A stretch of 42,525 bases of DNA from Mycobacteriales bacterium (lineage in GTDB: Bacteria > Actinomycetota > Actinomycetes > Mycobacteriales > SCTD01): NCBI GenBank assembly GCA_040902655.1, contig JBBDWV010000011.1, forward strand, positions 1-42,525. Reading direction: 5' to 3'. The notes under the pieces are model-generated. The model had not been told where the DNA came from, made no database searches, and worked only from the letters and a program-made list of their open reading frames with translations. Both the position numbers and the translations under genes were made by a program. Each line of letters starts with the position of its first letter. Within the stretch, counting starts at the first letter, position 1. Positions 1 to 42,525 of the stretch are shown one piece after another.

Positions 1-46
1 CTTGACCTGTGCTGCAACACCCCCGACAGCACACATGTCTCCGGAG
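1..46. repeat. Dispersed repeat, copy 1
   Basis: The sequence from TTGACCTGTGCTGCA through CAGCACACATGTCTCCGGAG matches a second locus at 15891-15932 in the same orientation, and an inverted copy at 15845-15876. It contains a small stem, TGTGCTG paired with CAGCACA across a 12-nt loop. It lies just 3' of the tRNA-Leu on the minus strand. There is no T-run, so an intrinsic terminator is not clearly supported. It may continue outside the window. Confidence 0.6.
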
Positions 47-64
47 CGGCATCTGGAGCGTGGG

Positions 65-147
65 TGGGCGAGGGGGGAGTTGAACCCCCACGTCCTTTCG
101 GACACACGGACCTGAACCGTGCGCGTCTGCCATTCCGCCACTCGCCC
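65..147 (-). tRNA. tRNA-Leu (anticodon CAG)
   Basis: On the minus strand the acceptor stem GGGCGAG (147-141) pairs with CTCGCCC (72-66). The anticodon stem CACGG/CCGTG encloses the loop TTCAGGT, giving anticodon CAG (Leu, codon CUG). A variable arm longer than in most tRNAs and the T-loop GTTCAACTC are present, as expected for a class II tRNA-Leu. The discriminator base is A. A CCA end is not cleanly encoded (the next bases read CCC). It is divergent from fhaA. Confidence 0.93.
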
Positions 148-241
148 GAGTGCGACCCGCAGGCTAGCACCCGCCGCCGGCCGCTCCTGCGCCCGCGACA
201 AGCCCGGATACGATCTCCGTCCACAGGGAAGGGGAACCGGC

Positions 242-943
242 GTGGGAGTGCTGCAGCGCTTCGAGCGTCGGCTCGAAGGCCTCGTCGAGGGTGCCTTCGC
301 CCGCGTCTTCGGCGGGGTGGTCCAGCCGGTCGAGGTGGCCGCCGCCCTCCAGCGTGAGGCGGCCGACAAGAAGGCGATCGTGGGCCAGGGCCGGGTGCTC
401 GTGCCCAACGCCTACGTCGTCGAGCTCGGACCCTCCGACTTCGAGCGTCTGGGGGAGTACGACGAGCCGCTGCGGGCCGAGCTGGCCAGCATGGTGCGTG
501 AGCACGCCGACGAGCAGGGCTGGTCGTTCGTCGGCTCCGTCGGCGTCACCTTCGAGCGGGTCGAGGAGCTCGACACCGGCGTGTTCCGGGTCCGCAGCGC
601 CGTCGCCGCCGACCCGCCCGGGCAGGGATCGCCCGCCAGCGGTGCCGGTCGGCCGCGCCTCGTCCTGCCGGCCGCAGCCGGCAACGGTGAGCGGGTGGTG
701 GTGCTGACCTCCCTCGTCACCGTCGTCGGCCGTGGCGCCGAGGCCGACGTGCGGCTGGCCGACACGGGCGTCTCGCGCGCCCACGCCGAGCTGCGGTTCG
801 AGGGGGACACGGTGAAGCTGGCCGACCTGCGCTCGACGAACGGCACGTTGCTCAACGGCCGCCGGATCACCTCGGCGGTGCTGTCGGACGGCGACCGGAT
901 CGACGTCGGCGGCACCCCGATGGTCTTCCGGCGGGAGGCCTGA
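242..943 (+). CDS. fhaA: FhaA: DUF3662 and FHA domain protein
   Basis: A 233-aa cytoplasmic phosphothreonine-binding adaptor that begins the peptidoglycan and kinase cluster. The N-terminus (MGVLQRFERRLEGLVEGAF) is the conserved DUF3662 start. The C-terminal FHA domain (about residues 145-225) shows VGRGAEADVRL, SRAHAEL and STNGT, the phosphothreonine-contacting motifs. In mycobacteria FhaA binds phosphorylated MviN and is a PknB substrate. I chose GTG 242 because a GGGAAGGGG ribosome site lies just upstream and the DUF3662 start follows; an in-frame ATG at 119 would run back through the tRNA-Leu. The linker between domains is short, so the protein is less than half the length of the roughly 530-aa mycobacterial FhaA. 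It overlaps fhaB (TGATG). Confidence 0.93.
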   Translation: MGVLQRFERRLEGLVEGAFARVFGGVVQPVEVAAALQREAADKKAIVGQGRVLVPNAYVVELGPSDFERLGEYDEPLRAELASMVREHADEQGWSFVGSVGVTFERVEELDTGVFRVRSAVAADPPGQGSPASGAGRPRLVLPAAAGNGERVVVLTSLVTVVGRGAEADVRLADTGVSRAHAELRFEGDTVKLADLRSTNGTLLNGRRITSAVLSDGDRIDVGGTPMVFRREA

Positions 944-1425
944 TGGGCAGCGCCCTGGTCGTCGCCGCCGTGAAGTACGGCCTGCTCGTCCTGCTCTGGC
1001 TGTTCGTGATCGCCGCGTTCCGCACGGTCCGCAGCGACCTGTACGGCGGCCGGGTGGCGCGTGTGCCCGCCGCCGCACCAGCGGTCGCGACCACCCACCG
1101 CGACCCGGCTGCCGGCAGGTCGCGCGGCCGCAGCATGGCGCGCAAACTGGTCGTCACCGAGGGCGCGCTGGCCGGCACGACCGTCGGCCTCGGGGAGGAC
1201 CCGGTCACGCTGGGCCGGGCGGACGACTCCACCCTCGTGCTGACCGACGACTACGCGAGCACCCGGCACGCCCGGCTGTTCCCCGGCGAGGGCCACTGGC
1301 TGGTGGAGGATCTCGGATCGACCAACGGCACCTACCTCGGCAACGCCAAGGTGGTCCGCCCCACACCCGTCCCGGTCGGCTCCCCGATCCGGATCGGCAA
1401 GACCGTGCTCGAGCTGCGCCCATGA
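943..1425 (+). CDS. fhaB: FhaB/FipA: membrane-anchored FHA protein
   Basis: A 160-aa protein with one N-terminal transmembrane segment (residues about 4-24, ALVVAAVKYGLLVLLWLFV) and a C-terminal FHA domain (about 85-150) carrying LGRADDSTLVL, STRHARL and GSTNGTYLG. Homologues (FhaB, also called FipA) link PknA/PknB signalling to division and interact with FtsZ/FtsQ and PbpA/RodA-type partners. The ATG overlaps the fhaA stop by one base (TGATG), implying translational coupling. A 31-nt gap precedes pstP. Confidence 0.93.
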   Translation: MGSALVVAAVKYGLLVLLWLFVIAAFRTVRSDLYGGRVARVPAAAPAVATTHRDPAAGRSRGRSMARKLVVTEGALAGTTVGLGEDPVTLGRADDSTLVLTDDYASTRHARLFPGEGHWLVEDLGSTNGTYLGNAKVVRPTPVPVGSPIRIGKTVLELRP

Positions 1426-1456
1426 GCGCCCTTCCGGAGCGGAGCGAGGTGCAGCC

Positions 1457-2872
1457 TTGAGCCTGTCCCTGCGGTTCGCCGCCCGCTCGCACACCGGCCT
1501 GCTGCGGGACGGAAACGAGGACTCGGTCTACGCCGGGCCGCGGGTGCTCGCGGTGGCCGACGGGATGGGCGGCCATGCCGCCGGCGAGGTCGCCTCAGCC
1601 GTAGCGATCGCGTCGCTGGCACAGCTCGACGACGACGTGCCCGGCAGCGACCTGCTCGACGTCCTGCGCACCAGCGCCCTGGCGGCCAACGACCACCTGC
1701 GCGACATGGTCGCCGGCGACGCCGGGCTCAACGGCATGGGCACCACGCTCACCGCCTTCCTGTTCGCCGGCCACCGGCTCGGGCTGCTGCACATCGGCGA
1801 CTCCCGCGCCTACCTGCTGCGCGAGGGCTCGCTGGCCCAGATCACGCACGACCACACGCTGGTCCAGACGCTGGTCGACGAGGGCCGGATCAGCGAGGAG
1901 GAGGCCAGCACCCACCCGCAGCGCTCCCTGATCACCCGGGCTCTGGACGGCCGGGCGGAGATCGAGCCGGACCTGTCGGTGCGCGAGGCGCGCATCGGTG
2001 ACCGGTACCTGCTGTGCACCGACGGCCTCACCGGGCCGGTAGGCCGGCTCGAGACTCTGCAGGAGGCGCTGTCGCTGGAGGACCCGCAGGAGGCGTGCGA
2101 CCGGCTGGTCCAGCTGGCGCTGCGCGGCGGCGGCCCCGACAACGTCACGGTCATCGTCGCCGACGTGGTGCCGGGCAACGGCCGGCACAGCTCCTCGCCG
2201 GTCGTCGCAGGGGCTGCCGCGGCGTCGCCGCAGGCGCCGCCGGACGGCATCTCCGACACAGCGGCCGGCCGCGCCCGCACCGCCGAGGGCCGCGACGTCC
2301 CGCCGCCCGCGCCCGCGGCCGCGGAGCCCGCCCTCGGAGCGGACCGTACGCAGCGCCGCCGCTCGCGCGGGCGGACGGCCGTCGTGACCCTCGTGGTGCT
2401 CGCCCTGACAGCGATCGGCGCCGGATCCGGCTGGGCCTATGTCCGGTCGCAGTACTACGTCGGCATCGACGGTGAGCAGGTCGCGATCTTCCGTGGCGTC
2501 ACCGGGCAGGTGGCCGGGATGCGGCTGTCCAGCGTCGAGCAGCGCACCGAGCTGACGACCGAGCGGCTCGACCCGCTCGCCACCTCCCGCGTACGCCAGG
2601 GGATCGTGGCCGCCGACCGCGACGACGCCGAGTCGATCGTCGAGCGCCTGGTGCTCCGGTTCCCCGCATGTGAGCCCCGCACGGCGCCGATCCCCGCACC
2701 GTCCGGCCCGCCCGTCTCCGGCACCCCCACCACCCAGTCGCCCACCACCCAGGCCCTCACCACGCCGGCGCCCCCCACCCAGGCGCCGGCGCCGACGGGC
2801 GGCAGCGGCAGCCCGGCTCCCGCGGTGTCCACGCCGACGCCCGAACCTGCCTGCCCGCCGGACGCGTCGTGA
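1457..2872 (+). CDS. pstP: PstP: PP2C-type Ser/Thr protein phosphatase
   Basis: A 471-aa membrane phosphatase that reverses PknA/PknB phosphorylation. The PP2C domain covers about residues 5-235 with metal-binding motifs RDGNEDS, DGMGGHAAGE, HIGDSRAY, TDGL and GGPDNVTVI. A transmembrane helix (about 308-330, TAVVTLVVLALTAIGAGSGW) leads to an extracytoplasmic domain and a Thr/Pro-rich tail. The most plausible start is TTG 1457, because MSLSLRFAARSHTGLLRDGNED matches the family N-terminus. The stop overlaps the rodA GTG. Confidence 0.95.
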   Translation: MSLSLRFAARSHTGLLRDGNEDSVYAGPRVLAVADGMGGHAAGEVASAVAIASLAQLDDDVPGSDLLDVLRTSALAANDHLRDMVAGDAGLNGMGTTLTAFLFAGHRLGLLHIGDSRAYLLREGSLAQITHDHTLVQTLVDEGRISEEEASTHPQRSLITRALDGRAEIEPDLSVREARIGDRYLLCTDGLTGPVGRLETLQEALSLEDPQEACDRLVQLALRGGGPDNVTVIVADVVPGNGRHSSSPVVAGAAAASPQAPPDGISDTAAGRARTAEGRDVPPPAPAAAEPALGADRTQRRRSRGRTAVVTLVVLALTAIGAGSGWAYVRSQYYVGIDGEQVAIFRGVTGQVAGMRLSSVEQRTELTTERLDPLATSRVRQGIVAADRDDAESIVERLVLRFPACEPRTAPIPAPSGPPVSGTPTTQSPTTQALTTPAPPTQAPAPTGGSGSPAPAVSTPTPEPACPPDAS

Positions 2873-4299
2873 CCGCGCCGACCGTCACCCCCTCCTACGT
2901 CCCACCGCGGCGCGGCGTCGAGTTGCTGCTGACGACCTTCGCCGTCCTCATCGCGGTGCTGGCGTATGCCGCGGTCGGTCTGGCCGTCGAGAAGCGGATT
3001 CCCGCGGGCACCCTCGGCTACGGCCTGGGCCTGGGCGCGGTGTTCCTGCTCGCCCACCTCGCCGTGCGCCGCCTGGCGCCTCATGCCGACCCGCTGATCC
3101 TGCCGTGCGTCGCACTGCTCAACGGGCTGGGCCTGGTGATGATCCGGCGACTGGACTTCGCGGCGGCCGAGCGTGCCGAGCAGTTGGCCAGGGCAATTCC
3201 CGCCGGTGAGGCTCCGCGCCAGCTCATCTGGACCGCCGTCGGGATCGCCGCCTTCGTGGCGGTGCTGACCCTCGTACCCGACCACACCCGACTGCAGCGC
3301 TACACCTACACCTCTGCCGCGGCCGGTCTGGTGTTGTTGCTCCTGCCGGCACTGCCGGTCCTCGGGCGGACCATCAACGGCGCGCGACTGTGGATCCGGG
3401 TCGGCCCGCTCCAGGTGCAGCCCAGCGAGCTGGCCAAACTGCTGCTCATCGTGTTCTTCGCCGGCTACCTGGTCGCCAAGCGCGACGTGCTGTCGTTGGC
3501 CAGCCGCCGGGTGATGGGCCTGGACCTGCCGCGCGCCCGCGACCTCGGCCCGGTGCTCATCGCCTGGGCCGCCAGCCTCGCGGTACTCATCCGTGGCAAG
3601 GACCTGGGCAGCTCGCTGCTGTTCTTCGCGCTGTTCGTGGTGATGCTCTACATCGCCACCGAGCGGACCAGCTGGCTGCTCATCGGCCTGGGACTGTTCG
3701 CCGGAGGCGCGCTGGTGACCTACCAGTACTTCGACCACGTCGCGCGGCGGGTGGACACCTGGCTCGACCCGTTCGCCGACCCGGACCGCTCCGGCTACCA
3801 GCTGGTGCAGTCATTGTTCGGCTTCGGCACCGGCGGGATCACCGGCACTGGTCTGGGTGAGGGCCGCCCGGGCACCGTGCCGTTCGCCAGCACCGACTTC
3901 ATCATGGCCGCCATCGGGGAGGAGCTCGGGCTGGTCGGCGTCATGGCGGTGCTGCTGGTGTTCGGGCTCATCGTCGAGCGCGGGCTGCGGGCGGCACTGT
4001 CCTGCCGCGACTCGTTCGGCAAGCTGTTGGCCGGGGGGCTGTCCTTCTCGCTGGCTCTGCAGGTGTTCGTCATCGTCGGCGGCGTCACCGGGCTGATCCC
4101 GCTCACGGGCATCACGCTGCCCTGGCTGTCCTATGGGGGCTCCAGCATCGTCGCCAACTGGGCGCTGGTCGCGCTGCTGCTGCGGGTCAGCGACGCCGCC
4201 CGCCGCCCGGCACCCGCACCGGTCACCCCCGAGGCGGCCCGCCAGGCGCTGGCCTCCGCGCAGACCCAGATCGTCCGGCGACCGGGGGTGGCATCGTGA
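2869..4299 (+). CDS. rodA: RodA: SEDS peptidoglycan glycosyltransferase
   Basis: A 476-aa polytopic membrane protein of the SEDS (FtsW/RodA/SpoVE) family, which polymerises lipid II into glycan strands for elongation. Visible signatures are the hydrophobic helices from residue about 15 on, GARLWIRVGPLQVQPSELAK, the extracellular loop with VDTWLDPFADPDRSGYQLVQS, GTGLGEGRPGTVP, and the C-terminal LPWLSYGGSS. The GTG start overlaps the pstP stop by 4 nt (GTGA), and the stop overlaps pbpA in the same way. Adjacency to pbpA identifies it as the RodA partner of a class B PBP rather than FtsW, which normally sits in the dcw cluster. Confidence 0.95.
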   Translation: MTAPTVTPSYVPPRRGVELLLTTFAVLIAVLAYAAVGLAVEKRIPAGTLGYGLGLGAVFLLAHLAVRRLAPHADPLILPCVALLNGLGLVMIRRLDFAAAERAEQLARAIPAGEAPRQLIWTAVGIAAFVAVLTLVPDHTRLQRYTYTSAAAGLVLLLLPALPVLGRTINGARLWIRVGPLQVQPSELAKLLLIVFFAGYLVAKRDVLSLASRRVMGLDLPRARDLGPVLIAWAASLAVLIRGKDLGSSLLFFALFVVMLYIATERTSWLLIGLGLFAGGALVTYQYFDHVARRVDTWLDPFADPDRSGYQLVQSLFGFGTGGITGTGLGEGRPGTVPFASTDFIMAAIGEELGLVGVMAVLLVFGLIVERGLRAALSCRDSFGKLLAGGLSFSLALQVFVIVGGVTGLIPLTGITLPWLSYGGSSIVANWALVALLLRVSDAARRPAPAPVTPEAARQALASAQTQIVRRPGVAS

Positions 4300-5762
4300 A
4301 CCGTCCGCTGCGGCGCGTCGCGCTGGCCTGCATCGTGCTGTTCGGCCTGCTGCTGCTGAACGTCAACTGGGTGCAGGTCGTGAAGGCCGAGGATTACCGC
4401 GACGATCCGAAGAACTCCCGGGTCCTGCTGCGCACCTACGAGCGCGAACGCGGGCCGATCGCCGTCCTCGCCCAGGGCGGCCGGCGCGAGGCGGTCGCCG
4501 AGTCGGTCGAGGTGGACGGCCCGCTGACGTGGCTGCGGCGCTACCCCGGCGGCCCGGCGTACTCCCACGTCACCGGCTACTACTCGCTGATCTACGGGCG
4601 GACCGGCGTGGAGCGGGCCGAGGACCAGGTGCTGTCGGGCGAGGACGACCGGTTGTTCGTGCGCCGCTTGTCGGACTACGTGACCGGGCGGGCGCCGCAG
4701 GGCGGCTCGGTGCTGCTGACCCTCGACCCGAAGGCGCAGGAGGCGGCCTTCCGGGGGCTCGGGAGCAAGCGCGGCGCGGTCGTAGCGTTGGACCCACGCA
4801 CCGGCGCGGTCCTCGCGATGGTCAGTTTCCCGGCATTCGACCCGGCCAAGCTCAGCTCGTTCGATCCGGCCGAGATCCGCGCCTACTACGACCAACTGAA
4901 CGACGCGACCGACGACCCGCTGCTCAACCGGGCGATCAGCAAGACCTACCCGCCCGGGTCGACGTTCAAGGTGGTCACCGCCGCCGCGGCGCTCGAGTCC
5001 GGTGAGGTCACCCCCGAGGACAAGATCCCGTCACCCAAGGTGCTCGACCTGCCGCAGACGACCAACGACCTGCGCAACTTCGGCGGCGCGTCCTGCAGCG
5101 GCGAGACGTCCACGCTGGCCGAGGCACTGCGGATCTCCTGCAACACCGCGTTCGGTGCGCTGGGCCTGCAGCTCGGCGGCGACACACTGGGCGAACAGGC
5201 GCGCGCCTTCGGCTTCGGCGACAACGACCTGCGGGTTCCCACGAGCGTTGCGGACAGCCGGTTCCCGGATGACCCCGACCCACCGCAGACCGCACAGTCC
5301 GCGATCGGGCAGTACGACGTGCGCGTCACCCCGCTGCAGATGGCCCTCGTCGCCGCGGGCGTCGCCAACGGAGGCCAGCTCATGAGGCCGTACCTGGTGA
5401 AAGAGGCTCAGGCGCCGGATCTCTCGGTGCTCGAAGTGCCGAAGCCGGAGGTCTACCAGCGCGCCGTGTCCGCCGGTGTCGCCGCCGAGCTGACCCGGAT
5501 GATGGAGCTGGTCGTCGCCGAGGGCAGCGGCCGGCGGGCGCAGATCGACGGGCTCCGGGTCGCCGGAAAGACCGGCACCGCGCAGCACGCTCAGGGGCGC
5601 CCGCCGCATGCCTGGTTCATCGGTTTCGCGCCGGCCGAGGACCCGCAGGTCGCCGTGGCGGTGGTGGTCGAGGACGGCGGCGATCTGGGCAGCGAGGCGA
5701 CCGGTGGCGCGCTGTCGGCGCCGATCGCGCGGGACGTCATGCGCGCGGTCCTGGGCCGATGA
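4296..5762 (+). CDS. pbpA: PbpA: class B penicillin-binding protein (transpeptidase)
   Basis: A 488-aa D,D-transpeptidase that cross-links the glycan made by RodA. It has an N-terminal membrane anchor (residues about 5-25, VALACIVLFGLLLLNVNWV), a short dimerisation domain, and a transpeptidase domain with SxxK at S222 (PGSTFKVV), SxN in ISCNTAFG, and KTGTAQ near the C-terminus. The length matches mycobacterial PbpA (about 490 aa). It starts with GTG in a 4-nt overlap with rodA and ends in a 4-nt overlap with pknA. Confidence 0.95.
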   Translation: MNRPLRRVALACIVLFGLLLLNVNWVQVVKAEDYRDDPKNSRVLLRTYERERGPIAVLAQGGRREAVAESVEVDGPLTWLRRYPGGPAYSHVTGYYSLIYGRTGVERAEDQVLSGEDDRLFVRRLSDYVTGRAPQGGSVLLTLDPKAQEAAFRGLGSKRGAVVALDPRTGAVLAMVSFPAFDPAKLSSFDPAEIRAYYDQLNDATDDPLLNRAISKTYPPGSTFKVVTAAAALESGEVTPEDKIPSPKVLDLPQTTNDLRNFGGASCSGETSTLAEALRISCNTAFGALGLQLGGDTLGEQARAFGFGDNDLRVPTSVADSRFPDDPDPPQTAQSAIGQYDVRVTPLQMALVAAGVANGGQLMRPYLVKEAQAPDLSVLEVPKPEVYQRAVSAGVAAELTRMMELVVAEGSGRRAQIDGLRVAGKTGTAQHAQGRPPHAWFIGFAPAEDPQVAVAVVVEDGGDLGSEATGGALSAPIARDVMRAVLGR

Positions 5763-7354
5763 GCCCGCCCGGGGTCGGTGTGGCCGACACGCTGCTGGCC
5801 GACCGCTACCACCTCGTGGAGCGCATCGCCGTCGGCGGGATGGGCGAGGTGTGGCGGGCCGAGGACGTCCTGCTCGATCGCACCGTCGCGGTCAAGAAGC
5901 TGCGCCCCGAGCACGTCGACGACGAGGACTTCCGGGCTCGCTTCCGGGCCGAGGCCCGGCACGCCGGCCGGTTGTCGCACCCGGGTATCGCGTCGATCTA
6001 CGACTTCGGCGAGCGGGACGGCCAGGCGTGGCTGGTAATGGAGCTGGTCGAGGGTGAGCCGCTGTCCGCCCTGCTGCGCCGACAGCGCACCCTGTCGGTG
6101 GACCGGACCCTCGACGTCGTCGCGCAGACTGCCGCCGCCCTGCAGGCCGCGCACGACGGCCGCGTGGTGCACCGTGACGTCAAGCCGGGCAACCTGCTGG
6201 TCCGGCCGGACGGCGCGGTCAAGGTGACCGACTTCGGGATCGCGTCGGCGGCGGATGCGGTGCCCCTCACCCGGACGGGGACGGTCGTCGGAACGGCCTT
6301 CTACCTGTCACCGGAGCAGGCTGCGGGGAGCAGCGGTATCCCCGCCAGCGACGTCTACTCCCTCGGTGTCGTGGCGTACGAGTGCCTGGCCGGCGGGCGC
6401 CCGTTCCCCGGCGACAACCCAGTGGCGGTCGCGCTCGCGCACCTGCAGAGCCCGCCGCCGGATCTCCCGTCGACGGTGCCCGCCCCGGTGCGCGAGCTCG
6501 TCGCACAGGCGCTGGCCAAGGACCCGGCCGACCGCTTCGTTACGGCCGGTGAGATGTGCCGGCGGGCCACCGAGCTGCGGGCGGCGCTGGCCCCGACGGG
6601 TGCGGACCCGGACCCTGCCCGGGGCGGCGGCGGGCTCGCGGCGCTGCCGGTCGAGCCGCCGGCCGCGACCGGGATCCTTCCGTTGCCCGCTGCCCCGCCG
6701 CTGGAGCCGCTGCGCCGGCCGGCACTGCGCGTGCCGGGCAGCCGGGCGCGCTCGTCCCGCTCCGCAGTTCGCGTGGCAGCGCTGCTGCTCGCGCTACTGG
6801 CGCTCGGTGCCGGCGTCCGGACAGCGGCGTCCTCGACATCGCCGACCGTCGCCGCCTCGGTCACGGTGCCGGCCGTCGCGATCGGCACTCCCGAGGACAC
6901 CGCCCGCCGGCTCCTGGAGGACACCGGCCTGCCGGTGGAGCGTCGCGACGGCAGCTCGACCACCGTGCCGCCGGGCTCGGTGCTGTCGGTCTCACCGGAA
7001 GCCGGCAGTACGGTCGCGCCGGGCACCCCCGTCGTCCTCGTCGTGTCCACGGGGCCACCGCGGGTGGCGGTGGAGGCCGCCGGCTACCTCGGTCGACCGG
7101 CCGCAGAGGTCCAGGCCGCGCTGAGCGATCTGGGTCTGCTGCCCCGGCTCGTCGACGACGGCAGCGGCCGCCCGGTCGGTACGGTCAGCAGCGTGGAGCC
7201 CGCCGGGCAGGTCGTCGTCGGCACGACCGTGACGGTGCACGTCGTCCCGGTGCCGGCACCGGTCGTGCAGCAGCCGGCCCCGGCCGAGCCGCCGGCGCCC
7301 GGGAAGCAGCCCGGCAGGGGCAAGGGCAAGAGCCAGGGCAAGGGCAAGGGGTGA
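5759..7354 (+). CDS. pknA: PknA-type Ser/Thr protein kinase with PASTA repeats
   Basis: A 531-aa membrane kinase. The catalytic domain (about residues 16-275) has a glycine loop (AVGGMGEVW), catalytic K46 (VAVKKL), HRDVKPGN with D140, DFGIAS, and GTAFYLSPEQ in the activation segment. A transmembrane helix lies near residues 338-358. Two divergent PASTA-like repeats follow (about 370-505), then a Lys/Gly-rich tail (GKQPGRGKGKSQGKGKG). Mycobacterial PknA lacks PASTA domains, so this is a different architecture at the pknA position. ATG overlaps the pbpA stop and the gene overlaps pknB by 4 nt. Confidence 0.92.
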   Translation: MSPPGVGVADTLLADRYHLVERIAVGGMGEVWRAEDVLLDRTVAVKKLRPEHVDDEDFRARFRAEARHAGRLSHPGIASIYDFGERDGQAWLVMELVEGEPLSALLRRQRTLSVDRTLDVVAQTAAALQAAHDGRVVHRDVKPGNLLVRPDGAVKVTDFGIASAADAVPLTRTGTVVGTAFYLSPEQAAGSSGIPASDVYSLGVVAYECLAGGRPFPGDNPVAVALAHLQSPPPDLPSTVPAPVRELVAQALAKDPADRFVTAGEMCRRATELRAALAPTGADPDPARGGGGLAALPVEPPAATGILPLPAAPPLEPLRRPALRVPGSRARSSRSAVRVAALLLALLALGAGVRTAASSTSPTVAASVTVPAVAIGTPEDTARRLLEDTGLPVERRDGSSTTVPPGSVLSVSPEAGSTVAPGTPVVLVVSTGPPRVAVEAAGYLGRPAAEVQAALSDLGLLPRLVDDGSGRPVGTVSSVEPAGQVVVGTTVTVHVVPVPAPVVQQPAPAEPPAPGKQPGRGKGKSQGKGKG

Positions 7355-9090
7355 CCGAACCGAAGACGCCGCGCAGGCTGGGCGGCCGCTACGAGGTCGG
7401 GCCGACGATCGGCTCCGGCGGGATGGCCGAGGTCTTCCGCGGCGTCGACGTCCGCCTCGGCCGCGAGGTCGCGATCAAGATCTTGCACTCGGACCTGGCC
7501 CGCGACCCCTCGTTCCAGGCCCGTTTCCGGCGGGAGGCACAGGCCGCCGCCTCGCTGAACGCCCCTGCGATCGTGTCCGTCTTCGACACCGGCCAGGACG
7601 ACGACGGGGTGCCGTACATCGTCATGGAGATCGTCGACGGGCGCACGCTGCGCGACGTGCTGCTGAGCGAGGGGCGGCTGCTGCCGCAGCGCGCGCTGGA
7701 GGTGGCGGCCGAGATCCTCGTGGCCCTCGACGCCGCGCACGCCGCGGGCATCGTGCACCGCGACATCAAGCCGGCCAACGTGATGCTGACCCGCAGCGGC
7801 GAGGTCAAGGTGATGGACTTCGGCATCGCCCGGGCTGCCGCCGACGCGTCCTCGGCGATGACTCAGACAGCCGCCATCATCGGCACTGCGGCCTATCTCT
7901 CGCCGGAGCAGGCCCGTGGCGAGCACGTCGATGCCCGGTCCGACCTCTACTCCACCGGGTGCCTGCTCTACGAACTCGTCACGGGGGTGCCGCCCTTCAC
8001 CGGCGACAGTGCCGTGGCCGTTGCCTACCAACACGTCCGCGAGGATCCGACGCCCCCCTCGGCGTACGACTCCACGCTGTCCTCCTCGGTGGACGCCGTG
8101 GTGCTCAAGGCGATGGCGAAGAACCCGGCGAACCGCTACCAGTCGGCCCAGGAGATGCGCGAGGACGTGCTGCGCTCCCGCGCCGGCCAACGGGTCCTCG
8201 CCGCCCCCGTGCTCGAGCCGACGGTCGCCCTGGCGCCCGCCGCGGTGGCCCGGCCGGTGCACGTCGAGGAGACGTGGTCGGTCAAGCACGGCATCGCCTA
8301 CGGCGTCTTCGGGCTCGTGCTGGTGGGGCTCGTCGTCGGCCTGGCTCTGCTCGTGCGCGGAGTGCTCGGCACCGGCACCGGCCTGGTGCCGGCACCGCCG
8401 CTGGTCGGTCTTTCGCAGGCACAGGCCCTCGCCCAGCTGGAGGCCCGTGGCCTGACCGTGGGCGAGGTGACCCAGGGATTCTCCCCGAAGCGCTTCGGGA
8501 CGGTGATCGAGCAGAGCCCCGAGGCCGACATCCTGCTCAAGGCCGGGGGCGCAGTGTCCCTGACGCTGTCCAAGGGCATCGAGATGACGGTCGTCCCGGT
8601 GGAGGTCGTCGGGCAGTCCCGCGACGAGGCCGAGGTGCTGCTGGGCGAGCGCAAGCTCGTCGTCGGCGACGTCGTGACGCGCGACGGCAACATCCCGGAA
8701 GGCACCGTGCTGGCGATCAGCCCGCAGCCTGGTTCGCAGGTGGCGGTACAGACGAAGGTGACACTGACCGTCGCCTCCGGCAACGTGCAGGTCCCGGACG
8801 TGCGCGGCCGGTCCGCCGAGGAGGCCGTCGCCGAGCTGCAGCGGGCCGGCTTCTCCGTGGGCATCGAACCGCGCGACGACCCGGGACCCCCGGACCGCGT
8901 GCTCGACCAGTCGCCGGTGAACACGCTCGCCGGCCGCGGGACCGCCGTGCTGATCGTCATCTCCCGGGAGCCACCGCCACCGCCACCGTCACCGAGCCCC
9001 GAACCGACACCGACCGCGGCGCCGGAGCCGACGCCCGACCCGACCGGCGTCGAGCCGACGCCGTCCCCGCGCTCTGAACCCACGCGCTGA
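7351..9090 (+). CDS. pknB: PknB: PASTA-domain Ser/Thr protein kinase
   Basis: A 579-aa transmembrane kinase sensing peptidoglycan fragments. The catalytic domain (residues about 14-275) has GSGGMAEVF, K43 (VAIKIL), HRDIKPANVM with D138, DFGIARA, and GTAAYLSPEQARG. A transmembrane helix is at about 313-334. Three PASTA repeats follow (about 345-535), then a Pro/Glu/Thr-rich tail. Known PknB substrates in actinobacteria include FhaA and CwlM, both encoded here. GTG 7351 is in a GTGA overlap with pknA; the frame stays open far upstream, but MTEPKTPRRLGGRYEVG is the natural N-terminus. It converges on trpG with a 21-nt gap. Confidence 0.96.
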   Translation: MTEPKTPRRLGGRYEVGPTIGSGGMAEVFRGVDVRLGREVAIKILHSDLARDPSFQARFRREAQAAASLNAPAIVSVFDTGQDDDGVPYIVMEIVDGRTLRDVLLSEGRLLPQRALEVAAEILVALDAAHAAGIVHRDIKPANVMLTRSGEVKVMDFGIARAAADASSAMTQTAAIIGTAAYLSPEQARGEHVDARSDLYSTGCLLYELVTGVPPFTGDSAVAVAYQHVREDPTPPSAYDSTLSSSVDAVVLKAMAKNPANRYQSAQEMREDVLRSRAGQRVLAAPVLEPTVALAPAAVARPVHVEETWSVKHGIAYGVFGLVLVGLVVGLALLVRGVLGTGTGLVPAPPLVGLSQAQALAQLEARGLTVGEVTQGFSPKRFGTVIEQSPEADILLKAGGAVSLTLSKGIEMTVVPVEVVGQSRDEAEVLLGERKLVVGDVVTRDGNIPEGTVLAISPQPGSQVAVQTKVTLTVASGNVQVPDVRGRSAEEAVAELQRAGFSVGIEPRDDPGPPDRVLDQSPVNTLAGRGTAVLIVISREPPPPPPSPSPEPTPTAAPEPTPDPTGVEPTPSPRSEPTR

Positions 9091-9111
9091 GGCGTTCCAG
9101 CGGCCGCACCG

Positions 9112-9756
9112 TCAGCCGAAAGCGGCCAGCCGCCGGGTCTCGACCTGCTCGGACAGCGCCGGGGCACGTTCGGCGGCGACCAGGCTGCCGCAGCTGCGCA
9201 ACCAGGTCGCGAGCAGCAGGTGACCACCTTGCGTCAGCACCGACTCCGGGTGGAACTGCACGCCCTCCACTGGCTTGTCGCGGTGCCGCAGCGCCATCAC
9301 GATGCCACTGGGGGTGCGCCCGGTGACGGCGAGCTCCGGTGGCAGGGTCGACTCCTCGACGGCCAGCGAGTGGTAGCGCGTCGCCGTGAACGGCGATGGC
9401 AGACCGTGCAGCACGCCGGCTCCGCCGTGTTCGACCTCGCTGGTCTTGCCGTGCAGCAGCTCGGCTGCCCGGCCGACGGTGGCGCCGTGCGCGACGGCGA
9501 TCGCCTGGTGGCCCAGGCACACCCCGAGCAGCGGGATGCCCCCGTCCTCGCACGCGCCGACCATCGCGACGCTGACGCCGGCGTCCTCCGGCGTCCCCGG
9601 GCCCGGCGAGAGCAGGACCCCGTCGTAGCCGCCGGCGTCCGCCGGCGTCACCTCGTCGTTGCGACGCACCACGGTCTCGGCGCCGAGCTGACCGAGGTAC
9701 TGGACCAGGTTGAACACGAAGCTGTCGTAGTTGTCGACGACGAGGATGCGGGTCAC
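9112..9756 (-). CDS. trpG/pabA: TrpG/PabA: glutamine amidotransferase of anthranilate or aminodeoxychorismate synthase
   Basis: A 214-aa class I glutamine amidotransferase that supplies ammonia from glutamine to TrpE or PabB. Motifs: VDNYDSFVFN at the N-terminus, PGPGTPED, the nucleophile C80 in LGVCLGHQ, and VQFHPES with the catalytic His/Glu. Starts at GTG 9756. The same gene sits beside pknB in many actinobacteria, where it is annotated trpG or pabA; no TrpE or PabB partner is in this window, so the pathway cannot be decided. It is the last gene of a minus-strand operon with the 57-aa membrane protein, the sortase and the DUF881 gene. Confidence 0.92.
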   Translation of the reverse strand: MTRILVVDNYDSFVFNLVQYLGQLGAETVVRRNDEVTPADAGGYDGVLLSPGPGTPEDAGVSVAMVGACEDGGIPLLGVCLGHQAIAVAHGATVGRAAELLHGKTSEVEHGGAGVLHGLPSPFTATRYHSLAVEESTLPPELAVTGRTPSGIVMALRHRDKPVEGVQFHPESVLTQGGHLLLATWLRSCGSLVAAERAPALSEQVETRRLAAFG

Positions 9757-9813
9757 GTCAGCTCGAACGTCACGCCAGGGTCGCGCTCTTCCGCGGCCCG
9801 GCCGGCCGCCGAC

Positions 9814-9987
9814 TCACTCCGGCGACGGCGCCGGCTCGACGGTCACGTCGTCCAGCGGCAGCAGCGGCTCGACCGCAGGGAAGATCACCAGGAACAGCAA
9901 CGCGACGGCGACGAGCAGCAGCACCGCCGAACCGAGCAGCTTGCCCGGGAGGCCACCGGGCAGCACCCGCCAGATCCAGCTGTACAC
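9814..9987 (-). CDS. Small single-pass membrane protein (57 aa)
   Basis: An ORF reading MYSWIWRVLPGGLPGKLLGS, then a hydrophobic helix (residues about 20-39, AVLLLVAVALLFLVIFPAVE) and an acidic C-terminus ending VEPAPSPE. The GTG at 9987 lies one base after the sortase stop (9989-9991), with GAGG at the junction, so it is probably translationally coupled. Its place between a class E sortase and trpG/pabA, the single helix and the high-GC codon pattern support a real gene. Function unknown; a partner or regulator of the sortase is conjecture. Confidence 0.75.
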   Translation of the reverse strand: MYSWIWRVLPGGLPGKLLGSAVLLLVAVALLFLVIFPAVEPLLPLDDVTVEPAPSPE

Positions 9988-9988
9988 C

Positions 9989-10684
9989 TCAGGCCCGCCC
10001 GGCCAGCACGGCCGGCGGGCCCGCGGCCCGATCGGCGGTGGCGGTCAGCTCGGCACGCACGACCAGCCGGGAGCGCGCGGAGTACTTCGGATGACACGTG
10101 GTCAGCGTGAGCAGCCGCCGGGTCGGGGCGGCGACCGGGTCGCCGGGCACCGCATAGGTCACCTCAACCGCCGTCGGCGCGACGATCTCGCTCCCCCGGA
10201 CGGTGTAGGTGAACCAGCTCCCGTGGGTCTCGACCACGATCTGGTCCCCGGGCGCGAGTTCGTCGAAGCGCGCGAACGGCGCGCCGTAGGTGGTGCGGTG
10301 GCCGGACAGCACGACGTTGCCGAGCTCGCCCGGCAGGGCTGTGCCGGGGATGTGTCCGGGGCCGTTCTTCAGGGCGGCGGCATCCACGCCCTCGACCACC
10401 ACCCACGGGTCGTGGTCCTCGAGCGCAGGGACGTGCAGCACCGCCACACCCTCGCCCGGATCGAGCGGGGCCGGCTCCGGCGTCGCAAGCCGTGTCCCGC
10501 CGGCCGGCCGCGGCGCCGACTCGGCCCAGGAGCGCCGCAGGTCGTCCCCGAGCCGGTCCTGCTCCCTGGCCGTGACCAGGCCGGTGCCCCACAGTTCGTA
10601 CACGGCGAACAACAGCACCACGACACCGAGCGTCATCAGCGTCTGGCCCGCCCCCCGCAGCAGCATGCGTACGTTGTCGGTCAC
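9989..10684 (-). CDS. Class E sortase
   Basis: A 231-aa membrane-anchored transpeptidase that attaches LPXTG/LAXTG-type proteins to the cell wall. An N-terminal transmembrane segment (residues about 13-31, GQTLMTLGVVVLLFAVYE) precedes the sortase beta-barrel with catalytic H129 (VVLSGHRTTYG), C197 (LTLTTCHPKYS) and an arginine at about 204-206 (SARSR). The spacing and TTCHP context fit class E. GTG start in a 4-nt overlap with the upstream DUF881 gene. No obvious sortase substrate is encoded in this window. Confidence 0.92.
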   Translation of the reverse strand: MTDNVRMLLRGAGQTLMTLGVVVLLFAVYELWGTGLVTAREQDRLGDDLRRSWAESAPRPAGGTRLATPEPAPLDPGEGVAVLHVPALEDHDPWVVVEGVDAAALKNGPGHIPGTALPGELGNVVLSGHRTTYGAPFARFDELAPGDQIVVETHGSWFTYTVRGSEIVAPTAVEVTYAVPGDPVAAPTRRLLTLTTCHPKYSARSRLVVRAELTATADRAAGPPAVLAGRA

Positions 10685-11457
10685 GGGCGCGGCAGGGGCG
10701 TGACGTTGGGCAGCTCGAGCGGCCCGTCGTAGGCCGGCAGCGTCACCGACCGCGACGAGCGGACGGTATAGCCCAGGCCGAAGCGGTCGACGTAGCCGCG
10801 GAAGAGCCGCACGCCGGGGTCGCTGTCGAGGGCGTCGCGCAGCGCCTCAGGCTTGCCGACGGCGGTCACGACGAACGGTGGGCCGTAGACCCGGCCGTGC
10901 AGGATGACGGTGTTGCCGACGCAGCGCACCGCACTGGTCGAGACGATCCGCTGCCCCATCAGCGTCATCGCCTCGGCGCCGCCGGACCACAGCGCGTTGA
11001 CCACCGCCTGCACGTCCTGCTGGTGGACCACCAGGTCGTCGGGATCCGTCGACAGTGCGGGGCGGCCCGCGCGGCGGGGCGCGTCGTCGAGCCAGACGCT
11101 CACCGCCGGCCCCTCGACCGGGAGCAGCCCGGCGGCCCGTTCGAGCGACTCCGGCGCCGCGGCCGCGGCGACCCGCTCGTCACCGGCGGCAGCGCGCCGG
11201 GCGATGCCGTCCACCTGCGCCCGCAGCTGCGCAGCGTCCTGCTCCCAGCGGCGGACGTCGGCGCGCTCCCGCGCGATCAGCTCGGTGAGCTGCAGCCGGC
11301 GGTCGGCCCGCAGATCGGTGCCCTGCGCGGTGGCGGCGCTGGTGGCGAACAACAACCCTGCGGCCAGTGCGGTGAGGGGCACCAGGACGCCCCACGGCCG
11401 CAGCACGCGCGCCGCGCCGAACTGCACCTGGCCGCCTCCGCCCGCTCGTCCTGCCAC
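10681..11457 (-). CDS. DUF881 family membrane-anchored protein
   Basis: A 258-aa protein with an N-terminal signal or anchor helix (residues about 20-42, WGVLVPLTALAAGLLFATSA), a coiled-coil-like segment (about 55-95, LIARERADVRRWEQDAAQL), and a DUF881 domain including ALWSGGAEAMTLMGQRI and GPPFVVTAVG. The family is widespread in Gram-positive bacteria near division and cell-wall genes (YlxW/YlxX-like). Function is not established. It is divergent from crgA across 64 bp, which must contain promoters for both. Confidence 0.88.
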   Translation of the reverse strand: MAGRAGGGGQVQFGAARVLRPWGVLVPLTALAAGLLFATSAATAQGTDLRADRRLQLTELIARERADVRRWEQDAAQLRAQVDGIARRAAAGDERVAAAAAPESLERAAGLLPVEGPAVSVWLDDAPRRAGRPALSTDPDDLVVHQQDVQAVVNALWSGGAEAMTLMGQRIVSTSAVRCVGNTVILHGRVYGPPFVVTAVGKPEALRDALDSDPGVRLFRGYVDRFGLGYTVRSSRSVTLPAYDGPLELPNVTPLPRP

Positions 11458-11521
11458 CGCCTGACACCGTCGCCGTTTACGCTAGTGCCCAGGTTTTCCC
11501 AACGAGCGTCTGGAGCAGGAC

Positions 11522-11779
11522 GTGCCCGTCTCCCGGAAGCGGAAGAAGGTGGCCAACCCGCCGCCGGTGGCCGTCAGCGGTCCGAAGAAGAAGGGCCCCA
11601 GCCCGGTGTGGCTGGCCCCCCTCATGCTGACGCTGTTCGGGATCGGGGTGCTCTGGCTGGTCGTCTTCTACATCAGCGAGGGGAACATGCCGCTGGTCAC
11701 CGGCCTGGGGAATTGGAACCTGATGGTCGGCTTCGGCTTCATCATCGCCGGCTTCGGGCTGTCGACCCAGTGGCGCTGA
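11522..11779 (+). CDS. crgA: CrgA: cell division protein
   Basis: An 85-aa integral membrane protein with a basic N-terminus (MPVSRKRKKV), a PKKKGPSPVWL segment, and two transmembrane helices (about 32-53 and 62-82) with the conserved GNWNLMVGFGFIIAGFGLSTQWR end. CrgA coordinates FtsZ, FtsQ, FtsI and PBPs at the division septum. GTG start preceded by GGAG (about 7 nt). Its position between pknB/trpG and oriC is conserved in actinobacteria. Confidence 0.95.
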   Translation: MPVSRKRKKVANPPPVAVSGPKKKGPSPVWLAPLMLTLFGIGVLWLVVFYISEGNMPLVTGLGNWNLMVGFGFIIAGFGLSTQWR

Positions 11780-11813
11780 CGCCGTACTGACACGGGTGTA
11801 GTTCTCCCCAGAG

Positions 11814-11834
11814 CTTGTCCACAGTGTGGACAAG
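11814..11834. promoter_or_regulatory. Perfect palindrome made of two opposed DnaA boxes
   Basis: CTTGTCCACA, a single G, then TGTGGACAAG: two 10-bp arms, fully complementary. Each arm contains the actinobacterial DnaA box TTGTCCACA (or its complement TGTGGACAA). It lies in the 57-bp gap between convergent crgA and the peptidoglycan-binding gene, about 17 kb from oriC. It could be a DnaA-binding locus or a bidirectional terminator hairpin; a 1-nt centre and the absence of a T-run make the terminator less convincing. Confidence 0.6.
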
Positions 11835-11836
11835 TG

Positions 11837-12403
11837 CTAGTGCAGCAACCGTGCCGCGGTGGCCGGGGCCAGCTGTCCGTCCGCCGGCAGGCCCCGCTGC
11901 CGCTGCAGCTGCCGCACCGCCCGCGTCGTCGCCGGGCCCCAGTCGCCGTCCACGCGCAGCTGCGCGCCGTGGGTGTTGAGCAGCCGCTGAGCCGCTCGTA
12001 CCTGCGCCGGCGGCGACCCCGGTCCGACCAGGCCGGGCGGGCCGACAAAGGCCGCCCCGCCCGGCTGCGGCCCCATCTGGCGGAGCACCGGCGCCAGCCG
12101 ACCGAGCCCGCCGCCCGCGAGCCGGGGAACGTCGCTGCGCACCAGCGGACGTGGCTGCGGCCGCGCCGCGACCGGCCCCACGAGGCGAGTGCTGAACGCT
12201 GTCGGTGCCGGCCCGCCGCCGTGGATGGGGCCGCTGTGGGTGGGGCCGCTGTGGGTGGGGCCGCTGTGTGCAGGGCTGCCGGCGCCGACCACCGTGCCGG
12301 CGGCGACCACGGTCAGCACGACCGCCGCCCCCGTGAGGGCGCGGGAACGGCCGGGCCATCCGAGCACGTCCCGAGGGTGCCATCCCCGGTGGCCGATGGA
12401 CAC
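11837..12403 (-). CDS. Exported peptidoglycan-binding domain protein
   Basis: A 188-aa protein. Residues about 22-42 (ALTGAAVVLTVVAAGTVVGAG) form a signal peptide or membrane anchor, followed by an HSGPT repeat region and low-complexity Pro/Gly sequence. A C-terminal PG_binding_1 domain (about 130-188) contains VRAAQRLLNTHGAQLRVDGDWGPATTRAVRQLQ and QRGLPADGQLAPATAARLL. No catalytic domain is present, so it is probably a cell-wall-binding protein. GTG start. It is convergent with crgA. Confidence 0.82.
   Translation of the reverse strand: MSIGHRGWHPRDVLGWPGRSRALTGAAVVLTVVAAGTVVGAGSPAHSGPTHSGPTHSGPIHGGGPAPTAFSTRLVGPVAARPQPRPLVRSDVPRLAGGGLGRLAPVLRQMGPQPGGAAFVGPPGLVGPGSPPAQVRAAQRLLNTHGAQLRVDGDWGPATTRAVRQLQRQRGLPADGQLAPATAARLLH
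12226..12268. repeat. 15-bp tandem repeat inside the peptidoglycan-binding gene
   Basis: About 2.9 copies of a 15-bp unit (TGGGGCCGCTGTGGG on the plus strand), encoding HSGPT repeats in the linker after the signal anchor. The unit is a multiple of three, so copy-number change keeps the frame. Confidence 0.8.
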
Positions 12404-12526
12404 CTTGTGGACACCGACACGCCGACAGGATGCGGTGCTCGAGCTCGAGTCCGGCAGGCAAATCGCACGGCTGGGCCGAACCGCTGTGAGCGGCCGGGAA
12501 GACAGCGACTCCAGGACCGGGCTGGA

Positions 12527-13669
<1,143 letters not shown>

Positions 13670-13685
13670 GGTGGTCTCCTCGTAC

Positions 13686-13709
13686 GGCTGTGAACGAACG
13701 TTCACAGCC
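13686..13709. promoter_or_regulatory. Palindromic operator upstream of the thiolase gene
   Basis: Eleven-base arms GGCTGTGAACG and CGTTCACAGCC, perfectly complementary, separated by AA. The symmetry and the TGAACG-AA-CGTTCA core look like a site for a dimeric TetR-family repressor of fatty-acid or acyl-CoA genes. No regulator gene is adjacent, so it would act in trans. The site sits where the thiolase promoter must be. Confidence 0.75.
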
Positions 13710-13718
13710 GAGTCTAGA

Positions 13719-14600
13719 TCAGCCGCTGAGGGTGGCCTTGCGCAGGATTACGGCGGCGACGAGCAGCAGCCCCAGGACGACGCAGGCCAGCACGTGCAGG
13801 CGGCCGCGGCGCGGGCCCCCGGGCGCGTAGGCGAAGCCCGCCGCCAGCGCCGCACCGGCAACCAGGCCGCCGAGGTGTGCACGCCAGTCGATGATCGGGA
13901 CGGCGAAGGTGATGACCAGGTTGACGGCGAGCAGGGCCAGGATGGCCGTGGTCTCCCCGCCCAGCCGGCGCACCACGACGTAGTAGGCGCCGAACAGGCC
14001 GAAGATGGCGCCCGACGCGCCGACCCCGAGCTGGTCCGGGGCGCTGAGCAGGAAGGACAGCGTCGAACCGGCGAGCGCCGACAGCAGGTACAGCGCCAGG
14101 AAGCGACTGCGACCCAGGGCCGACTCGAGCACCGGCCCGAGCTGGGCCAGCGCGAACATGTTCATCAGCAGGTGCAACACGCCGCCGTGCAGGAAGGCCG
14201 CGCTGAGCAGCCGGTAGTACTCCCCGATCGCCACACCGCCGAGCTGGCCGTCGTCGAGGAACACCGGACCGGCCAGGTTGCCGAAGCGGATCTGCAGCTC
14301 CCGCTCACCCAGCGCGAGCCCGGCGACGAAGACGAGCACGTTCAGGGCGATCAGGGTGAGGCTGACCCGGCTGGTGTCGCTGCTGACCCGACCGCCGAAG
14401 ACGGTCCGCGGCGGCCGCACGTTCTTGTCGGCTGCCGCCACGTCGTCGGGGCACTGGAAACCGACCGACGCCGAGCGCATGCAGTCCGGGCAGATCGGCC
14501 GGTCACAGCGCGTGCACCGCACGTGTGTCTCACGGTCGGGGTGCCGGTAGCAGGTGGGAGCCGCAGGAACTCCATGGGAACCCCCATCGGACTGTGTCAG
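13719..14600 (-). CDS. Rhomboid family intramembrane serine protease
   Basis: A 293-aa membrane protease. The N-terminal zinc-ribbon-like segment (CYRHPDRETHVRCTRCDRP, then CPDC and FQCP) precedes six or more transmembrane helices, with HGGVLHLLMNMFALAQLG, the catalytic serine in GVGASGAIFG, and the histidine in DWRAHLGGL. The first standard start in frame is GTG 14522, which would remove the first conserved cysteine and CYRHPDRE. Upstream there is only CTG 14600, overlapping the ppiA stop as CTGA with GGAG upstream. I therefore place the start there, which is unusual but consistent with coupling. Confidence 0.82.
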   Translation of the reverse strand: MTQSDGGSHGVPAAPTCYRHPDRETHVRCTRCDRPICPDCMRSASVGFQCPDDVAAADKNVRPPRTVFGGRVSSDTSRVSLTLIALNVLVFVAGLALGERELQIRFGNLAGPVFLDDGQLGGVAIGEYYRLLSAAFLHGGVLHLLMNMFALAQLGPVLESALGRSRFLALYLLSALAGSTLSFLLSAPDQLGVGASGAIFGLFGAYYVVVRRLGGETTAILALLAVNLVITFAVPIIDWRAHLGGLVAGAALAAGFAYAPGGPRRGRLHVLACVVLGLLLVAAVILRKATLSG

Positions 14601-15127
14601 CTGTCCACCTGCTCCACCGTGATCGACTCGACCACGACGTCGGTCCGCGGCCGGTCCATCGACCCGGTCGGTGTCGTGGCGATGGCATCCACGACCTCGC
14701 GGCTGCTCTGGTCGACGACCTCACCGAAGATCGTGTGCTTCATGTTCAGGTGCGGGGTCGGGGCGACGGTGATGAAGAACTGACTGCCGTTGGTGCCTGG
14801 GCCGGCATTCGCCATCGCGAGCAGGTACGGCCGGTCGAAACGCAGCTCGGGGTGGAACTCGTCCGGAAAGCGGTAGCCGGGCCCGCCGGTGCCGGTGCCG
14901 AGGGGATCGCCGCCCTGCAACATGAAGCCGGGAATGACGCGGTGGAAGACCGTACCGGCGTAGAGCGGACCCTCGCCCTTCTTCCCGGTCCTGGGATCGG
15001 TCCATTCGCCGCTGCCGTCAGCCAGGCCGACAAAGTTCCGCACCGTCTTCGGCGCGTGGTCGGGGAACAGCTCCACCCGGATCGAGCCGAGGGTGGTGGC
15101 GAGGGTGGCGTAGAGCGAGCTGGCCAC
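14597..15127 (-). CDS. ppiA: PpiA: cyclophilin-type peptidyl-prolyl cis-trans isomerase
   Basis: A 176-aa cyclophilin that catalyses prolyl isomerisation. Motifs: FHRVIPGFMLQGGDP, LAMANAGPGTNGSQFFIT, and HLNMKHTIFGEV. No signal peptide, so cytoplasmic. The start is placed at GTG 15127 (MASSLYATLATTLGSIRVELF), with GGAG upstream; the frame is open further, but the extra residues are not cyclophilin-like. The stop overlaps the rhomboid CTG. Cyclophilin plus rhomboid is a conserved neighbour pair near the actinobacterial origin. Confidence 0.94.
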   Translation of the reverse strand: MASSLYATLATTLGSIRVELFPDHAPKTVRNFVGLADGSGEWTDPRTGKKGEGPLYAGTVFHRVIPGFMLQGGDPLGTGTGGPGYRFPDEFHPELRFDRPYLLAMANAGPGTNGSQFFITVAPTPHLNMKHTIFGEVVDQSSREVVDAIATTPTGSMDRPRTDVVVESITVEQVDS

Positions 15128-15250
15128 GCGGCGGGCTCCTTCGTCGAGGCGGCGAGCCGGCGAACCGGCATCCTGTATCGGCAGGAAGTCTTGCACGCCT
15201 CCGGCGCGAGCCCGCAGGACCGGAGCAGGACCGAGCGACAGGAGATGACG

Positions 15251-15631
15251 ATGCGGCACCGTCCACAGAGCGCGCGTGAGCTGCCGGCACGCATCCGCGC
15301 GGAGGGGACGTCACTGGTCGACGCGGCCGGCACGGTGGCCGACACCACGCGGACGCGCGGCGGCGCGGCCTGGGCGGCGTTGCGTGGCGGGCGTGTGGGC
15401 CCGCCCCTGGCCGTCCGACGCTGGCCGTGGGCCGTGGCTGCGGCGCTGCTCGGTGCGGCCGCAGGAGCCGCCACGGCGCTGCTCGTCGGGCGACTGCTCG
15501 GCAGCGACGCTCCCGACGCGCAGGCGCCGGAGGACGTCCGGGCAGTGGTGGACCGACCCATCGAGCCGCTAGTCGAGCCGCCTGTCGAGCCGCCCGTCGA
15601 GCCGCCGACAATGGGCGGGGGCCAGCGCTAG
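15251..15631 (+). CDS. Small membrane protein of unknown function
   Basis: A 126-aa protein divergent from ppiA. It starts MRHRPQSARELPARIRAEG, with ATG 15251 placed 6 nt after AGGAG (another ATG, 15245, is possible). One transmembrane helix lies at about 57-79 (WPWAVAAALLGAAAGAATALLVG), and the C-terminus has a short EPPV repeat (EPLVEPPVEPPVEPP). No recognised domain. The in-frame opening extends far upstream through ppiA, which is not real coding. The stop TAG is part of a 13-bp sequence repeated at 16042. Confidence 0.65.
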   Translation: MRHRPQSARELPARIRAEGTSLVDAAGTVADTTRTRGGAAWAALRGGRVGPPLAVRRWPWAVAAALLGAAAGAATALLVGRLLGSDAPDAQAPEDVRAVVDRPIEPLVEPPVEPPVEPPTMGGGQR

Positions 15632-16041
15632 CTCGTACCGGCCCGTTGCCCGGCGTTCTCGGTGCCGAGAGCGACCGGTCCGCGCTTGGGCATGGCACCG
15701 AGATCAATCGGGCAGTCGGGCCCGGGCGGCTGCGGTCATTGAGCGGCTCAGCGACGTTGCAGCTGATGGCCCGGTCAGAACCACGTGAGGGGCGCCCTTG
15801 TGTCACTCGGGCTGTGCAGGAGCTGGGCCAGTCGCGCATCGACATGTGCCGCACGGCGGGTGTGCACCACAGGTCACGTTCTTCCGATTGTTGACCTGTG
15901 CTGCACACCTCCCGACGGCACACATCTCTCCGCACCGGCACCGCGCTCACGGAGCCGGGCTGCGAGCTCCCCGCGAGAGCGTGCGGCTCCGGATCACGCT
16001 GCACTCGGAAGCGCCACCCGGAGTGGGACGGAAGGGCCCGC
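15632..16041. other. 410-bp noncoding stretch bracketed by a 13-bp direct repeat
   Basis: No convincing gene on either strand. CTAGCTCGTACCG occurs at 15628-15640 and again at 16042-16054, exactly at the two flanking stop codons. Inside is a large inverted repeat (15845-15924) whose arms are related to positions 1-46. It looks like a small inserted or recombined element without a transposase gene. Confidence 0.55.
15845..15932. repeat. Inverted pair of the dispersed repeat (copies 2 and 3)
   Basis: The inner arms TGTGCACCACAGGTCA (15861-15876) and TGACCTGTGCTGCACA (15892-15907) match at 15 of 16 positions around a 15-bp spacer. The similarity extends outward to TGTGCC/GGCACA. The right arm, extended to CACATCTCTCCG, matches positions 2-43 of the window with about six differences. 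Confidence 0.7.
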
Positions 16042-17760
16042 CTAGCTCGTACCGCTGCGTGGCGCGGACGTCGGATCGGGCGCCGACTCCTCGGCCGGGA
16101 CCCGGCCGAGCCGCTCGTAGACGGCCCGGCGCAGCAGCGCGTCGACCTGGGCCTCGGGGGGCACGCCTTTGGAGGCTGTGGTGCGGTCGCGGCCGGTGTT
16201 CTTGCTCTCGTACAGCGCGTCGTCGGCTGCGCGGACCAACGTATCGGCGTCGCCGGCGTGCCCCGGATAGGTGGCGACGCCGGCGCTGGCGGTGATCGGG
16301 ACGATGGAGGGAGCGGCCGCGACGGCCCGGCGGAGCCGCTCCGCGATGCCGAGCGCCTCTTCCGGGCCGCAGCCCGGCAGCACGATCGCGAACTCCTCGC
16401 CGCCGTAGCGGGCGGGGGTGTCGAAGTCACGGCACTCGATGGCCAGCGCCGCCGCGACGTTGCGAAGGACCTCGTCGCCGGCCTGGTGACCGTGATTGTC
16501 GTTGAGCGGCTTGAAGTGGTCGATGTCGATCATCACGAGGCTGACGTGTTCCGCGCTGCGGGTGGCGCGGGCGACCTCGCGCTCCAACGTCGCCTCGAAG
16601 GTGCGCCGATTCGCGATCTTCGTCAGTCCGTCGGTCGCGGCCAGCCGCTGCACCTGCTCCAGCAGCCAGGCATTGCGCAGCGCCAGGGCGGCGTACGACG
16701 CGGAGCGCTCGAGGCCTGACACGACGCGGCGCTGGATGCGGGCTCCGGTCAGCCCGGACTGCTCCAGCACCAGCGCGCCGAGTGAGCGGCCCTCCGCCGA
16801 CAGTGGCACGACGACAAGGTTCTCCGCGCCCGGCAGCAGCGCGGCCAGCCACGGGTCGGTGTCGGCGTCCAGGCTGCGCACCAGCAGCGTCGAGTGGGTG
16901 CTGTGCGCCTCCTCGATGACCGCGCTGCGCCCCGGTCGGCCCGGACGGCGGGCGGTCTGCTCGTCCAGCCCGTACGACGCCAGCACCGGTAGCTGGCCCT
17001 CGGGGCCGGCCAGCACCACGGCCCGGGGGAAGCCGAAGGTCTCGACGACGGAGTCGAGCAGCGACCGGGCGATGTTGCTGCTGTCCTCGGCCCGCTCGAG
17101 CGACTCGGCGAGGTCGGTCAGCGCCTCGAGGTCGCCCCGCCGGCGGCGCAGCTCACGCTCGTTCACGGCGGACAACGCCGAGGTGGAGATGGCGACCAGC
17201 CACAGAACCGCGATGAAGACCGCCAGTTGCTGCACCTGGGGAGGGGCGCCGGGTGCGATCAGACCGGTCGGTGGCAGGACGCCCTCCCGGGCCCCGGGCG
17301 GGATCAGCTGGGCGTTGTAGGAGGCGTAGACCAACAGCGAGTGCCACATCGCCAGCTTCAGCCCGGTGCGGTACGACGCCAACAGCGCGACCGCAGCCAG
17401 GTGGAGCAAGACGAGGTAGCGCACCGGACTGCCGAGGCTGCCCGTGAGGTAGGTCGTCCAGGCCAGCCAGATGCCGTCCACGATCAGCATCGCCGAGAAG
17501 ACCAGCACCTTGCGGGACTGCAACAGCCGCGCAACCCCCTCGGCCAGCGCCACCACGACGGCATAGACCAGCGTGGCGGCGACAGCGGTCTCACGGTACG
17601 GCGCGAGGGACTCAGGGACGACGGCGGCCGCGCACAGCAGCAGCCCGATGGCGGCCAGGCGCAGCAACTGGGTGACACGCAGCCGCTCACCGAGTGGTAC
17701 CGCGTCGGTGCTGCGGCTGGCGGCGCGGGTCGCGCCTGCCGACGCGGGACTGCGGCTCAC
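16042..17760 (-). CDS. Membrane diguanylate cyclase (GGDEF) with GAF-like domain
   Basis: A 572-aa protein. The N-terminal half has about six transmembrane helices (residues about 27-210), followed by a short coiled segment (RELRRRRGDLEALTDLAESLERAE), a GAF-like sensor region (about 250-390), and a C-terminal GGDEF domain (about 405-530). The active-site sequence is GGEEF, with an inhibitory c-di-GMP I-site RDFD exactly five residues before it, plus DGLTKIANRR and DIDHFKPLND. It is thus likely an active, feedback-inhibited cyclase. The start is uncertain: GTG 17760 gives MSRSPASAG without a clear ribosome site. No c-di-GMP phosphodiesterase is in the window. Confidence 0.88.
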   Translation of the reverse strand: MSRSPASAGATRAASRSTDAVPLGERLRVTQLLRLAAIGLLLCAAAVVPESLAPYRETAVAATLVYAVVVALAEGVARLLQSRKVLVFSAMLIVDGIWLAWTTYLTGSLGSPVRYLVLLHLAAVALLASYRTGLKLAMWHSLLVYASYNAQLIPPGAREGVLPPTGLIAPGAPPQVQQLAVFIAVLWLVAISTSALSAVNERELRRRRGDLEALTDLAESLERAEDSSNIARSLLDSVVETFGFPRAVVLAGPEGQLPVLASYGLDEQTARRPGRPGRSAVIEEAHSTHSTLLVRSLDADTDPWLAALLPGAENLVVVPLSAEGRSLGALVLEQSGLTGARIQRRVVSGLERSASYAALALRNAWLLEQVQRLAATDGLTKIANRRTFEATLEREVARATRSAEHVSLVMIDIDHFKPLNDNHGHQAGDEVLRNVAAALAIECRDFDTPARYGGEEFAIVLPGCGPEEALGIAERLRRAVAAAPSIVPITASAGVATYPGHAGDADTLVRAADDALYESKNTGRDRTTASKGVPPEAQVDALLRRAVYERLGRVPAEESAPDPTSAPRSGTS

Positions 17761-18087
17761 GTGGACGGCCCGCGGGGGGATGTGGCGGTCGTGACCGGTG
17801 ATGTCACCGCCTGCTCCTCCCGCTCCTGTCCTGAGCGCCGGTGCCGGCGCCACTCCGTGACCGGGCGTGTCGCAGCCACCGTCACGGCGAAGATGTCGGC
17901 ACACGCGGGGCCCGAGTGGAGTGTTCTGCGCCCAGAGTCGCCGGCCGGCTGCTGCCGACCCGTCCGACTCCCGGGCAGGTCCGAACTCCGTACCCCCGCG
18001 AGAGGCGTCCTCCCCTCCACGATCCGGACCGGCATCGAGGAGCGGCTGTCAGGCGCAGCTGCCGACAATCTCCTGCTGACGACGACA
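17761..18087. other. Intergenic region upstream of the diguanylate cyclase
   Basis: Between the GGDEF gene start and the hairpin downstream of tRNA-Ala. I see no ORF with a ribosome site and domain-like sequence on either strand. It must contain the cyclase promoter, but no clear -35/-10 pair is visible. Confidence 0.4.
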
Positions 18088-18110
18088 GGCCGGCGACATC
18101 GTCACCGGCC
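18088..18110 (-). terminator. Hairpin downstream of tRNA-Ala
   Basis: Arms GGCCGGCGAC and GTCACCGGCC (one G-T wobble) with a 3-nt loop ATC, starting 7 nt after the tRNA-Ala 3' end on the minus strand. There is no U-run, as is common for high-GC actinobacterial terminators. Confidence 0.5.
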
Positions 18111-18116
18111 CATCAG

Positions 18117-18189
18117 TGGAGCCACGGGGACTCGAACCCCGAACCCCCGCCTTGCAAAGGCGGTGCTCTGCCAGTTGAGCTATGGCCCC
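18117..18189 (-). tRNA. tRNA-Ala (anticodon TGC)
   Basis: On the minus strand: GGGGCCA acceptor, D-arm AGCTCAACTGGCAGAGC, anticodon stem CCGCC/GGCGG around CTTTGCAAG with anticodon TGC, T-loop GTTCGAGTC, and discriminator A. It is 73 nt long with no encoded CCA. It is paired with tRNA-Ile(GAT), as in many actinobacteria near gyrA. Confidence 0.95.
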
Positions 18190-18205
18190 GTGCGCAGGCG
18201 TAGGA

Positions 18206-18334
18206 CTAGCGCAGATCCGGCGGTGCCGTCGCCTCGGTCCACAGGTCCTTCTCAGCCTGGCCGGCCTGAACCCGGCGCCGCAGCAGGACGGCCAGCAGCC
18301 CGAACAGGGCAACCAGCAGAACGGGGCGGCGCAT
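18206..18334 (-). CDS. DLW-39 family small protein
   Basis: A 42-aa protein: MRRPVLLVALFGLLAVLLRR, then VQAGQAEKDLWTEATAPPDLR. It has one N-terminal hydrophobic helix and the family-defining DLWTEAT motif. ATG 18334 follows AAGGAGAGCGCC, a strong ribosome site. Its location between tRNA-Ile and tRNA-Ala, downstream of gyrA, is the standard actinobacterial context. Function unknown. Confidence 0.88.
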   Translation of the reverse strand: MRRPVLLVALFGLLAVLLRRRVQAGQAEKDLWTEATAPPDLR

Positions 18335-18364
18335 GGCGCTCTCCTTGGGTGCAGGGGTCCGGGG

Positions 18365-18438
18365 TGGGCCTGGGAGGACTTGAACCTCCGGCCTCATCCT
18401 TATCAGGGATGCGCTCTAACCGTCTGAGCTACAGGCCC
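18365..18438 (-). tRNA. tRNA-Ile (anticodon GAT)
   Basis: On the minus strand: GGGCCTG acceptor, D-arm AGCTCAGACGGTTAGAGC, anticodon loop CTGATAA with GAT, T-loop GTTCAAGTC, and 3' AGGCCC plus discriminator A. It is 74 nt with no encoded CCA. It lies downstream of the DUF3566 gene and upstream of the DLW-39 gene. Confidence 0.95.
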
Positions 18439-18478
18439 GGATGTGCCGCAGGCACGGTGCGCGAGACTACACCACGGC

Positions 18479-19393
18479 TCAGTCGCGCTCCCCGAACGTC
18501 AACTCCAGCCCCCCCGTGAACGAGGCGCACAGGTTGTACAGCAACGCACCCAACGTCGCGAGCAGGGTGAGCAGCACGACGTTGGCAGCGGCCAGGACCG
18601 CTGCGGTGCCGACGACCCGGCCGGCCGTCAGCAACGGCTCGATCGCGGCCGTGGTGCCGGTGACCTCGGCGAAAAGCTGGTTGAGCGATTCCGTCACGCC
18701 GAGCGAATCGATGACCGCATACAGGGCCGCCGCCGCGACGACCAGCGCAATGCCCAGGAAGACCGATCCGACGAGCGAGAGCACGAACACCGACCACGGG
18801 TCGATCCGCTTGAGCGTCAGGCGCGCGCGGCGGGGCCGCGCTGCTGGTCGCGTCGCCGAGGTCGGCCGGCCCTCACCACGTGAAACGGACCGCGGCGGTG
18901 CGCCCGCTGGCGGGGCCAGCCGACGCGGCACACCAGGTACGGCGGGCGCGGCCGGCGGCGTAGGCGGAGGGACCCGAGGACTGGCTGCAACGACAGGCAG
19001 CACCGTCGTCGGTGACGTCGCGGCAGATCCGCTCTCAGGGGCTCGCTCCCCCGCACCGGGACGCGGCGCCTCGAGGATCCCCGGGCGCAGTCCCCCGCCA
19101 CGCGCTACGGCGGCCTCCGGCTCCCGGGATACCTGCGGGTCGGTGCCGTGATCGGAGACGGCCCGGTCCCCGGTCCCGATCGGGCCGGGCGGGGCCGGTG
19201 CCGCTGACTGCGGTCCGGGCGGCTGCCCGGCGGACCGCTCCACGGACGGCTGCCCCGTCGACGACTGCCCCACGGAGGGGTCCGCAACCGGCGTGGCCGA
19301 CGCGGACGGCGTTCGGGCGGCCAGCGGGTCGCCGCCCTCCTGCGGGTCGACCTCCGCCGGCGCGCCTGTGTCGGTTCCGCGTGGCGTCGTCAT
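18479..19393 (-). CDS. DUF3566 transmembrane protein
   Basis: A 304-aa protein. The first about 185 residues are low-complexity Pro/Ala/Ser/Thr sequence, probably cytoplasmic and disordered. The C-terminal DUF3566 domain (about 190-304) starts [20 protein letters not shown] and has two transmembrane helices with a loop containing [10 protein letters not shown]. It is equivalent to Rv0007 next to gyrA in M. tuberculosis. ATG overlaps the gyrA stop by 4 nt. A rare-codon run (GTT TCA CGT GGT, VSRG) coincides with a half-parS site at 18873-18886. Confidence 0.9.
18873..18886 (-). promoter_or_regulatory. Half-parS-like site inside the DUF3566 gene
   Basis: On the minus strand GTTTCACGTGGTGA: the first ten bases match one side and the centre of parS (GTTTCACGTGAAAC), and the other side diverges. 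The same 13-mer GTTTCACGTGGTG recurs at 20039-20052. Confidence 0.35.
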
Positions 19394-22068
19394 GCCTGCT
19401 CCCCCTCGTCCGGCGCACTGTCGTCGGGCTCCTGCGCAGGCAGCCCGACATGAGTCGTCCGCGCGCCCTCGGTCGTGATACCCGCCTCGGCCGAGGAGCT
19501 CTCTGCGCCGCCGCCATCAGTCGTCGCGGTACCGCCACCCCCGTCGGTGTCCGGACCGTCCGCATCCTGCGGCTCGGTGACCGTATCCGCAGCCGCCTCG
19601 CCGTTGTGGGCCACGGCGACGACCGCCGTCCCGGTGTCGAGGGTCACCAGCTTGACGCCGCCGGTCGGCCGGGACAGGTAGCGCAGCGGCTGCACCGACA
19701 TCCGGATGACGACGCCGGCGCTGGTGATGCAGAAGATCTCGTCGGCGTCCTGGACGATGAGCGCCCCGACCAGCTGGCCGCGCTTCTCCTCGATCCGGGC
19801 CGTGAGCACGCCCTGCCCGCCGCGGCCCTGCCGCTTGTACTCCGCCAACCGGGTGCGCTTGCCGAACCCGCCGTCGGTGACGACGAGCAGCGCGTCATCG
19901 GTCTCGTCGCTCCCCGGCCGGACCGCCTGCATGGCCAACAGCTCGTCGCCCTCACGCAGCCGGATGCCCATCACCCCCGAGGTCGCGCGACCCATCGGAC
20001 GCAGCGCCTCGTCGTCGGCCTGGAAGCGGATCGACTGCGCACCACGTGAAACCAACAACAGGTCGTCCTCGGCGCTGATCAGTGCGGCCGCGATCAGTTC
20101 GTCGTCCTCGCGCAGGTTGATCGCGATCAGCCCGCTGGAACGGCCGTTGTCGTACTCCGTGAGCCGGGTCTTCTTCACCAGACCCTTGCGGGTGGCGAGC
20201 ACCAGGTACGGCGCCACGGTGTAGTCGCGCAGCGCGATGACCTGCGCGATCTTCTCCTCCGGCTGGAAGGCCAGGATGTTCGCGACGTGCTGGCCCCGGG
20301 CGTTCCGGTTGGCCTCGGGCAGCTCGTGCGCCTTGGCCCGGTAGACCCGGCCCTGATCGGTGAAGAAGAGCAGCCAGTGGTGCGTCGTCGTCACGAAGAA
20401 CCGCTCGACGATGTCGTCCTGCTTGAGGGCCGCACCCTGCACGCCCCGTCCTCCTCGACGCTGGGAGCGGTAGAGGTCGGTCTTGGTCCGCTTCGCGTAG
20501 CCGCCGCGGGTGACGGTCACCACCACGTCTTCCTGCGCGATGAGATCCTCGGCACTCATGTCGCCCTCGAACGCGATGATCCGGGTGCGGCGCTCGTCGC
20601 CGTACCGGTCGACGATCTCGCCCAGCTCCTCCCCGATGATCCGGCGCTGCCGACCGGGATCGGTCAGGATCGCCTGCAGGTCGGCGATCTCCCGCTCCTT
20701 CTCGGCCAGCTCGTCCAGGATGCGCTGGCGCTCGAGGGCCGCCAGCCGGCGCAGCTGCATGTCCAGGATCGCGACGGCCTGGATCTCGTCGATGTCCAGC
20801 AGCTCCATCAGGCCGCTGCGGGCGGCCTCGGCGCTCGCACTGTTGCGGATCAGCGTGATGACGTCGTCCAGCCGGTCCAGCGCCTTGCCGAGCGCACGCA
20901 GGATGTGCGCCCGCTCCTCGGCGCGGCGCAACTGGAACCGGGTGCGCCGGACGATGACGTCGACCTGGTGGGCGACGTAGTACTCGACGAACTGGTCCAG
21001 CCGCAGCGTGCGCGGGACGCCGTCGACGATCGCCAGCATGTTGCAGCCGAAGGTGTACTGCAGCTGGGTGTGCTTGTAGAGGTTGTTCAGGACGACCTTG
21101 GCGACCGCGTCTCTCTTGAGCACGATGACCAGCCGCTGCCCCAGCCGCTGCGAGCCCTCGTCACGGACGTCGGCGATGCCGCCGATCTTGCCGTCGCGGA
21201 CCAGGTCGGCGATCGATTCGGCCAGGTTGTCCGGATTCACCTGGTACGGCAGCTCGCTGACGACCAGGATGGTGCGGCCCTTGGCGTCCTCGTCGACCTC
21301 GACGACCGCCCGCATCCGCACCGAGCCGCGGCCGGTCCGGTAGGCCTCCTCGATGCCGCTGCGGCCGACGATCAGTCCGCCGGTCGGGAAGTCCGGCCCC
21401 TGGACGCGGGCCAGCAGCGCGTCGAGCAACTCCTCCGAGGTCGCCTGCGGGCTCTCCAGGTACCACTGCACCCCCGCCGCCACCTCGCGCAGGTTGTGCG
21501 GCGGAATGTTGGTGGCCATGCCGACCGCGATGCCGGAGCTGCCGTTGACCAGCAGGTTCGGGATCCGGCTGGGCAGGATCGTGGGCTCCTGTGAGCGCCC
21601 GTCGTAGTTCGGTGCGAAGTCGACCGTCTCCTGGTCGATCTCGCGGAGCATCTCCATCGCCAGCGGCGCGAGCCGGCACTCGGTGTACCTCATCGCGGCT
21701 GCCGGGTCGTTGCCGGGCGACCCGAAGTTGCCGTTGCCGTCGACCAGCGGGTAGCGCAGCGACCACGGCTGGGCGAGCCGCACGAGGGTGTCGTAGATGG
21801 CGCTGTCGCCATGCGGGTGGTAGTTGCCCATCACGTCGCCGACGACGCGGGCGCACTTGAAGTAGCCGCGATCCGGGCGGTAGCCGCCGTCGTACATCGC
21901 GTAGAGGACCCGGCGGTGCACCGGCTTGAGGCCGTCCCGCACCTCCGGCAGCGCGCGGCCGACGATGACCGACATCGCGTAGTCGAGGTAGGACCGCTGC
22001 ATCTCGACTTCGATGCCGACCGGCTCGACCCGGTCGCCCGGCGGCGGCGGGGGGAGGACGTCGACCAC
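19390..22068 (-). CDS. gyrA: GyrA: DNA gyrase subunit A
   Basis: An 892-aa type II topoisomerase breakage-reunion subunit. Catalytic Y128 lies in [11 protein letters not shown]. The quinolone region reads [10 protein letters not shown] (S89 and D93 at the positions that change in resistant strains, so wild-type-like). The C-terminal beta-pinwheel contains the GyrA box QRRGGRG. The last about 70 residues are an acidic, Gly/Thr-rich tail. GTG start ([17 protein letters not shown]). It is separated from gyrB by 83 bp carrying a parS-like palindrome, and overlaps the DUF3566 gene. Confidence 0.98.
20039..20052 (-). promoter_or_regulatory. Half-parS-like site inside gyrA
   Basis: On the minus strand GTTTCACGTGGTGC, written with the codons GTT TCA CGT GGT in [11 protein letters not shown]-ending codons of this kind are uncommon in the surrounding genes. 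It shares 13 bases with the site in the DUF3566 gene. Confidence 0.35.
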
Positions 22069-22091
22069 AGCAGGTCCCTTCGTTCAGCGGT

Positions 22092-22109
22092 CCGTTCCAC
22101 GTGGAACGG
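22092..22109. promoter_or_regulatory. parS-like palindrome between gyrB and gyrA
   Basis: CCGTTCCACGTGGAACGG is a perfect 18-bp palindrome. Its core GTTCCACGTGGAAC differs from the bacterial parS consensus GTTTCACGTGAAAC at one symmetric pair. It is intergenic (22069-22151), and parA/parB are encoded about 12 kb away. It could instead be a gyrA operator, since it is 24 bp upstream of the gyrA start. Confidence 0.6.
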
Positions 22110-22151
22110 GTGGAGCAGGACAGCGGCGGCTCCCGGAAGGAACCGGCCGGT

Positions 22152-24910
<2,759 letters not shown>

Positions 24911-24921
<11 letters not shown>

Positions 24922-26065
24922 GGGTGACCACCCCCTCGTGCACGTCGTAGCGCGAGCCGGCCAGCGATTCGGGCACGTCGGCCGGCACGGCCGCCGTCAC
25001 CAGCAGCTGGTCGGCTCCGGCGACCAGCTCCGCCAGCCGGCCGCGTCGGCCCTCGTCCAGCTCGGCGAAGACGTCGTCCAGGACGAGCACCGGCTCGCCT
25101 CCGTCGGCCCGCAGCAGGTCGTACGACGCCAGTCGCAGCGCCAGCGCGTACGACCAGGACTCGCCGTGCGAGGCGTAGCCCTTCACCGGCAGGCCGGACA
25201 GGCCCAGCAGCAGCTCGTCGCGGTGCGGGCCGACCAGCGACACCCCCCGCTCGATCTCCTGAGGGCGGACCCGGGCCAGTTCCGACAGCAGCGCCGCGGC
25301 CAGCAGCTCCCGGTCACGCGAGGGTTCGCCGTTGTCCTGCGGCAGAGCCGCACCGAGTGAGGACCGGTAGTCCAGCGTCGTCCCGCCGCGCTCCCCCGTT
25401 GCTCTGCCGGCCACCGCGCCATAGGCCTCCAGCACCCGTGGGCCCAGCGCCGCGACCAGGCCGAGCCGGGCGGACAGCAGCTCGGCCCCCACCCGGGCCA
25501 GGTGCGCATCCCAGACGTCCAGCGTGCGCATGTCGCCACCGCCCGACCGCCGGGCCAGGAACGCCGTCTTCAGCAGGGCGTTGCGCTGCTTGAGCACCCG
25601 GTCGTAGTCGGCGCGGATGCCGGCGTAGCGAGGAGCCGTGGACACCAGCAGGTCGTCGAGGAAGCGCCGGCGCTCGGCCGGGTCCCCACGCACCAGCGCC
25701 AGGTCCTCCGGCGCGAACAGCACCGTGCGCAGGATGCCGAGCACCTCACGTGCCCGCGGTACCGGCCCGCGGTTCACCCGCGCCCGGTTCGTCTTGCCCG
25801 GGTTGACCTCCAGCTCGACCAGAGTGCTGCGATCGTCCCGCTCCACCCGGGCCCGCACCACCGCCCGCTCCGCCCCGGCCCGCACCAGCGGCGCGTCGGC
25901 CGCGACCCGGTGGGACGCCAGCGTCGCGACGTAGCCCAGTGCCTCGACCAGGTTGGTCTTGCCCTGCCCGTTGGCCCCGATCAGCGCGGTGGACCCGGCA
26001 GCGAGCTCCAGCTCGAGTGTGGACCAGGAGCGGAAGTCGGCCAGCGAGAGGTGGCTGACGTACAC
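24911..26065 (-). CDS. recF: RecF: recombination and replication-repair ATPase
   Basis: A 384-aa SMC-like ATPase that helps load RecA at gaps through RecFOR. Walker A is [14 protein letters not shown] (about 33-46). Other motifs are [36 protein letters not shown], the signature-like [17 protein letters not shown], and Walker [18 protein letters not shown] start 3 nt after the gnd stop. Confidence 0.96.
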
Positions 26066-26068
26066 GCC

Positions 26069-27016
26069 TCAGACGTCCGGAGGTGCGACCGGGCCGTCGG
26101 CTCCCGGGCTGTCGGCGCCCTTCTCGACCGAACCTGCCGCCGCCGTGACGGCGTGGCCGCCGAACTGATTGCGCAGTGCGGCGATCATCTTCATGGCCGG
26201 TGAGTCATCCTGTCGTGATCCGAAGCGCGCGTACAGCGCCGCCGTGATGACCGGTAGCGGCACGGCGTGCTCCACCGCCGCCTCCACCGTCCACCGGCCC
26301 TCTCCGGAGTCCTGCGCGTAGCCCCGCAGAGCCGACAGGTCGTCGTCCTCGCGCAGTGCATTGACCATCAGGTCGAGCAGCCAGGACCGGATCACCGTCC
26401 CCTGCTGCCAACTGGCGACGACCGCCGGCACGTCGGTGATCACGTCGGTGGCCCGCATCAGCTCCCAGCCCTCTGCGTAGGCCTGCATCAGGCCGTACTC
26501 GATGCCGTTGTGGACCATCTTGGCGAAGTGGCCGGCACCGACCCTACCGGCGTGCACGAAGCCCGCGTCCCCCGCGGGCTTCAGGACATCGAAGAACGGC
26601 TGGACCTTCGCCACGTCGTCGTCCTCGCCGCCGCACATCAGCGCGTAGCCCTCGGTGAGCCCCCACACGCCACCGCTCACGCCGCAGTCGACGAACCCGA
26701 TGCCCTTCGGCGCGAGATCGGCAGCGTGCCGCTGATCGTCGGTGTAGCGCGAGTTCCCGCCGTCGACGATCACGTCGCCGGGCTCCAGCAAGCGTTCCAG
26801 CGCCTCGATCGTGTCATGCGTGGGCGCGCCGGCCGGGACCATCGCCCACACCACCCGCGGCGGCTCGAGCCGGGCAACCAGGGCCTCCAGGCTGTCCACC
26901 GTGCGCCCGCTGTCCGGGGACCGGTCGTAGCCCACGACCTGATGTCCGCCGCGGCGCAGCCGCTCGGCCATGTTGCCGCCCATCTTGCCCAGTCCGATCA
27001 GGCCCAGCGTTGCCAT
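26069..27016 (-). CDS. gnd: Gnd: 6-phosphogluconate dehydrogenase (decarboxylating), short form
   Basis: A 315-aa oxidoreductase producing ribulose 5-phosphate and NAD(P)H. N-terminal Rossmann motif GLIGLGKMGGNMAERL; IVDGGNSRY; substrate motif FVDCGVSGGVWGLTEGYALM; catalytic KMVHNGIEYGLMQAYAEGW. It belongs to the short (about 300 aa) GndA/YqeC-type family. The insertion between dnaN and recF is a classical actinobacterial arrangement. ATG with an AAGGAG ribosome site. Confidence 0.95.
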   Translation of the reverse strand: MATLGLIGLGKMGGNMAERLRRGGHQVVGYDRSPDSGRTVDSLEALVARLEPPRVVWAMVPAGAPTHDTIEALERLLEPGDVIVDGGNSRYTDDQRHAADLAPKGIGFVDCGVSGGVWGLTEGYALMCGGEDDDVAKVQPFFDVLKPAGDAGFVHAGRVGAGHFAKMVHNGIEYGLMQAYAEGWELMRATDVITDVPAVVASWQQGTVIRSWLLDLMVNALREDDDLSALRGYAQDSGEGRWTVEAAVEHAVPLPVITAALYARFGSRQDDSPAMKMIAALRNQFGGHAVTAAAGSVEKGADSPGADGPVAPPDV

Positions 27017-27071
27017 GGCTCTCCTTGACGTCGACGTGCTGTCGTCCCCGGCCGCTGGCCCTACCCGCGTC

Positions 27072-28247
27072 TCAGCCCGACAGGCGCACCGGCATCAGCA
27101 GGTAGCGGTACTCCGCCGGGGTGCCGGACGTGGCGTCGGCCTCGCGCTTGCCGGTGAGCACCGCCGGGCGGGTCGGGCCGGTGAAGGACAGCGTCGTGGT
27201 GTCGCTGTCCACTGCACCGAGCCCGTCCAGCAGGTACTGAGGATTGAAGGCGATCGAGAAGGGCTCGCCGTCAGGGGTGCCCGCTCCGGTGCTCTCCCAG
27301 GAGCACTCGAGCTGCTCGGAGGCCTGCGCATCGTCGGCGCCACCGGCCTCGAGCACGACACCGTCGGCCGAGAAGCCCAACCGCACCGGGGCGTTCCGGG
27401 CGGCGACCAGGGCGACGCGCTTGACGGCCTCGGCGAACGGCGCCGTCGCCACCTCGGCCACCGCGGTGCTCTCGCTCGGCAACAGCGAACGGTACTTGGG
27501 GAACTCTCCCTCCAGCAGCCGTGACGTCGTACGGCGCCCCGCTCCCTCGAAGCCGATCATCCCCTCGGCGCCGGACCCTCCCGAGGGGGAGAGTGCGAGG
27601 GTGACCTCAGGCCCGGCGGTGAGGGCGCGCGCCGTCTCCGACAGCGTGCGCGCCGGCACCAGCGCGGTGCGTGAGACGTCGGTGTCCACCGGCCGCCAGG
27701 GCAGCGTCCGGACGGCCAGCCGGTACCGGTCGGTGGCCGCCAGGGTCAGCGTGTCCTGCTCGATCTCGAAGCGCACCCCGGTCAGGACCGGAAGCGTGTC
27801 GTCCCGCCCAGCGGCCAGCGCGACCTGCGCCACTGCCGCCGCGAAGACGTCCGAGCCAAGCGTGCCCGCAGTCCCGGGCATCGCCGGCAACGTCGGGTAG
27901 TCCTCGACGGGCAGGGTCGGCAGAGTGAACCGGGCGGGCCCGCAGGTCAGCACCACCCGGCTGCCCTGGACCTCGAGGTCCACCGGCTGCGCGGGCAGCG
28001 AACGGACGATGTCGGCCAACAGCCGCCCCGGCACCAGCACCCGACCGGGCTCGTCCGCGGAGGCCTCCAGCCGCACCCGGGAGCTGACCTCGTAGTCGAA
28101 GCCCGAGATCTCCAGGGCGCCGTCAGGGCCCGCGGTGACCTCGAGCAGCAGGCCGAGCAGGACCTGCATCGGCGGCCGGGCCGGCAGTGAGCGGGCGGTC
28201 CAGACCACCGCGTCGGCGAGAGCATCACGCTCAACTCTCAGCTCCAT
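27072..28247 (-). CDS. dnaN: DnaN: DNA polymerase III beta sliding clamp
   Basis: A 391-aa clamp subunit with three clamp domains. N-terminus MELRVERDALADAVVWTARSL; middle region VALAAGRDDTLPVLTGVRFE; C-terminus ending EYRYLLMPVRLSG, the conserved clamp end. ATG 28247 is chosen because MELRVERD is the family start; an in-frame GTG further upstream would extend into oriC. First gene left of oriC. Confidence 0.97.
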   Translation of the reverse strand: MELRVERDALADAVVWTARSLPARPPMQVLLGLLLEVTAGPDGALEISGFDYEVSSRVRLEASADEPGRVLVPGRLLADIVRSLPAQPVDLEVQGSRVVLTCGPARFTLPTLPVEDYPTLPAMPGTAGTLGSDVFAAAVAQVALAAGRDDTLPVLTGVRFEIEQDTLTLAATDRYRLAVRTLPWRPVDTDVSRTALVPARTLSETARALTAGPEVTLALSPSGGSGAEGMIGFEGAGRRTTSRLLEGEFPKYRSLLPSESTAVAEVATAPFAEAVKRVALVAARNAPVRLGFSADGVVLEAGGADDAQASEQLECSWESTGAGTPDGEPFSIAFNPQYLLDGLGAVDSDTTTLSFTGPTRPAVLTGKREADATSGTPAEYRYLLMPVRLSG

Positions 28248-28605
28248 GTGCGTATGGCCTTCCTGTGCGGGGTCGGTGCGGGAGGAGCCTGCCAGACGTC
28301 GGTCCTCCACAGCAGCGCGCGTCCCGAGAACCAGGAGGGAGGTTCGGAGAGGGAGGGACACGTCGTGGTGGCAGGAGCCGACGACCCTGTGGACAAAGCG
28401 GGTTCCCGCAGGTCAGCGGGTGTCACCGAGTGTGGGCCGTCTGTGGACCGGCCCCCCAGGTGGCGGTGGACGGCCGTGGACGGTCGAGCAGGGGTGCAGC
28501 GTCCTCCACGGTACGAAGGGCAGTTGTCCCCAGTTGTCCACAATGTTGTCCCCATGCTGTGCAGGGAGCCGGCGGCCTCCCGCCGGCCACGGAGCCAGGC
28601 GCCGG
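28248..28605. other. oriC: replication origin between dnaN and dnaA
   Basis: A 358-bp noncoding stretch with DnaA boxes: perfect TTGTCCACA at 28534-28542 and TGTGGACAA at 28388-28396; TTGTCCCCA at 28524-28532 and 28546-28554; weaker boxes near 28303, 28442 and in the GTGGACGG repeats around 28467-28482. The cluster at 28524-28554 has regular spacing (10 and 12 bp). The dnaA-dnaN position matches known actinobacterial origins. Confidence 0.88.
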
Positions 28606-30213
28606 TCATGGCTGGCGCGACCGGGTCTTGATCCGGTTCGTCAGCTCGGCGACCTGGTTGTAGGTCGCACGGCGCTCCGGCATCTGCGCACGAATCTTGC
28701 GGTCGGCGTGAATCACCGTGGTGTGGTCCCGGCCGCCGAACATCTGCCCGATCTTGGGCAGTGAGAGATCAGTCAACTCCCGGCAGAGGTACATCGCGAT
28801 CTGCCGAGCCGTCACCAGCACGCGGGAGCGGGAGGAGCCGCACAGGTCCTCCATCGTCAGCCCGAAGTACTCGGCCGTCGCGGCCATGATCGTAGCGCCG
28901 GTGATCTCGGGCCCGCCGTCGGCCGGGATGAGGTCCTTGAGCACCACCTCGGCCAGGGACAGGTCGACGGTCTGCCGGTTCAGCGAGGCGAACGCGGTGA
29001 CGCGGATCAACGCTCCTTCGAGCTCGCGGATGTTGCGGGAGATCTTCGAGGCGATGAACTCCAGCACGTCCGGCGGTGCGGCCAGCCGGTCCTGGGCAGC
29101 CTTCTTGCGCAGGATCGCGATGCGCGTCTCGAGATCGGGCGGCTGGATGTCGGTGATCAGCCCCCACTCGAACCGGGTGCGCAGCCGGTCCTCCAGCGTC
29201 GACAGCTGCTTGGGCGGTCGGTCGGAGCTGATGACGATCTGCTTGTTGGCGTTGTGGAGGGTGTTGAAGGTGTGGAAGAACTCCTCCTGCGTCCCCTCCT
29301 TGTGCTCCAGGAACTGGATGTCGTCGACCAGCAGGATGTCCACGTCCCGGTAACGCCGGCGGAACGTCTCGGCCCGGCTGTCGCGGATCGAGTTGATGAA
29401 GTCGTTGGTGAACTCTTCCGAGCTCACGTAGCGCACCCGCGCACCGGCGAACAGGTGTTGGGCGTAGTGGCCGATCGCGTGCAGCAGGTGCGTCTTGCCG
29501 AGCCCGCTCTCGCCGTAGACGAACAGCGGGTTGTAGGCCTTGGCCGGCGCCTCGGCCACCGCGACGGCCGCAGCGTGCGCGAAGCGGTTGGAGGCGCCGA
29601 TGACGAAGGTGTCGAACGCGTACTTCGGGTTCAGCCGGGCCGGCTCGGGCGGTCGCCCCACGTCGGCCCCGGGCAGCCGGCCAGGAAACGGCCGTACATT
29701 GTCCCGAGCCTGCGGAACCTCGCCGTGGCGCTCGGTACCGTAGGCGGTGTCGTACGGCGCATCCTGTGCGGTGTACGGCGGCTGGTCACGTGGGTCGGCA
29801 GGGAACGGCCGGGGGTCCTCGTGGGCTCTGTCGTACGGAACCGGGGCGACGCTGCCGTCCACCGGCGGCCGCTCCGGCACGGGCGCCACGGCGGGTGGCG
29901 GCTGCACGGTCACCGCGACCCGGATGTCGCGGCCGTAGGCCGCGGACAGCGCCTGCGCGATGAGTGGCCGCAGCCGGGTGTCCAGCACGTCCTTGGCGAA
30001 CTCGTTGGGGGCCGCCAGCAAGGCGGTGTCCTCGACCAGGCCGAGTGGGCGGGTGAGCCCGAGCCAGGCGCGGTGCTGTGGCGACAGGGCACCGTCGGCC
30101 AGGATCGCGATCGCTCGGGTCCAGATCGCCTCGAGCTCGACCGGCGCAGCAGTCTTCTCAGGCGGGTCGGTGGGTGTCATTCCCAGGGGGGCGCCGGGTT
30201 CGGGGTCGGTCAC
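28606..30213 (-). CDS. dnaA: DnaA: chromosomal replication initiator
   Basis: A 535-aa AAA+ initiator. Domain I (about 18-100), a Pro-rich linker (about 100-205), AAA+ domain with Walker [18 protein letters not shown], Walker [12 protein letters not shown] and sensor SSDRPPKQL, and the C-terminal DNA-binding domain with the DnaA signature near [16 protein letters not shown] place the start at GTG 30213 ([12 protein letters not shown]), preceded by GAGGGA; ATG 30180 is an alternative. The protein ends [12 protein letters not shown]. Confidence 0.97.
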
Positions 30214-30688
30214 GCAGTTCCCTCGGCTCGGAGCGGTCCGGCCGGCCGGGTGGGCGGTCGGGGCGGTGCTCCTCGCGGGGCCCGCCAAGGTCGACCCTGC
30301 CCTTCGGTGCCCGCGCTGTCCACAGCACTGTCCACAACCTGTGGAGGCGCCGTGGGGACGACCGAACACACGACGCCCGGGGGACCGTCTGCGCAGACCC
30401 CCCTCGCCCGCAGGACCGTGACGCCGGCCGCTGCGACCACGGGGGCCGGGCAGCCGGTTCGAGGAGGACCGGCGCGGGGACGCTAACAGCAGCACGCACC
30501 GGCTGCAAGACACATCACGGAACTCCTACGCAGCCCCACGGCGTGTCCCCGCTGGCTTGTTTGACCCTTCCGCGGGGTGTCCGTACCTTGGAGGCCGTCT
30601 GTGCCCGCGCCAGGACCGTTCTTCGCACCGGTCCCGCTCCCGCGTGCATCCCCGCGGACCCCCGTCCTCCCCGAGAGCGAGCCCCGTC
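30214..30688. other. dnaA-rpmH divergent intergenic region with DnaA boxes
   Basis: A 475-bp gap. DnaA-box-like CTGTCCACA occurs at 30316-30324 and 30328-30336, and a weak TGTGGAGGC at 30340-30348, about 100-135 bp upstream of the dnaA start; this suits DnaA autoregulation or an extended origin. The rpmH promoter is at 30561-30589. No coding gene is evident. Confidence 0.65.
30561..30589 (+). promoter_or_regulatory. rpmH promoter
   Basis: -35 TTGACC (30561-30566), 17-bp spacer, and -10 TACCTT (30584-30589), a good fit to the housekeeping sigma consensus. It leaves a leader of about 90 nt before the rpmH GTG at 30689. Confidence 0.7.
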
Positions 30689-30826
30689 GTGAGCAAGCGC
30701 ACCTTCCAGCCGAACAACCGCCGTCGTGCGAAGACCCACGGCTTCCGGCTGCGCATGCGGACCCGCGCCGGCCGCGCCATCCTCGCCGGCCGTCGGCGCA
30801 AGGGCCGCAACGAGCTGTCTGCCTGA
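30689..30826 (+). CDS. rpmH: RpmH: 50S ribosomal protein L34
   Basis: A 45-aa highly basic protein: [19 protein letters not shown], then [26 protein letters not shown], a full match to L34. GTG start. First gene of the plus-strand run on the right side of the origin, with a strong promoter upstream and rnpA 32 nt downstream. Confidence 0.98.
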
Positions 30827-30858
30827 GCCGGTCCACCGGCCCGGCCGGGAGGCGCGTC

Positions 30859-31242
30859 GTGCTGTCGAAGCCGCATCGGCTGCGCTTCTCCACCGACTTC
30901 CGCGAGGTCGTGCGTCGGGGCCGGCGGGCATCCCGGCCGCTGCTGACCGTGCATGTACTCAGGGGAGACGCCGTGCGCCCGGGGCCAGCACCAGCCGGCT
31001 CCGGGGAGGCGCCGACGCGCGCCGGGCTGGTCGTCGGCAAGGCGGTCGGCGGGTCGGTCGTCCGCTCCCGCACCGCCCGCCGGCTACGCCACCTGCTGCG
31101 CGACCGGGTCGTGACGCTGCCCGCCGGCTCACGGGTGGTCGTCCGCGCGGCTCCGGCGGCGGGCGCGGCGCCGAGCCGGGCGCTGGCGGCCGACCTCGAT
31201 GCCGCCCTCGCCTCGGCCTCCCGGCCGCGGAGCCGGCGGTGA
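30859..31242 (+). CDS. rnpA: RnpA: ribonuclease P protein component
   Basis: A 127-aa basic protein that assists the RNase P RNA in tRNA 5' processing. Begins [21 protein letters not shown]; the central motif is [29 protein letters not shown]. The usual RNR core (VRNR) here reads VRSR. GTG start; the stop overlaps the yidD GTG by 4 nt (GTGA). Confidence 0.93.
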
Positions 31243-31589
31243 GTCCGCCGGCTGTCAGCCCCGCGGCGAGCCCCGGTCGGCGACACGCCGTCAGTCCGCC
31301 GGCCCGGCTGCTGCTGGTCCTGCTGCAGTTCTACCGCCGCGCGATCAGCCCGCTGATCGGCCCCCGGTGCCGCTTCGCCCCCAGTTGCAGCGCCTACGGT
31401 GTGCAGGCCGTCCTCGGCCACGGGGCGCTGCGCGGGAGCTGGCTGACGTTGCGCCGGCTGGCCCGCTGCCAGCCGTTCCATCCCGGCGGGCACGATCCCG
31501 TACCGCCGGCTCGTCCCACATGCGCGACCATGGACTCTGCCGCTGTCCCTCACCGCGCGACCGATGCCCCGGAGCAGACCTGTGCTTGA
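31239..31589 (+). CDS. yidD: YidD: membrane protein insertion efficiency factor
   Basis: A 116-aa protein. The core about 25-95 shows [33 protein letters not shown] and [16 protein letters not shown], diagnostic of YidD (DUF37). The C-terminal about 20 residues are low-complexity. GTG start in a 4-nt overlap with rnpA; the 3' end overlaps yidC by 8 nt. Confidence 0.93.
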
Positions 31590-32649
31590 CGCCCTCGCCA
31601 GTCCCGTCGGCCAGCTGCTGGCGCTCATCCACTCCGGGCTGGTGGCGCTCGGCCTGGACTCCGCCAGCGGCTGGGCCTGGGGCCTGGCGATCGTGCTGCT
31701 CACGGTGACGGTGCGCCTCGCGCTGTTCCCACTGTTCGTCAAGCAGATCAAGAGCCAGCGCCGCATGCAGGAGCTCGCGCCGAAGGTCAAGGAGCTGCAG
31801 AAGCTCCACAAGGGCGACCGCGAGACGCTCAACGTAGAGATGATGAAGCTCTACAAGGAGAACAACGCCAACCCGATCTCGGGCTGCCTGCCGCTGCTGT
31901 TGCAGCTGCCGGTGTTCTTCGCCCTGTTCACTGTCATCCGCAACTTCAAGACCGATGCCAACGCGATGTACGGCTTGACCTCCCAGCAGCTGCGGGAGGG
32001 TGCGGCGGCCCAGGTGCTCGGCGCACCGATCAGTGCCGCCTTCAACAGCCCGGCGTCGTTGATCTCCGAGCTGGGGGCCAACCACACCACGGTCCGCATC
32101 GTGGCGTTCCTCATGGTCATCGGGATGGGTGCGTCCACCTTCTGGACGCAGCGACAGCTGATGGCCCGCGCCGGTACGACCGACCCGCAGCAGGTCATGG
32201 TCCAGAAGCTGCTGCTGTACGTCCTGCCGCTGTCCTTCGCCGTCTCCGGCGTCTTCTTCCCTATCGGCGTCCTGCTCTACTGGCTGACCACCAACGTCTG
32301 GTCGATGGGCCAGCAGGCGTGGGTCATCAAGCGGATGCCGCCGGTCAATCTCAATCCGGGCAAGCCCGGCCTCGTGGAGGCGACCACCCCCCCGAAGGGC
32401 AAGATCGACGGGAAGCGGACCGGCAAGGCCGCGGACCGGAACGCTCAGGACGACGCCGGAAAGAACAACGACAAGGACGTTGCGCAGGCGAACGGCAGCG
32501 CGGCGGCCGACGTGCCCGGGCCAGGCACGGTGCCCGCAGCCGTCGGCGGTCGGGCCACCACTGCATCCCGCAAGACCGCCGTGGCGCCGACCGGCCGTCG
32601 TCCGGCCGGCAGCCGCAAGAACAAGAGCCGGCGCGGCGGCCGGCGCTAG
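31582..32649 (+). CDS. yidC: YidC: membrane protein insertase
   Basis: A 355-aa membrane insertase (Oxa1 family). About five transmembrane segments including residues about 30-50 ([20 protein letters not shown]), the hydrophilic groove residue in VTVRLALFP, and [20 protein letters not shown]. The C-terminus is a basic, Lys/Arg/Gly-rich tail ending [11 protein letters not shown], which may bind ribosomes. Start at GTG 31582 with GGAG upstream; ATG 31564 would be 6 codons longer without a better ribosome site. Confidence 0.95.
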
Positions 32650-32688
32650 CCTGCCTCCCGCGCTCCCGCCCCCTGCAGAAGGACACCC

Positions 32689-33189
32689 GTGACCGACCCC
32701 GACACCGCCGAGAACCCCACCGGCCAGGACCTGCTCGTCCGCGAGGGCGACATCGCCGGCGACTACCTCGAGCGCCTGCTGGACATCGCCGATGTCGACG
32801 GTGACATCGACATGGACGTCGAGGGTGAGCGTGCCGTCGTCGCGATCGTCGGCGACGGTCTGGACGCCCTGGTGGGCCAGAACGGCGTCGTGCTCGAGGC
32901 CGTGCAGGAACTCACCCGCCTCGCCGTCGTGCGCGAGACCGGTGTCCGCAGTCGGCTCATGCTCGACATCGGCGGCTGGCGCGCCGCCCGCAAGGACGAG
33001 CTGACCACCGTCGGCACGCGGGCTGCCCAGCGCTGCCTGGAGTCCGGCGAGCGGGTGCGGCTCGCCCCCATGACCCCGTTCGAGCGCAAGGTGGTGCACG
33101 ACGCCGTGGCCGCGGTCGACGGTGTCGTCAGCGAGTCGGAGGGCGTGGAACCCGAGCGCCGCGTGGTGGTCCTGCCCGCCGGCAGCTGA
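32689..33189 (+). CDS. khpB/jag: KhpB/Jag: KH and R3H RNA-binding protein
   Basis: A 166-aa cytoplasmic RNA-binding protein. Residues about 25-90 hold a KH-type segment with LVGQNGVVLEAVQELTRLAV; the C-terminal R3H domain (about 100-165) contains APMTPFERKVVHDAVAAVDGVVSESEGVEPERRVVV. The N-terminal acidic stretch is unremarkable. GTG start with AAGGA upstream; the stop overlaps rsmG by one base (TGATG). Confidence 0.95.
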   Translation: MTDPDTAENPTGQDLLVREGDIAGDYLERLLDIADVDGDIDMDVEGERAVVAIVGDGLDALVGQNGVVLEAVQELTRLAVVRETGVRSRLMLDIGGWRAARKDELTTVGTRAAQRCLESGERVRLAPMTPFERKVVHDAVAAVDGVVSESEGVEPERRVVVLPAGS

Positions 33190-33899
33190 TGAGCACGCCC
33201 GCCTCCAGCCTCGCCCCCGAACTCGCGCCGCCCGCTCCGGCGCCGCCCGCTCCGGCGTCGGCCGTCGGCGTCTTCGGCGACGCCCTGCCGGTCCTGCAGG
33301 CGTACGCCGCGCTGCTCGCGGGGCCGGGTGTCCAGCGGGGCCTACTCGGTCCGCGGGAGGCCCCGCGGCTGTGGGAGCGGCACCTGCTCAACTGCGCCGG
33401 CCTGGCCGAACTGCTCGAGCCGGGCACGGTCGTGGCCGACGTCGGCTCCGGCGCGGGGCTGCCCGGGATCGTGCTCGCGGCGTTGCGGCCGGACGTCACG
33501 GTCCTGCTCGTGGAGCCGCTGCTACGTCGCGCCACGTTCCTCGAACAGGTCGTCGCCGAGCTGGCCCTGCGCACGGCTGTGGTACGGCGGGCACGCGCGG
33601 AGGAGCTGGCCGGCACGCTGCTCGTCGACGCCGTCGTGGCCCGGGCGGTCGCCCCGCTCGACCGGCTCGCGGGCTGGTCCCTGCCGCTGCTGCACCCCGG
33701 TGGCCGGCTGCTCGCACTCAAGGGCGAGCGGGCCGACAGCGAGCTGGCCTCCTCCGGCGCTGCTCTGCAGAAGGCCGGCGCCGTCTCCGCCCAGGTGGTG
33801 GTCGTCGGCGACCCGGAGCAGCAGACTGCTGCCCGGGTCGTCGTGGTCACCCGCGGCAGGACGGCAGCCGTCCCGGCGACGAAGCGGGCGCGCCGGTGA
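33189..33899 (+). CDS. rsmG: RsmG: 16S rRNA (guanine-527 N7)-methyltransferase
   Basis: A 236-aa SAM-dependent methyltransferase (GidB). The N-terminus is Ala/Pro-rich (APPAPAPPAPAS). Conserved: LWERHLLNCAGL, VADVGSGAGLPGIVLA (SAM motif I), VEPLLRRATFLEQV, and VVARAVAPLDRLAGWSLPLL. Overlaps khpB by one base and parA by 4 nt. Inactivation of this family confers low-level streptomycin resistance in other bacteria. Confidence 0.95.
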   Translation: MSTPASSLAPELAPPAPAPPAPASAVGVFGDALPVLQAYAALLAGPGVQRGLLGPREAPRLWERHLLNCAGLAELLEPGTVVADVGSGAGLPGIVLAALRPDVTVLLVEPLLRRATFLEQVVAELALRTAVVRRARAEELAGTLLVDAVVARAVAPLDRLAGWSLPLLHPGGRLLALKGERADSELASSGAALQKAGAVSAQVVVVGDPEQQTAARVVVVTRGRTAAVPATKRARR

Positions 33900-35212
33900 G
33901 CGGGCTGGGCTGGCCGGGTCGCGGTCGGCGCGGCGCGCACGGTGGAGGTGCCGCGTCCTCGGCCGGGCTGGGCTGGCCCGGCCGCCGCAGCGGAGAGCCG
34001 GAAGGTGGGCAGCCCACGTCCACGGTGCCGGTCGAGCAGGTGCTCCCCGCTCCAGCGCGTGAGGACGAGCCGGTCGTGCCGGCTCCGCCCCGCGAAGACG
34101 AGCCGGTCGTGCCGGCCCCGTCCACTGTCGAGCCCAGCACTGCGGCACCCGCGTTGAGCACCGACACGGCCGACGCCCCCACTGCGCCGAGCCAGCGCAC
34201 CGTGGCCGCCCCCGCTGCGCCGGCCCCCGCTGCACCGGCCCCCGCTGCGCCGGCCCCCGCTGCAGCCCCGGAACTCGCGCCGGCCGAGCGGGTACGGGCC
34301 TCCCTGCGCGAGGACGCCGCCGGCGATGACCTGCCGATCGGCGCGCAGGCCGCTGCCGCTGTGCGCGCCCTGAACCCCAGCGGCCGGCACAACTTCCCCA
34401 AGCCGGCCCAGCGACGTGTTCTCACGATCGCCAACCAGAAGGGCGGCGTCGGGAAGACCACCACGACCGTCAACCTCGCCGCGGCGCTCGCCCTGCACGG
34501 CGCGAAGGTCCTCGTCATCGACCTGGACCCGCAGGGCAACTGCTCGACCGGGCTCGGGGTCGAGCACCGGTCGGGGACGCCGAACGTCTACGACGTCCTG
34601 ATCGACGGCGCACCGATCGCCGAGATCCTGCAGCCGGCCGAGGGCGTGCCCAACCTGCTCGTCGTGCCCGCGACCATCGATCTGGCCGGCGCGGAGATCG
34701 AGCTGGTCAGCGTCGTCGCGCGGGAGTCGCGGCTCAAGGGTGCGATCGAGCAGTACTGCGAGGGGCCGGGAGGCGAGGACCTGGACTACGTACTGGTCGA
34801 CTGTCCGCCTTCGCTGGGGCTGCTGACCGTCAATGCGCTGGTCGCGACGTCGGAGGTGCTGATCCCGATCCAGTGTGAGTACTACGCGCTCGAGGGGCTG
34901 GGGCAGCTGCTCAAGAACGTCGAGCTCGTCCGTGCGCACCTCAACCGGAGTCTGCACGTGTCGACCATCCTGTTGACGATGTACGACGCCCGCACCCGGC
35001 TGGCCGACCAGGTCGCCCAGGAGGTCCGCAACCACTTCGGTGCGACCGTGCTGTCCGCCACCATCCCGCGCAGCGTGCGGGTGTCGGAGGCGCCCGGCTA
35101 CGGCCAGTCCGTCGTCACCTACGACCCCGGCTCGCGCGGGTCGCTGGCCTATCTCGAAGCGGCCCGCGAGATCGCCGAGCGCGGTTCGGCCGCGAAGGAG
35201 AGCACGCCGTGA
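33896..35212 (+). CDS. parA: ParA: chromosome partitioning ATPase
   Basis: A 438-aa deviant-Walker ATPase that moves ParB-parS complexes. The ATPase domain starts near residue 175 with [21 protein letters not shown], followed by [31 protein letters not shown] and [13 protein letters not shown]. The first about 170 residues form a disordered extension with duplicated LGWPGR and EDEPVVPAP units and an APAAP repeat. GTG 33896 overlaps the rsmG stop; a start nearer the ATPase domain cannot be excluded. Confidence 0.93.
34208..34267 (+). repeat. 15-bp tandem repeat in the parA 5' region
   Basis: Four tandem copies of a 15-bp unit (GCCCCCGCTGCGCCG and close variants) encoding APAAP repeats in the disordered N-terminal extension of ParA. 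The unit length keeps the frame. Confidence 0.85.
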
Positions 35213-36189
35213 CCACGCCACCGCTGCGCCGGACCGGTGGGCTCGGTCGTGGCCTCGGAGCCCTCATCCCGACGGGCCCGACCCACGAGCAGCCCGGCGA
35301 GGCCCCGGAGGAGGTCTCCGGCGCGCGTTTCGCCGAGCTGCCACTGGACCGCATCACGCCGAACCCGCTGCAGCCGCGCTCCCACTTCGATCCGGAGGCG
35401 CTGGCCGAACTGGTGACCTCGATCCGCGAGGTCGGGCTGTTGCAGCCCGTCGTTGTCCGCGAGGTCGATGCCGACGAGAGCGGCCCGCGCTACGAGCTCG
35501 TCATGGGCGAGCGGCGGTGGCGCGCGTCGCAGGAGGCGGGCACCGGCACCATCCCGGCGATCGTGAGGGACACCTCCGACGACGACATGCTGCGCGACGC
35601 GCTGCTGGAGAACCTGCACCGCCAGCAGCTCAACCCCCTCGAGGAGGCGGCGGCCTACCAGCAGCTGCTGCACGAGTTCGGGGCGACGCACGAGGAGTTG
35701 GCGCTGCGGATCGGCCGCTCACGCCCGCAGATTTCCAACACGATCCGGCTGCTGCAGCTGCCGGCGCCGGTGCAGCGCCGGGTGGCCGCCGGCGTCCTCT
35801 CGGCCGGGCACGCCCGGGCGATCCTCGGCCTGCCGACGGCGGAGGCGCAGGAGGAGATGGCGACCCGCGCCGTCGCCGAAGGCATGAGCGTGCGGGGCGT
35901 GGAGGAGGCGGTGCAGCTCGCGCAGCCGACCGCCGACCCGGCTGCGCCACGGCCGAAGCGGCGGCGACCGGTGCCGCAGGGGTTGGTCGAGCTGGCCGAC
36001 CGGCTGTCGGACCGCTTCGAGACGCGGGTCAAGGTCGACATGGGCCGGGCCAAGGGCAAGGTCACCATCGAGTTCGCCACCCTGGACGACCTGCACCGGA
36101 TCGTCGCGATGATCGACACCGAGCCGGGTGCTGACCAGCCGGGTGCCGACCAGCCGGGTGCCGCCGAGCCGCCCCCGGCCAGCAGCTGA
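35209..36189 (+). CDS. parB: ParB: chromosome partitioning CTPase and parS-binding protein
   Basis: A 326-aa protein. N-terminus [23 protein letters not shown]-binding motif [33 protein letters not shown]; helix-turn-helix [23 protein letters not shown]-terminal dimerisation region about 240-310. Starts at GTG in a 4-nt overlap with parA. The C-terminus has a repeated DQPGA motif. Its stop codon is the first three bases of a 64-bp inverted-repeat element. Confidence 0.96.
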
Positions 36190-36250
36190 TCAACGCCGTG
36201 GTTCCGCACTTTTCCGGGCGGCAAAATGTGCGTAAGTGCCGCGTTGATCA
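36187..36250. repeat. 64-bp inverted-repeat element A, after parB
   Basis: Begins TGATCAACGC (which includes the parB stop) and ends GCGTTGATCA, a perfect 10-bp terminal inverted repeat. Inside, CGCACTTTT pairs with AAAATGTGCG around a 9-nt loop. It is exactly the same length as element B at 37488-37551 and shares its termini and a GGCAAAA...TGCG core. Confidence 0.8.
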
Positions 36251-36337
36251 AGCCGCGAGCCGCTCCGATCCCACCGTTGTGCTCGGCGGATCGACCCGCA
36301 GACACGTATGCACCTCTGGACGTCCGCCATCGAGTAC

Positions 36338-36354
36338 ACCCTGCGATGCAGGGT
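36338..36354 (-). terminator. Hairpin at the 3' end of the nuclease gene
   Basis: ACCCTGC-GAT-GCAGGGT, a perfect 7-bp stem with 3-nt loop, ending at the stop codon of the minus-strand gene. An outer GTAC/GTAC pair extends it. No U-run. Confidence 0.5.
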
Positions 36355-37328
36355 CAGTACAGGAGGGGTCCGCGCGGGCTGACGGTGAGCCCGGGTAGCT
36401 CGGGCTGAGCGAGCCGGGTGCGCGGGCGGGCATACGACAGCAGGTGCCCGGCGGCCTCGGCGATGTCCGCACGGATCCGTCGCACGCTCAGGTGGACCAG
36501 CTCCACCCCCGTGGCGCCCGTCATCCGCTCGTGCCTGTCGTACGTCGACTCGGTGTCGTCCTCGGTGCCGTGCCGCTCCTGGCTCTCCACCTCTCCCCCC
36601 ACGCCGAGGCCGAGGAACCAGATGTCCGGCGAGCCGAGGAACCGGCCGTCGAGCAGCACGTCCGGATTGACGTAGAAGGGCACGCCGCAGCCGATGAGCT
36701 CGTCGACCAGCTCCGCCTCCGGGGGACTGGCCGCCCCACGGCGGGCGTCCTGGAGGGCGCGGCGGGTCGACCCGGAGCCGTTGCGCTGGGTCGTCGCGAG
36801 CACCTGCTCCAGATCCTCGACCGAGGCCCAGTTGTCTGCGACCGCCCCGAGGAGCACGCCCCGGACGTCACGCAAGTGCTCCGTCTCCCGGCAGGCGTCG
36901 ATGACCGCGCGCTCCACCGGAGCCAGCGCCAGGCCCGCCCGGCACCAGGTCTCCAGCGACTCCAGCTCCTGCGTCCGGCGCAGGACGAGGCGCCCACTGC
37001 TACGGGTCCGCAGGTCGGGAGGAACGAGCGCCAGGACCCGCGACGAGTTCGGCAGCCAACGCAGGCCGAGCTCCGACAGGACCGCGAGGCCGGACAGCAC
37101 CATGCGTCCGTGCACGAGGCGGTGGGCGGCGTGGCCGAGATCCAGGTAGGTGAGCGGCCGAGGATGGGTGACGTAGACGCCGCGGACCGGCCGCTGCCAG
37201 TGCCCCGCGCGGACCTGACGCTCCGCCACTCGCGGATCACGACCGGCGATCAGCAACTCGGCAGTCGTGATGATCCCGCGCATCGCACGGGCACGGTCCC
37301 CGATGGCGTCGATCTCGCGGCTGCCCAC
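36354..37328 (-). CDS. AbiEi-like winged-helix plus DUF559/Vsr-like nuclease-domain protein
   Basis: A 324-aa protein. The N-terminal about 80 residues (RGIITTAELLIAGRDPRVAERQVRAGHWQRPVRGVYV) resemble the winged-helix domain of AbiEi-type antitoxins. The C-terminal about 100 residues resemble a DUF559/Vsr endonuclease fold: PDIWFLGLGVGGEVESQERH (acidic, E-x-Q-like active site), then a stretch containing MTGATGVELVHLSVRRI. Function unknown. GTG start 37328 without a clear ribosome site; ATG 37283 is an alternative. It sits alone on the minus strand between two 64-bp inverted-repeat elements. Confidence 0.72.
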   Translation of the reverse strand: MGSREIDAIGDRARAMRGIITTAELLIAGRDPRVAERQVRAGHWQRPVRGVYVTHPRPLTYLDLGHAAHRLVHGRMVLSGLAVLSELGLRWLPNSSRVLALVPPDLRTRSSGRLVLRRTQELESLETWCRAGLALAPVERAVIDACRETEHLRDVRGVLLGAVADNWASVEDLEQVLATTQRNGSGSTRRALQDARRGAASPPEAELVDELIGCGVPFYVNPDVLLDGRFLGSPDIWFLGLGVGGEVESQERHGTEDDTESTYDRHERMTGATGVELVHLSVRRIRADIAEAAGHLLSYARPRTRLAQPELPGLTVSPRGPLLY

Positions 37329-37487
37329 GGGGGCAGTGCAGCGGTCGTCGGGCGCCCGCGGAAGGCACCGCCAGGAGTCTGTGGATCGATCTTCGGAGGC
37401 GGCGGATCTCGTGGGTGGTTGTGGACGAGCGGCTGAGGGTGGTGGGTGCCCGACCCCCCGGGATGCTCGTCGTCGTGACCCCGCGCG

Positions 37488-37551
37488 TGATCAACGCCGT
37501 ACTTGCACAGCTCTCGGGTGGGCAAAACATGCGGGAGTACGGCGTTGATCA
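37488..37551. repeat. 64-bp inverted-repeat element B, upstream of the nuclease gene
   Basis: Arms TGATCAACGCCGTACT (37488-37503) and AGTACGGCGTTGATCA (37536-37551) are perfectly complementary over 16 bp around a 32-nt centre. The first 13 bases, the GGCAAAA core and the last GCGTTGATCA match element A. Confidence 0.85.
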
Positions 37552-37570
37552 AGGAGTGGGGGCGACGGGT

Positions 37571-37634
37571 CCACCGAGAACTCAGCGGCGGGCGACAAGG
37601 CCGCCGGGAAACTCCACCGGGAGCTCAGCGGCGG
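37571..37634. repeat. Short direct repeat at the ddl 3' end
   Basis: CCACCGAGAACTCAGCGGCGG (37571-37591) is followed 43 bp on by CCACCGGGAGCTCAGCGGCGG (37614-37634), 19 of 21 matching. The second copy contains the ddl stop codon (37625-37627), so the first is probably a duplicated 3' end. Confidence 0.6.
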
Positions 37635-38584
37635 ACGGCGGCCTGCTCGAGCAGCGACGCCAGAACCGATCCCAACGACAGGCCGGCCGCCTCCACCGCC
37701 ATCGGCAGCAGCGAGGTCTCGGTCATGCCGGGGGCGGTGTTCACCTCGAGCAGCTGGACGGTTCCGTCGTCGTCCACGATCAGGTCGGCCCGCGACAGGT
37801 CGCGCAGCCCGAGCGCGGCGTGTGCCGCGATCGCCGCCTGCGCGACCACCGCGGCCAGCGGCGGCGCGAGCCGGGCCGGCACGAAGAACTCCGTCTGTCC
37901 GGCGGTGTAGCGCGCGGTGTAGTCGTAGACGCCGGACAGTGGGACGATCTCCACGGCCGGCAGCGCGCGCGGCCCGTCACCGGTGTCGATCACCGTCACC
38001 GCCACCTCGGTCCCGCTCACGAAGCGCTCGACCAGCGCCGCCTCGCCGTAGGAGAAGCAGGACACCATCGCCGCGGGCAGCTCGTCAGGCTTGTCGACGC
38101 GGGTGCAGCCGAGCGCGGAACCCCCGCGGGCCGGCTTGACCATCAGCGGCAGGCCGAGGTGGCCGACCAGCCGGTCCAGCACCGCGCCGGCCCCGAGCTC
38201 ACGGAACGCCGCGTGCGGCAGCACCACCGAGGCCGGGGTGTCCAACCCTGCACGCAACGCGAGCGCCTTGGCCGTCGGCTTGTCCCAGGCCATCCGACAG
38301 GCTCCGGGCGAGGAGCCGACGTAGGGCACCCCGGCGACGTCGAGCACCTCGCGCAGCGCGCCGTCCTCGCCCGCGCCGCCGTGCAGCGCGACGAGCACCG
38401 CGGAGTACGGGCGGTCAGCAGCTGCGGCCTCGGCGAGCACCGTCAACAGCGAGGCGTCGGCGTCGCGCAGGTCGGCCTCGACGCCGACGTGGCGCAGCGC
38501 GTCGAGCACCCGCCGACCCGACCTCAGGGACACGTCACGCTCGTGCGAGAGCCCGCCGGCCAGGACGAGACAGCGCGCCGTCAT
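37625..38584 (-). CDS. ddl: D-alanine--D-alanine ligase family ATP-grasp enzyme
   Basis: A 319-aa ATP-grasp ligase, likely forming D-Ala-D-Ala for peptidoglycan. N-terminal VLAGGLSHERDVSLRSGRRV, ALHGGAGEDGALREVLDVAGVPYVGS, MVKPARGGSALGCTRV, and the Mg/ATP motif LLEVNTAPGMTETSLLP. At 319 aa it is shorter than the typical about 360-aa actinobacterial Ddl, so it could be a second or variant ligase. ATG 38584 with GGAG upstream is preferred over GTG 38602. Confidence 0.88.
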   Translation of the reverse strand: MTARCLVLAGGLSHERDVSLRSGRRVLDALRHVGVEADLRDADASLLTVLAEAAAADRPYSAVLVALHGGAGEDGALREVLDVAGVPYVGSSPGACRMAWDKPTAKALALRAGLDTPASVVLPHAAFRELGAGAVLDRLVGHLGLPLMVKPARGGSALGCTRVDKPDELPAAMVSCFSYGEAALVERFVSGTEVAVTVIDTGDGPRALPAVEIVPLSGVYDYTARYTAGQTEFFVPARLAPPLAAVVAQAAIAAHAALGLRDLSRADLIVDDDGTVQLLEVNTAPGMTETSLLPMAVEAAGLSLGSVLASLLEQAAVRR

Positions 38585-38633
38585 GCCCGCTCCCCGCCGC
38601 ATCCGGTACGCGGTGCGCGGCCGGCCGCGGTGC

Positions 38634-39959
38634 TCATGCCATGTCCGGTGACGGCGACTCGGTCTGTGGGCGTGAGCTCTTGCTGATCCCGGTGGAGCCG
38701 AAGGTGGCGCGCAGCTCGACCTCCTCCTCGAGAACGGTGCCGAGCCGGCGCACCCCTTCGCGGATCCGGTCGGGAGTCGGATAGCAGTAGGACAGGCGCA
38801 GGTTCTGCCGGCCGGTGCCGTCGGCGAAGAACGCGGTGCCGGGGACGAACGCGACCCGCGCCGTGATCGCGCGGGGCAGCAGCACCTTCGCGTCGAGCTC
38901 GCCCGGCAAGGTCACCCAGACGTAGAACCCGCCGGTGGGGTGGGTCCACGTCGTGCCGGCGGGCATCTGCTGCGTCAGTGCGTCGAGCATCGCGTCGCGC
39001 CGCTCGCGGTACATCGAGCGGAAGGCGCCGACCTGCCCCTGCCAGTCCTGGGTGGCGAGGTAGTCCGCGACGACGTGCTGGTTGAACGTCGGCGGGCAGA
39101 GCACCGCGGCCTCGGCGGCCAGCACCAGCTTCTCGCGCACGGCGTGCGGCGCGAGCACCCAGCCGACACGGAGGCCGGGCGCGAAGGTCTTGGAGAACGA
39201 GCCGAGGTACAGCACGTCGTCCTCGCCGCCGCGGGCGCGGATCGCCCGGGTGGGCGGCGCATCGAAGCCGAGCAGGCCGTACGGATTGTCCTCGAGCACG
39301 AGAAGCCCGGCGGAAGAGCAGATCTCCAGCACCTCGTCGCGACGCTCCTCGCCCAGCGAGACGCCCGCTGGGTTGTGGAAGTTCGGCACTGTGTAGAGGA
39401 ACTTCGCCCGGCGGCCGGAGGCCTGCACGGCGGCCACTGCCTCCCGGAGGGCCTGCGGCACCAGACCGTGGGAGTCCATGGCGACGTGCACCACGTCGGC
39501 CTGGTAGGCCGAGAACGTCCCGAGCGCACCGACGTACGACGGCGCCTCGGCGAGCACGACGTCACCGGGATCGCAGAACACGCGGGTCACCAGGTCGAGC
39601 GCCTGCTGACTGCCCACCGTGACGACGACGTCCTCCGGTGAGGCCTCGACCCCCTCGAGGGCCATCACCGTGCAGATGAGCTCGCGCAGCACGGGATCGC
39701 CTTGGCCGGAGCCGTACTGCAGTGCCTGCGCACCCCGCGACTGCACCAGCTCGCCGATGAGCTTGCCGACGACATCGAGCGGGAGCGCGGACAGGTTGGG
39801 CATCCCGCCGGCCAGGCTCACGACCTCGGGCCGGGAGGCGACGGCGAAAAGGGCCCGGATCTCCGAGGCGGTCATGCCGTGTGTGCGCTGGGCGTAGCGG
39901 TCGGTGAAGGCGTCGAGGGTGACACTCGGACCGGTCCGCGGTCCCTTGCCCGATGACAT
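38634..39959 (-). CDS. PLP-dependent aminotransferase (class I, LysN/2-aminoadipate type)
   Basis: A 441-aa fold-type I aminotransferase. Residues LQYGSGQGDPVLRELI, NFHNPAGVSLGEERR, LVLEDNPYGLLGFD, PLP lysine in YLGSFSKTFAPGLRVGW, and C-terminal RLSYCYPTPDRIREGV. It has no N-terminal GntR domain, so not MocR. Substrate not determinable. The first codons (MSSGKGPRTGPSVTL) lack a clear ribosome site. It is divergent from the small membrane protein gene. Confidence 0.88.
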   Translation of the reverse strand: MSSGKGPRTGPSVTLDAFTDRYAQRTHGMTASEIRALFAVASRPEVVSLAGGMPNLSALPLDVVGKLIGELVQSRGAQALQYGSGQGDPVLRELICTVMALEGVEASPEDVVVTVGSQQALDLVTRVFCDPGDVVLAEAPSYVGALGTFSAYQADVVHVAMDSHGLVPQALREAVAAVQASGRRAKFLYTVPNFHNPAGVSLGEERRDEVLEICSSAGLLVLEDNPYGLLGFDAPPTRAIRARGGEDDVLYLGSFSKTFAPGLRVGWVLAPHAVREKLVLAAEAAVLCPPTFNQHVVADYLATQDWQGQVGAFRSMYRERRDAMLDALTQQMPAGTTWTHPTGGFYVWVTLPGELDAKVLLPRAITARVAFVPGTAFFADGTGRQNLRLSYCYPTPDRIREGVRRLGTVLEEEVELRATFGSTGISKSSRPQTESPSPDMA

Positions 39960-40034
39960 GGCGTGAGGCTACCCGCGGCGGCGGCAACCGTCGTCGGGAT
40001 AAAGCTGTTGCTGTCCCTTCCGCGAGCAGCGGCC

Positions 40035-40040
40035 TACCCT
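40035..40040 (+). promoter_or_regulatory. Possible -10 element upstream of the small membrane protein gene
   Basis: GCCTACCCTGG contains TACCCT, a TANNNT match, 36 bp before the GTG at 40076. A matching -35 is weak (TGTCCC at 17 bp spacing). Confidence 0.3.
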
Positions 40041-40075
40041 GGTGGCGGTCCCAGCCAGCAACTCAGGAGTTCCGC

Positions 40076-40195
40076 GTGTCCGAACGCCCGTCCGGCCGGA
40101 TCGTGGGTTCGCTGCTTCTCGGTCTGCTGCTGGGCATGGTCGGCGGCTGGCTCGCGGGGCTGCTCCGCGCGCCCCGTCCGGAGCACCGACCGTGA
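40076..40195 (+). CDS. Small membrane protein (39 aa)
   Basis: Reads MSERPSGRIVGSLLLGLLLG, then MVGGWLAGLLRAPRPEHRP: one glycine-rich transmembrane helix (about 9-29) and a basic C-terminus. GTG 40076 is preceded by CAGGAG at good spacing, and the stop overlaps the GNAT start by 4 nt (GTGA). Function unknown. Confidence 0.7.
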   Translation: MSERPSGRIVGSLLLGLLLGMVGGWLAGLLRAPRPEHRP

Positions 40196-40809
40196 CCAGA
40201 CGCGCCGTCAACATCACCCTGGACAACCTCGACGACCTGCCGGGGCGCTGCCGGCAGTGTGTCTTCTGGGAGCTGGACCCGGTCGCGCTCGATCGCGCGA
40301 AAGAGGCCGGGGACACGGCGTTCGAGAAGGAGTCGTGGGTCTCCGCGACACTGCTGGACTGGGGCAGCTGCGGCAAGGTGGTCTACGTCGACAACGTCCC
40401 GGCCGGCTTCGTGATGTACGCGCCGCCCAGTTACGTGCCGCGCTCGATCGCCTTCCCGACCAGCCCGGTGAGTGCGGATGCGGTGCTGCTGATGACCGGG
40501 CACGTGCACCCGGACTTCGCCGGCGGCGGCCTCGGCCGGCTGCTGCTGCAGAGTGCGGCCAAGGACCTCTCCCGCCGCGGTGTCCGGGCTCTCGAGGCGT
40601 TCGGCGACGAGAAGTGGGAGTCGCCGACGTGCGTGCTGCCGGCGGCACATCTGCGGTCGGTGGGCTTCAAGACCGTGCGCCCGCACCACCGCTACCCGCG
40701 GTTGCGCCTCGAACTCAAGTCGGCGGTGTCCTGGCGCGAGGACGTCGAGGTCGCGCTCGAGCGACTGCTCGGTTCGATGAGCCCCGACCCGCTGCTGCGT
40801 CCGGTCTGA
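40192..40809 (+). CDS. GNAT family N-acetyltransferase
   Basis: A 205-aa acetyl-CoA-dependent transferase. After an N-terminal MTRRAVNITLDNLDDLPGRC with a C-x-x-C-like RCRQCVFWEL, the acetyl-CoA segment appears as TGHVHPDFAGGGLGRLLLQSAAKDLSRRG. The C-terminus has SPTCVLPAAHLRSVGFKTVR. Substrate unknown. GTG 40192 is in a 4-nt overlap with the preceding gene. It converges on cwlM with only 21 bp between. Confidence 0.88.
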   Translation: MTRRAVNITLDNLDDLPGRCRQCVFWELDPVALDRAKEAGDTAFEKESWVSATLLDWGSCGKVVYVDNVPAGFVMYAPPSYVPRSIAFPTSPVSADAVLLMTGHVHPDFAGGGLGRLLLQSAAKDLSRRGVRALEAFGDEKWESPTCVLPAAHLRSVGFKTVRPHHRYPRLRLELKSAVSWREDVEVALERLLGSMSPDPLLRPV

Positions 40810-40830
40810 GCCGCGCCCGCCAGGCGCCCG

Positions 40831-41940
40831 TCAGCTGAAGGCGGGCAGCCGCATGACCCCGGTGGGCGGGTCCAGGTCGGCCGGCAGGTAGAGCCGCTGG
40901 ATCGCCACCAACACCGCCTCGGCAACGGTGTCGCGGAACGCGGGGTCGGCCAGCCGGGCCGCGTCTCCGGGGTGCGTCACGTGCCCGAGCTCGAGCCGCA
41001 CCGCCGGCATCCGGGTCAGCCGCAGGATCTCCCACGTCTTCTCGTGCACTCGGCAGTCGAGCAGGTCGGTACGTGCCACGACCTCCCGCTGGACCAGCGA
41101 GGCAAGCTCCTCACCCACGGTCGAGGTGGTGCCACGGCCGGCGCCGAAGTGGTAGCTCGCCACGCCGTGGCAGTGCAGCGACGGAGCCCGGTCGACGTGC
41201 AGGGACAGCACCAGGTCGGCGCCCGCGTCGTTGGCGAATTGCGCCCGCGCGGCGTCGCTCGGGCAGGTGTCCGGGCCGCGGGTCAGCAGCGCCCGGACCC
41301 CCACGGCGGCCAGCCGCCCCTCGAGCCGTGCGGCCAGGTCCTCGACAACCGCCGCCTCCTCGAGTCCGTGACCGGCCGCGCCACGGTCCCGGCCGCCATG
41401 CCCCGGATCCAGGATGACCACCTTGCCGGGCAGCGCCGCACCGGCGCGATGCAGCGCCTCGGCCTCCCGCAGCACCTGAGGGCGTCCGCCGGTGACGTGC
41501 CGGCCGAGCTGGCGCAGCGCGCGCAGGGTGGCCGGCCCGCAGGTGCCGTCCGGGACCAGTCCGTACTCCCGCTGCAGCCCCCGCAGCGCCTTTTCCGTAC
41601 GCGCCCCGAAGACGCCGTCGGCGCGGCCGGCGTCGAAGCCCAGCTCGAGCAGTCGCTCCTGCAGCGCGGCCACGTCGTCCCCGACGAACGGCCGGGTGGC
41701 CAGTGACAGCAGGCGGTCGCCGAGCTTCCAGCGGGCGGCAGCCAGCGCGCGGTAGGCCTCCGCGCCGACGATGCCGTCGACCGACAGGCCGCGCCGCTGC
41801 TGGAACTCGCGCAGCGCGCGGTCGGTCCGCTCGTCGAAGAGTGGTTCGTCGGGCACCTCGGGCAGCAGCCCGAGACCGTGCAGCAGCGTCTGGACGTCAG
41901 CGACGGCGGGACCGCGGTCACCGAGGCGGAACAGCTGCAC
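40831..41940 (-). CDS. cwlM: CwlM: N-acetylmuramoyl-L-alanine amidase family protein
   Basis: A 369-aa protein with two PG_binding_1 domains (about 5-65 and 75-140) and a C-terminal amidase_3 domain (about 170-350). Zinc/active-site-like residues: VVILDPGHGGRDRG, LEEAAVVEDLA, VLSLHVDRA, and RLELGHVTHPGD. No signal peptide, so cytoplasmic. In mycobacteria, CwlM is a PknB substrate that activates MurA. GTG 41940 is chosen for VQLFRLGDRGPAV with GAGAGG upstream. Confidence 0.93.
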   Translation of the reverse strand: MQLFRLGDRGPAVADVQTLLHGLGLLPEVPDEPLFDERTDRALREFQQRRGLSVDGIVGAEAYRALAAARWKLGDRLLSLATRPFVGDDVAALQERLLELGFDAGRADGVFGARTEKALRGLQREYGLVPDGTCGPATLRALRQLGRHVTGGRPQVLREAEALHRAGAALPGKVVILDPGHGGRDRGAAGHGLEEAAVVEDLAARLEGRLAAVGVRALLTRGPDTCPSDAARAQFANDAGADLVLSLHVDRAPSLHCHGVASYHFGAGRGTTSTVGEELASLVQREVVARTDLLDCRVHEKTWEILRLTRMPAVRLELGHVTHPGDAARLADPAFRDTVAEAVLVAIQRLYLPADLDPPTGVMRLPAFS

Positions 41941-42070
41941 GGGGGACCTCTCGATGCCGGTTCGGACCCTCGGCACACTACTGCGGCGGTGACCCCGTGG
42001 CACAGGTCATCCGGCCGTACGCCGCACAGCGAGCCGGCGGCGGGCCCGACCGTCGTCGTGGAGAACGCAG

Positions 42071-42397
42071 CTACAGAAAGGTCTCCAGGTCCTTCAGGAT
42101 CGCGGCCTTGGGCTTGGCGCCGACGATCTGCTTGACGATCTTGCCACCGGAGAAGACGGCCATCGTCGGGATGCTCATGATCTGGTAGTCGCGAGCTGCG
42201 CCGGGGTTCTCGTCGATGTTGAGCTTCACGACGGTCAGCTTCTCGCTGTTCTCGGCCGCGATCTCCTCCAGCACGGGGGCGACCATCTTGCACGGGCCGC
42301 ACCACTCCGCCCAGAAGTCGACCAGCACCGGCTTGTCGCTCTGCAGGACGTCGGTGCCGAAGTCGGCGTCGGTGGTGGTCTTGGTGGCCTTGCCCAT
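42071..42397 (-). CDS. trxA: TrxA: thioredoxin
   Basis: A 108-aa thioredoxin with WCGPC redox site (C33, C36) in VDFWAEWCGPCKMVAP, the cis-proline IMSIPTMAVF, and the expected length. ATG preceded by GAGGAGCACCCG. It lies 48 nt downstream of the partial gene, which is probably trxB. Confidence 0.98.
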   Translation of the reverse strand: MGKATKTTTDADFGTDVLQSDKPVLVDFWAEWCGPCKMVAPVLEEIAAENSEKLTVVKLNIDENPGAARDYQIMSIPTMAVFSGGKIVKQIVGAKPKAAILKDLETFL

Positions 42398-42445
42398 CGG
42401 GTGCTCCTCGTGGTCGGGGATAGGGAGGTGCGGGATCGGGTGCGG

Positions 42446-42525
42446 CTAGGCGGACGCCGGCGGGCTGCCGTGGCCGCCCTTGACCTGGGGGCGGTCCGGT
42501 GGTTCGGCCGGGACGGCGGTGTCGA
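42446..42525 (-). CDS. Partial CDS, C-terminal end (probably trxB)
   Basis: On the minus strand the frame ends DTAVPAEPPDRPQVKGGHGS, then PPASA and a TAG stop. Only the final Pro-rich tail is present, so no domain can be assigned. The position upstream of trxA suggests thioredoxin reductase, which is usual in actinobacteria. Incomplete at the window edge. Confidence 0.45.
   Translation of the reverse strand, partial: DTAVPAEPPDRPQVKGGHGSPPASA

Follow-up and report, generated by a model that had tools for sequence, protein, structure and literature searches.

The locus described here raises the question why a solitary gene with a nuclease domain should lie between two related palindromes, and whether gene and palindromes belong to one system. 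The window, by which we mean the whole analysed stretch of 42,525 nucleotides, is contig C11 of a genome of 3.56 Mb in 62 contigs. An initial annotation, made from the letters of the window, had drawn attention to the pair of palindromes and compared the arrangement by analogy to RAYT transposases with REP sequences, a combination (RAYT/TnpA-REP plus REP/REPIN) which we call REPtron below.

Gene, protein and elements at the parB-ddl locus

Element A (36187-36250) and element B (37488-37551) are dyad-symmetric sequences of 64 bp with identical 10-nt ends, TGATCAACGC...GCGTTGATCA; the arms of element B are perfect over 16 bp each. Element A is located 103 bp past the stop codon of the nuclease gene and element B 159 bp 5' of its predicted start. 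The gene itself (36354-37328, minus strand) encodes a polypeptide of 324 amino acids and is the only one predicted by the gene caller between the elements. Its left neighbour is parB (35209-36189, plus strand), of which the stop codon TGA (36187-36189) forms the first three bases of element A, and its right neighbour is the D-Ala-D-Ala ligase gene ddl (37625-38602, minus strand). The common length and ends of the elements, the perfect arms of B, the start of A in the parB stop codon and the isolated position of the gene had all been recorded in the initial annotation, and they hold. With at most one mismatch, TTGATCAACGC matches the window at four positions, which are the half-ends of A and B, and none of 100 shuffles reached four. 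A search of the window for known RNA families gave three tRNAs and nothing else. The window also contains a 50-nt direct repeat of 84% identity (2-51 and 15891-15940), which is outside the finding, and 15-bp tandem repeats at 12215-12274.

The parB-ddl interval carries the nuclease gene in G000 and G005, lacks it in G001, G007 and G008, where ddl is the immediate neighbour of parB, and holds ca. 0.7 kb of other sequence in G003; in G002, G004 and G006 the two flanks are not on one contig. A gene that always occupies this locus without the elements had been named beforehand as the sign of a chance association, and the three genomes with adjacent parB and ddl contradict it. Comparison of the interval had also been suggested as a way to a clean empty site. 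Gene-free intervals do exist, but divergence between the genomes is too high for a base-level junction, and for none of 83 palindromes did the loci compared include an empty site clean to the base. The gene-free interval of G007 (L116 1320-1500) contains a solo palindrome of another kind.

In an AlphaFold2 model based on 48 homologues (mean pLDDT 94.4), the protein has two predicted parts, an AbiEi-like DNA-binding module and, fused to it, a nuclease resembling Vsr and EDxHD homing endonucleases. The predicted AbiEi antitoxin-like module spans residues 1-196 (36741-37328, minus strand), of which residues 4-196 match the antitoxin structure 6y8q (Z 10.7, rmsd 7.2 over 186 residues). The Vsr/I-Bth0305I/DUF559-like nuclease domain is predicted for residues 201-305 (36414-36728, minus strand), which match I-Bth0305I (3r3p, Z 8.9, rmsd 2.5 over 97 residues); the model further resembles NGO0050 (3hrl, residues 195-305, Z 8.6, with a sequence-profile match at E 0.0021) and Vsr (1vsr, residues 200-304, Z 7.3, in the range below 8 for which the tool warns of common arrangements). 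Pfam AbiEi_4 scores 23.5 bits on the window protein, just below the curated cut-off of 25, and PADLOC AbiEi models match it with a best E of 3e-10. As to the label AbiEi/DUF559-like in the initial annotation, Pfam DUF559 gave no match to this protein, but a DUF559/Vsr-like C-terminal domain is present in the structure model. Across the 48 members Pfam finds AbiEi_4 in 23, the MTES_1575 REase in 13 and DUF559 in 4. In alignment A2, composed of the window protein and 47 sequences hand-chosen from 61 other frames that passed an overlap test, W44, R140, D144, S201, E204, D235, E246, H253 and R265 are each conserved in 90% or more of the 48 sequences; the candidate nuclease-domain residues among these (S201, E204, D235, E246, H253 and R265) are near-invariant in the family. 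Eight orthologues at the intergenic site of genus g36 described below show dN/dS values of 0.09-0.19, and in this one orthologue set the protein is kept by purifying selection. The window gene and its counterpart in G005 differ by dN 0.25 and dS 0.90. A profile of the protein family matches at least 251 of the 296 genomes of the class. A search of 50,697 phage records (E 1e-5) gave no homologue, and a plasmid search returned one distant match (28.5% identity, a Rhodococcus ruber record).

Dispersed elements and bracketed homologues

A genome-wide search for the 64-bp consensus, as proposed in the initial annotation, was productive. With a strict pattern, elements of this type, which we call family 1, occur at 33 places in the genome (31 with a length of 64 bp and two with 63 bp; the reversed control gave 0). 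With a covariance model we found at least 37, all with E values of 8.5e-7 or below; this number is a minimum, because 150 of 3167 first-look candidates were scored. Their length is near-fixed and dyad symmetry is found throughout the family. A search with the single protein at E 1e-3 detected one other homologue in this genome, in two frames at C2:15173-16124, and the family profile detected at least seven matching places (about seven candidates were scored per genome, so that such counts are lower bounds). An element of a distinct type, TGATCCACGC...GCGTGGATCA, follows 25 bases past the stop codon of this paralogue; this family 2 has 14 copies, every one of 63 bp. On the other side of the paralogue (L017 841-965) half a family-2 element runs into a run of 100 N, which makes its full bracketing unreadable. 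The window gene and its close paralogue adjoin different element families.

Genomic context was called with a simple GC-frame gene caller for 23 of the 33 copies that match the strict family-1 pattern and for the 14 family-2 copies. None of these 37 copies lies inside a predicted gene; 17 have convergent, 18 co-directional and one divergent neighbours, one being undetermined, and in five copies the terminal TGA of the element is the stop codon of the adjoining frame. Most copies of both families are distant from either nuclease-gene copy. The initial annotation had reasoned that elements scattered after unrelated genes with no link to DUF559 genes would be ordinary repeats: nearly all 37 copies do stand beside other genes, but the link to nuclease genes is real, as described below. 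A test of 38 copies (24 from the strict family-1 set of 33, and the full set of 14 from family 2) for target-site duplication showed no excess of flanking direct repeats, with single 3- and 4-nt matches only. One family-1 subtype has several copies, and the four that were compared sit inside a larger repeat (around 1430-2150 of L005, L011, L012 and L014; 83-93% identity in stretches of ca. 140-400 bp). Contig C25 has two further copies with the same 64-bp sequence as L005, and at L022, L032, L033 and L038 partial extra copies of the element end are found a few bases beyond the element. An origin by insertion in the middle of a pre-existing inverted repeat was considered and set aside: three of four element sets showed no excess and a set of 17 copies showed a weak one.

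Pairing between the arms within a copy reaches 80.5%, as compared to 79.2% in shuffled halves (17 of 500 shuffles reach the value), 13 arm pairs are changed on both sides (reached by 4 of 500 shuffles), and the number of Watson-Crick arm pairs in family 2 is reached by 34 of 1000 shuffles; these are tests of small sets with low power. Arm covariation thus appears to be present but weak. A hairpin under compensatory selection was accordingly not retained, with covariation barely above shuffles in small sets. Because the arms are conserved mainly as sequence, we consider a dyad site in duplex DNA, occupied by a protein dimer, more likely than a hairpin.

The association of gene and palindromes extends to homologous loci. 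We called a locus bracketed when palindromes within 450 bp on each side have at least 9 nt in common, a criterion blind to palindromes shorter than 36 bp or with arms below 8 bp, and used windows 550 bp further out as distal controls. For the order, 71 homologue loci were taken, two of them from the genome studied here and with several loci per genome or genus; six (L088, L090, L094, L103, L104 and L110) had no tblastn match at threshold and were dropped, leaving 65. Further and mostly weaker places from the same homologue search, as well as locus L071, which came from a related-locus search of contigs, were left out of the counts. The sample outside the order consisted of 27 of 30 profile-search loci (the window's own locus and two of the same order being left out) together with the 40 places that followed in the list, taking one per genome. 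Bracketing was found for 26 of 65 loci in the order, as compared to none of 57 distal windows (Fisher p 4e-9) and 79 of 4160 pairings of flanks from different loci; the figures outside the order are 13 of 67 loci, one of 60 distal windows (p 0.001) and 37 of 4422 mispaired flanks. Pooled, 39 of 132 loci are bracketed versus one of 117 distal windows, and the two controls rule out chance as the cause. By the same criterion 39 of 65 and 54 of 67 loci, respectively, are unbracketed, so the association is general, not universal. The shared palindrome sequence differs among most bracketed loci. Family f33, in the sample outside the order, has no bracketed locus among 19 homologues (L237, L240, L246, L248-L250, L252-L254 and L256-L265), which possibly represent a settled vertical lineage.

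In 101 relatives we counted the matches to the pattern TGATCNACG...CGTNGATCA. In the window's own family of 24 genomes, ten have seven or more copies (56, 26, 7, 20, 12, 27, 11, 18, 7 and 38) and the other 14 have one at most. A homologue with E below 1e-20 is present in nine of the ten element-rich genomes; the tenth, G017, is without a close gene, in an assembly that is 84% complete. The gene is flanked on both sides by the TGATCNACG type in six of these nine (G000, G005, G015, G018, G020 and G022; one flank in G020 misses the outermost bases of the element) and on one side only in G003. G002 has 26 copies of this type, yet its gene is flanked by another palindrome; in G011, with 12 copies, the genes lack a flanking pair of palindromes. 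Five of the 14 element-poor genomes carry the gene at E below 1e-20, and in four of them it is bracketed. The bracketing palindromes have different ends in G010, G012 and G023 and are of the TGATCGACGG kind in G013, where the pattern matches once; in G006 a palindrome lies on just one side of the gene. Gene presence is associated with seven or more copies (Fisher p 0.011, counting the weak G001 match of E 1.3e-4 as no gene), in a comparison of related genomes that are not independent. A gene flanked by palindromes that are also dispersed in its genome was found at the window locus and in G015 and G022, where among the copies listed the dispersed elements carry the ends of the gene flanks, and not in G002 or G011.

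One site in many states

In genus g36, a motif derived from the palindromes of one paralogue has 39 to 317 matches in the nine genomes that carry the gene at 80% identity or more. Among 51 others, it has 55 to 286 matches in five close relatives without the gene (G106, G085, G140, G117 and G129), 8 to 9 in G146, G119 and G073, and 0 to 8 in the remaining 43, half and whole elements being counted together. A reversed motif gave 0 to 109 matches overall, with 4 to 55 in the nine genomes that have the gene, and since this control is not empty the low counts mean little. Within a clade of 17 genomes the link between gene and motif is not significant (p 0.08).

An orthologous intergenic site in this genus is found in many states. 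It is empty in G146, G119 and G073 (21 bp between conserved flanks), measures 102 bp without a palindrome in G085, and holds other sequence in G140. Half a palindrome is present in G117 and G129 and a solo palindrome in G106. Palindrome, gene and palindrome are found in G091, G102, G107, G108 and G128, with ca. 1 kb of other DNA adjoining in G128; the gene is inverted in G143, with both palindromes, and in G114, with a palindrome on one side only. The gene-bearing genomes G116 and G150 are not resolved at both ends of the site. The two palindromes of G091 are identical over 53 nt, and those of G108 are both of another subtype. The solo palindrome of G106 equals the left palindrome of G102 over 53 nt and adjoins a right flank like that of G102, a state which recombination between G102-like palindromes, or the reverse process, would give. 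The series of states, as read from the sequences, is compatible with homing in which an empty allele would become gene-bearing.

Turnover was further followed by comparing a 20-kb stretch of G128 with 16 relatives. At one intergenic site, resolved in 15 of these, G107, G073 and G140 have 36-38 bp without a long palindrome, four genomes have one kind of palindrome and others have different kinds; two more sites were resolved in 10 and in 3 relatives. Several further palindrome kinds occur per 20 kb in G128 (L162-L165), often with two kinds adjacent.

Proposed mechanism, rival explanations and known systems

We propose, at about even odds, that the window gene forms, together with its two palindromes, a copy of a REPtron-like system whose enzyme, unrelated to RAYT, would bind and cut its own palindrome. 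A dimer of the protein would bind to its dyad-symmetric element (some 40-80 bp) in double-stranded form and nick or cut the DNA there, after which repair would copy or convert the element. With the gene between two elements, the palindrome-gene-palindrome unit could exchange with a solo palindrome in either orientation, and solo elements elsewhere would be accumulated non-autonomous copies. Binding and cutting at the cognate palindrome are proposed because of the target size of I-Bth0305I and the binding of promoter palindromes by AbiEi. The mechanism does not explain how solo copies arrive at new, non-homologous sites. Other observations speak against the REPtron-like reading as well, namely the absence of target duplication and of a base-clean empty site, the many unbracketed homologues, the mismatches between gene flanks and elements, and the element-rich genomes without a close gene (G017, G106, G085, G140, G117 and G129). 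Our confidence is reduced because of the mismatches in G002, G003 and G011 and the control counts.

The main rival is regulation alone, which we regard as unlikely though well ahead of the others save one. The AbiEi-like module would then repress its own gene through element B and act at the other copies as a regulator or as a terminator or nucleoid factor, and the nuclease domain would have another role. For an AbiEi antitoxin, binding is described both to palindromes of the promoter of its gene and to a similar sequence at an ICE oriT (PMC11062541), and solo elements avoid divergent promoters (one of 37 copies). Regulation leaves unexplained the second element past the stop codon, the different palindromes at one site in close genomes and the alternation of solo and gene-bearing states at the g36 site, and the near-invariance of the nuclease-domain residues also counts against it. 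Only slightly less probable is that the gene is a passenger among intergenic repeats or terminators which spread by other means, with recombination between repeats moving genes in and out. The distance of most copies from both gene copies fits such a passenger, as do G002 and G011, rich in TGATCNACG copies without that type at the gene, and the inverted state at the g36 site, since plain recombination between inverted repeats can explain gene inversion; the concentration of bracketing at this one gene family does not. That the gene is an orphan anti-phage or toxin-antitoxin gene, with palindromes that mark self DNA or targets, is improbable: the PADLOC match agrees with it, but no second gene is called between the elements and the phage records searched hold no homologue. 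A genuine RAYT/REP system with a Y1 transposase elsewhere in the genome seems hardly credible. REPINs are described to be of similar size (PMC3116915), but Y1_Tnp (PF01797) was absent from all 16 genomes searched, some of them incomplete assemblies, while 5 of 14 control genomes gave a match; the window protein has no Y1_Tnp Pfam match either, and GTAG is absent from the ends of families 1 and 2.

With the REPtron-like reading, a wider and more tentative proposal can be made, to which we give rather less than an even chance: a second, independently evolved class of bacterial palindrome spreader, in which a Vsr/EDxHD nuclease with an AbiEi module would recognise double-stranded dyads rather than single-stranded hairpins, move between palindromes in either orientation, and be the source of many dispersed palindromes in actinobacteria without RAYT. 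Many bacterial genomes contain dispersed palindromes, and the literature searched connects these with no enzymes other than RAYT-type tyrosine transposases, of which none was found in the 16 genomes examined here. A widespread and often palindrome-bracketed gene family is a testable candidate source of such repeats and, if the proposal is true, suggests a function for solitary AbiEi/DUF559-type genes. Among the open-access papers listed by our searches, no title or abstract opening connects AbiEi/DUF559 genes with palindromes, which is weak evidence of absence.

Among known systems, the CGTC-tagged REPs are likewise dispersed palindromes without a RAYT partner; they are said to have no dedicated transposase and to occur predominantly in alphaproteobacteria (PMC3733652), whereas the ends found here are TGATCNACG and others. 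Unlike classical IS elements and MITEs, the 38 copies tested here show no target-site duplication. The AbiEi antitoxin of type IV toxin-antitoxin systems resembles the N-terminal part of the window protein in structure and by PADLOC, as given above, whereas the present protein has an extra nuclease domain and no adjacent toxin gene, its neighbours being parB and ddl. I-Bth0305I, an EDxHD enzyme, is described as dimerising on a target of nearly 60 bp (PMC3943268); it and Vsr have the nuclease fold in common with the model of the window protein, and the long target, which a dimer would bind here as well, is a further likeness of I-Bth0305I. Here, however, the domain is fused to an AbiEi module and encoded on the chromosome, phage homologues were not found in the records searched, each genome offers many candidate targets, and homing is a candidate activity.

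The closest likeness in layout is to REPtrons. The palindromes that flank their nuclease gene are described as dispersed also in intergenic DNA, mostly 3' of genes, with several element families that have their own genes, paired inverted units, and REPtrons that may be missing from element-bearing species (PMC3733652; PMC8266576). All this has its counterpart here: a nuclease gene bracketed by palindromes that are also dispersed in the genome, several element families with genes of their own, paired inverted units, and element-bearing genomes without the gene. The enzymes differ, an AbiEi plus Vsr-like protein here and an HUH Y1 transposase in REPtrons, as do the element ends (TGATCAACGC and TGATCCACGC in families 1 and 2, in place of a GTAG tag), and compensating changes between arms are weak here. 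The analogy drawn in the initial annotation thus stands for the architecture, with bracketing far above controls and a flank type that is dispersed, but not for the enzyme, which is unrelated to RAYT. Similar to a REPtron in its layout, the system is of different descent, and it looks as if a novel enzyme type were associated here with a family of dispersed repeats of its own.
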